Assembly: GCF_032362555.1 (NCBI RefSeq)
Contig: NC_083515.1
Span: 6,297,001 to 6,361,000, forward strand
DNA from: Amyelois transitella
Lineage: Eukaryota > Arthropoda > Insecta > Lepidoptera > Pyralidae
Direction of reading: 5' to 3'
Length of the DNA: 64,000 nt
The notes under the pieces are model-generated. The model saw only the letters and a program-made list of their open reading frames with translations. It ran no database searches and had not been told where the DNA came from. Positions 1 through 64,000 of this stretch are shown here, one piece after another (position 1 is the stretch's first letter; every line of letters begins with the position of its first letter). The position numbers and the translations under genes are program-made.

Positions 1-2852
1 TTTATTAATTGTTTCTTATTTAGCGAAACAAAAATACATACGGAAAAATAGTCCTCCATCAAAGGAGTGAGTTGTCTCGTTGATCAAAATAAGTAAGTTC
101 TTAGCACGAAGAATAATGCAGTTACTTATTCAACCTTCGACACGGGGGATAGAAGAAGAATAGTGAGAGCTGTTTATGTTTAGTCTCCAGGGAGACTTTG
201 GCAGGAAATCCTAGAAGAACGAGACAGTATATTTTATGGAACGTGTTCTTTAAATTTTATTTTTTCTGTAACGAAGGAACGGTTAGAAATCACACCTTTG
301 ATTAAAGGATAAGGTCTAAGGTGTGATTGACTACTCTTAATCTGGGAATGCAACACTACAAGAGGTATGCTTTTTAAGAGCAATAATAAGGCATCTTTTC
401 TAGTTGTAAGGAAATTATCAAACAAATTATTTTAATTATTATATTATGTCTTCTTTCAGCTCATTCTATCACGTAGATTTTCTTCAGAGATTAAATGATG
501 GCAAGTGGAAAGATGTTGTCTCTGCTTGGAAGGCGTGATTTTATGTATGTATCAAAGGATGTGAGATACTCGTATGTCTTGTCCACGTTCGTGAACATAA
601 GTCCATTAGTCTCTCCACATGAGTCTCGGATTTAATTTCTGATAAGTGGAGCTTGATATTTTTCCCAAATTAACAATTTAACAGAAAATAATTTGGAGTT
701 TATCCTACAACTCAAAAATACTTAATCGAGAATATTAAGTATTTTATGATTATTAAAATAATTTAAATTTACCATCAAATCATTACGATAGTATTCTTAT
801 GTAAAGTCAGGTCTCAAAAACACTCATCCGCTTTAACCATTGTTATAAACACGTAAGTTAGTATAAGTATTTAGAAATGTATTTTTTACACTCTTGTTTT
901 TTACTTATGAGGTCACCTCTGTTTTTGTCATGATTATCATTCGTTTTGTTCATGGTAACTACTTTTATTGAGTATTGATCAGTTGTAAATATTAAAGATA
1001 AAAACAAATCACTTAACTGCTCTTCAGCGAAGTACGAAGAACTCAATGAATTGGATCTTGAACTCTCGGGCGCCTTATTACAGACAAATGAATTTAAACT
1101 CTTAATTGAGACTGATAGATGGGTAGTTTGCAACCTCTAATTATTAATGTATAAGATTTCTTGTTTACATATAGATAGATACATGAACAATTCCATGTTT
1201 GTAAGTCACTTTACTTAATTGACTTATTCAATCTACGTTGAAATGGATGCTACTATTTAAATTTTATATATTTAGATTTGTTCACAAAATACTATATTAT
1301 ATTACGCAAGCCTGAAATAGTCAACATACAGATCCGCAAATTAAAAATATATATTTTATTACTAAGGTATTACGGGTAGGAATACCAAATTTTAGCTTAG
1401 CTTTTAAGATAAGGTTTTTTGTTTTAGAAAAAAATCTATATGTATGTATACACCACAACCCTGTTAACTTTATTATGTTGTTGAGTGTACCTAATCTAAA
1501 CCTGAATGAGCCCTTATAATGATGGCCACAGAATACAAAAATGTTTTCCTTTCATACAGCCTAGTGATACAACCTTATACATACCAAAGTGTTCTGAAAA
1601 TTATAAAGCATACATTTTTTAAGATACTTAAAAAAATGTTATTTAAAAGAGTAACTCGTTATTTTAGCCCATAAATCGATATTATTTATTTCCGTCAGTC
1701 ACAGTACGGGTATATAAAAGTTAAACGCATATGTCTTCAAAGATACCTAATCAAATGGAAACTTGATCATTTTTTTGGAAAACTTGACATTAATAAACCT
1801 TTCAAACAATCTTATAAAAGTAATAAAGAGCACCTTCGCTGCTTCATTATAAGTGAACAACACCTTCATAAATAATGGTTTTTTTAGTCTTTTTTCAGAA
1901 AATCGCCGCCTAATCCCCGAAGGGGAATGCAAAAAAACCTGGTATGCCTTTGTGTTGCGCTGTGTGTTGCTTTTAGTAAAAAATAATTTAGTGGCCTTTG
2001 ATAAGCTTTATTAATGACGACGGGAAGGAAAAATATTGAGTTAACGAATGAATAAATAAATAAAAAATACAAATGTAATGCAAGATAAAAAGAGGTGAAT
2101 TATGGAGCGCATACCTAAAGGTATTTTATCTAAGTATTTTTTGGCATAAAATTTTCACGGTCAGATTACGTCTTTATCCCTTACGGGGTAAATAGAGCCA
2201 GCAGTTTTAAAAAGACTGGAAGGCCACGTTCGGTTGTATTCAGCTAGCTACTCGTATAAGGCTCTATTATAAAATTGAGATTCAAAAAGTGGTTGGAATG
2301 GACGCTAGCCCATCGCCTAAAAGAATAAATATAAATGTCTGTTCCTGTTTTGAGAAAATTGTATAAGCTGCGTACAATTTTACGGTTCGCATATTGCTTG
2401 AGATAAATTCTATGTTATGAATGTTTTAACGTAATCTCGAATCACAGACCCCAGAGTACGTAGTGATTGAGTTTAATTTTTAGCGGAAGAGAATTTGCAT
2501 GTTAAAACCTGGGGTGAAAATTGTTTCGAAACCTACGTCCTACCTAAATAAATTTTTACATAGAACCATGGTTCATTTCTATCTTTTCAATGTTAATAAT
2601 TATTTATTTAAATTAAGTGACGTGAATCTCTGTATTGTACGTAGGTATACGATCTCAATATGTTTTTTAAAATAGGTATAGGATTATGACATTCTTTTTC
2701 ATTCGTTCTCGAATTTGCCGCCATATATTTAACTGTATGCAATTTCTTAAAGGTTAATTGTTAGTGAATTTGCCAGCGAATAAAGTGTAGAAGTACCATA
2801 GAAGCTGAAACTTTTTTAATTATAACATTAATAATATCAAATGAAAACTTAC
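1..2852. other. no recognisable gene; probable intron of the minus-strand gene
   Basis: AT-rich DNA with stops in all frames. It should be intron (or, less likely, the distal part) of the secreted-protein gene whose second exon ends at 2853. The one thing I can support is an old SINE-like copy at about 2160-2340. The 91-codon minus frame at 858-1133 has no splice sites of the right phase and no family resemblance. Confidence 0.4.
2160..2340 (-). repeat. decayed copy of the (ATGT)n-tailed SINE-like family
   Basis: Contains diverged forms of the core text tatcccttgcggggtagaca and of the ggccacgttc and ctagcccatcgcc blocks seen in the best copy at 55020-55290. Tail end lies at the left, so the element reads on the minus strand. 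Confidence 0.6.
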
Positions 2853-5800
2853 ATGCAGCTCTTGTCGAGTTCCTCCTGTGTAAGGGCGAAGGAAATGTCA
2901 GGCGAACTGAGGACCGGTAGGGCCATGGAGCATTTTTGTAACATGTCTTCTTCTTGGTTGCAGTGCTCCTTGATTGCATCTGTCAGACAAAATTTATGGA
3001 ATTATTGAGATAAACAACAAAACATAGATAAGTTTTAACATTAGAATTCCAAGAACTTCTCAGACAAAAAATCTTGATTTTTGAGTAATAAAATCAGTAT
3101 AGAAATATAATTTAACCTTATATATAACCTATAAGATTTGCTTGACGAGTTTTTTTTTTTTGCAAGATTTCTTTATTGTGATCAATTTTCTTAAGAACAG
3201 TTTAAATTAAACCTGAGACATTTTAATAGAATTATTCAGGTTTCGGCTGGTTCTTTGTTCATTCATTTATTTGTATTGGAAAAATGTTCAAACAAAAAAT
3301 TACGTAGTAATTTTCAAGATGTCGCTGTTACTGACACGCACTTGGCAAAATGTCTTTATTTGGAATAAATCGTTTGTACAAATCTAAAGGGTAACTCTGA
3401 TGACCAATCTTAAAAACATTCAATTCATATTTTATACCTATGTATAAATTTCCCAGAGGGGTAGGCAGAGTCTACTTATTTTTAATATCGTCGAAGCCTG
3501 CATTATTCCTTTGTTCCATCCACATTCATAAATACTTAACGAATAACAACCTATCCCTACAGCGACCTTATCAAAAATTAATTGGTAAACGTTCTACTAC
3601 GTTCGTCTTATTCAAGAATTCAGATTACTAAATACTCGTATACTGAAGAGGCTCTTCAACAATTCCCTTTGCTTGAAAAAGTTACAGATTAAATCCCAAC
3701 GACTTCATTAATTTAAACGGTAGCGCTTAAACTAACCCTCCGCTAAACTTGTGGCCAGCTTTAAAATATGTCTGAAGAAATGTTTTACGTAGGCTATAAA
3801 TTTTTCTGTGGAAATTTCCTGTACCTGTTCCTATAAAATAGGTACTTATATCAATCTGAAGGTTTTTTTAATTTTTCTTTTTGGTGGTATTTTATTAGGC
3901 AAACATTACTGAAAACAATTTATAAAAGTTAACCAGAATTTTTAGCGAGCCAGACCGATTAAAATATAAACAACTTAGTTTATCTTAGACTATAAAGTAT
4001 CTTAATTATTTGGGAAATTCATCGTACTTTACGTGGCTGTCCAAGCTTAATTCGCCAGGGATCAGAAACCGAACATAACTAAGTAAACCCAAGAATATTC
4101 TCCTCGCCAGTATGTCCAATACTGGAGAGAATAATGTCGGAATGTAGAAACCGGCCCCAAAAATTATAAGGACATTCAATGACGCAGTCACAATATAAGT
4201 AATACTAAATTATTACGGAATTGCGTACCTTTAAAAATCCCCCAAAAGTAGTCGAGTATGTAAAGATCAAAAGCCTGTATCCATCCTTGATCTGGCACTT
4301 ACGTATTCCTATTACATTGTTAGAGGACCCGCACTTCAGGATATCTTGATACTCAAACGCTCTTCAGAAAGGTTCCAAGTTTTATATGTAAAGAGTAGAT
4401 ATCACGTAAGTAGGTACCTGCTTACCGTTTGTTTTATGAATCTGTAAAGCATATGTATATGTATTTTTTTCTTTAACATCTATTTATCTATCTAATATAT
4501 ATAAACGAGCAATTCTTAAGTATATATATAATCAGGATCTCGGAAACGGCTCCAACGATTTTCATGAAAGTTACAGATTAGGGGCTTTTCGGCTCAAGGA
4601 ATCGATTTATCAAGGTCCTAGGTTCGAGAAAGGCTCGGTTCCCAAGATATATAAACATTTTAAAAACCGCGTTTTAAGAAACAATATCAGCGCCATCTAT
4701 AACGCCACACTGGGTATAAAAGTAAAAAACTCTTTCTACTCGATACTAGATGGAGCTTTCTGATGCTAGAAATTAATCCGTTCATAAATAAAATACCGCT
4801 ATTTTGTCAAGATCGAAGAACATTATTCATATTTTATCAGTATGCAATTCATACTAAATATAATTTTCAAAAAACACGTTCTACCAAAAACAAAACCGAG
4901 CAAAGCTCGGTCAACCAGGTACTACATATTTACATGCACTTGCCCCACAAAAGGGCTACCAATATTTAATATGTATTAATAGGAATATATGAATATTTAA
5001 TTTAGTTTTCATAAGCTTTTGGCTATGTTAATTTACTTTTGTTAAAAGTAAGAACATAATATTATAATAAATATATTTTATTTTACTTTTTACATAAAAA
5101 AAGTAAATTTTCCCTCACATAAAAAGGTATCTAGTCCTGCGTCTCACGTCGTTTTAAATTATTAATATTTACTCGTTTAGTGCAATAAAGTTGCAATCAT
5201 TTAATTATTTATATTTGCAATCAAAATTTAGATTTTGATATTAATAGAACATTTTATTCTGCTTACTATTATATTTTTTAAATCATAAGTGATATTAATA
5301 AAAACTATCAAATTCGTCTATGAACGGTTACAAGAAACTAATTTGGAAAGCCACACAAGCATTACAAGTTGTTTTAGGGTTCTACATGTTATCCTTAACG
5401 TGCCAAACGTGACTCTATTACTAAACCAAACGGGGGTAGGTAAAGTACTACGTCCAAATACGAATGTCCTTTACTCTACTTACGATACTTTATATTCAGA
5501 AATAGCATTTGTACGCGGCTTCGCTTCTATGGAATTTCCAGAAAAAAAGCCTATGTTACAACAGAAAGTCTGTTCCATTTCTGTTCCAATTTTGTCAAAA
5601 GAAGTTTTGAATTTATTGGCTACAAACAAAATTGTAAAAACAACAAATCTTTACTCTTCATAATATGAGTATAGATTAAATCACAGAAAACAGAATCTTT
5701 GTATTCTGTAGATTAAATAAATATAGTGTACCTATATTTTATTAAAATTATAATTTAAACTCTACCTCAACAAGTTAAGAGGTTAAATAAGGGCATTTAT

Positions 5801-8800
5801 AATTTTATTGTTTGAGATGTTAAAACATAAGATAACCAAGGAAATTAAAGTTTATCGTCAGTTCATAAGGTTATCTTCATTTAAACTACCTACTTGAGTG
5901 ATAAGGCGATAATATTGTGTTACATAAGTTTCCTTTCTTTAGCAATTGCTATTTAAAAAATTGAAATCAAATAAATGTACTTATACTTAGTTCTTTTGAT
6001 TCGATAATAAAAAAGGTAACCAATCTTAATATGTAGGTTCCTACTGGCGTCTTTTTGATTAATAATACATTTCATTCAAAATTGGGTTTCTCTCAAAAAC
6101 TGTCTTTTGGGCATACATTATTATTAATAATTAAAGTTTTTATAATAGTTATATCTTAATTAATACAAACTTAAATAAAATTTACAAATTGTACAGTCCC
6201 AAGCGTAGCATCAACCTGCGGGAATTTGTCCAAAGGCTGGCACGCGAGATATTTGATATTAATAAGCTTTTTCGACAATTATCGGAAAAGCTGGTGGGTA
6301 GATTGCCCCACGGTCCCAGAGTTATTCAAAATTTATTTTAAGACTAGATTTTTTTACTGTGTATATTTATTAACGTTAATTGCGATTTATACAAAACTAG
6401 AGTGGTACTGCTGTGCCAAAAATTATTTCTGATTCTCGTTACTTGAAAACCCAATCTTATGTCGTCGTTACGGTCAAGAGAAAGAAAGACAGAAAATAAC
6501 AATTATTCACATATTCGTGAACGGCCCCACTGATCTTCACCTACGTAAATATTGTTATTCTTCCAGAAATAACGCATGGGCCGGGCTCGGAACGTCATCG
6601 CGCGATCACGTTACACTGAGTGACCACACCACGCGTCCCAGCTGTTTGCTTGCATGCAAACGGAAAAATTTATACTATTTACTTATATGAACCTTATCAA
6701 CTGTATCAGTCAAGTCAAGCTATCGCAATTATAAACTGGAAACATTTTACACTCCATTAACTTATAATTGAGATAATAACAGCGATTGAAATATGCTGGT
6801 ATAGTTTTTTATCATTGCTTTGCTAATGTTTTAAGACCACAAAGAAGTTCATAGTTTCATTTGCTATAGGATTACACTAGTTAATTTAATAACAAACTTG
6901 TGTTAGAAAAAAGAACGATGTTGCTAAGATGTACACTTGGTGAAAAAAAAACGTACGAATCATGAAAAATTATTGTATAATAATATAACCTATGTATATG
7001 ACGTCGTTATGAATGAGCAGAATATTTTCACTGAAGAACTAGCTGATTAAAAAAACATGTTTACTACGGTAAAATGTTTCTTGCATTCTTATTCGATAGA
7101 GTAATCTCTTATATAGGTACCGCCGAGTTGCAATAAATTTGCATTGCCGTGAGTCGAGCAGGGTTCAATAAAAGAATTGATTGTGCAAAAACCTTTTTTA
7201 TTTCAATGAATCGAGGGATTTTTTAATTTTGCCACCAATATCTTGGCAATGGCCTCGAATGACGTCTGCCGTCGTGTGTGTCCTGTCAAACAGGTAGTTA
7301 TTTTTAACAGTGCCGTTCTAAGAACCATGCATTCCGATGTTGTGGTGGGGAGCCGAGCCCACCACGCTCTCCGATCCGATTGGCCGAGACATATCGTACG
7401 ATGTTTTTGCATGTATGAGTGTCGTATGAATATTCTACACACTTGCACTCAATCGGAGCGTAATCGAGTATCAATTTATAAAGCATGGAGAGAGCCGCCA
7501 ATTGAATAGATTGATTCGATGCCATAGTAAAGACTGCTGCCTTGACATAATGACGCTTCTATTTGTTGTGATTAGTCATTAACCCAGCTGTGGTCAGCGT
7601 CTGTTATTGTTTACGTCAAGCAGCATGAAAAAAAAACTCGTTGACGTCTAGGTTCTACGCAAGAATGCAAACAACTAAGGAAAACATTGATAAGAGACTA
7701 GGTGTTTTATGTTACCTTGAACATGATTCCCTTCTCAATTACTTTAACTAAGGCGCGTTGTAGGTAATTAAATTATCTACCTATTGTATTAACAGTTACA
7801 CACTACGCTTCTCGACAAATAGCAAGGTCTCGTATACAGAAACATGTCGAGGAATAATGTTAATCTTGACTAGTTTAAAACGGGTAAATATAAATAAAAT
7901 TTTCAGCAAAATGCTCAACGTGTAGGTATCTAGGTTACATCAATTGGCATCAAATTTTAGGACAGTCAATAAAAAATAACATGGCTTTATCAAAATAACG
8001 AATTTTAGGCAGTTTTCAGTTGATACATCTTATATATAAAATTCTCGTGTCACAATGTTTATTCCCGTACTCCTCCGAAACGGCTTGACCGATTCTCATG
8101 AAATTTGGTGAGCATATTGAGTAGGTCTGAGAATCGGCCAACATCTATTTTTCATACCCCTTAGTGATAAGGGTTATCCACACTTAACATTTTTTTTAAT
8201 TAGGAATTACTTAAAAAATATTTATATGGTAAAAACAACGTTTGCCGGGATAGCTAGTAGTATATACTTACTTATACATAAGTACATGTACAGTTATTTG
8301 GGATATCCTTGGCGTGAAATATAACGCCATCTTACCGAGGTCCGTTAACAACTCAAACGAAACCCTGATTAGATTTCCTTCACTCTAATGAGCCTCTCAG
8401 GCTTTAGTGTAATGAAACAAAGACGGAATCCCTTTTCCAGCCGACTTAGAAAGATTTCTTAAAAGTAAACGTCATCAAAAAAGTTTTAATAAAATGTGAA
8501 TTAAAACCTTTATGGCAATCAGTGTGGCTCCATTCCTAAATAAAATCTTTGGGAGAATTTTGACTTTACATTTTTATTACTTTGAAATAATGTAAATTTA
8601 AAATTAAAACAATTAAACGTGTATCGCTGAAAGGCAATAAAATTCCTTGTAACATAGATGCATGCTGATGATGAAATTAAATACTTAGTTACTTTTCACT
8701 TGGTACTAATTCAAATACCTAATGAATAAAACATTTTTTTTTAATTATTTATTAAATACTATTATTTAATTATTGATAAAGGTAATATATACAGCAAAAG

Positions 8801-11800
8801 ACACAAATTAAAGAATATTGTGTTCGAAATTTGGTGATTAAATAAAACCAGTTGTGAATGGTCCGCTTGCCCGTCTCCACTTTATTATTCAACGAGCTCT
8901 CAACTCCACTTCCATTAACTCCGTTTATGGTCCTATGAGAATGTTCTAGTGTTTTCTGCAGTGTGAAAGAATTTCATATGAATGGGCCGATAAAAGGTCT
9001 AACGCGTTTTTTAATCATGAAATTGTAGGATGAATAATTTAATACCAAATTATTTTGAATCAATTCTAATAATATTTAACATTCTCTCTCTCATTATGAG
9101 AAGGTACCATATTCTCTATTATTTTCTTAGCTTGTTATGTGGGCGCGAAATTATTATTAAATGCTGTGAAAAGATTTTCTCAGCTTTGTTCTAGAATTGA
9201 TCTAGATCTAATTTTACTAACTGCATTAATTATATGGCATTTGTTCTCTTGTAGTATCAACAATATCTATCTATATGAAGAAGCTTCTTTCTTCTTTTAA
9301 AGAAACACGACCATCTCTATATCTTTAATTGTGAAGGATATTCTGTCACCTTTTAACAACAATAAAGAACTCAGTGATATCAACTAATAGCTGACAAAAC
9401 TAAGTTGTTTGTCACGTAAGTGTATCAGTAAATCTCGTGTCAGGCACGGTTGGGGTCAACCGCTATGAGACGTATCTGCTATTTATCACATTATTATCAC
9501 GTGATATGACAATGTTTTTAATAGTTTATGTCAAATCCCATGAAGGCACAATATTCACAATATTTGAAGACAAATGTATAAATGTATAATGAAGAAACTA
9601 AGCAGTCTTCTTTAAGAACCCTAATAAGTGTAGCTACTTAACTGGGCGTATGAGAACAAAATGTTGATTTATTTAATATATACCTGCAACCCAATATTTA
9701 AAAATGGTGTGAACTGGGGATGAAAAGGGAATGGTTTTCTCACGATTTATTATGAAATATTGTAAACTTTTGTAAATCAGGGAGGAAAGATGAAGGAAAC
9801 ATTTTTGAAAGAGAGTTATGAAGAATAAAAAAGTCTTATTGAGCCAATTTTTCTATGAATATCTCCACACTGACTTATCTGTTTCGATTTTTACATTTTA
9901 GTACCTAACAAGATTTTATCAATTTCGCAAATAGCAATCGTATAAACGTCCTTACTGATAACTAATTTTTTATCATGTTTAATGGAAAAATCTGTCTATA
10001 GAGTAGGCATATTCACAGAACAACTATGTGATGGTATTACAGCCTCATAATCATCTCGTTATCTCTAAAAGTGAAGCGGTGATGGAATTGTGTAGTAAAT
10101 TTCTGAAATATATTGCGATATGCTAGAGATCCTACATGCACGACTTCCATCTTGCCTCTTACTCTTAAGAGCCTGATCCAAGAGGTAATTAAAACTTGTC
10201 TGTGTTGAAAAACTTTACGTGCTAAGTTTAATGAAAAAGTTTACGGCACACATAAAATCCCACTCACCAACTGTGCTCCAAATACCAAAGATTTACGTTC
10301 AATATCCAAAAAGCAAGTGTTTTATGAAAGAACATTATAGAAAAAAAATGAGTCTGGAATATCGGTCGTAACGGGTCCATGAAAGAGTGTCCCTAAGGAA
10401 TTGGGAGGCTGGAAATGGGAGTATGTCGAGATACACAAAGCTGAGAATGATTGCGAAGCAAATCGTCCATTTCACTGATGTCTCCGCGTTCGCGCCCGGT
10501 CATTTGTCATCGCACTCAGATGGGATAACTTTTTGCACGGACCGCTGACTTCGCCCTAACTTTTGTAAGGGAATCTTGGCTTATTATCTCGGTACTAATG
10601 CGTTCTTTACTGCCGGCGCTAATCATCTCATTTGTGCATCCCTTCGCGTCAAATTGCCGTAATCTGATTATGGGACATCGGCATTTTTGTTGCATAGTTA
10701 TGTTTGTTGTAATCTCAACAATTGTTATGGTGTTTTATGTGTAAATATGCTTACTAGTTATTCAAATTTATCTTTATAGTCACTTCTCGTTTTTGTTCTT
10801 TTAGATAAATAGCTTATCAGCTTCAGCGACGAGGTTTTACAATTAACTGTTTAGGTGAATTTGAAACAATTGTTAAGTTATGATTTCCATGATATATCTT
10901 TAAATATATCAACATTTTCCTTTGTCAATCTCATCACCAATTTCATCCATTAAGCACAAGATAATATTCGTTCCTCGACAATATTATCAAAAGAGATCAA
11001 ACTGATATTTCACCGCAAAAATTTGACGTAGGTAGGTATTTATTTGTTTATAGATAACAAATCTGGGAATATTTAAGCGGGCCTCCTGTGGGTAATAAAT
11101 TCGGATAAAACAATTTCATCTGACTGGAATCGCACCCCAAACTATGCGGCTTACCTCATAAATCCCGATTAGCCCTCGGCTGAAAGAATAAATCAATAGA
11201 TTATCCGATATTATATTTGTTATACAAATATCTTGAAAAAGTACCTGTTATAAAACATATCTTGTTAAGATTTGGAATGTTCTGTAAAAGATTCATCTAC
11301 ATTATTCAATATGCATGAAATGAAAACTGCATAGATGTATACTATAATCACGTCCTTATCCCTTGCGGGGAAGACAGAGCCAACAGTCTGGAAAAGACTG
11401 AAAGCCCACGTTCAGCTGGTTGGGCCGATTATAGAATTAAGATTGAAAAAGTGACAGGTTGCTAGTGCATCACCTAAATGCAAACTGGCTTATTTAAATT
11501 TTAATTCATACCTACGTATAGAAAGTGCACAAAAATTTGACCTAAGACCGTACAACTTATCAATTGGACAGATCCGAATCTAACTTTTTTTGTTCTATAG
11601 TTAAGCCCGGGCAAAATAATGGTAGGCTATATGATGATTGACATGATTTTGAAAACTAGAACACCTAATAGGGATCATACTAAATATAGAAATGACGCCT
11701 TCAAAAATGTGTTTAACCTTATGAGTATTTTCCGATAAGGTTCAGAAATCTAAAATCTGTAACACCTGACGCAGCACCATGATTATTGAAATGACACCGA

Positions 11801-14800
11801 AACAAAAGTCGCTCAGCCACGCGAAGTCGTGGGCATTAGCAAGTAAATACTAATTACTTATGTTCTTTATAATATGTACATTGTCTGCCAACACAGACGA
11901 ATTGATTGATATAAGTAGGCACTCGTACATTCCAGTCTCAGATCATTTATCATCGAAGATTCCAGTAAACCCGACGTTGATATCTATTCTGAAGTTTATG
12001 AGGTACAACATGGGATATATTTTAAAGGTTTAGGCTCTTGACGAGCAATACAATTCAAAATTACTAATATATATTATAATATTATAAAAATTTGATGCTA
12101 TTCTCCCAGTTTTAAATTTGGAATGATAACGTCATTTAACCAAATTAAATACACAACCCATACTAGGTAGGTATGTTTAAAAACATGAGAATAATCTCAT
12201 AGACCGCCTCAATTGAATTACAAAACTTAAAGAACATTATAGCAAGAGCATTGTTTGTAATTTGATAAAAAGCAGAGAAAGTCTCGTGTGACATTAGCTG
12301 TTCCATTTTGCCTTTGCTGCCTTGCAACAGTTCCTAGAACTCTATTACTAGCGCTGGTTCTATTAAAAATGCAAAATATAATTATGTATTAGGAACATTG
12401 TTCTTTACGAAGCATTAAATATACTACATTCCTACCTTTGTTTATAATATTAGGTATTTACCTAGCTATAAATTTGAAATGTCTGCATGTGTTTCTGTCT
12501 GTGGCACCCATAAAAATTGGAATATATACATACTTACATATAAAGTTATGTGGAACTATAGCTTCTAAATTGATAATTTTCATTTCATGCAGAGAAAGGT
12601 TTTTTTTTTCTTATTTATGTTCATTACTGAATGAAAGATAACCGTAATAGAAGATTTTGCTTGTAATGGTTAAATAATGACTTCTTTTTTATAAACAATT
12701 TTCATGAAAAATATACTACCAAAAACGTTAAGTTTTGCAACCACTAATAACGTCTTTATTGTTATTGTTAATTTCTAAAATAGACGTCATTTGTTCGTAC
12801 ACAATGTCAGTGTTAGCAAAAATAGTAAACAGCACATTACTCATCTAAGATAGAGTACCTGCCTACATATGTTACATCCAATATTGTCAAATCTAGATAA
12901 CAAAATTGATTACAATGTCACATGCGTGGTCCGTAATTTTTAATTTCATAATTCATGTAAATATTTTGTGTTAAGAAGCTTAGATAAGGCTACACAATAT
13001 GTCTTCAATATCTGTGATTTCAACCAAATTCTACTTAAGTCTTGTAATATCAAATCAAGTACAATATAAATATAATTGGTTAATTAAGTAATTCAAATGA
13101 ATGTATCTAACATTCATTCATATAATCACGTCCATAGGCCTTGCGGGGTAGACAGATCCAGCAGTCTTATAGGACTAACAGGGCACGTTTAGCTGTTAGG
13201 CTTAAGGATAGAATTGAGAATCAAATAGGTACAGGTTACTAGCTCATCGCCTATAATCAAAATTTCAAGTCTATAAGCCTATCCCTTAGTCGTCTCTTAC
13301 GACATCCGTGGGAAAGAGACTGAATGGTCGTATTGTTTTTTTACATTGGTGCCGGACCATACGGCACGGCACAAGTGACTGTGCTTAATGCAAAAAGAAA
13401 AAAAATAAGAAGTTTTCAGAGATTGCTTTTAAGTAGGTATATGACATAAACACGCACTAGAAATTTCGTTGACTACTTGTAATTGCTGCGTCTTCAAAAA
13501 TAGACTGACCTTGTTTTCCGGATATAATCTAGTTTTGTTTTTTCAGTTTCACAGTCTCTATAAACTTGTAAGGTGTAATTTAAAACCGGATTATAGTCTA
13601 TAGGATTATAAGAGATATTTAGCGCCAAACTGTAATTAAAAACAAGTTTACAAATAGGCAGTTACAATGCTTTTGTAAATATCGCATCTGTGTCAATATT
13701 TTAGAACCGTTTACATTTAAGTATTAAAAATTCATTTTATATAAGACTTTCTGTTAGTATTCTACGTTTATACAGACACAAATTTACCACAAATTCGAAG
13801 AATGTTTTTATAGCAAAAGTAACATTCGTTTGCCAAATTTATGGGTATGTTTGATTCTTTTTTGTATTTGTGGCGGAGGTTTCCTTTGGTATTGATGTAG
13901 TTATATATCAGGAAGGATCTCCGCCGCAGTGAACTGACTAGGTAAAAACCCTGACCACTTCTCAGTCAATGAAAATGCCCGCCAAGCATCAATTTGGTAA
14001 CAAAAGTAATATAACTTATTATCTAAACGAATGCTTTCTTTAGGTAGGACTATTATAATATCTTCTTTTAATTCTAGCTCATTATAGGATCTAACAATTC
14101 CTACTTTTCTGATTAATTCGCTTATGAGTAAAGGTTTCTTTTTTATTGTTTCGTTTAAACTAACTTAACTGAACCCTTTTTGACCAATTTGAATAAAAAT
14201 TAACACAAAAGCGCGCTAGACCACAAGAAGTAACATTGAATATATGTATTTATATATAAACAAGATTACACGATGAAAAAGCAGTGTGTCTGTTTATCTG
14301 TTTGTAGACGCTAATCTCTCGAACTACTGGACGGCTTCGAATTTTTTTCTTGATTAATATATATAACACAGAGAAACATATTGGTTTTAAATGATTCTCT
14401 TTATGCGTTCATCCTGATAAGCATTTTCTATTGAGGTATAAAAATCGAAGATCTGGAACACCTGATGCTAAGTTGTAATGACCCGGCTAAACTATAGGAA
14501 ACATAGAAATGACTTCTCATCAAAAATCGTTCAGGCATTCGCTAATTTTTAATAAAATAATAAAATCAAAACTATTAAACATTAGCAATGTTTCACAATC
14601 AGAATGAGAGAAAGTTCGAACTAGAATATTGAGTTTGCCTTTGAAAGCTTAGCACCAACTTAGTTCAAACATTATTTAACAAAGAGAGTAGGTAACTGTG
14701 AGAATTAGTTACTAGGTGTATTTAACATCTGGATTATAGTTTTCTAAGTCAACAACTCGTTAGAAACATTTGCGAAGGAGTTTAGTGTATGCTTTGACTT

Positions 14801-17800
14801 TTGAAAATTTGAGGTAAGTAGCTATTGTATTAAAATACGAGTTACTTATATCTAACTGGAAATAATGTTCGACTATTGCAAAATCCGACGAGATTCATCA
14901 ATAACCTTAAATTACCTACCTAAGACCTTAATATCCCACCCCAATAATCAGAATAAACACGGATGTTAGGAAATAAATCTGACTTTTGTTTATAGGTGTA
15001 GATAATTTTTAATACACGGTTAAACAGTGTTTTAATCTTAATAAATATTTATAAAGAACACTGTTATATTCCAAGCTCTGCTTTTATTTGTATTTATGTA
15101 GATAAATTTGACGTGTAAATTAATAGCTTCACGCTAATAAGCTCAATTATCTCTTGCTAGCTTTGCCCGCGACTATGTTCCCCATAAAAGTTCACTGAAA
15201 ATGTTGATCAGGGGATCAACATTTTCAGTACAGGGGTATTACCCCTGAGAGTAAGTAAGGTCAGAGGTATTTTGCAGTTTTAAGTGAAGGACCAAGCCTA
15301 ATTCATCTGAAAAAACCGCATTCAATCGGAGCAATAGTTTTTGAATGTTGCAAGTACAAACATACAGAAAGACGGACATAATTTTTTAATATCATATTTT
15401 TGGCTTCTGATGGTCTTTATAGATCCCCCATATCGATTTTTTGACAATATCATTAAAGTACAGACATCGGTTACTCTTTTATCATTTGTATGGAGTATGG
15501 ATATGGATATCAGTTGATACCTACTCCTGTTTCTATACCATTGATATCTAATTGGCTTGCCAGCGTCTACAATGGTTTGTAAACATTATATCCAACTAAC
15601 TGGAGTATCGTCGTCTTAAAAATTTAGATTTTTTCCGATTGTGACCCATTCCAATACTACTTACCTCTAGCCAAGATCAGACCAGCAGTAGCTGCTGTAT
15701 CTAACTATTGGTTTAACCAATTCCCAGAACTCTCACTGCCGCTATCTGGCAGCTAGCATATGAATAAATGCTATTCAACAGACCATCAAGTCTATCTATA
15801 TTCATAATTTTCATGCTGCCAACGGGTGTGATTGGGTCGAGCGATGCAGATGCAACTAGCGGATAATCTATGCATTTTTAAGTTACATTCACTTTATTTT
15901 TCAGAAACTTAACTCATTCGGATACAATCTGTTTTTAGTCAAGTAAATATTCCCACTGAGACAGTCACTCGCTTAGTTCACTTAAAGTTGTCAAATAAAA
16001 AATAAGAACTATAAACTTTCCGACATAACCAATAATATTAGCTACATCGAATTTGTTGCATGCTTTGACGGGTATCGACCATTCTAAGTCGTAGACACCA
16101 AAGGCGGATAAGTAGCACGATGGAGGCACAAAAGTGCCAAACATACCAACTATTGAAGGAACAGAAATAGAGCAAAACTACTAATGAAAACAAAGTTGGC
16201 AATGAAATTATAAAATGCTAAGATAAATATTGAGACTACCTTCGGTAATCCGTAACATAATTATGTATTATACGGGTATGTATTATATGTATGTATGTAC
16301 ATACATATAATACAGAGCAAACAGTCATGCTACGACTGAAAGGCCACTTTCAGCTGTTTCAGATATTGACAGGTTTTAGCCCATCACCTAGAAGAAAAAT
16401 CCAAAGTTTAAAAGCCTATCCCATATTCGCCTTTTACGACATCTATGGAGATCCTACTACTCCATTTCTTTCATCACCATAGACTTTTTCTTTTTTCATT
16501 GGACGCACGGCACTAACGTTACGGTAACGGTAGACGTTGCGGCCTTACAAATTTGACCAGAGCAAGCAGCACTGGTAATTTATTTATTACATTTATACCT
16601 CTATGATTTTGCATGAATCTTAAGCAGGTATATTCGCCTCTATTAATAACATGTATGTAAATGTCAGCGTCCGGTATGTTAAGTAATCTGATTATGTCTC
16701 TCTCTCTATGTCTCGGCAGATAGATAATTTTACTACGTTACTTATTGCTTTGTTTAGATTGTAACATCGCGTGATTCTTCCATACTAATATTATAAATGT
16801 GAGTGTATAAATTTGTTTGTCTGTCACGTCAAACCATTGAACCGATCTCCATGAAATTTTGCTTTCATAATAGTGTGGAGTAGGTACGCTAAAGGTCATA
16901 TCTACATGACTTTTCAGGCGGGCGGACCCGCGGCCAATAGCTCGTATAAGAATATTTAATATAGGTATTTTAGTTTACACTCAAATCCATTTTATATTTT
17001 AGTAACTAGGTACTTATTTACCCATGTAACACACTCTCAAATTTCAAAACCATTATGAGCTCTTTGTTAAGACTATATCTAGCCGAGATCTTCTAGTATT
17101 GTTAAGTAGATGTTAAAAGCCCGTCAAGCCTTTCTTACTTGTAAATTGTATGATAGTTTACGTATCACCTTGCATCTTGTTTACACCGAAGTATATTTGT
17201 GTATTGCCGAGATGTCAGTGAGGGCACGTCTAATTCGTGGGCGGTTGGAACGGTGCCCGCAACACCACCTCAATATAAACAAGCGATAAGCAACAGCTCT
17301 GCGTTGCGACTCGATAAAAAATTGTTTTGTCTGGGTAGAAACTGTCTTATTAAAATAAAAACGGCAGTAAAATTATGTTTATTATGTGTTATATAGGAAC
17401 CCTTTTTTATGTTTAGGTATGTCAAATTATAACAATTTTTTTTTGTCCTAAAGACATCAGAATTATCTTCTATGGAAAATTTCAACTATTTGATATACCT
17501 ATACGGTTTTATATTATCTTGGCGACTGACAGCTTAAATTAAGATCCAGTTTAACTAAAGTCCTAAATATTAAATTCGAACAATATTTTATTAATATTAA
17601 AAATTATAAAGTAGTTTTTCAGGCAGTAACATATTTGTTAATTTATTTATTTCTGAAATCTTTCAACTTACAACCCGGAATACCTACCTACCTAACCTAC
17701 GGTGCGACGAGACAAATGTATAAATGGATTGAAAAATTATGAAAACGTTAAAAGTTTGAATTACTTATATCCTACGTTTATATTAAAGCACCTATCTAAC

Positions 17801-18500
17801 TATATAAGCCATTTGTTTATCCTATAAGGTACGAGTATCTTACTATTCTATGAACAATTTCAAAGGACTGCATGTAATTAGGTAAATTGAAATAATAGTA
17901 ACTTATTTGATGTATAAGTTCAACAGCACCTAGGAAGTGTTTCGTAATCGTTTGGTTGATCAAGTTCACGTCACAAATAATTGAAATTTATTTTTAGAAG
18001 CCCAATCCCAACCCAGAGCGCAAATTTAGTTTGCTTATCGTTGCGGTGTGGGCGGCTGAATCTTTGGTAGATGGCTAGTATTTATTTGGAGGGCCACAAT
18101 TCCCGAAACCTTATATTAAAGAAATACGAAGGATGTAACTGCCTAGATAGTATTTTTGTAGAATCACGGTTTAAACCGTGCTGTATTTTGCTGATATAGA
18201 TTTGGAATAGTTTTAATTAATAGGTATTCATATAATTCACATTCCTTTTTCATTCAATAATTGTGATTAAAAGCTATTCTGAATAAATGATATATTTGAA
18301 TTGAAATAATCAATAAATGGCAATTAATGGCCGCCATACGTAAACAAAGATATTTTGAAAATAACCTAAAAAATTAAGTCGCAGGCACGACTACACTGAA
18401 ACAATTTTAAAGTTCTTTAGAATTAAAAATATTATAACTTACCAGAAAAATGTGTTATTATTAATGTAATAAAACTGCAAACTGCCAATTTGCACATCAT
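2853..18500 (-). CDS. secreted Cys-containing protein, 5' two exons only (partial gene)
   Basis: Two exons fit together on the minus strand. Exon 1 (18443-18500) begins ATG-ATG and encodes a classic signal peptide, MMCKLAVCSFITLIITHFSG, ending at a strong GTAAGT donor in phase 1. Exon 2 (2853-2979) follows a TTTTGTCTGACAG acceptor, restores the frame (G|AT = Asp) and encodes about 42 residues including AIKEHCNQEEDMLQKC and ALTQEELDKSC, then ends at a GTAAGT donor in phase 2. The 15.5 kb first intron contains only repeats and unassigned DNA. No third exon could be recognised in 1-2852, so the gene probably continues beyond the left edge. The Cys spacing and EELDKSC ending remind me of a family of uncharacterised secreted insect proteins, but I cannot name it. 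Start chosen at the first ATG; the second is one codon later. The gene is head-to-head with ECSIT, 600 bases apart. Confidence 0.6.
5289..5663 (+). pseudogene. possible TFIIS N-terminal-domain / Elongin A-like remnant
   Basis: An uninterrupted frame of 124 codons without an ATG near its start; the upstream codon is a stop. The middle part, LLLNQTGVGKVLR, resembles the TGVGKTVNxLRK helix turn of the TFIIS N-terminal (LW) domain as found in Elongin A, preceded by a plausible helix (IKTIKFVYERLQE). After the motif the match fades. It lies antisense in the intron of another gene. The lack of a start codon and of splice sites suggests an old retrocopy or captured exon rather than an active gene. 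This is an inference from memory of the domain; chance similarity cannot be excluded. Confidence 0.3.
8031..8259 (+). mobile_element. Helitron-like / LINE-tail repeat copy
   Basis: Runs from tatataaaattctcgtgtca to gccgggatagctagta. A second, clearly related copy sits at 31275-31500 with the same middle text (gaaacggcttgaccgatt, tcataccccttagtgataag). The CTAGT end is typical of lepidopteran Helitron-like elements and also of some RTE tails, so the class is not certain. Confidence 0.6.
11340..11480 (-). repeat. SINE-like (ATGT)n family copy, truncated
   Basis: Contains tcacgtccttatcccttgcggggaagacagagccaacagt in blocks and the cacgttcagctg and gctagtgcatcacc blocks in the family order; the distal half is missing. 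Confidence 0.7.
13115..13380 (-). repeat. SINE-like (ATGT)n family copy, near full length
   Basis: Begins at an ATTC-rich tail, then shows the ccttgcggggtagacagatc block, ggttactagctcatcgcc, and the distal cttacgacatccgtgggaaa block, and ends near gtgccggaccatacggcac. Confidence 0.75.
15194..15229. repeat. perfect 16-bp inverted repeat with 4-nt loop
   Basis: Arms 15194-15209 and 15214-15229 are exact reverse complements (ACTGAAAATGTTGATC), separated by AGGG. It sits inside a decayed Lep1-like repeat (15150-15400). Confidence 0.85.
16300..16540 (-). repeat. SINE-like (ATGT)n family copy
   Basis: Shows ggccactttcagctgttt, ttagcccatcacctagaaga and cgccttttacgacatctatg blocks and ends near gcacggcac. 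Its CATA tail abuts a TATG run, giving a 13-bp stem (16280-16292 with 16301-16313). Confidence 0.7.
16781..16945 (+). mobile_element. Lep1-type Helitron-like fragment
   Basis: Starts catactaatattataaat, has the TTTGTTTGTC run and the text ccattgaaccgatctccatg, and ends near ggcggacccgcggccaatag. This order matches the lepidopteran Lep1/Helitron-like repeats. Confidence 0.55.
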
Positions 18501-19100
18501 GATACCACTTAACACTTTCTGTAGTATAACCGGCTACGATTGTTATCGTTTATCTTCAAAATAAACACTAGGAATACAACGATAAATAATATTTAAGGTA
18601 AGATTGCGTGACATAGAAATTAAAAATGTAATAATTGAGTACCCACTGAATAAAAATAATAAGTTAGTCGAATGACGAAGTTAAACACGTAAACTTTGAC
18701 CGCATTCGACAACAATCCCCTCAAAACGCTTGTTGAAAACTGATTAAAACGAACGAATGCATAGAAATGAACCCAAATAAACCGCCAACTCGCCAAGCAG
18801 TTTGAATGAAATGAATGAAAGTAAGTCCGACAGTTGTCAGACTGCAGCCTTTATTTGCAGTAAATAAATGTCAACGCGTAGTTTTAGTATCTGTCAACGT
18901 CAATTTCAAACAAAAACTATAGTTTAGTTACCTAGCTAGTTATAAATTGCAAGGATTTCATGATACAACCAAAACCGAAAATATGGTATTTTCTAAATGA
19001 AATTGATAAACAGCGGAATACCCCGTGAATTTAAGGATATAGTGCATTGTATTTACATGTCTAAAGATATTTCTTATGTAATATGAAAACATAACCTGAA
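18501..19100. promoter_or_regulatory. divergent intergenic region between secreted-protein gene and ECSIT
   Basis: The 600 bases between the two start codons must hold both 5'UTRs and promoters unless a 5' non-coding exon lies elsewhere. No clear TATA box or other element could be assigned. The only repeat-like text is AT-rich runs. Confidence 0.45.
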
Positions 19101-21578
19101 ATGGCTACAAAAATATTGAGAAATATTTTACAGACGAAACCGTCGCGTATTATTTTTCGAAGATGGGAAAGTTCTGATAATAAAGTAGCGATATATGACC
19201 CTTTTTCTACGAAAGTTAAGAAAGACAAGGAAACCTATCTTCAGGTTATAAAAATGTTTGAAGAGAGAGATACAAGGAGAAGAGGACATGTAGAATTTAT
19301 TTATGCTGCTCTAGCAAGAATGAAAGAATTTGGAGTTCAAAAAGATTTGGAAGTTTATAAAGCCCTTGTAGACGTGTTGCCCAAGGGAAAATTCATACCA
19401 CAGAATATTTTCCAATCAGAATTTATGCACTATCCAAAGCAACAGCAATGTGCTGTGGATCTTCTTGAACAAATGGAGGATAACAGTAAGTACAACTGCT
19501 CTGTTTAGCTGAAATTGAGATTCAAATAGGCGATGGGCTAGCAACGTGTAACTATTTGAATCTTCTTTGCAGGTATAAGGAAGAATCCTAAGTTTCCCTT
19601 AGTTGCCTTTAAGAACATCTATGGGAAAGATATGGAGTTGTCCTATTCTACATCATGTGGTATACCTACTTATACTTAAATGCATATTTTTTTATATTTC
19701 AACAGGTGTAATGCCAGACACAGAAATGGAGCAAATGTTGCTTAATGTATTTGGACGTCGTGGTATACCTCTAAGAAAGTTCTGGAGAATGATGTACTGG
19801 ATGCCTAAATTCAAGTACCTCAGTCCTTGGTATCTCCCTGATAAACTGCCCGATGACACACTGGAACTGGCCAAGCTTGCTATTGAGAGAATCACATCTG
19901 TTGATGCTGACACTAGAATTTCAGTTTGGCAGGTGAAAATTATTCTCTCCCTCACAAATATTTTTCATTTTTCAATGTGTGTATATTTGGTTTTTTGTTC
20001 TATTTGACACTTTAAGCTGATAAAATATTAAGGCTTTTGTGTAATTAAAAGCAGAAACAAATATGACTGATAGGTTGCCAGACACAGAAAGTATTGCTTG
20101 TAGAAAGTGGGGTTTTGATACAAAAAAAAATGTTGAGAGTTGAATATTTAAAACCTCTGTTTCACTTTTTATTACGACCTGACAGCAATAGTTTTTCAGA
20201 TGATAAAATAGGCATAATAGATGCCATGCTAGGGGGGAAGAGTTTCAATTTTGTAGTAAATTCTATTATCAGGTCTGTGTCATGAATTTATTAAATTCAT
20301 TATTGATTCCAGCTAGTTTATTTTGTCATTAAAATATTTCATTTGTCAGACAGAAGAAATTGAGGCCTCATTAGACAAGACATGGATTGTCAGCGCTCAA
20401 AGTGGAGCTCAGCAGGTGCTGTTAGCGGAGCAACCTGAAGATGAACCACTTGTTGTGAAAGGACCCTATATGGTTTACTTGAGAGACCAAACAGTGAATT
20501 ATTTCCTCCTTATTGGAAAAATAAGACCAGAAATCAAAGATGACACTGATCCTGATGGTAACTTATTGTCATTATGCATTGAAATTTTTTCTCGTTTTCT
20601 TGCAAAGAAGTTTTGTTGTTATCATACAGCCAGAGCCAATGAAACCCTTTGTGATTGTAAGGAAATTATGTACTTCTCCCCCTACTTATATTATAAATGG
20701 GAAAGTAACTGTGATTTCCTTATTTTTTTTTTAAATTTGGTACAGAGATAGAGTTGACCCTAAGAAAAACTTAACATACTTTTTGTTGTAAAAAGAGACA
20801 AGATGGATGAAGTTGCGGGCAAAAGCTAGTAAGAAATAGATGAGCACTATAATCACAAAACAAAATACTTAGTTACTTAAAAATACTTTGTTAATGTGTA
20901 TTATCACTAAAAACTGTATTAAGTACATTGGTACTTATAATTATTTCCAGATGTATCCAACATTGAGAAACCTTCTGGTATTCCCGGGTTTATAGGAAGC
21001 ACAAAGCTACCCTCAATAAGAAACACATTACATGAACAGGACGATGGAACAATAGTATCAGTCTGTGCCACAGGTGAGTTGCTTGTCTATGCATTTCTTA
21101 AACTCAGAATTAAATCAATGAGACGATGACCTCTCATCTGTGTCATTTGTTCCATATATAATTTATATTAAACCTCTTAGCCTTAGCCATCCCCTCTTTT
21201 CAGGATTTAATGTGTTTAGAACCAGTGTAAGCCACCATCCTTTTGTTAATGTCTCCTTTAGTTGCCACCTAGAGCAACCACAAAAAAGATGATGCACTGT
21301 TCCCATAACCTAGAGCTGATAGCCATGACATCACCACTGTGAAAAGTTATTATTATAAACAAATCATGATTTTAATTTGATGTATTTAAACCAGTTTCTT
21401 ATTTTCAGGCACTTCATCTCGTGATTCCTTATTGTCATGGATTAGATTACTAGAAAAGAATGATAACCCAGTGTTATCAAGTATTCCTGTGATATTTACA
21501 CTGACAGCACCTCCATCAGACATTGCTGTGCAAGAAACTCAGCCGGCCATACAAGACGAGGGAAAAGAAAAAAATTAA
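19101..21578 (+). CDS. ECSIT: ECSIT, mitochondrial complex I assembly / Toll signalling intermediate
   Basis: Five exons join in phase: 19101-19485, 19706-19932, 20350-20557, 20951-21073, 21409-21578, giving 370 aa. The order of conserved blocks matches ECSIT: an N-terminal basic, Arg-rich stretch (LQTKPSRIIFRRWESS) typical of a mitochondrial targeting signal; a PPR-like helical region (HVEFIYAALARMKEFGVQKD, then YPKQQQCAVDLLEQME); the hallmark VFGRRGIPLRKFWRMMYWMP; and the C-terminal domain (KTWIVSAQSGAQQ, VVKGPYMVYLRD, VSVCATG, LLSWIRLLEKND, IPVIFTLTAPP). Human ECSIT is somewhat longer (about 430 aa). In the family it helps assemble respiratory complex I and was described as a TRAF6-linked Toll pathway protein. 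All introns are GT-AG. Intron 1 holds a rearranged SINE fragment. The start is the first ATG, directly before the targeting peptide. Confidence 0.93.
19515..19665. repeat. SINE-like fragment with an internal inversion, in ECSIT intron 1
   Basis: The family text gagattcaaatag is followed by gcgatgggctagcaacgtgt, the reverse complement of the segment expected next, and then by the normal aatcctaag and tatgggaaag blocks. The arms GATTCAAATAG and CTATTTGAATC can pair. Confidence 0.55.
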
Positions 21579-22485
21579 TGCTAACGTACAAATTAATTCT
21601 ATACCTTGTTAAATTGTTTAATATAGAGGTGAATTATATATATTTCATTGTTTAAATTAATTTTCTTTTTACTCATCATAATAATTAAAAAATCTCTGAG
21701 AGTTAGATTTGCATTGCATGTATTAAACAATATGTACATTTTCTTTTGAATTATGAATATAATCTAGATATTTACATAACAACAATACACCTTTGGAAAT
21801 AATTAATAAGAAGGTAACCTAAGTGGTCATACAATATACAAGTAAAATTTAGGACGTCGTTAATTTAATCAAGATGCGTTCGTCGAGGTCTTCCCACTCC
21901 GACCTTTCCCTCCACACTTTTATATACTTTCATATTCTTGGAATATATAAAATTGTATTCATATCACAGGATGAGATAAGATAATAGGAGCATTTTTTAT
22001 AATTTCAATATCTTACACACTTACAATAGACCTAATATGTGGTGCCTTAAAAATCTATTTTTACATCTTAATGAGCCCCAACTCCAGCACATTAATGTAA
22101 AAAGCTTTTGATTACTATGAAAGCAGTTTAAATCAGAGATATGCCTACATTACATTCCACCATTGATTGCCTTTCCTTGTTACTTAAAACGCCGCAAAGG
22201 GTATAGATGTGAATATATGTACATATGTACCTACCTTTTTACTTTTTAAATTTATGTCCTACACATCGCTGAAATTGAACATACATATTTAAAGGTGAAC
22301 GTCATTTGAACAAGAGATCACTGCAGCCACTGCACTTTAAATCTCACTTTCATGAAACTATGTCTAAACTTATAATAACTTATAATATAATAGAACACAG
22401 TTTTCCTTTTGGTGGTATATCATTTTTGATATATTTATGTCCACTCATAGTCCTCATCCTCCTCGAAAGAGATAATGCCCCACTG
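21579..22485. other. convergent gap between ECSIT and TM2D1
   Basis: Both genes end into this 900-base stretch, so it should hold two 3'UTRs. ATTAAA at 21722-21727 could serve ECSIT as a weak poly(A) signal. I see no gene or repeat here. Confidence 0.4.
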
Positions 22486-25400
22486 TCAGGTGATGTTATG
22501 CCAGTCAGCCTGAGGGAGCAGGTACGTCTCATTGTCACTCCGGATAACAGTGACTCCAGCTCCATAGTATGGGATTACATAACTCGATCCATCTGATGGG
22601 GTGACAACCTGAAAAGGTAATGTTTGTATATTAAAAACTTACCCACTCTAGAATTGTGGTTACAGGAGCAACTCAGGCTCCTCTCTAGAGGTGAAGAGAA
22701 AACATCCAACTTGGATATTTTTATTTTACATTATTAATATAGTTATAAAAAATGTGATAACAAATTGTTTAGGGTTCAGGTCGGTTTGTTGAGGCCTCAT
22801 GGAAAGTTCTCAAAATTCTTTCTTAAAAGACGCATTCTAACAATCTGTTAACCAAATAAGGAATTTTCAAGTTCAATTTTATGACAAGATTTTTCATAAT
22901 GAAGATTAAATACAAATATCATTCATCATAAATGCATTGATATAATTAAATGTGTAAAACACACTTACTTGAGCAGCTATGAGAATAATATCCAGAAGTT
23001 GCCCCAGGAACATGAATCCCAGAGTGCACAGTTTGGCCAAGCCGATACCTGGGTATCCCAAGTAGAAGCGATCCAAACCAAACATTCCTAGAAACACTGA
23101 CAGTAGCAGTGCTATCTCCAGTGAATACCCATTTCTGAAATGAGAAATATTTATAACAATAAAAACATAAGTTACAACAAAATAACACATGACATTCTTT
23201 GTGGCCCACTGTAGGTACTATTAAATCAACACATGTATTAAAGTAAACCTAGAAAGTCATTAGCCATAGTCTGATTTGAACCTGTGCACTGTTTGGAACA
23301 GGCATGCTTTTTAGGTTAATCACCAAAACTTGAGTCATAATGTAGTAAAATAAACACCAACGATAGCTAAGGATGTTTGGTGTTGCATTGATTTGTTGAT
23401 AAACCATTAAAAGGTTTCATCAAATCATTTCGCTTAATCGGATTTAGCATTAATAAGTAATGTATAAATGGGTGTTTCTCCAGAAACTGGTCCACTCGCT
23501 GTCTCAGGTCAATATTTTCATAATAGGTATAGATTATGTAATAAGTAATAGTAACTCATAAAGTTAATGCCCAGATCTATCCCTACTGGCAGTAAATCAC
23601 TCATTAAAACAATTATTTTTACTAAAAAAATAATCATAAAGTGCTAAAAAAACAGTCCCCTGGGGTGTCTCCATAACAGAATACTCACTTAAAAGCTAAA
23701 TAATTAAGACAATATCAGTAGAAATCATATAACTTGTTTAATTATTCAAACAAAACTTAACAATGGCTCTTTAGTAATGCTTATTTATTACAAACATAAT
23801 TTAAAATCATCAAAAAATAAAATTAAAATGTGTCTCCGTATTTCGTGAACAGTCCCCTGTGCATATTTTAAATTACGCGCCACGTTTTCCAAAAGGTCAA
23901 TATATGCCATACTTGAGTGTAACGAAACACAACCGATCTGAAGTTAACGCAGATGCCGCCATTAGCTTCCGGACGCCATTTTATTGAGTGCCATGCACGC
24001 GTCCATCTGCGAAGCACGCACTATAACCTTGAAATCAACAGTCCTCTGGTAAGAATATTTTATCATTTATTATTATTTAATTTACTGATACCTTATGTAG
24101 TTTATATTGTTTTAAAATATATATGATCCATGAGTAATGGGAAATAACGTAACTCAATTAAATTTTGAACGGCCTCTGAATGAAATAATAAAAAACAGTC
24201 CCCTGGCGACAGCCCCCTGCCCCGCCACACAACAGGGGACTGTTTTTCCTTCCAGAGGACTGTCTAACGCTTGTTTTACGAGTACAGTATGGCGCCGAGG
24301 AAGAAAAAGTTTTCTAGGAAAGAGATTTTACAAAGAAAAAGAGAAGCTGAGCGAATGAGATATGAGCATATGAAAAACGATCCACAGAAACGGGAAGCAC
24401 TTAAAGAGAAGGAACGTATTAAATACCTAAAGAAAAAAGAAAAGGGAACTAGGAAGTTTGTAGAAAAAATGACTCCTCGTGAACACCGCGAAGTAAAAAA
24501 GAAGTGGAGAGAGCAATGCAGCAACTACCGTAATAAGAAAAAATAATTGAAAAACATTGCCACAGCATTCATGAGAGAAAACACTACAGAGTCTGAAGAA
24601 TCAGATTCTTTACAAATGCCACACCTAAAGGTGATGTTGCTGACAAAAATCGAGCAAGAAGTATCCAAGGTTATGAATTTTGTTTGTACTCTCAAAGTGC
24701 ATTAAGTTACCGGAAAATTCAATAATTCTTCGGGTATAAAACTTGTATGAACAGAAGCAAAAACTTTGTGTAGAAGATGTGTTCACTGATTCAGAAACAG
24801 AGAATGACGCAGGACCTAGTTCTGTTGCTGTAGCAACAGAACTGAACAGAACAGCAAATGCTTTCAACACTGGTGATTAGGTACATCCTTGCCAAATTAC
24901 CTACCAAAAATATGGAATACAGATATGTGAGCGTTGTTGACACCATTGATGAAGAAGAAGATGAACTGAGTGTTACCTTCCTAAAACTGTGTGATAAAAA
25001 TGGTCAAACATTTAGGATTGATCAAATGGATGTGGCGGATGTTGCAATGGACCAAGTCATAGAGAAACTGCCTAATCCTAATTTGCTTATGAAAGGGAAC
25101 TGATTTTTTTACAAATTTGATTCAAGTGTGTTTGAAAAACAATAACAGTTGAATCAGATGTGAAAAATACTAGATATTTTCATAGCAGATGAATGATTGT
25201 GAGACTGTTTAGAGATTACTAAGTATTAAGAGAAAGACTCTGAAGTCTGAGGTATACTTACATCTTTTAATTAATGTGATATTAAATGATACTCAAGTGA
25301 GATTTGTAGTGAGAGTAAAATTATTATTAAGACTGTTAATAACAAAGAGCTCATATAAAATACTGTTGATTTAATGTTTCTATGATCTTTAATAACATGA

Positions 25401-26192
25401 TACGTAAGGTTTTTAGTATTTTATATTAATAAGAAGACTATATTTTTGTACTTACATGGTATTTTTATTTCAAAAATCAGTCCCCTGTCGTAGGCAACAG
25501 TCCCCTGTGCCTATTTTTCAGAAAAAGCTCAATAAATCCTAAAATAGCGGAAATACGTTCAGTTAACTTACTTTTTATTGTTGACCAAGTAGATGCCTAT
25601 TATTGTAATAAAGTCATTTTAAGTTATAAGCAAGCAATTGCATGAGACAGATTTCGCATGAAAGTGGACCAGTTTCTGGAGAAATACCCAAATATAATAC
25701 TTACGTCCATTTACAAGGGAGCTTCTTTTTGAAAGAAGAACTCTTTGATTCTTGACAAATTATACCATCTGCAGCAATACATTGCACTGAAAGGAAAACC
25801 ACCATTTTGAAAACAATTCATTTTTAATTAAACTAACTCTAATTAAATTCTAATTTTCATGTTTTTGTGTCTAATTACATTGAAAAAACAACTGTTTCAT
25901 AACCAGAAAACTTGAGTAATGAACAGCTTTTTGTAAAATTTAATATAAACTTGCCCAAAGCTTCTCCTTCCGAAGGTATCACTTCTCCTTTTGTACAGCC
26001 TCTATACTGCTGCGTATCTGGATCTATTTGGTTTAAACTAGGATCTGGACAAATGTACTGTCCTAATCTGAGCGTACTACAGTCCACCTCCTCTTTGTCA
26101 CTCTTCGGTTCGTCAGAACCATCGATTACTCTTGCGGTTGTTATTAAGAGAACAGAGATTTGCAATAACCACTTTCGACACATAACTAACAT
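22486..26192 (-). CDS. TM2D1: TM2 domain-containing protein 1 (biscotti orthologue)
   Basis: Exons: 26192-25983 (signal peptide MLVMCRKWLLQISVLLITTA and Cys-rich lumenal part with LRLGQYICPDP), 25786-25705 (VQCIAADGIICQES, LPCKW), 23134-22969 (TM2 domain), 22608-22486 (VVTPSDGSSYVIPYYGAGV to stop). The third exon shows TNGYSLEIALLLSVFLGMFG, the DRFYLGYPGIGLAKL loop between the two membrane helices, and a second helix ending LIAAQ. The motif order and the C-terminal SDGSSYVIPYYG identify TM2D1 rather than TM2D2 or TM2D3. In flies the three TM2D proteins act in Notch signalling and lysosome-related functions. Exons 2-4 join in phase, but exon 1 to exon 2 is one base short for any GT-AG pair I can find (see findings). 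Intron 2 carries a 2.2 kb transposon. The start could also be the second Met, three codons on. Confidence 0.88.
24190..24262. repeat. cluster of CAGTCCCCTG motifs with a 15-bp inverted pair
   Basis: Copies at 24196-24205 (exact), 24210-24219 (one change), 24233-24242 (exact, reverse) and 24253-24262 (one change, reverse). The first and third, with flanking A/T runs, form a stem of about 15 bp (24191-24205 with 24233-24247). The cluster ends 26 bases before the ATG of the transposon ORF. Further copies lie at 23653, 23850, 24039, 25478 and 25498. Confidence 0.8.
24289..24546 (+). pseudogene. N-terminal remnant of the transposon protein
   Basis: A frame of 85 codons from ATG (MAPRKKKFSRKEILQRKREA) to stop, very rich in Lys, Arg and Glu, with LKEKERIKYLKKKEKG and TPREHREVKKKWREQCSNY. 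The charge pattern suggests a DNA-binding, partly coiled helix at the start of a transposase. It lies between the element's inverted repeats, just after a cluster of CAGTCCCCTG-type motifs. The following 300 bases still read like Ser/Glu-rich coding sequence with stops and shifts, so the original frame was longer. Confidence 0.55.
24858..25103 (+). pseudogene. C-terminal remnant of the transposon protein
   Basis: The frame contains YILAKLPTKNMEYRYVSVVD, an acidic DTIDEEEDELSVTFLKL stretch and a terminal EKLPNPNLLMKGN. The preceding text in another frame reads ATELNRTANAFNTGD and then a stop, so a frameshift seems to separate GD-W/V from the LAKLPTK part. Such an FxxGDxV...AKL...YVSxV...FLK...LPxP layout is common at the C-end of eukaryotic transposases. 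Not functional. Confidence 0.5.
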
Positions 26193-26365
26193 TTTTAAAG
26201 TTTACCAAGACAATACTTATAAAGTTATATTAGTAACATTTGATAAGGGAACATATAAATTTTATATCCTATTTAATATATAGATTTATTAAACTAGAGC
26301 AAAGAACTAAATTATAACACCACAGGATTTCGATAGATAACCCATCACATCAAAATTCATCAGAT

Positions 26366-26407
26366 CAAAGGAAATCAACATAGATACAAAGGAAATCAAC
26401 ATAGATA
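26366..26407. repeat. 21-bp tandem duplication upstream of TM2D1
   Basis: The unit caaaggaaatcaacatagat plus one base occurs twice head to tail (26366-26386, 26387-26407), followed by a partial third. It lies about 175 bases upstream of the TM2D1 start codon. Confidence 0.85.
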
Positions 26408-26679
26408 CAAATGAAATCGCCAGTTCACCACACCACTGAACTGCTGAGCAACTGACTGTTGTAATCATAGGTTGTAATACTTCTGTCAGTCAATGACAAT
26501 ACTACCGTGCTGTCATTTTGTCAGCTTATGTCAAGAATTTTAAATTAAAAAAATTCTAGGTACTAGGTCTGAGTACCTACTATATTTATATAATGTCAAA
26601 CTGCCAATGATTTTATTGTCAAGTTGATTTTTTACAAGATGACGCAAATAAAAGCACCCATGTTAAAGTACACATGTAC

Positions 26680-26890
26680 ATACATTATTGTCACGTCTAT
26701 TAGTGATTACGGAGTAGACAGATCCAGCAGCCTTAAAAAGTCTGAAAGGGCCACGTTCTGCTGCATGGCTTTATGATGGAACTGAGATTCAATAGTGACA
26801 GGTTGCTGGCCTATCAGTCATTTCAAGAATGGTGGCTCTGTCTGACCCGCAAGGAATATAGACGTGACTATATGTAGGTATGTATGAATT
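26680..26890. repeat. SINE-like copy made of two inverted halves
   Basis: The left part (to about 26805) reads as minus-orientation family text from tgtcacgtctat to gttgctggcc; the right part (about 26815-26885) repeats the tail-proximal half in plus orientation, ending atatagacgtgactatatgt. Both tails point outward. Confidence 0.6.
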
Positions 26891-27670
26891 TGGCAAGGAA
26901 GTGGAAAAAACCTAGATAATTCGCCTTCCTTTTGGATAACATATTTTTAAATTTACCGAATACATAATTTTATTTATAAAGGTTTTCCATCACCATTAAT
27001 GTATACCTAGTTTTCCAAGTCTTTTCCTCAGTATAGGAAATCACCACCATGGAAAATACATACCTAAAAAAAACACAATTGAATGAAATGAAAATGTTGA
27101 GAGTAAGAAATTCAGTTGAGAAATATCAATTGATATTTCGTGCAAAAGAGCAAATGTTTTGTTCGTGTTCGTTCGCACATCGTGCCTCCTGTAAAATGTA
27201 AAACGATAAAAATAAAGAGCCCTTCACATAGACACTCATGTCTCGTTGTTCATATTAATTGAGAACCCTTCACATTGGCTCGTCAGACGCCACTTTATCA
27301 CTCTCGCATGGCACACTTGTCTTTTTTGTACTTAGTAGTTACACCTAAAAATAAAATAAATGAAGGGACTCCAAGATGACTGGATGAGAGCTGTTAGGGG
27401 GTTGCATATTTCAACAGTTGGAGTTGAGGAAGATTTATACACGGACTCTCCGACTATCTCCATTATTTTTCGGATTTTAACCTGCTGTACCTAAGTACGT
27501 GCTCTAGATTAGGTAGACACCTAACTATTTATTATAGGTACTTAGAGATTATAGGTACATTATAGGTCTAATAATAGTCGTATAATAACCGATAAATCAT
27601 TTCAAATTTTAGTTGTGATTTTTATGGGTCGTGAAAAATAACCAAATTAGTGTATAGGACGGGGCATTAT

Positions 27671-27940
27671 CTATACTAATATTATAAAGCTGATGAGTTT
27701 GTTTGTTTGAACGCGCTAATCTCAGGAACTACTTACTGGGTCAAATTGAAAAATTCTTTTTGTGTTGAATAGACCATTTATCGAGGTAGACTTTAGGCTA
27801 TATAATATCACGCTGCAACTTTTAGGAGCGAAGAAATAATGGAAAATGTGCAAAAAAACGGGGGAATTATTCATCCTTGAGGGCTTTAATGATGCCAAAA
27901 ATAACTATTTCACGCGGTCGAAGTCGCGGGCACAGCTAGT
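27671..27940 (+). mobile_element. Lep1-type Helitron-like element
   Basis: Starts ctatactaatattataaagc, has the GTTTGTTTGAACGCGCTAAT block and aggaactactt, and ends cgaagtcgcgggcacagctagt. The termini and the order fit the non-autonomous Helitron-like repeats common in Lepidoptera. Confidence 0.65.
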
Positions 27941-29915
27941 TTATTATAATGTGCAACCTCAAGGTGTAAGAAATTACAGCTGAGCTGAATATGCGAAAGT
28001 AACTCTGTCTGTCTTAACGCCGTAACCACTAAACCGATTTTGGTGAAATTCGACAGAGATAGAGTTGACCCCAAGGCAAGGGCATATACTACTTTTTATT
28101 AAGTATTTTACTAAAACCTAGTTTTATTTTAAAAACGAGGACATTATTCCAGCTGTTTTGATTCACTCTTAGATCGAAAAAACGATCAAGGGACGACAAA
28201 TTGTAGAAATACAAAGTCAGTCAACTGAATTGTGTTCTCAAGTCAACAGTCAGAAGTCAACCGGTAAGTACCTAGTCCCTGTAATAACCTGACCTTCCTT
28301 CTTCCGGACCGTGGTCTCAGGCGGGCTGTGGACCTAAGGATCGATACAGAGTGTGTGGTAACGGTAGATATTCCACCGATTTAATATTGAACTGCGTGGT
28401 TCAACTTATTCAAACATTTTGGTCTTGAATCACAGACATTTTTTGGGGGTTCAGCCGCTCTTCACACGTTACCACTCGTTGACAGAACGGACTCTTTATT
28501 TATTTCTGGTGTCCGTACAAAGATGAAAAGTCCTGTCATCTAATCTCTCGAATATATTTTTTTTATCGTAGGTTGTAGAGGTAGTTTGTAGACCATAGGT
28601 ACGGTCACATAACAGTTTCAGTCTCCACCTCATTTAAGTATGTGCTTCACTGAATGGGTCGAGTAAGTACGTGTACTTTGGCGTAACTACTTATCTATTA
28701 AAATTTTCAAAAGCAAATTCGATAGAAAGTTGATTCGTTATCGGAGTTAGCCGGAACTCTGGCCGCATCCACGGGACCACGGGTTTGTTAGAGTTGTCTG
28801 AATGTAAATGAGAGCATGCGATGTTCGAAAACTTCTACAACGAGAAACTTTTTCACTTTACTAATGAGCGATGGGATTTATTGAATAAGTTTGCGATTTT
28901 TCTTTGTAGTTAGAGCCTCGGAATGATAAAGAACGTTTTTGAAAGTTGAAAGTTATTTTTACAAAACCATAGGTAATCAAGATTAGGCTTTGCATTCAAT
29001 TTGATTGGCATTGGTGCCGATGTGTCTTGGTATCGGTAGTGTTGCTACTTTACGCTACCTACTGTTTAAGAGAGCTTTCGGTATTGAGGGGATGGCTATT
29101 AAAAGTTTATAATAAACTTATGAGCAATTTAATTAGATAACAGAACGAGTGAAGTAATAAAGTTGGTTCGTTAGTCGGTATCTGTATAATAAGGGGATGG
29201 GAAGTTCACAAACTTTGGCCTTCGGGAAAGTTCGGTCCAGCGTACTTCGCTAATGAGCGATGAGTTCAAAATATTTTTTACAAGGTTTGTTATGGCTTTA
29301 TGGCTCAATTAATAGAATCCACTTCTTTTCTTCATGTGCATTATTTGTAAGATTGTATCAAAAAACCTACTGGTCCGACTTTATTTTTTTATCTTCTTCA
29401 ATTTAAGCGCTAACTCTGTAACACTCAAGTTTAGTGGTTTGAAGATGTTCTATGTTAATTATGAATACCTATTAGGTGATTTGTAAAACAGAAATTCATT
29501 TTAAAAAAAATTTAATTTCATAAATTTTATTCTAATAAAAAGTATTGGTAAATATTAAAATACTGATGCTCTTATAATGTCGTATTTATTACATAATCAC
29601 ATTGTTACATTACATTTTAAATATTCATAACATATAAACATAACCATGAGAATGTAGGTATCCTGCAATATAATATTGGGTAAGTAAATATTTTTAAATA
29701 TGCATAAAATGTATTTTATAATGATCTGGCCTCTACGTGACAACGATGACAACGTTATATACGTTCTATGTTTTGGCTCTCACAGAAAAAATACATCTGC
29801 ATCCATATTTATTTTTATTGATAACGATAACAATATTTAGATATTGTTCTTAACGTGCCCTCACGATTTAATGAGCGTGCTTCATTCGCACCGCCCTATC
29901 TTTGTAAAACTGTCA

Positions 29916-32900
29916 TCAGCCGCGCCAACCAGTGAATGATGGAGATCTGAAACAATAATAGAAATATATGTAAAAAAAAAAGATTGTATCTATATTCGTA
30001 AATAAACGAGATTGCAATTGAGAGTCTATAAAGTTGAGATCTCTCTCCGATAAGTAGATTGACCAACAGCAGCTCCAGTTTTCTTATTACTTAACACGAA
30101 CATTGGTACTCAGTACTTAGCCAGTTTCAGACAAGATTAAATAAAACGGGAAACCTGACCGAGGCATAAATAGGTAGGTATAAATAGGTATATAAGTATA
30201 TTTACTGAAATTTGGTTAAAAATCAGAGTCTTCATTATGTAAATAGAGTACACACGCAGGCACACTGGCATTAAACGCTGGCATTAAATGAAAAATCGCG
30301 ATAATTTCTCTCTTAGTTCATCTTTAGACTTATGGAACCTACTTACATATCTAATTTCAAGGCTCATGATCCAACGAGGATTGTGCGTTGATGTGATAGT
30401 CAATCAGTGTCCTCTTTAAAATAATTAGATAAAAGATAAGTTGAATTATGAATTTATGAACTCACGTGTTAAAAGTGGGTTGCTGTTGCGGCGGCGGCCC
30501 CGACTGCTGGGCTAAGTTGCCGAAAGTCAGCGTATTTTGTGTCGCTAAGCTCTCGAACGTAGCGTTAGACTGGGTCGGTGATCCGAAACCTGCAAATAAA
30601 TAAATATACAAGGAAAAGCCACACACCTATAAAGCTGAACGTGACCTTTCAGTTTTTTCAAGCCCTAAAGTTGGAGGGAAAAGTTCAATTTGTATATCCA
30701 CTTAGATTTACCATAGTTTAGGCTATGTGTGTAAATACGCGCCCGGGCATTAATAATATATTGATATTGAATTTATTGTGTTCATACGATTTTTTAAGCA
30801 TTTTGTATATCACTTACCAGCCGGCGAGCCGCCAAACATCTTGCTAGGCGAGGTTCCCCCGAAGGTCGCTCCACCGCCGAAGGCCGACCCCCCGAAGGTG
30901 GCGGGCGCGCCGAAACCACTCGTAGGGCTCTTGTTCAGCCCGCTGAACGAACCGAAACCGCCGCTAGTTGGGGAGCTGAAACTAAAATAATAGATTTAGA
31001 CGCTTCATTTGAGTTCTATTCTTATTTTCCTTGATGTACATAAATATATGAATAAATAAATAAAATATAATCTTACGCTGCTGATTGGCCAAATGCAGGC
31101 TTTGATCCGAATACTGCAGACCCTCCGAAGGCTGGTGCTGTAACAAGTGATACAAGTGTTAACAACTTATTTAGTTTTTTAAAAGTGTATTTTATTTACT
31201 TATTTAGTTTTCTAAAAGTGTATTTTATTTACATTGACTTTAAAATATTGATTCTTGTGTTGGTATAACTTAGGTATATATAAAATTTTCGTGTCACAAT
31301 GTTCGTTTCCGTATTCCTCCGAAACGGCTTGACCGATTGTCATGAAAGTTTGTGAGCATATTGAGTAGGTCTGCGAATCGGCCAACATCTATTTTTCATA
31401 CCCCTTAGTGATAAGGGTTAACCCTTAAAAATTTTTTAACTAGAAATTACTTCAAAATTATTTATATGACAAAACAACATTAACCGGAACAGATAGTTGG
31501 AATATAATTTCTTCAACTTTCGTATTACCTAATTTACCTTCTCCTGGATCGTAATCATCAAAACCAGAAAAGACCCTATTTAAAAACTTATATTAGGAAG
31601 ATCTTATCTTCTCTCTTTTTTGGGTCGGTCTTAAAATAGTTCCGATGGGGAGATCTCATGAACTCGCTCGAGCTAACTCAATTCACCAGATATCGAACCT
31701 GGTACATTTTTATTGTTACCCATGCTTCATGTAAAAACCTGACTTACCGAACCCAGGATCAGGTCAAAGGTGCACTTCGGTCTTACATACATACGTATTG
31801 TCACGTCTACATCCCTTGCTGGGTAGACAGAGCCAACATTCTTGAAAAGACTGATAGGCCATCTTCAGCTTTTTGGCTTCATGATAGAATTGAGATTCAA
31901 GTGGTGACAAGTTGCTAGCCCATCGCCTAGAAAAAGGATCCCAAGTTTAGAAGCCTATACCTTAGTCGGATTTTACGACATCTATGGGAAAGACAAGTAG
32001 ACGTTCTATTCTTTATTTTATTGGTGGCGGGAACCAAACAGCAGAAGGAAGAATAAGAGTTTAATACACCAACCAGTTTGCTGCTGAGGGGACCCAAAGA
32101 TCGAAGGTTTGTTCTCGCCGAAGCCGGCGTTTTGTTGGGGACTACCGAAAGGTTGGCCAGTACTGGGCTGACTGAAACTGCCACCTGTGCCTCCGAAGAT
32201 TGACGAAGCTTGGGTTGTTGCTTGTTGACCTGTAGTTATTAAGATTCAAGTTTTGATAGTAAGAAAAATGTGAGAAGATAATATTTAATTTTGTAAAATG
32301 GAAATTTATTATGGAAACAGCATACAATATATAACAACTCCTGCATAACATCTAGCCTGGCGGAAGATCTGCCCTTTGGTGGCGGTCAAGCCGAATCATC
32401 GCTCCCGCTACAAGTCTATTCGAATTCATATATATGTTTAGATACATTTTATTCGAATATCTTTTTGACGAAGTATGATACTGATTTAATATTTGATGAT
32501 AATAAATAAACAGGTTAATATAAAACGATTTATAAAATGATGACTGAACATCCGGACTAAAGAATATGCATAACAAGATTAGTATTCATACCAAAACCAG
32601 ATCCAAATCCTCCTCCGCTGGTATTCCCACCCGACCAGAAGTTGTTAGCGGCGGCGGGTTTCTGTCCGAAAGAGGCGCTGCCTCCAAAGATGGATCCGGC
32701 AGACGTGTTCGATTGGCCAAAGGCGGCCTTACCACCGAACACGTTGCTCGTGTTACCTCCGCCGAACACGGAACCGCCTGACCTGAATTACAAAAACGTA
32801 AATAAATTCATAAGTATTATGTACTTGTGTTCAAAAATAAATTGCTTAAAAGGTGTTTTGTGATTTTGTTTTCGATTTTCTGGCATTTAATTAACACCAA

Positions 32901-35900
32901 CTAATATTTGTTATATAGAAGGAGGATTATTACATAGATAAATGTAAATATATAAAAGAGGATACTAATTGACTAACGTATAAACGCATACCGTAAACCG
33001 CTAGGTGTAGACGTTTGAAATTTAGCATCTATCCCGTTGTGGTCTTGGGGTGCACTATGGTTTATTGGAAGGAGAATTTCCCGGAATTCCCGCGGGAAGA
33101 GAAAGATTTTTCTTACTAGACACAACTTCATTTAAGAGAAAAGCGAATCGCAATGAAATATTAAGTTACAACTTGCAAAACTTCTGGGGTAAGGAGTCGT
33201 CATAAATGTTAGCGTGTAATAATGATATGGCTTGTCATGTTAATGTATATTTTTAACTTCATATCGCAAAGATCGTCAAAATGTCAAAAAAAGAAGTTAC
33301 TACTTACCCACCACCAAAGATATTTCCACCACTAGTCTGCGACGGAGCGCTAGTTGTAGATATACTCGCAGCGGCAAACAAATTGGCTTCACCTCCTCCA
33401 AATAATGACCCACTTTGCGCCGTCGTCGTCACGGCTGTACCGCCAAAGAGCGAAGATTGAGTAGTTTGTGTTGGACTCCCAAATATTGAAGATTGCGTAG
33501 CCTGAGAGTTCTCAAATACAGACTGGTTACTAGTTCCAAATACAGAAGATTGAGTTGAAGGTGCACCAAACATCGATTGAGTGGTAGTAGGAGCACCAAA
33601 TAAGGAACCTTGGGTAGTAGTTGCTGTTCCAAATACATTTGGTGATGTCGTTGCAAACAACGATTGAGTTGTAGTAACCCCGAAAGCACCTGGCGTAGGC
33701 GTTGTACTGCCAAATGCTGATGCAGTTGTTGCGGGTGTAGAGCCAAATAGAGATTGCGTAGTCGTTGGCGTTCCACCGAATAAAGACTGGGAAGTTGTAG
33801 AAGTAAAGACAGATTGACTGGTAGTTGATGGTGGGCTACCAAATAAAGATTGTGCCGTAGTAGTTGCGGTTGCTGTCCTAAACACACTAGATGGCGAAGT
33901 GCCGCCAAATATAGAAGAGGTAGTGGTAGTGGTTCCAAAAACCGTTGTTGAACTAAATGCCGAATTATTTGTAGTAGCGAATGCAGGAGATGACTCAAAA
34001 ACTGACGAAGACTGAGTTGTCTTTGTACCAAAAGATGGTGCAGCAGGAGTAGGGGAACTGAAAACTGATGGTTTAGATTCACCATTACTTGATGTTGGAG
34101 TTGTTGTACCGAAAATTGACGAAGATTGAGTCGTCGTTTCTCCTGAAGTAGGTGTGGCAGAAGTGGGGGTACTGAAAATAGATGATGGCGATGAAGCAAA
34201 AACATTGGCATTGGTAGTATTTGTACTAAATATTGATCCAGATTGGGTTGTTTTAGTAGGAAAAGAAGAGGCAGCGACGGCCGAGCCAAATAATGACGAT
34301 GCAGTGGTTGGAGGAGTTCCAAATATAGATGTTTTTGTGGTTTCAGTTAGAGTAGAGACTGCTGTTGTAGGCGATTCAGTTGTCGCAGTTGCAGTGGATG
34401 TGAATGTTGGCGGGGATTTAATTTCTGTAAATAAATAACAATGTACATAAGTATTAATATAAAAAATACTCACCCTATAAATAAAATAGGTACAAAAATA
34501 TCTAAACTTACCAGTCGGTGTAGCTGCGTTTGCTGCAGCAAAAAGTGATGAACTGGTTGTTGTTGCATCAGATTTTTCCACTTCCGGTTTACTATCAGTT
34601 TTTATTTCAGTTTCTTTTTGATGTTCCGCTGGAAATTAGTTGTGTAAATGTAAACTATATTAGCATACATACATACATATAGTCACGTCTATATACCTTG
34701 CGGGATAGACAGGGTCAACAGTCTTGAAAGATTGGCAGGCCACGTTCAGCTGTTTGGCTTAAAGATAGAATTGAGATACAAATAGTAAAAGGTTGCCTAA
34801 AAACAGATTCCCAAGTTTATAAACCTATCCCTTAGCCGCCTTTTACGACATCCGTGGTGGAAAAGAGATGAAGTAGTCTTATTATTTTTTGTATGGTGTG
34901 ATATTTTGTATGCCGTGTGTTGTCATGCATTACATTGCACCAATACAAAATTTCTAAGTACAGATGAATTTAATCTTAAAGGTTGAAAGCCACTCTATCA
35001 ATTCTTACTTGTAACTGGAGTCTCGCTTGCACTTGTCACTGCTGTCTGTGGAGTTCCAAATAAAGAAGTTTTATTGGTTGACTGTATTCCAAATGGTATC
35101 ACATCAATCTTGTCCTCTGTTTTCGGCACTGATGTACTTTGTGTTGCATTCTCCGCAGATTTCTCCGGAATGTTTTCTTTTGCCTTTTCAATTTTTTCTA
35201 CAAGTTTTACAACTGGCTTGTCTATTTTTAGAACATCAGGTACATTTTGAGCGGATAAAGGCGTAGAAGTTTTCATACCAAATAAATTAGTCATAGGCTT
35301 TTCTACTTTCTTTGTTTCTGTTTTTGGTAATTCTGGAGTCTCTGGTTCTCCCGTTTCAGATGATTTCGGCTTCGCTTGTTCTTGAGGTTTCGATTCAGGT
35401 ACAAATGCTTGTGGTTGGAACTTACTAAACATGTTGGTTATGTCTGATATTGGTTTTGCTGTAAATAAATTAGACCCAGATGGCCCTGAGGTGAGAGGTG
35501 TGGATGACGCTGAAAAAGCAAATCAATAATTACATCTTTGCATAGAAAAGAAATATTCAAAGTGTAAAGAAATTACAAATACCTACCTCCAAATGCCGAG
35601 GGCGAACATATTTTCTGCCCCATAAATATGTTTGCGTCATTCTTCTGTTCTAAAAAGCTACCTGAATCACTTTTTTTCAATGTGAAAGTGTTAGTATCAC
35701 TTGTTTGTGCTGTAGAATGTGTTTCATTTTTCTGTTCCGCAACATTCGCTTCATTTTGAGCGTTCGCCAAAGCCTGTTTATTTTGTAACAATTCTTTGAG
35801 AACGCTCCTCGTGTTTGTTGCATTAGACGTAGGCGCAGCAAATGTAAAGGTAGATTGTTTCGGTTTTAAAGTAGGTTGGGGTTGCACTTGACTGGTTTGC

Positions 35901-38900
35901 GGTTGCACTTGGCTGATTGGGATCGGTTGTTGCAATTGAGGCTTCGTTGATGCGTAGTTGGGTTCTAAAATGAAAAAAAATTGTCATTCTTATTACTTAC
36001 TTACACATGTTAGCAACAAAGAAAAAATGTTTCTAAAGGACCGTAAAATGTATAGCTTTGTAAATAAAGTTTGATTTCTGTGACAGATACATACATTTTA
36101 CGGTCTATCTGTTTTGTGTTATATTAAAGTTCTAATCTATAAGTAGTTCCATTCGGCTGTAACAGAGATCAGACTGTAGATGTACAATTGTACTTGTATT
36201 CAATAAATATAACGAATATAATAATAAATAACGAAGTCAATTCTTACCATCCGTAAATAAGGTTCTTGCAACATTAGACAACGACGGTGCTACCGGTTTT
36301 AAATTGCTGATGGCGGAGAACGATGGTATTGAAATGGGCGACGGCTTTATTTCCTGTTTCGGCTCGAACTTTATCTCTTGTTTTGGTTCGAACTTCACGA
36401 GCCTTGGTGCTGCTGATGCTTCAAAAATGTATGCAATTATTCATTCGTCGTGAACTTTATACGTTGATGTTCGTTTTTAAATTAGTAAAAGCATATTTGA
36501 GCGCCAACCAATAAAAAAGCAGGAAGAACAATTTCCTATCCTACCACGGCGATAAATTACTGAGTTACGTACATAAGCTGCTTGTTATTGCTTACCAATG
36601 CTTTTATTGTGAGGGAAGACATCGCGTGAAAAAACCTGCATATTCAGGTAACTATATGTGTAACTTGTTCCAATATGAGTTAGGTGCCCTTGCACAGTTG
36701 CCAGAAGTCGCTTGTGTGGAACCTGACTTACCGAATCCAGAATTTCTCTCCAGAGAGGTAATGTAATGATAATGTATTCCTTACCGTGTGGTTCCCGGCA
36801 CTAAAGGATAGGCTTATAAACTTGGGATTTTTTTAGGCTATGGGTTAGCAACCTGTCAATATTTTAATCTCAATTATATCATTAAGCCAAACAGGTGAAC
36901 GTCTGATAGGCCACGTTCTTTTCAAGAGTGTTGGCTCAGCCTACCCCGCAAGGGATATAGACGTGATTATATGTATGTATGTATTCCTTACCAATAGACA
37001 CAGGCGACGGTGGCTCCACCTTAGGTAAAACTTTTGTTTCCTGAACGATAGGCTGAGCAGCTTTTTCTCTCAAATTCTTTTCATAATTTATCTTCATAGC
37101 GGCCAGTCGCTGCCTCATTTCTACGCTAACAGGTTTTATTTTTATCGTCTTATGGTTCGATAACATGTCTTTTAAAGCGTCCAGTTTTTGAGCGTTTAGC
37201 AATGGCTCCTTTGTCTTGTTTTGCGGTTCGATACTCATGTTCAGTATGTTCTTTGTTAGTTTTGATAGAGGATCTCTAAAATCAATAATAAAAATATATG
37301 CTGTTAAAACAAGTTATTGTGATCATTAATCTCATATGAATTCCGAAACTTCACAGACATCTTGGTGTGTAGTAGTTGTATTTTTACCAAAAGTTAAAAA
37401 TAAGTTTTTAAAGTGCGTGACTGGAGGATCAATAAAAAGGGTGTGTATATTTTGTAGATAATTTTTTTAGTAGTGAGTTTTGTGTTAATGTGTACACAGA
37501 TTGATTATATGAAAATCGTTATTGATGAAAGTTTTTGGGCATAGATTCACAATATTTATCTTGAAAAATTGTTTATAAGCCACTATTTAACGTAAATTTA
37601 AATGTCACACATAGATGTAGAAAAAAAGGCAGAGTTAGTGTGGCTTGAAAAGAAATTGTAGCATCGTAATTGCGGAATTTTACGCATGTGTGAGTGACAG
37701 AAAATTAGATAATCTATGACGTAATGGCGGCCAACTGCCACACTATTGGTGAGTGTGTGCGTGAGGCGTGTATATATACAGTATACTATTGGTGCTTCAT
37801 TTGGTGCATAGTAAAACTTCGTCTGCCTTTTTATACGTCTATGTTGTCACAATATAATCTTACTTGTTCTTAAATGGAGTACTTCTCAACAGCGACGCAG
37901 ACTTGAACATAGGCGTCATTTCGCACTCCTTTAGAGTGTTTCTCAGAGTTCTCAACACGGCCTGTTGTCTGCACAGTATCTCTTGTTGTTTGACGAGCGG
38001 TTGGTAAACGTCGTCGAGTATGGGCCGAATCATGCGGTGGCCTGGTCTGAAAAACAGGGTTTGTTTAATTATTTTTTTAATGTTTTGTCTAAAATAGCTA
38101 TATCAGTTTATTTTAAACATATATTTTAGACAATAAATATATTTTTTCAGATTTGTTTTGAAGGATAATCTTAAACCCAGAAAAATAGGATAGGCCCAGA
38201 AGTGGGACAGACATTTATTCAACTAATAATCTTCCAGATTTTAGTGTTTGGATGCTTTACTTCTTTTTCACTTCAAATGAATTCTCTTTTAGTTTGAAAC
38301 GGTTGCGTTTTTGCTCTTGTCCGGAGGCTTAATCGGACTTGAATCATGGTTGTTGCCAAAAATGTAATATCGCGCAGATTGCATAATTAGATTTTATACA
38401 GTTTAATATTTCGCCGTATCGACTTAACGAGACCAAAAAATTTAACACGCTTGTTTTTGTTAAAATTATTTAACTCGCTTAAGATGTATAGGTTTTCACT
38501 TCACTACACCAAGAAAAATACAAATACCACAATAAAAAATAGGCCACGAGGTACAAAGGGGGTTTATCTCTAAAGCAATCTCTTCCATCTAATTTTGTGT
38601 TTATTCGCTTTTACAATTCTTTGCGATATCAAATTCTTTTTATTGTATGAAAATCTTACTTGTGCATATTCATTTCATTAGAGGCAATAATATTCCACTT
38701 GTAATCCAATGCCTTTTGCGCTTGTTCAACCTGGTTTTGCACGTAGTACGCCAACTTTTTGACTGACGAAATTCGCTTGTTAGTCAGAGGGTCTACTTGA
38801 GTCCACTGATGTATATCTTTCGCTCTGTTGACAAAGATACGATTTTAATTAAGAAATAAGTAAAATGAATGACATCATCAACTTGTTGAATATCGTAAAA

Positions 38901-41900
38901 GTCCAAGTATAGTATGGATATGCTTAGAGAATACGATAAAAAAGTCGATAGTATAAACATGAAAAAACAATAAACGATGTTTAGGCTGTATAAAAAAAAA
39001 TCTAAGTTTAAATATACAATAGAGCAGTCACCGCAAGAATAAAAATACGTCAGTGTCAAAAAAAAAATATTTTTTTTGTAATGAAAAAAATTATTGTATT
39101 GAAAAACTAGTATTAAAATAAACAAAATATGGCTAGCGACATGTCACAATTTCAATCTCAATTCTATCATTAAGACTAACAGCTAAACGTGGCCTGTCAG
39201 TCTTTCGAGACTGCTGGCTCTGTCTTCCCCGCAAGGAATACAAACGTGATTATATGAATGAATGAAAATATGTTTCTGTAATAAACTTACTCAGCATGGG
39301 TTCTTGCCTCTGCAACTACGGCACATGCCTTCACTAACTCTAATTTCAGCTGGAAAATATTGTTGCGAAGCTCGTCCAATGAGCATTCCTTCTTCAGTTG
39401 TTCCGCGTCCTTCGATTGTAGATTGAAGTTGGTATTGATCGCTTCTATATCTTGTTGTAGCTGCAAATTTGTTCCGTTATAAAAGATGTTGCTAATCGGT
39501 AAAAGAGTATTTCAAATCAAATTGAATTACAGTGAAGAAACTCATTGTAAATACATCGGCGCATTCGAGGAACTATGACGGTTGAGTGAAAGAGAATGCT
39601 TATAGTATTCACGTTCACTTGCCATAGCTAAAAGCTAAATAATGTTGTTAACTAGATAAATGTGTGAGAATTATTCAATTTGGAAAAGGTTTCCTTATAC
39701 AGGAATACCAGAGGTGAGACACTAGATGTCGCGACCTTATACTTAATTAACCTTACCACTAAATGGATCGTGTGGATTGGTTAGCCTCATCCGTGTTACC
39801 CAGGGATAGCACAATAGGAAAAAAACAAAAGGTTGTTGTATTAAGGTTATGAGGAAGAATATTACCTTCGCTTGCGTCTCCCTAGTTTTCACCATAAACT
39901 TGTACAGCTCCATTTGGAAGTCATTGACCTCCTTTATGAGCATATCTTTCAGTTCCTGATTCGCCTTCTGCTTATTAACTTTCTCTTGTTCAGCCTTCAT
40001 GGCCGCGGCGGCTGCCTCTTGAGCGGGCGTGGGCTGAGGTTTGGCCGGTACTGGGGTCGGCTTGGGTTGTACCTGTGAAAATAACAAGAAAAAACATTTC
40101 GTTGGGCTCTTTCGATACGATAGGAAACAAAAGTTTGCTAAGTAAGGGCGTCGGTGGTCAAATCGATAAGGTGCCCGGTTAAAATGCGCGATGCGCATAA
40201 AGGCACAGGTACTAATGTATCGGCCATTTATGTACCAATAACTTATGAAATAGTACATATAGTATAGATAATAGTAGTAGTACTTTCGAAATTATGTGCA
40301 TTAATTTAAATACTAACCCATGCTCTTACGATGAGGGAAATCATTGTGAGGAAACCTGTACATTCAGGCAACTGGACGTGTAACCTTGATCAATCCAATG
40401 TGGGTTACGTTCCCCTGCAAAGGTTGCGGAGGTCAGATGGGAGTCACTTCATGTTAAAACTTGACTCACCTCCGGGCTCCTCTCCAGAGTGGTAAGGATG
40501 CAACCTGGACTAAAGCCAGAGAGAAGAAGAAGGAAAGAAAAGTTTGCAGCGTCAGGTTTTTAACGAGACGTTATTTGAACTTTTACAATCTGAAGGGACG
40601 ACAAGCAGCTGGCACACAGTTTTTTCTTTGCTACCAGACCAGTATGGAAGTTCTGTTCTTTGTCTCTTTACCAGATAATTCTTTTACTGTAATTCCATAT
40701 ATGTTCATGTTAAAACCAATCCAGAATCATGGTCAAAGCCGACTTATAGTTCCTCCACAAAGAAGCTGATGATTTTGTACCTGTGCTTGCGGTTGCGATG
40801 CGGGGGCTATTGTTGGTTTAACTTCTACTGCTTTTTGTGCTGCTTGTGTCGATTGCCCTGAAATAAAAACACGTAGAATCAAATACCTTTCGTTTCTTAC
40901 TGGAAATGAGTGTTTTAAATCTTAGGCTTAGGTTTCTTAATTTTTAACATTTTATCATAAAGCGAAGATTAACAGTAGTATGTGTAATTATTTATAATAG
41001 TATGATACTAATTTATGACGATTTACGTTAACAATGTACGGATTAAAAATATTAACTGAATATTGAATGCTAAGAAATGAACTTTTTAATATAGCATTAA
41101 ATAAACAAAAATGTTTGCCTTTTGATAACTATATTCTCGAGACACCAATTAAAATAGATTTAGTCTGTAATGGTTGTTGTGAGAAAATGAATTTAAAAAC
41201 AATCTCAATACAATACCAAAAGAAATTCCTTGCGGTAACTGCGGTTGAAACATCTTTGGCGCATTATTAGTAGGTGGCGCTCCAAACGCACTGGTTGCTA
41301 CCGATAGTACTGAAATTTGCGGTTGCGGCGTGAATTGTGATGCAACTTGTTGTGGGGTAGCTTGTTGTGGGGCAACTTGTTGTGGAGCAACGGGTAGTGG
41401 CGCGATAGGTTGTGGTGCGACAGGTTGTGGCGCAAACGTTTGTGGTTGTTGAGCTGGCTGTCCATAAGAAAGGAGGTAACAGTTAATTCGTTTAGAAATC
41501 TTTGACGAAATTATTTGAATAAAAAAAAAGTTTTATTAGGTTTTATTTTGAGGCATAATGCTGAACGAATCTTATCTCAATTCCGCCATTAAGCTGCCCA
41601 ACTGAACGTGGCTATATGTGAATTAATTTGATGCCGGTAAGTGCAGCGAGCAGCGACAGAAAAAGATGCCGTCATTTATAACATCTCTTTGAACGGTTTG
41701 GCGACAGTTGAAGCTTAAACACTAAATATTTTCACTTTTTTCTTATTGAGGTCAACAGAGCCTTTTGTTTATAGGGGCGGTGGAGCTGGACAATCACGAT
41801 AAGAAAGAAATATTAGCAATATTCTATATACAGTATTTTACTAACCTTAGCTTGAACTTCTTGAGGCGGTGGGGCCGTAGTCGGCGCAGGCGCAGCGGGA

Positions 41901-44900
41901 ACTAAAGTGGCCATCGCCGCAGCCGGCAACTGCAATTGTTGCGGCGGCGAACACAACGGAGGCGCTTGTTTGTTCATATTAATCACGTTGAATATCGTAA
42001 GAAGACCGGTTTGAGATACCACTAGGAGAAGAGGCATGTGCGGTAGCACCTCGTTTTCTCCTAAAAAGAACATGTTAATAAAGTTTTACAATAAGCAACT
42101 TTATATATAGCAACAAGATCAAGCCGAATGAAAATTCAATAACGACCTTTATTGCAAGGACATTAAACTTAAAATCCAAACGTCTCCTGCTATCTTGCTC
42201 TTAAAAGTAGTTCTATAGCGGATAGTTCAGTACGCGGGTTCAAATCGTGCGCTCTTATAGGTTCAAATGCTGAAATATTTTTGCACCATACAAAAATTTG
42301 ACTTCTGCATAGCTGTGAATTATAAGCGGTAATACTGTAGCTACGTATAAAAACCAGACTGATAAAAAAAATGAGGTCACAGACAATTAAACCCTGAACT
42401 TCCCTCGGTGGCCTCCCTTCACTAGAGAGTGAAGGGAGGCCACCGAGACCAACAATAAGAGTATGATAAAAATAAAGTACTTAAAAAAGGAATGAAATAC
42501 TGACCCCAGGGTAGCTGATGAATGGCACTTGTGTCGATGCATAAACCAACAGGATAATTTTCTATCTTCTTATCTGTCAAAGGTAGTTCGGGTCTAGCTT
42601 CGTCAGTCTGCGAGAAATAGTAGTAAAGTTGATCGAACATTTAGATAAGAGGGTTTTTTTACCACTAATTTCATAGTATTTAAATCATAGGATTAAATAG
42701 TACATATCATAATCAATTAAAATAATTGTCCTCCTTCATTAGTGAACGGCAATTCATACTGATAATTAATATTTTAAATCTTTAGTAATGTGTGCTGAAC
42801 GTATACGAGAGAGAGGCTAACCTGACACCATTGCAACCAAGACGAGCCATCTGCTGATCCCAATGTGGCAATCTCCATACTGTTCGATGACGAAGATAGT
42901 ATTAAATTCCTGAAACATTGATATTTTAACTTATTAAACATAGTTATAAAAATATATATAGTTGGCAGTGCAGTATCCTTTACACTCCATATCTTTCCCA
43001 TGGATGTCGCAAAAGGCGACCGAGGTATGGGCTTATAAGTTTAGGATTTCTCTTGTATGCGATGGGTTTTCAACCTGTCACTATCTGAATCTCAAATTCA
43101 TCATTAAGTCATCCGGTCTTTTCGAGATTGGTGTCTACCACTTAAAGGACAAAGAAGTGACTATATGTATGTATGTATGTAGTTTATGCTCACAGTAGAT
43201 AGATATAGAAAGAAAGTTATAATTATATTAATACAACAGATACATGTGTAATATGACAAAGAAAGTGGAAAGCAATTCAATTCTTAGTAATACTGGAGTT
43301 ATCTCACCATTGTGGTATTCCTTGAAGATAATAGTACCAAGGCCTATTGGAGCCAGTACTGTAACAAATATCTTCATAGTTCAAGCAAGATGGCTGTCCT
43401 GCCTTCGGTGTGTTCACGATAGTGACAGCTGTAAGCATAAAATAAATTTAGTTTAGTATTAGCATGTAAAGAATTGAAAGAGCATTAGAACTTCCTAAGA
43501 TGTGTTAGTGTCAACAGGTAGAGTAGGTACGTAGGTAGTACTTCTTTTTTTCAATGCTTTGTAAATTCATAAAATGACAAAGGTAGTACAAAATGAAAAC
43601 CTATTTATGGTGTGCATGCTACTAACAGAGGGTTTTCTAACAATACCACTGTGTTACAGATGCTATTAATATTGTAAAATCAATGCACCATGTCTGGAAG
43701 CTCATACATGGGTCATACATACATATAATCACGTCTATATCCCTTTTGTGGTAGGCAGAGCCAACAGCCTTGAAAAGGCTGACATTCAGCTGTATAGCTT
43801 AAAGATGGAATTGACATTCAAATAGCCCATCGCCTACAAGAAGAATCCCAAGTTTATAAGCCTCTCCTGTAGTCGCCTTTAGGACATGCATGGGAAAGTT
43901 AGGGAGTGAGAGTGAGAGACTATTTCTAAAGTGCCGAGAATAACATGGCATGGGTGAACTTTACTTTTTAGTTACTTACATGGCCTGCTATTATCAGTAG
44001 CATTTTTATAGACTGCAGCAAACTGAAATGTAGATATCCAGTATACAGCAAGCACTTCCACTGGTGCTCCTTCAAATAAATTTGGTGCCGGTATCAGTTT
44101 AGCCGGAGTCAAGTTGGGCTTGTATTGGCAGAGGGTGCCATCACTGTTGCCGGTCACCAATTGCTTGCCTTTGGGGCTCCAACATATACATCTGAAATTT
44201 GACAAATACTAATATATCAAATATGACTTAAATTTTATTTATTGAAATGTAAAATGATATTAAAACTAAATCATTTAAAAGTTCCTTCCTTTGGGAGTTT
44301 GGGCTCTAAAAGAGGTATTACCTTGCTTTAGATTGCACTTTGTTAATCTGTCCTGAAGTGACCTGGCTAGCAAGAAGAGTCCCATCATAGAAGGCTATGG
44401 CTATATTATCAGGAATGCATGGGTTCCATTGCAAGGATGATACAAAGGTAGTAGGATTCACTTCAGTCTTCATTGACAGTGCTGGTGATACATTCTGTAA
44501 CATATCATTTTTAAATGAATCATTGGTTATGTTATTTAAAATAAAACTTGGTGTGTAATTTACTCAAATAAAGCATGGGGTTGTCAATATTTCTAAATTT
44601 GATTCATCATGTTCATTGCTTCATTTTATCTTGCTACTTAACACAACCTAGGAGCAGACTTACCAATTGGCATAATCAAGCACAGTGAATTAAAGTGAAA
44701 GACAGGGCTTCAAAAACACCTTCAATGATTATAATAATAAAATAACTGTTAAATACATAAATTATTTGAAAGATTTTGATGTCAGAAATTAATAACTTCT
44801 AAAATGTAATATGATATTAATAAGTTTTAGATACCTACCGGATTTTGAAAGTCAGCAATATTGTAAATGCAAAGCAACTGTCCACCAGTTACAGCTAAAA

Positions 44901-45442
44901 GTTCTTGGTGACAACTGACTGCAATGTGTGATGTTTTCTCAGGCAGTCTCACTGATAGGTATTGGGGGTCACATTCCTTATCAATGAGCTGGTTTAAATA
45001 GAATACTGTAAAGAAAGGATACAATCATCAATTTTAAAGATGCTCTGCACTCACAAAACAAATACAACCTGAAAAAAGAATAATAGGTATACCTGATAGA
45101 GTTGCATCTGGTGAGGCTACAAATGCTATGCCAAATTTGCTTGAACTAGCCACAAGATTGTAACCACGGCTTGGCAGTGCATCTTTGGTATCAAACACTT
45201 TAATTTTTCGCTGTAGTTTGTATAGTAAGTTCTGTAACAAATATGTATAAAATAACTTCATATTTTAAAGAACAATGGTTCGGCTTGAACCATGATATGT
45301 TATGTTGATATTATCTGAAAGGATTTAATTGGATAATAGTATTTACCTAAGTAAGAAGTAAAAATTAACAAAAAGTAGAACTAAAAATAACCAAAATACG
45401 TACCGGTTCGTCTTGCGCGTTTGGACCGAATTGTACTTCCAT
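29916..45442 (-). CDS. Nup214: Nup214, FG nucleoporin of the cytoplasmic face of the nuclear pore
   Basis: Twenty-seven exons join in phase to 1861 codons plus stop: 45442-45404, 45231-45093, 45005-44839, 44494-44322, 44191-43980, 43428-43308, 42909-42822, 42607-42505, 42060-41846, 41457-41217, 40857-40781, 40072-39866, 39460-39291, 38824-38660, 38046-37864, 37275-36992, 36415-36248, 35964-35587, 35509-35009, 34628-34512, 34424-33308, 32782-32592, 32229-32074, 31137-31077, 30975-30818, 30589-30466, 29946-29916. All donors are GT. The N-terminus matches the Nup214 beta-propeller (CWSPKGKQLVTGNSDGTLCQY), followed by a coiled-coil middle and a long FG-repeat tail ending SPSFTGWRG. Nup214 anchors with Nup88 and Nup62, and its propeller binds the mRNA-export helicase Dbp5/DDX19. 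Start: the first ATG of the propeller-preceding exon. AATAAA at 29531-29526 could end the transcript. Missed in-phase exons cannot be excluded. Confidence 0.95.
31275..31500 (+). mobile_element. Helitron-like / LINE-tail repeat in a Nup214 intron
   Basis: Second copy of the 8031-8259 repeat, with the same gaaacggcttgaccgatt and cccttagtgataagggtt blocks; its end is decayed (ccggaacagatagttgg). Confidence 0.6.
31786..32040 (-). repeat. SINE-like (ATGT)n family copy, beside Nup214 exon 23
   Basis: Contains ttgtcacgtctacatccctt, gctagcccatcgcctagaaa and ttttacgacatctatgggaa in family order. Its distal end stops about 35 bases from the exon boundary at 32074. Confidence 0.8.
34660..34920 (-). 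repeat. SINE-like (ATGT)n family copy in the intron before Nup214 exon 20
   Basis: CATACATACATA tail at 34662-34677, then tcacgtctatataccttgcg, ggccacgttcagctgtttgg and cgccttttacgacatccgtg. The tail begins about 32 bases from the exon-20 acceptor, inside the usual branch-point zone. Confidence 0.8.
36590..36779 (+). repeat. second SINE-like family, fragment
   Basis: Text aaaacctgcatattcaggta, ttggtgcccttgcacagttg-like and ctctccagagaggtaatg recurs in the copies at about 40145-40515 and 51450-51645 (catcgtgaggaaacctg..., gggttacgttcccctgcaaa, ctctccagagtggtaaggat). It directly precedes the other SINE-like copy. Confidence 0.6.
36780..36985 (+). repeat. SINE-like (ATGT)n family copy touching the exon-16 donor of Nup214
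   Basis: Runs from ccgtgtggttcccggcact to gacgtgattatatgtatgtatgta. The tail ends within about six bases of the donor site of the exon at 36992-37275. Confidence 0.85.
39130..39267 (+). repeat. SINE-like (ATGT)n family copy, 5' truncated
   Basis: Contains caatctcaattctatcatta, cccgcaaggaatacaaacgt and an ATGA repeat tail. It sits in the intron between two coiled-coil exons of Nup214. Confidence 0.75.
40145..40515 (+). repeat. second SINE-like family, longest copy
   Basis: Starts with a tRNA-head-like gcgtcggtggtcaaatcgat, then gaggaaacctgtacattcag, gcaactggacgtgtaaccttg, gttgcggaggtcagatggga and gggctcctctccagagtgg. The same order is found at 51450-51645 and partly at 36590-36779. Confidence 0.6.
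42404..42447. repeat. perfect 20-bp inverted repeat with 4-nt loop in a Nup214 intron
   Basis: Arms 42404-42423 (CTCGGTGGCCTCCCTTCACT) and 42428-42447 are exact reverse complements with the loop AGAG. The arms are much richer in G and C than the surrounding intron. The stem does not extend into the flanks. Confidence 0.95.
42980..43180 (+). repeat. SINE-like (ATGT)n family copy
   Basis: Contains ctttcccatggatgtcgcaa, caacctgtcactatctgaat and a tail of ATGT units. It lies in the Nup214 intron 42910-43307. Confidence 0.7.
43712..43950 (-). repeat. SINE-like (ATGT)n family copy
   Basis: Has catacatataatcacgtcta, gagccaacagccttgaaaag and gcccatcgcctacaagaaga. It lies in the Nup214 intron 43429-43979. 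Confidence 0.75.
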
Positions 45443-45685
45443 TTTACTAACCTATTTAACTCCACAACTAGTAATAAAAACAAATAAGTGAAAACAAAGA
45501 AAATTCTGTACCCTTTTTATTTATTGTTTATTTTAGCAAATTTAGAAAATTTTATAGCGGAATCACAAATAAAAGTTCATCCGATTTCGGCTGTTGGCTG
45601 ACAGCTGACACTGCGCGACATTTACATTTGCTGTCAACTTCGTGCCTTTTTATTTCACTTATATGTCTACTTTCTGCTATTGGCC
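45443..45685. promoter_or_regulatory. upstream region of Nup214
   Basis: Lies just 5' of the Nup214 start codon, which has no detected upstream non-coding exon, and should therefore hold its promoter. A candidate ORF starts in the opposite direction at 45686, so the promoter could be bidirectional. No specific box was assigned. Confidence 0.35.
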
Positions 45686-45919
45686 ATGGATACAAGTTCA
45701 AGTCTCGTTTTACATTATAATAAAAAGCGAAATAGTGATAGTTTATCGCGCGACAAATACTTCGTCGCGCTGGCTAGCGCTGCTAGCCCCGTAGACCGTC
45801 CTAGCAGAGAGTATTCAAAAACTGCCGCAAAAAGCCAGTTAGCTAGTTCTCAGTCAGTTAAAACGAAAGATATTTATGTATTTTATAAGAAAGATTTTTC
45901 TTCTTATCTCTACAAATAA
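45686..45919 (+). CDS. small ORF, 77 aa, divergent from Nup214 (uncertain)
   Basis: Begins with ATG in a GGCCATGG context, 244 bases from the Nup214 start and pointing the other way, and encodes a Ser/Lys/Ala-rich protein starting MDTSSSLVLHYNKKRNSDSL. AAATAAA overlaps the stop codon and could be a poly(A) signal. I recognise no family, domain, signal peptide or membrane segment. Two adjacent 7-bp stem-loops (45748-45770 and 45772-45788) lie within it. It could be a real small protein, a non-coding divergent transcript, or a chance frame. Confidence 0.25.
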   Translation: MDTSSSLVLHYNKKRNSDSLSRDKYFVALASAASPVDRPSREYSKTAAKSQLASSQSVKTKDIYVFYKKDFSSYLYK

Positions 45920-46178
45920 AAAACAAAAATGATTGTTTGGCATTTCCACTATATATTGATCATAATGATGAAAATATTATATTGCCATCTCGTTGAAACA
46001 CTGATAAAGATGAACCGATATAACTTACACATTCTAATGAATGTGTGTCCTTCTTGTTTTCAACACCACTCAATCAACCACACTATATATAGCCTTTTCA
46101 TAGCTTTTGTATAAATTTATTTAAAAATTGGTTTGGTAGGGATAATGTTACAACATAAATAAGAATATTCAGTTTTAT

Positions 46179-49100
46179 TTATTCATCCTTAGGAAAACTA
46201 AGAAACTTTTGTATTAACCAATATCGGACCCCTTCCGGGAGTGGCGACTTTAACAGATTATAATAAAACATGTATCTCCACGATTCAACTTTGTAGAGAT
46301 CCTTTGGGTTTTCATCTAGTAATGCTTTAGCAAATGTTTCGATGATATTTTCGTCTTTCAGTGAATCGAAGGTCGTGTTTTGGGATGTACTAGATCCTAG
46401 ATAATTAGTAAGAGCTTCTATTCGTTTTCCGTAAAATAATTTCTGCTCTTCGTTCAAATGCTCCAACATAGCGGTACCTTGTGCTACTTGGTTTGTCATT
46501 ATACCGCTGGAAGCAACGAATCCTCCTAGAAAAAAGAATTTTATGTTTTTAGTTAGTTACTTGAAAATAGTGCTTCCTCTGCTTTCTGTTCTCGACTGCT
46601 GATAAGTTCTGCCACTTAAGTAAAAACTTTAACGGTACAGCATACGAGTATCATCGTGACAGAGTTTCTCGGATCAAGTGATCATGTTGATGAGTACCAG
46701 TCTTTACTTTTATTTGTCGCTTTTCAAATCCTGATTTTATAAGAATTCGTTTTTGTATATTACAATCGGATAATTCATGAATTATTGTATTCCAACAGCA
46801 AAACTTTTAAGGCGCTCCGGATCAAGCAGTCCCCTCTGTACCTACCTGGTATAAAAGCTACAGCCCTAAGTCCATGAGTCCAGTGTTCCCACCGCAGAGC
46901 CCGTGTCCAAGCAAGAAGTCCTGCCTTGCTGGCACTGTATGGACCAAATCCAGGCAAAGGATGCTGCCCACAATGGCTGGCAATGTTGATGATACGAGGC
47001 TTCGGAGAACACTAAAAATACAGTAATGTCAAAGGAAAAGGAAAAGTGTAGTTAAGATCTTCAAATTAAATAGTCGCCGACTATAGGTAATGTCATATCG
47101 ACTGATACCAACGAAGCTGTTAACGATTATATGGCACAATACTTTGTCTATTTATCTTCCCGTCAAAATGGATTGTTATTATTGTAGTAGGTAGGTACTT
47201 ATAAGAAAAAGTTGATTTATTTTTAAGGGGTGTAGACATCATCTTTTATGATTTTTTTTTCAAATTTAGGTATTTGTTTGTCATTATTTACTTATATCTA
47301 AAATCTTAAACTACAAGTCCAAAAAATTTAAAAATATTTTTTAATTAATACACATACCTATAGACGGGATCAGGATGGGAGCAAAGAATAATAAAGCTTT
47401 TTCATCAAAACAAAAAGCTTGTTTAAATCAATGACAAAGTACAGAGCTTTGTTTTTAATTTAAAAATATTTCGGCGTTTTTCTGGCACCACCACGCCTCA
47501 ATTCTTGTAATCCTACTTTTTTATTCGACTGATTGACAAATCAAAAAGAAGGGTATTGCGAATACTTCCTTATATACAACTTTAATTCAATATTAAAAAA
47601 CCATCTACCTACGAGTATGATATTTTTATTTCTTATATTGCATTATATCTAAAATTTCCTCTTTACACAGTCGGGTTGTTTATTTATCAATTTATAAAAT
47701 ACGTATACTTATTTATTCAATAGGTAATAACATGTATTTTTTTACGATAATTTTATTTACTTTATCAACGTTGAGTTTTGCCTGCTGATATGTATAAATA
47801 AATGGCAATGGTAATATAAAAAACCCAATCCGTTGTAGGTATATTAATCTTTTATTTTTCGTTGCAATCTTTTCCTGAGGGTGCTTAAATTCGTAACGAG
47901 AAAATAGCTTTTTGACACGTGTAGGTAGATAAAAAAAAGAGGTAAATGATAACTTGGCTTAGGCCAAGTTTTGAAAACATAGATCCGCGACTGGCTCTAA
48001 AGCCTACGGCTCTACGTTTTCAAAAGACGGGTGCAGAAGGCAATACCAACAAGAAAAAAAAATCCTACTACGAATCTTGCCCCGATTCTCTCCCCGCCCT
48101 AACCGTCATCTGTCTATCGATTTTGTTATAGAAGCTAACAATAAAAAAGTTAACAACACTTTATAACTTTAAGCATGGACTTTTAAGTAGGTACTTAAGT
48201 ATACAACAACAATCAAACCAAGGAGCATCCAGACCCGTTAAGTCGCGTCAACTGATATAAACTAGTCTTCAAAAAAAAATCTTCAAAATAATGGGACCCT
48301 TAATAACTGTCATATCTTTTTGTTTCACAACATTGGTTGACGTCAAATAAATTGCCAAGCCAGATGTTTATCCCAGTATGGGACAAGTGGGATAGATAAC
48401 ATAGTACTGAGATGAAGTGAGAGTTACATGTGATCGTATACTTAAACGTTGAAAGCGGGATTACATCGACAGTACAAACAAGTCAGTGTTTTGAGTTCTT
48501 GTATTTTGAATAAATTCGTTCGTCCGTCTATTTCCAAACGTATTTACCTGACCAGAGCTTCTTCGAAGATCAGGAAGAAAGGCTGAGACCACTCGCATGG
48601 CGCCCATGAGATTCACATTGATAGTAGATTCTATCATGTCTGGCGTTTGCCACTCGTAATCCCCTATCGTCATTATTCCAGCATTGTTGACAACCGCGTA
48701 CAGTTCTAGAAGTAAATACTACAGAATTTAAAATAATAATTGGAAAATTTTTACTGAATATATTTTTCTTTTCCTGCAGATTATGTAAAGATACATTTAC
48801 ATCACGAAACAAATTTTGCACGAGGCTAAGTCCCGTGGAAATGACCAGAAAAAATGTCGCCCGCCCATATTTGACTTGGAATAGGTAGGTATTTAATTGT
48901 GATGTTCATTCAAAATTTTATGAAATCGGTCCAGCAGTTATGTTTTGAAAGCTTTACAGATATATGTGTAAACAGAAAGACTATTAACTACTAATATTCA
49001 TAATATTTTAATAGTATATAGATTACAATACATAGGTAGTGACTCGGACGCGTTTATCTTAAGACTTAAAACTAACGATATAGTTCACGTTGGCAAATAT

Positions 49101-49537
49101 TTTTCATTTAGTTTTAATGTTTTTGCATACCTATTCTCATCAGGAATTTATAATCGAAAATGTTCGCTTGAACGAACGTCATGTTTACGTATTCACACGT
49201 ATTTAATATTTAAATAGTCTCTAGTTTTTGAAGTATAGGTAATAAATATAGACCTAATTGAATAAACTAAAAATTATTAAAAGTACTTACTGTAACGAGG
49301 GTTCTCAGTAACTAAAGTCATCACGTAATCTCTAAACTCAGCGACACTCTTAGCATCCCTCACATCTAGTGGGTACGGATGAGCACACAACTTCTTTAAG
49401 GCCTTCGCTGCTGGGGTATCAGTACCGTGGTACATGCCAGCTATTGTGATGAGACCCTCACGAGCTGATCTAGCTGCTATGGCCCAGCCTAAACCAGTGT
49501 CACATCCAGTGATTGCTACCACTCGGTTTAAAGTCAT
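46179..49537 (-). CDS. short-chain dehydrogenase/reductase, SDR9C type
   Basis: Four exons (49537-49291, 48705-48548, 47011-46846, 46525-46179) join in phase to 305 aa. The Rossmann cofactor motif TGCDTGLG is at residues 10-17, NNAG at 89-92, Ser147 in NIASHCG and the catalytic YSASK at 160-164, so the active site is complete. The LDVRDAKSV block and VNLMGAMRVVSAFLPDLRRS place it with the retinol / 17-beta-hydroxysteroid / 3-hydroxybutyrate dehydrogenase branch (SDR9C), which oxidises or reduces hydroxyl groups of small lipophilic substrates with NAD(H) or NADP(H). The exact substrate cannot be read from sequence. No signal peptide or clear membrane helix is seen in this model. The start was set at MTLNRVVAITG; an in-frame ATG at 49561 would add eight residues. 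Stop codon and AATAAA (46178-46183, 46174-46179) overlap. Its 3' end faces the small ORF at 45686-45919. Confidence 0.9.
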
Positions 49538-51449
49538 TGTAAGTCCTAAAGATACAGACATAATAAAAGTATTTAGTTTACATACAACAGTTTCTGATAT
49601 CTTTCCGTCAGTAGATATGTTAAGAGTTGAATAATTAAAAATATGAAACAATATTTTACAAAACCTAAGCCAAAGGACTAATCATTATTCTGAGCAATAT
49701 ACCCTCAATCAATTTGACACAACGGATAAAAATTGGCAGACATACACTGCACACAAAACATCTTTTTGAGACAAGGGTCAAAAATATAACCAAAGATAAA
49801 CTTACCCGCCAAATCTTCGCTCTAACAAAGTTTGCTAAAGTTTGAGACTAAACAATCGCACAGTCGGGAGGACACTGGCCAGTCGACAGGCGGACAGACT
49901 TGTTGCATATGAAACAGGTTTCCGATTTCGTTGCATATTTACAATGAATTTCATGTATATATTTCTAAGTTTACGGTCAAACGTATGGGAGAGGCGTCAG
50001 AAAGTTGAATAAAAATAACATAGGTTAGGTAGGTGCTTCCAATATCACAGTATATTGTTTAAATCACAGTTTTGAGGAAAAAATTAAAACAGTGGTAATT
50101 GTACCTTACTGATCAATGGAAATATAGATAAATTATGTATGTAATATAAAAAAATCTTTTTTCTTTGATATGTTTGGAGTATGTATTATGTAAGTTTATA
50201 CTTATATCTTTAACCAAGAGTACCTACGCCCTCGTAGTACCTACACCGATATTAATAAATCATGCGTAGCACATACTTCCAAATAAATCAAAATCTGTCA
50301 GGGCTGTGCAGGTAGAAAGTAGTTATGACCATCAGTGTCCTCTTTTATTTGGATTCACACCCATTTGATACACAGCCAAATAATATTGCATACATTACAC
50401 ATGCTCGGTTATACTAAGTATACTTACTGATTATAGCCAGTTAGGTGTCATATTTGCTTTGTCAATAACGAGCAAGGCAACTGATTCTTGAGACTCAGGT
50501 TACTTACCTAATTCTCTAGGTTATTCCTTCATATCTTTTAAAAGTATTATGACAAAAACTAGTTGTGCGCAACTGCTACTATCCTGATTTTATAAGTTTT
50601 TGAAGATTTTTTCGCGATCCGGCTCGGCTTCGCACGGGTAGTATTTATAAATATGAACCTTCCTAAGAAAACGCTCTTTCCAACATTTCAGACAGGATCA
50701 AAATCCATCCACGACTTTACGAGATAAGCGTATACATACTGACAGAGAAAACAAGGAAATTTTTTAAATATGTAGTAATTATGCATGAAAGAAAACAAAA
50801 TAGGAATATAGAAAACACTGCAATTATGTTATTAATATTTAATATATAACATCTTAGAATATAAGTATGTATTAAAAAAAATTACTACATAACCCTTGCG
50901 AATGGGCGGCCATTCCCCACCTGTAAATCCAGATAATTCGAAGAAGTATCGGTGAACATTAAATTCGCGCGAAAAGGGATGAAAATGTCAATCGGTTCGA
51001 CAGAGAGATGCCAATAAAATGGGATCGTTTCAGCACGAATACGCATCTGAGAGATTAGGCCTATTGGACGGAAACAATCTTGTTTCTGCTCATTTCTGCT
51101 CGACTTCGGCCGCGATCCGATCAGTCGTGTTAAAGTGTTTTGTACCGCAAATCACAAATAACCCTTTCTGCCTCTGTCACCATGGACCGCTGCCTTCGAC
51201 GAAATATTTTAATTGAATGAATGAAATTGATACAAAAGGCAACGTTACGTTACTTATGGCTAAGGAGATGTGATTACAGTGATGAATTTCTAAACACTTA
51301 ATCCACTTGATGATAATATACCTCTTAGTAAGAGCTAAACATAAACTATGTTTTTTTATAAGTATGTAAAGTTTTTACGGATTAACCTAGGTAGTAGCAA
51401 GTGTTTATTTGTTTTGATATTCAATTTAATAGTTATTAGGTTAAACTTA

Positions 51450-51645
51450 CTAATTGAGCGTCGGTGGATGAACGGTTAAGATGCCCGGCTAAAACGCTTT
51501 ATGTTTTTAAAAACCATGAACAATACTTACATTTACTTACCTACTTACTGGCTCCCAATCGAGGATCATGGTCAAAATGCGCACCCTGAAATCCTCTTCA
51601 GAGATGTGAGGATTCAGCCAGGACTATCGCCAGGAGGTAGAATAT
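51450..51645 (+). repeat. second SINE-like family copy
   Basis: Starts tgagcgtcggtggatgaacg, continues gatgcccggctaaaacgc, and has cctcttcagagatgtgagga and ggactatcgccaggaggtag in the order of the 40145-40515 copy. Confidence 0.55.
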
Positions 51646-52092
51646 GAATGGCAAAACTTAGGTACTTTAAAAAAGCTGAAGCTTCTACCGCTTCCCAAAA
51701 TTAAGTGTAAAAGAGGTGGTAGAATAAACTGCACTGCGGCATCTCCTTCAACGATGTTAATTTTGAGTGCATTTGTAAGCAATCAAGTTATGTGTCCGGG
51801 CATATTCCCATGTTTCAAAATCATGTCAGCCCAGCGGGGCGTAATGATTGTGACGTAGGTAGTGTGGAGAGAACATGTTAATAAATTAACCACTCGTTCA
51901 TTTTTCATAAGTATGATAATCGTGGCGATAACTTTGCGTTGTATCTAATTTTCAAAAAAAGTTAATGTTATTAGAATTAGTACGAGATTTAAAAGTAAGG
52001 ACGTCTTGTCACGTACAGTCCGATTCATGAAATAAATACTTTTGTGGGTATAGATTTAAAAGTCGTTGTCAAATCTACACATCCTGCAGTAA

Positions 52093-52280
52093 AGGCGGAT
52101 TTATATTTGTCTGACGTGTCGTGTCGTGACGCGTCAGAACGGTATCGGTTCTATACATTTACACAAGCCATCACAACACATCACGCATTATTAGTATGAA
52201 CGTTACCATACTAAATGTATAGAACCGATACCGTTCTGACGCGTCACCACACAACACGTCAGACAAATATAAATCCGCCT
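52093..52280. mobile_element. PIF/Harbinger-like MITE with 70-bp inverted repeats
   Basis: The ends (AGGCGGATTTATATTTGTCT...) are inverted repeats of about 70 bases with only a couple of differences, around a 48-base centre. The flanks carry the 3-bp direct repeat TAA (52090-52092 and 52281-52283). Long TIRs with a TWA target duplication are the mark of PIF/Harbinger-type MITEs. It has no coding capacity. Confidence 0.85.
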
Positions 52281-53322
52281 TAAGGTATAACCTTGTCACA
52301 TTCTTTTCCAAAGAAAAGTTTGTTCACAGCCGTGCGTTGAATTGTGGTCATTGGACCGACACTTTTAAGGAGAAGAGCGCTCTTGGGAAATCTACAGCCC
52401 TCCCCATAATAGTGTTTGCTCATTTGAGTATCTTTTAACGTATTGTATTCCATGCTTAGCGGTTGGGGATGCCGGCCCTTAAGAGCTCGAGAGATGCAGT
52501 AGTTGAAAATACACCTATTTTAAATTTAAAACGATTTTGTTTCGCTTCTCCCACGAATATTTAAAACTAATAACGAAATTCGGTAGCTACATTTGTTGTG
52601 ACTGTAGTTCTTATTTAGATTATCTTTGATTGATTTTCTTCATAGATATTGGTTATTCAAGTTCGATTAAGTAAAGAAACGAAGGATTTTATATTCAGCT
52701 TACCCAAATTAAAATACAAAATAACTTATTATAATGATGCCAACTCCTACATTTTCCATATGCACCAATTACAGAATGACAAAGTCCATTGAGAATTTAA
52801 TTAAAAATATACTTCTTGAGTATGTTTTATAGCTATAGCATTCTCATAGCTGTATCTATACCCTTTTTTGAACGGCGTTACCGCATCAATACTGCAGTTG
52901 GTAGCACTGCGAGGGCAATTTACGCGGCAACAAAACAGGCCTGCCAACTGCACTGCGCGTAACGGCTACAAAAATATAACCTCGAAATTTTGGTGCAATA
53001 TTTTTCGCTTTATAAAACTTTATTTGCTCGGATGGTATGCAAATACTTTATTGTTAATTTGAATTGCAAGCAAACAATTTGAAAACGAGCCTCAAATAAT
53101 GCAGCTCGTTTTCACTCCGCCTTGGAAATCAAATAAAAAGTCAGAAGACCCGTATTGAATTATTTATTAGATTGAATAGACAATATTTCTCAAATAACAT
53201 ACAGTTTTCATAGAAAACAGAATTTTATAAAGTAAAAGTTAGGCACATTCAGAATTCAGGTCTGAATTTGCACTAAACGAATGAAGTATCCATCTGGCAC
53301 AGCACTTAATTACATTACAGAA

Positions 53323-53410
53323 CAAATATACATAATCACGTCCACATCCCTTGCGAGGCAGACAGAGTGAACAGTTTTGAAAAGACACGCTCAGCTACAC
53401 AGAATGGATA
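53323..53410 (-). repeat. short SINE-like (ATGT)n family fragment
   Basis: Contains ataatcacgtccacatccct and gaggcagacagagtgaacag; only the tail-proximal quarter is left. It is in or just beyond the protease 3' region. Confidence 0.65.
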
Positions 53411-53534
53411 CACAATGGACATTACATTACAAACTCTTTTTTAACCTCAGAGGATTTAGAGGACTTAAATAACACACACCTGCCTACCAAATCATTGTAG
53501 CGCTTGGATGTGACGAATGACATTAATAGTAAAA

Positions 53535-53540
53535 TTTATT
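53535..53540 (-). terminator. candidate poly(A) signal of the CLIP protease
   Basis: AATAAA on the minus strand, about 250 bases after the stop codon at 53790-53792. Another lies at 53163-53168. No transcript evidence is available. Confidence 0.3.
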
Positions 53541-53789
53541 TTATTAGCGCTTACAGCTACTACTAGCAGTTAGTAGAAATTTATAAAAATAGTCATATTT
53601 GTTTTTAGATAAAATGATCAAAAAGTAATTAAGAATTATTATAAAATAGACAGTGAGAAAGTAAGTTACCAGAAGTAATATTTTTACTATTATTTAAATA
53701 AAGTTATTATCACATTTTAATTGGCAAACCTTTACGATAAAATTGTCCTTGAAATAGATTAACACTTAGATCAAATTTAGTAAGTCAAT

Positions 53790-56700
53790 TCAGTTCCTTA
53801 TATTGTTACGTATCCAATCTAAATGTTGATACACATTTGTATACAAAGACGGTACGGACGTACCACATGGCGCATCTGCTCTTTTTCCACTAACTACTCC
53901 GGACACGAAGTACTTCCCTTCATATTGCAGCATCAGAGGACCACCAGAATCTCCTTTACATGTGTCCTCGCCAGAATAACCCGCTGCACAAAGTTGGGTA
54001 TTTGATAGATTTGGGTAGTAATTTCTGCATTCCCTATTAGGGACGAGGTTGACGACTGTGGATTGCTTGATGTCTGATTTGTATTTTCCGTTTCTTCCCC
54101 AACCAGATACAGCCAGGCGAAGGTTGAAGAAGTCAGGTTCGTCAACGTTGATGGGTGGAAGGCAAATAGGGCGAATGTAATCTGTGGAAATAAATACTTT
54201 TTTACTTTCTAAATGTCTTTCTTCTAATCATTTAGGCTGTTAGCCTGCAGAGTATTCTCATATATTTCCTGCCAAAGAGGAAACACTGAAAAAGTATTCT
54301 CACCAGTATAAGGTGCTGGTCGTTGTAACTTGATCAGAGCTATATCATTGAACAGCCTATCGTTATCATAGTTAGGATGTGGAAAGAAGTTCTCAGCTCT
54401 TATCACGATGTTCTCAACACATTTCTGTCCTTCTCCAAGAATATTCTTGCAGTCCCTCGGAAATGTGCGCTTATCAAACTCCGCTAGGTAGATTTCAATA
54501 CTGCAAAAAAAACAAGGGACATTTATAAGTACTGGTACATTTTATATATGATTTTCATTTCGTTACTGAATTATACACCGAAAATAATGTAAAATTAGGT
54601 GGTCTTAATGCTGTGGCATTTCTGCCAATCAAACCCGAAAATGAAGTGCTTATGTTTTGAAATTTGTTTCATATCCGCTTACTGTCACTTGCCTACTATA
54701 AAAATCGTAGTATACTTGCTGCTTTTCTAAAGCCTAGAATTTTCTGAGTATAAAAACTCGACTTAGTTTTAATTCTTGCTGTATTTTGCGTCAAGCTAAA
54801 CGTTCACGCTTCGAAATCATAAAAACTTAAATGGGTAGTTTCCAAACAAACTGTTGCTCCTTTTATAGGCGAGATCAAGAGTGTCGACCACAACATTATA
54901 CAACACAGAACTAACTTCAGGCAGCAGGCAGCCCTCAGGGAAATCTAAGACTGTCTTGAAACTTCACTAAAAATGCCGAAGAAGGAATAATATTCCAACT
55001 TGCATACTAATTGCAAAACCATACATACATACATACATACATATGATCACGTCTATATCCCTTGCGGGGTAGACAGAGCCAACAGTCTTGAAAAGACTGA
55101 ATGGCCACGTTCAGCTATTTGGCTTAATGATAGAACCGAGATTCAAATAGTGACGGGTTGCTAGCCCATCGCCTAAAAGAGGAATCCTAAGTTTATAAGC
55201 CTATCCCTTAGTCGCCTTTTACGACATCCATGGGAAAGAGATGGAGTGGTCCTATTCTTTTTTGTAATAGTGCCGGGAACCACACGGCACAACCACTTGT
55301 CTAGAATTTATTATTCAGGAAATTATAAAGCTGCCTATACAAGTAAAGTTTTATGTGGTACTTGTGTTTGGTAGGTCATCTTTTTAGATGTTCTTTTTAT
55401 CAAATGTCTATCAATATTTTATACTGGAGTTTCACTCACATAGGATTTTTCAAGAAGAAAAGTAATCCGTCCCGAGTCTTCGAAGATCTATTTATATACA
55501 TTTTAATCGGTCCCGTAGTTAAAATGTTTTCATTATCTCATTTGGGATAAATCGTCATTGTGCATTTTTGAGCATTATAAACATATATAAATCTTCTGTG
55601 GATAACTTACTCTTTGACCCGTGCATTATCATCGACGACGCAATGACCAGCAGTCAGCACGTAAAAGGAGCTGATGAGAGAACCTCCGCAGTTGAAGGAG
55701 GCCTCGCTGGACCCGTAGTCGAAGGTGGTCTTCAGGAGAACTGTCCAGGGAAACTGTTCTAGCTCCGTTTCTTTACCACCTGTAAAGCAATTTAAGAAGG
55801 TGGGATGCAGAGAAACGTTTCATTACAAACATGTTTTCTTTTTAATTTCAAGTAGGTAACTATGTTACGATGACAATGCACATCTACACCAATAGTGTTT
55901 AAAGTGTGTGTGTATTTGTAAAATAGTCGAAATCGGGTAATGACAAAGAGATAGTGATAAAGGTACCTATTATACATTATTCGTACAATCATCAATATTT
56001 AACGATCATCATAAAGAAAAAACAATATTTGGATTTTTGTGTTTTTATAGCTTTTTATCAATAATTCTGTCCACTATTCAAGTGTGCTAATATTGCATAC
56101 AAAAGCGTACAGCAGATTCACTCGGTGCATTTTTTATTACATACAACAGATTCCATTGAAAATAAAACACTAAAATCACAATGTATTTTGACAATAGTTT
56201 TTTGGCAAAAAATTTTGTTTGTTAGCAAAATATTGCTAACAACACTGTCGGTAGTTGGGGTATTGGCAAATAGATTTATTCAATAAATTTATCTAGTTAG
56301 TTTTGTAAATTATGCGATTAAAAATGGTAAAGCCTATTCAAAATTTACTATGGGAAGCATACAAATATTATGCCTTTATCCTTATGCGTTAGACATAGCC
56401 GACTGTTTTTATTTTGCACTACATTTTTATTATGTCGAAGTTATATGTTCTGTCTAAATACATAGAGATCTACCAAATAACTGAATTGCAAAGAAGGTTT
56501 TTACTGAGGTAGTATTCTTCGAAGGTGTATCTTGTCGAAGTAGATCTATCTTATCAATGCTAAGTAGTTGAATATATGTTTTGTAATTACAATTAATGTC
56601 GAATAAAATTGGTTTTCGTAATTAAGACTTAATGTCTAAATAATCAACTGTTGAAATTCTGAATGATAGCGGTTGTTCGCCTCCAAATTGAGTTAACATC

Positions 56701-59700
56701 GAACTTACCAGCAATACGATGATCAACCGTTACATTAGTAGCTTGTCGTTTAAATCTCATTTGGGAATTCCAGTTTCTGTAATCATCCATCGGTGACTTC
56801 CAAGGCCTGTCCATCCTCGGTCCTTCATTCCGGGAGGCCCATGGTTGCCTCACTATTTAAAAAGCGGTTAGGTACAAATCGTTAGTGGTGTAGTAATAAG
56901 CAAAGACATTTATTAGGGATGATGTCGTTGCCAGACAGATAGTAGATAAATGATTAACGGTGCTGAATGTGACATACTAATTAATTTATATGCCTCTATT
57001 AGATTTGCGGAGCAATTTCCTTTTCATATTAAACTTTTAAAATGTCAAAATTTAGAATTTAATGAATTTTGATGTGATTCGTAGTAAAAGTTTATGATTA
57101 TGTATAGTAAGCTAATAGTTAATATTGTTCCTTTTATAGGTTAATGACGGATTATCAAGAACCTACTTTATACTAATTAAGTGAAAAAGTAACGGTCATT
57201 GTTATACAAAAGGATTAGCGGAATAGCATAGAGGAACAGTAGTTAGTAGTTTAGTTATTGGTACTGAACCTTTTTTTGTTAAAACAGCTATAGTATAGAG
57301 TTACTTTGAAACTTACCAATTATTCTATCAGAATCAGTAGCTTCTCTGCCGCAGCAACCAGATTCGGGATTAGGCGGATAACTTGTCACAGGACACTGAT
57401 TTCCTGAATTTGATCCACCAAATGAGTTTCCACCTGGAGTGTTTTGATTTCTACCAAAAGAATTCCCGTTTCTTCCAAAGGCATTTCCGTTTCTACCAAA
57501 GGCATTTCCATTTTTTCCAAAGGCATTTCCGTTTCTACCAAAGGCATTTCCATTTCCACCAAAGAAATTTTCATTTCTACCAAATGAATTGTCATTTCTA
57601 CCGAAGGAATTATCGTTTGAGCCAAAATTATTCCCGTTTTGACCAAAGTTATTTGCATTTCCAAATGCATTTCCTTGTCTACCTAAAGGATTCTGATTTC
57701 CACTAACAGAGTTCCCATTTCCATCGAAGGGATTTCTATTTCTTCCAAAGTTTTGGTTATTTCTGTTCCAGTCATTGTTTGCGGGACGCGGTGCCCAGTT
57801 TCCTTGATTGTATGGCTGTCTAACTTGATGATTCTGCGGTGCTCGATGAGTTTCATAACTTGGTTCATAATTATTATCTGCCGGTCTATTAGAACCTGTG
57901 TCATAACTACTTAAAATATCAGTTGGCCGATTCGAATTATCGTTGTCAGCTGGTTTGTTATAATTTAATGCGTTATCTCTTTGGTTTGGCGGTTTGAAGT
58001 CCGATTGCACATTATATTGTGCATTTTTGTTGATATTTTGTTCTTTGGTTCCTTGAGCGTCGTTTTTATCTGTACCCCAGATTGAATTTGGACAGCAAAC
58101 CTCAAATAAATAAGATTTTAATATAAGTATGTGCATTATAAGTTATCACAACATACATACATATAATGATGTCTATATCCCTTGCGGGGTAGACAAAGCC
58201 AGTCAGAACAGTCTTGAAAGGCCACCTTCAGGTGTATGTTAAATAATAATATATAATAAAGTTATCTCAAAATTTCAGAAGATAATAAAGCTACATAATA
58301 TCTACTTTATTAGAATGTAAAACGTAAAAATCCTGGTACACGTTTTTCAGTTTCACCAATTGTGACAATATAAGCTAGCGTCGCGCGTTGTTTTTCCTCG
58401 CAAATGTTTATTTTGTAATTTCTCTCTCAGAATAACTTGTATGCACTCTGTTGTTTGTACAGGTCCCATTTATCAAGTGGCGTTTCAGTAGGGGTATAAT
58501 GACACGTTCGTTTTGTGATAAATTGCTACAACAATGCTCGATTTCTGTTTAACACAACACTGCATTTAAACCATTGATATCAAGTAAATTAATGCACTGG
58601 ATTAAATATAGTTTTTATCAAGAAACTACTTGGGAATAAGATACGATTATTGTAAGAAAGAAAAAATAAATTATTTATATCTAATTATTATGAACATTGG
58701 TGGAATTTTCCGACCTAAGTATTACCAAGTTCGAATCTTATTCTAATCTCTTTTCTAACAAACGATTAAAAACTTTAAATTCAAATTATATAATTCGGCC
58801 TTTGTGGCGCAGCGGTAATACGCTTGACTGTGACATCGGAGATCTCGGGTTCGAATCCCGGTCAGGGCATGATGAGAAGGGAACTTTCTCTGTTTGGTTT
58901 GGGTCTTGGATGTTTATCTATCTAAAAATTAATTATAAAATAAAGTATCGTTGAGTTAGTATCTCATAACACAAGTTTCGAACTTACTTCGAGGCTAACT
59001 TAATCTGTGTAATTTGTCCCGTATATATTTATTTATATTTATTTATTATAATTTATTGCTTTTTTATTTAAGTTGCTTATTACATAAAGCGACTTATTCT
59101 TATATTTTTCTTGTTTGCATTTGAGTTCCAAATAAAAAAAAATATGATACTTAGATTACGTTGTGCAAATCAAACCAAATCTCGATATCTACATGCATTT
59201 CCAGAGCATACGCAAATAATGTGTCATTTTGGAAGGATCTCATTCCAGCAAATTAACAAGCTTCGAATCGGTGAATCAAATTGTATTAAAAGCAATTTGC
59301 ATCATCGACAATATTAATGAGGATGATACTATTTAAATAACTTTTAGTTATTGGCTGATTATTTAAATTAAGTATATTGTTTGGTCACTCATGTGTGGAC
59401 ATAATTATTACATTTTTGTTTCATAATTAATTTTATAAGCTTCAACCAGACATTAATGAATATCTAAGTAATATCACAATCTAAGTTTAATATAAAAAAA
59501 AATCAATTGAAAATGATTATAATTATACTTCTTTTCATCTATTACTACATACTTCAAATATGAAAGTTTGTTTCTTATGTAGAAATGTACGGTTATTTCC
59601 TTTTACGCAAAATCTTCTTAAACGGTTTGAAAGAAACTCTAACAGTAATACGAGTATAGGTAGTAATAACATCAAAGCGAAACCGTGCATATACTGGATA

Positions 59701-61452
59701 CCCAATCATAATATCTAATGCCTTATAAATAATTGTCAAAATGTATGATTATTTAAAGACAAGTCACACATGTTTACTTACCATATCGCCCTTAGCGGTC
59801 TGTGAAAATCCAAAAAGTGGTCCGGTGTCATGTTTGTCAGATTTGGGACACTCAAATCTTTCAGCCCATCTCTCCTGTTCTTCTCTATTCAAGTTTCCGT
59901 AAAAGGAACAGCTGTTTATAGGCAAGCATTTCTCACATTTTTCTAAAACATAAAACAGGAATATTATCTTTCTCATAATATCAGTTTTTTCATAATAGAA
60001 ATAAATAAAAAATGGAAAATTTCGCTTGACGAATCAGAACAACTTTCAGATTTGACTAATCAGACACATTTTATTTTACGTTTTGATTGCAATGAAATAA
60101 TGAGCAGTTTGTGTTTGTAGCCTAGCATATTATCTGTAGCTGAATTTGACTATGTTAACACGGAAATTAACACGCGTAAACCCATGCCTAAACTCGACTA
60201 GGGAACTTTTCGTCCCAAACCCATTTTTAACTTCGGCGTGGAGATGGTTAATTTAACTTTAGCTCTGAAATGTTACGGTTTTCTTTATTAAAAGTTTTCT
60301 CACAAATATTTTTCGTATTATTTGCAGACTCATACGATGGGAAAACAAGGCGACGAAATAATCGTAGTTGGCTTGGGATTTTGGTTACGTAGATTTGTGT
60401 TAACATCTTATCTAAAATACTCTAGGATTGTGGACTTAGGCAGACCTCGGGCTATTGCCGAGAGAGAAAATGCAACCGGGACTAGCGCTCGCTTGTTATG
60501 TTTGGTACTGAGGTCTGTTGGAAAACTATACTTATGGGATCGAATTACACTGCCCGAAGAAATAAAAAGTTGAATGAATATCTTCAACAATATTATTTTA
60601 TCGTATTACGATAACCTAAAATATATAGACTTATGTTATTTATCAGTTTTGAGTGTATATGTTTGATGTCGGTTACTATTAATTTGTAGGCTACTTTATT
60701 TACACTTGTAAGTATGGCGGCTTAAAGGTGGGTTTACTTTTTGTATCGGTAAAAGTTTGAAATATATAATAGATAATGTCATCGAGTAAAAACTAATGCG
60801 AAACATAAGGTTCCACAAATTGCGTATTCCTTGATAGTATGTATATCATCTCGCGTGGAAGTAATTTGTGTCTGGGAAGTTTACGAACAAAAGCTAACTC
60901 ATGAATATTTTAAATTTGGAATAACTATCTATGGGGTGCACATTTTAGAAAACAATATAAAACAAGTTTATGACAGGGCTTTAGAATTTTCGTTTCCTTT
61001 TATAAAGTTTACCCTAGGTTTTGCCGCATCGTGGTTTCGTGTTGGCAAAAAGAGTCATAACTCCCTTAAGCTGTTATCAAACAATGTTAACCTGTTTGCA
61101 AATATGGAATTATTAATTTGCACTGATAATTTTTTACTAGATACTTAATTCTACAATTACGTTTTGGACCTGACGTTACAACTGATTTTTGAATATCCAA
61201 GACCAGACATGAATCAATATTGTTTGTACGATAAAGTTTAAATAAATAAACAAGAGCCCAAAGAAACATCTTATGATATGTAACCTTTTAGAAAGGTAAA
61301 TATCGACTGTATTCTACCTGTTCAAAAGATATATAAATAAAATAGTAGTAGTAGGCTACAAAAAAAAATAATAATTATGAAACATTACCTTTGCGTGCCT
61401 CAACAAGGAACAGCAACGTTACAACAATGAGACTCACTGAAGGCCTAATCAT
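53790..61452 (-). CDS. CLIP-domain trypsin-like serine protease with Asn/Gly/Phe-repeat linker
   Basis: Exons: 61452-61389 (signal peptide MIRPSVSLIVVTLLFLVEA), 59942-59782, 58100-57317, optional 56852-56709, 55779-55611, 54500-54304, 54181-53790. Without the optional exon the protein is 588 aa, with it 636 aa; both keep frame. Exon 2 and the start of exon 3 give a six-Cys CLIP domain (CEKCLPINSC ... FEC ... VCCP). A disordered linker of about 240 residues with NGNAFGR repeats follows. Activation would cut after Arg in DSDR-IIGG. The catalytic triad is complete: His382 (TAGHC), Asp445 (NDIALIKL), Ser537 (GDSGGP); Asp531 (site 189) predicts cleavage after Arg/Lys. The extra Cys pair (RDCKNILGEGQKC) fits easter/PAP-type CLIPB proteases, which activate Spatzle or prophenoloxidase. 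Its own target is unknown. Confidence 0.92.
55020..55290 (-). repeat. SINE-like (ATGT)n family, best-preserved copy
   Basis: CATA tail (55022-55041), then gatcacgtctatatcccttg, cggggtagacagagccaaca, gttgctagcccatcgcctaa, cgccttttacgacatccatg and finally gtgccgggaaccacacggca. Used as the reference for the other copies. In the protease intron between the His and Asp exons. Confidence 0.85.
56709..56852 (-). other. in-frame cassette exon with a second activation site
   Basis: A 144-base exon with phase 1 at both ends, a usable acceptor (ctttttaaatAG) and a strong GTAAGT donor. It encodes 48 residues without Cys, including MDRPWKSPMDDYRNWNSQM and RFKRQATNVTVDHRIAG. Its end repeats the layout of the upstream exon end (REATDSDRII versus RQATNVTVDHRIA). 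Skipping it gives R-IIGG; including it changes that to R-IIVR and creates R-IAGG just before KETELEQFPW. Confidence 0.75.
57430..57680 (-). repeat. 21-nt minisatellite coding the GNxFGRN linker repeat
   Basis: About ten tandem units of 21 bases inside the large protease exon, each reading roughly NGNAFGR, NDNSFGR or NGNAFGK. Adjacent units near 57470-57560 are almost identical at the DNA level, which points to recent expansion. Alternative frames across this region (57383-57706 and 57386-57670) are shadows. Confidence 0.85.
58152..58240 (-). repeat. SINE-like (ATGT)n family fragment
   Basis: catacatacatataatgatg, then tctatatcccttgcggggta and cttgaaaggccaccttcagg. It lies about 50 bases upstream of the large repeat-linker exon of the protease. 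Confidence 0.75.
58798..59060 (+). mobile_element. tRNA-derived SINE
   Basis: The head (58798-58868) has a pol III A box (TGGCGCAGCGG) and B box (GGTTCGAATCC) in tRNA spacing. A non-tRNA body follows (gtatcgttgagttagtatct, cataacacaagtttcgaact, ctaacttaatctgtgtaatt), ending in TATTTATTTATA repeats. The acceptor stem is poorly paired, so this is a SINE and not a working tRNA gene. It is antisense in the intron between protease exons 2 and 3. Confidence 0.8.
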
Positions 61453-64000
61453 CTTGATAATATAATTTTCTTATTTCTATTGACACCGAGACGGCGTATA
61501 CCATGAGCCCTATTAACCAACTGATAGTTGATATTAATACGAATGCTCGCGTAATTGTCCCTTGTGGGTATTTGCCATTAGATTATCAACCGCTAATTGG
61601 TCTATTAATTTAGATGGTAGCAATTAAATAAGTTGTTCTAAGAATGAAAACAATACTCAGATTGGAATGCACGGTGTTGAAATGTACTAACTTTTTTAGT
61701 AGTCTTACAATGTATTTCCTCGTTTTTTTGTCTAATTAAGTACGTCATCATTCTGACGTAGACAATAGCATATTTAATGTGCATGTAATCATGAGTCACT
61801 TTGTGGGAAACCTCTATTTATTTAGTTACGTTTTGTTAAAATCACTTTCGGAGTTCTAATTTGTTTTTTCAATCTTTTTGGTACAAGTTTTGTTGGAATC
61901 CTTATGTTATTTCCAGCATTAATCCTTTGCTATTTTACCTGGCAAATTTGTCTTAATTTTATCAGTTAAACAACTATTTTTTATTGTTACCATTTTAAAG
62001 AAACGAGATTTCTACAGTCTACAGCCTTTTTTTCAATTATAAGTGCATTAGATTGGTAACCAAAAATTTAAAAGTTTTGTTCTATTTTACGTTTTAATTT
62101 CCGTTATATACGTTAAATATCGTTACGTTAATAGTATCTACTGTGTTATATTAACATTTTTTATGAATATCTCTTTCGTCGCATTCAAACTTAGAACTGC
62201 ACATAACTGAAGCTTACAATGGAATCTCGGAAATTCGCAAATAAATTGAATAGCGTCGGTAATTGGCCAGTCGGATGTGAAAACGAAAACGGCGCAGCGC
62301 ACGCACTGGCAGGGTTGCCGGACCGCCAGGGAGACCTACAGATTGTCCTAACATTTGGGTTAAAAAGCCAAACACCCTAAATAATATACAATTTAATCTT
62401 ACTTCTGCGACGAAATTAGCTTTATTTTGATTGCTTAATACATCAAAAGCCGGACAGGCAATCAAAAAGTATGTCCGGTAAATCTGGACGCCGGCAACCC
62501 TGCACTAGCAGGGCCCGAAATTCAATTAGTGGCCCAACGTCCACTCTTTACGATAACACAGAATCAAACGGACTGCATTTTAGGCGGTATTTGCGTTTTG
62601 CAAACAAAATTGGGGATTACCAATACTGCGTTTCCTGTAACATATTGCTTATGCCTTTGACGAAGGACATCGCAAACGTTTTCATGAAAAGAAAATGTAC
62701 TTGTTGATATTAAAATGTATGATAATTAAATGAAAATTACGTTTTGACTACAAAATTGGAAGTGATAAGTACTTACTGATTTATTTAATAATTTTGAGAT
62801 AAATAACCTATAGTTCTCTGTTTCACTTTTTCCTCATCTAGCATGTTTCTTGTTTGCATTCTCAACTGTTAGTTTCAATGATAGAGGACCAGCGAGAGAC
62901 CAGGATTACAACTAAGGAACATAATATTTCATGCGCTAAAATAATACCTAGTGTTTTTGTCACACACACCTTACTGTGTTGAAAATGATTGGCCTCGCCA
63001 AATTTTACAACCCATACTGTTTTCTATAAGTAAAAAAACATTGAATGTCCAGTTCATGTCTCAAATGTTTTTTGCGCGTATAACTTTATTAGCCCACAAT
63101 AACAAAGGTACATCTTGAAATTTAATGAGTTTTAAAATCTCTATTGTCTAAAGAAGATCTGAGGCCAATTTAATTTAATTTTTAAACAGTTTGGCCGCTT
63201 TCCAGAGCAATGGCATTATGAAACGTTAGCTAATTAAATGAAGTAAGTGTTGTCTAATACATTTTAAGTACTCTTGAAACGATGTGAAAGAAATAAAGTT
63301 CGGTCAAGAAAACAAAACAAATTTTTGTGCGATAGATTTGACGTATCAAATAAACAAGGCAGTTGTCGTACTCCCCTCGCCCAATAAAGATGGCGCGCGT
63401 AATTAATCACAGCTGTTAGGATACATAGAAAATCACGATCTTATTAGTGACCGTCGAATAACGTTGTTTGACTTGGAGGAATCTCTTCTTATGATCTAAG
63501 TGTAACATTTGTAGTGCCCGAATCTTTAAGTTCAATTCGATTCAAATTTAAAAGTTACCTAGCAATTTTCAGCTCATGCGATTATGCAAAAAGTCATTAC
63601 TCATGCCTGATAATTATTTGAATTAAATTTGAACTTAATGTGCAGCTTGAAGAATGTATACTAACAAAAAAATTAAAAATACATGACCGATAGGTGAAGT
63701 CAAATAAAAATAAGGGTCAGTTCAGTACTCACAAAGTAACTAAAGAAATCGATGTCACAAAGTTGCAAACGGTCGGAAAACTTTGTGTGGAAAAGTTTAG
63801 CAAGTAGTCGAGATTTTATTGATATTACTGCGAGTCTTTGGAAGAGCGATCATGGTGGATGTAACGAGACCACGCCAGCTAGACCGTCGAATAAAATTTG
63901 TTTGTACCTTGTGAAAATTTGTCCAGGTTGGTTGAAGTACTAAACAATGTAGGGAAGTTTAACTTTGTTTGCATATAATACTGGCTTTTGCTTGGGGTTT
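61453..64000. other. right-hand intergenic region
   Basis: Upstream of the protease start. It contains a hAT-like MITE (62311-62501). The rest is AT-rich DNA, with a slightly GC-richer patch at 63360-63420 and a 63-codon plus frame at 63752-63943, neither with support as a gene. Confidence 0.4.
62311..62501. mobile_element. hAT-like MITE with 8-bp target duplication
   Basis: The ends read AGGGTTGCCGG... and ...CCGGCAACCCT, inverted repeats of about 11 perfect bases that continue imperfectly (ACCGCCAG versus CGTCCAG). Directly outside lie GCACTGGC (62303-62310) and GCACTAGC (62502-62509), an 8-bp duplication with one change. (C)AGGGTTGCC ends and 8-bp duplications are typical of hAT elements. 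Confidence 0.8.

Follow-up and report, generated by a model that had tools for sequence, protein, structure and literature searches.

The stretch of DNA analysed here, a 64-kb region referred to as the window, carries on its minus strand a gene (61452-53790) predicted to encode a CLIP-type N-terminal region with six cysteines, followed by a linker rich in repeats and by a trypsin-like domain that is intact. The minus strand was read from position 64000 to 53000, exon ends were placed by exact match, and both predicted transcripts were assembled; all introns are of the GT-AG type in either assembly. E1 (61389..61452; this and all following exons on the minus strand), defined by its reading frame and GT donor, contains the start codon and a segment, MIRPSVSLIVVTLLFLVEARK, that resembles a signal peptide by eye, and it ends in phase 1. 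The first four CLIP-type cysteines (24, 27, 33, and 53) are encoded by E2 (59782..59942). E3 (57317..58100) supplies Cys5 and Cys6 (VCC), an N/G/F-rich repeat linker, a QCP...GCCG stretch, and the first putative activation junction, DSDR-IIG. There follows a cassette exon of 144 nt (56709..56852), in phase 1 at both ends, which together with the last base of E3 codes for VRQPWASRNEGPRMDRPWKSPMDDYRNWNSQMRFKRQATNVTVDHRIA and contributes the initial base of the glycine codon that follows. The catalytic domain starts (GG...) in E4 (55611..55779), where His57 resides within TAGHC, continues in E5 (54304..54500) with Asp102 in NDIAL, and is completed in E6 (53790..54181), which bears Asp189 and Ser195 (DTCKGDSGGP) and the stop codon; these residue numbers were assigned by eye.

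The C-terminus matches the trypsin domain PF00089 along its entire profile (148.9 bits, E 2.5e-43, profile 1-220 of 220), and the translation retains the catalytic triad motifs TAGHC, NDIAL, and GDSGGP as well as, by eye, Asp189. Among solved structures, the closest catalytic domain by sequence is that of prophenoloxidase-activating factor I (PPAF-I; PDB 2olg, E 4.7e-44), for which we know of no alternative activation exon. The next solved relative is 2xxl, a gram-positive specific serine protease that we take to be Drosophila Grass. The segment after Ser214 (53860-53920, minus strand) reads VVSGKRADAPCG and is three residues longer than that of the aligned PPAF-I, a difference that may give the specificity pocket an unusual rim. 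The six N-terminal cysteines lie at residues 24, 27, 33, 53, 77, and 78, with the fifth and sixth adjacent, an arrangement that the excerpted text of a honey bee survey gives as its manual criterion for a clip domain (PMC1761132). The Pfam CLIP profile PF12032 gives a match below the cut-off (12.5 bits vs 20, E 0.19, profile 10-44 of 54), and it is not listed for the full-length protein at E values up to 1. We use the name "CLIP-type" because the cysteine pattern and the order of domains fit while PF12032 stays under its cut-off. An R-I-x-G-G junction separates the CLIP-type and catalytic domains in both predicted forms of the protein.

Several other features of the window were recorded. Within E3, the linker region at 57400-57784 (minus strand) is a run of 21-nt units encoding NAFGRNG-like repeats, several of which contain GGT-AGA and thus, by eye, a weak phase-1 donor (G/GTAGAA; here and below, a slash marks either an exon boundary or a predicted cleavage point). 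Splicing from such a donor to the cassette acceptor would delete the first activation site and leave the second alone. A short interspersed element is present in three copies, located downstream of the gene (53320-53386), in intron 4 (55031-55097), and in intron 2 (58151-58201). Intron 2 also contains, at about 58870-58790, a stretch resembling a tRNA B box by eye (gggattcgaaccc), perhaps part of a tRNA-derived SINE; ARAGORN reported no tRNA in the window. Elsewhere on the minus strand (33304-35935), open frames with SLFG/TTTQ repeats resemble, by eye, a gene for an FG-repeat nucleoporin.

A sequence-only reading of this locus had proposed that inclusion or skipping of the cassette exon preserves the reading frame, and assembly of both transcripts bears out its coordinates, phases, and junctions. 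The lepidopteran source that this reading assumed fits the family pattern. The phase-1 end of E3 comes after ...CCGREATDSDRII-G, and E4 begins in phase 1 at 55779 (GGKETELEQFPWT), such that the predicted protein comprises 588 residues when the 144-nt cassette is skipped and 636 residues when it is included, with both frames open and terminating at a common stop codon. In the skipped form, the junction reads CCGREATDSDR/IIGGKETEL. The residues R-I-I-G at this site are encoded by 57317..57326 (minus strand), the P1 residue is Arg334, and a gtaagt donor follows directly. In the included form, the sequence becomes CCGREATDSDR-IIVRQPW...RFKRQATNVTVDHR/IAGGKETEL, in which a second junction, R-I-A-G (56709..56718, minus strand), is again followed directly by gtaagt; its P4-P1 residues are VDHR, and P1 is residue 382. 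The two predicted proteins thus carry different junctions, DSDR/IIGG upon skipping and, upon inclusion, DSDR-IIVR plus VDHR/IAGG, before one and the same catalytic domain, as had been proposed. Also in agreement with that reading, three cysteines are found near the end of E3 (residues 311, 324, and 325, the three further cysteines of the linker) and none in the cassette. The skipped junction is situated 9 residues past the last of these cysteines, and the included junction 57 residues past it. Joining E2 straight to the cassette leads to an immediate stop, as judged by hand from the phases, and the cassette can therefore only follow E3, as an optional insert rather than as an alternative to it.

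Could a segment of this kind arise by chance? The intron between E3 and E4 (57316-55780, 1537 nt) contains one exon-like segment, 56852-56709, flanked by ag and gtaagt and leaving introns of 464 and 929 nt on either side. No other GTRAG donor in the intron has an open phase-1 exon 40-300 nt long before it. Paired with another in-frame acceptor, at 56822, the same donor would yield an exon of 114 nt. The cassette is open in only one of six frames, namely the coding frame. When the intron was shuffled with dinucleotide content preserved, some open phase-1 exon appeared in 16.8% of shuffles and one of at least 144 nt in 0.83%, and one ending in R-[IV]-x-G was obtained once in 3000 (0.03%). Overlapping 1537-nt tiles of the real window, coding sequence included, yielded an open phase-1 exon in 83 of 240 cases, one of at least 144 nt in 28 of 240, and one with the R-[IV]-x-G ending in 0 of 240. 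Since 28 tiles hold an open exon of this length, it is the ending that carries weight and not the length. This ending was defined after the case had been seen, yet it is dictated by the phase-1 G-G start of E4. On both strands of the entire 64 kb, R-[IV]-x-G/GTRAG occurs twice, at the end of E3 and at the end of the cassette; 60 shuffles of the window gave a mean of 0.38 occurrences and a maximum of 2.

The GC content of the cassette (0.47) is similar to that of the exons of the gene, compared with 0.29-0.36 in the introns, and a value of 0.47 is reached by 2 of 984 overlapping intron windows. A codon score as high as the cassette's is seen in 3.15% of 444 open segments from the introns and in 37.7% of 1071 open shuffles matched for GC content, the latter figure implying that codon usage adds nothing over GC content. 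By eye, the pyrimidine tract of the acceptor is short, and a branch-point-like CTAAC string lies ahead of the acceptor. That the cassette is a chance string is very unlikely. Judged by frame, splice signals, and composition, it is a well-supported candidate for a genuine in-frame exon, with a role that is attractive but unproven.

Relatives of the gene in the same genome offer a view of the arrangement that may have preceded the cassette. Two paralogues on one contig (C25), L003 and L004, have an intron at the position of the E3 end, likewise in phase 1 and within a PP-P...CCG layout. The junction reads CCGVDSNGANKIIG/gttagt in L004 and CCGIDINDDEMIG/gtgggt, with a changed P1, in L003; in a further paralogue, L005, the acceptor fits (the upstream exon was not located). 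Because two paralogues share the junction intron, the skipped arrangement looks ancestral and still intact. In the 436-nt intron of L004, an open phase-1 candidate of 66 nt and another of 51 nt are nested, and neither ends in an activation junction; the string R-[IVL]-x-G/GTRAG was not found on the gene's strand in L003, L004, or L005. In a partial survey by tblastn, 32 of 33 loci gave 39 matches at E values up to 0.5, after weaker matches and repeats within one 150-nt bin had been dropped; some of these 39 represent one gene in overlapping loci. A junction resembling R/K/E-[IV]-x-G-G is in frame with the catalytic start in 28 of them, including one RIVDG and one RIMGG. In the stretches upstream (at most 6.5 kb, often less), R-[IV]-x-G/GTRAG was encountered for 1 of the 39, in L001, where the reading is not that of an activation junction. 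Thus, no similar cassette was detected among the paralogues covered by this partial survey. Searches of two further collections for relatives produced 5 pattern matches in viral_contigs and 30 in genome_contigs, none of which was confirmed, with the proviso that neither scan is certain to include near records. A search for a recent paralogue or a processed copy, either of which could preserve a splice form, found none: queries made from the cassette plus E4, from the catalytic domain, and from the CLIP-linker region reached at most 64% identity elsewhere (36 residues).

Two observations on these paralogues stand apart from the cassette. The junction of L003 (about position 3388, plus strand) reads CCGIDINDDE-MIGG, with neither Arg nor Lys at P1, and it may accordingly be cut by an enzyme other than a trypsin or else be degenerate. 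Two other loci on C25, L007 and L008, lie about 18 kb apart and give the same protein matches with at least one residue differing just upstream, as would befit a very recent tandem duplicate.

The sequence-only reading had also seen, in the layout R-(E or Q)-A-T...R-I-(I or A) shared by the ends of E3 and the cassette, a sign that one was derived from the other. This part of the proposal fared less well. The exon ends GAGAAGCTACTGAT and GACAAGCTACTAAT match at 12 of 14 positions (local p 0.002), the intron side gives p 0.08, and the sum of exon and intron gives p 0.0013. Against pairs of donors from the window, the exon-side score is reached by 1.8% of 903, and the intron side by 16.7% and 15.5%. 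When the whole regions around the two exon ends were aligned, the score was reached by 179 of 500 shuffles, and extension anchored at the two ends returned 0.43 for the exon, 0.17 for the intron, and 0.18 for their sum. Of twelve such figures, three fall below 0.05 (0.002, 0.0013, and 0.018), all of them arising from the one 14-nt match; the other nine, which span the whole-region alignment, the anchored extension, the protein alignment, and the intron side, range from 0.08 to 0.43. A repeat finder pairs the two intron starts over 24 nt at 75% identity, among many pairs of similar quality. The comparison lends weak support to a common origin of the two ends by tandem duplication. Two other sources of the cassette were considered and set aside. 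Its likeness to the linker's VRQP stretch has p 0.18, and an origin from a transposon or repeat is unsupported, as the 361 bp comprising the cassette and its flanks match only themselves in the 327-Mb genome, in a search that skips very common words.

Inclusion of the cassette adds more than a second junction to the predicted propeptide, which gains R-F-K-R (residues 369-372; 56746..56757, minus strand, coordinates counted by hand) and an N-V-T sequon (residues 376-378), neither of which is present in the skipped propeptide or mentioned in the sequence-only reading. The motif R-x-[KR]-R is a substrate motif of furin, and a test for it returned RFKR in the included form only. Each motif taken alone is unremarkable, with R-x-[KR]-R occurring in 17% of shuffled cassettes and a sequon in 33%. 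The presence of both just before the activation site suggests that the cassette may do more than swap one cleavage sequence for another. In other CLIP proteases, a linker cysteine pairs with the catalytic domain. By analogy, a linker cysteine would pair with Cys465 here, and a form nicked by furin would stay disulphide-linked. The excerpted account of Drosophila cSP5 describes an RFKR furin processing site between the clip and protease domains, with cleavage there in Sf9 cells being a possible explanation for the major band (PMC10732536). The included form has this site in common with cSP5, for which the excerpts mention no splicing switch of RFKR (PMC10732536). It is this RFKR at a like position that leads us to propose that furin may nick the included form ahead of its activation cut.

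Alternative splicing is known from other genes for proteases and their inhibitors. The MASP1 gene gives rise to different proteases, MASP-1 and MASP-3, which share their N-terminal domains and have the whole protease domain exchanged; in the gene described here, by contrast, the protease domain is shared and the activation junction alone changes. In Manduca serpin-1 and Tribolium serpins, the reactive loop, on which the choice of partner protease depends, is encoded by alternative exons (PMC1761132, PMC2375007, excerpts), and splice isoforms are also noted for wasp serpins (PMC11818254, excerpts). These proteins are inhibitors with alternative loop exons, whereas the present gene encodes a protease with a single cassette. 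A close parallel is Drosophila Hayan, in which, according to the excerpted study, isoforms generated by splicing have identical clip and catalytic domains, between which the PB and PD forms carry an insert of 259 residues (PMC10732536). With or without the insert, Hayan was activated alike by the microbial proteases that were tried, and it activated downstream proteases alike (PMC10732536). Hayan-PA and -PB are thus like the present gene in that one gene uses splicing to alter the segment between the clip and catalytic domains; they differ from it in that the peptides ending at the activating histidine are alike in both Hayan isoforms (GGKPLTVH; PMC10732536), whereas here the junction itself would be replaced. 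Excerpts of two further papers (PMC10629668, PMC1949825) contain no precedent for a spliced activation junction, and of 405 papers with at least one of four activation-site strings, the 20 listed include none on a clip protease. As far as the open-access texts and excerpts searched extend, no CLIP protease with an activation junction replaced by splicing was found, a result that is no proof of absence. Splicing within the propeptide of a CLIP-type protease is therefore already known from Hayan, and replacement of the activation junction is without precedent in the open-access literature as sampled.

We favour, at about even confidence, the interpretation that the 144-nt segment is a genuine cassette, with the skipped zymogen activated at DSDR/IIGG and the included zymogen at VDHR/IAGG, the latter perhaps nicked first at RFKR. 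In the skipped and probably ancestral form, a cut after DSDR would expose a new IIGG N-terminus that activates the catalytic domain. Inclusion would add 48 residues and disarm this first junction, as a cut there would leave an extension beginning with IIVR and no usable N-terminus; activation would then have to move to VDHR/IAGG. The included form may be nicked at RFKR in the secretory pathway and then wait for the second cut. We infer that the gene produces both zymogens, each with an activator of its own, and that furin may process the included one. Both junctions are intact despite the scant nucleotide similarity of the exon ends, a pattern that retention of both would predict. Because the exon ends are largely unalignable, they would have to be old if they are duplicates, in which case decay of the frame or of the junction would be expected in either one if it had no use; for this reason, we think that both forms are produced. 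This argument would not cover a young cassette with an origin other than duplication. A bolder version, which we consider improbable, is that this one exon switches the mode of activation, the skipped form being a one-chain zymogen cut at DSDR and the included form a furin-nicked molecule with a glycosylated QATNVTVDHR peptide that is cut by another upstream protease, such that splicing would place one gene in two cascades.

Two serious rival accounts of the same features bear on whether a choice is made at all. The cassette might be constitutive, in which case all transcripts include it, activation always occurs at VDHR/IAGG, and DSDR-II represents either a remnant or a site of non-activating cleavage. 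Nothing in the sequence forces skipping, both E3 and the cassette have GTAAGT donors, and 144 nt between introns of 464 and 929 nt is an ordinary exon. However, E3 retains an exact, working R-IIG/G junction in the pattern of L004, which would be free to decay if unused, and we regard this account as somewhat unlikely. The reverse would hold if the cassette were an unused or dying pseudo-exon and only the skipped zymogen were produced. Its absence from all paralogues in the partial survey, codon usage no better than that of GC-matched shuffles, and an acceptor tract that looks short by eye would all fit; its full structure, on the other hand, recurs in one of 3000 shuffles and none of the 240 real tiles, and its open frame and exon-like GC content are retained. 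We consider this explanation unlikely.

It is also conceivable, albeit doubtful, that the cassette is spliced in as a spacer or as a glycosylated, furin-cut linker, with any choice of activator being incidental, as with the Hayan insert. This proposal overlaps the one we favour, in that it accepts the splicing and not the change of activator. The RFKR and NVT motifs of the cassette are in keeping with it, as is the 259-residue insert of Hayan-PB, with which activation, as tested in the excerpted study, was unchanged (PMC10732536). Unlike in Hayan, however, inclusion here necessarily replaces the activation junction.

Surveys that consider one isoform per gene would miss an activation-site switch of this type. 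In Ostrinia, for example, between 2 and 4 isoforms are annotated for 28 of 177 SP/SPH genes, and the longest alone was kept, according to excerpts of the survey (PMC10036332). The wiring of insect immune and developmental cascades is set by the pairing of each protease with the zymogen that it cuts. If splicing swaps the activation site of a zymogen, as proposed for this gene, such wiring could be changed by tissue or by stage without the need for a new gene.
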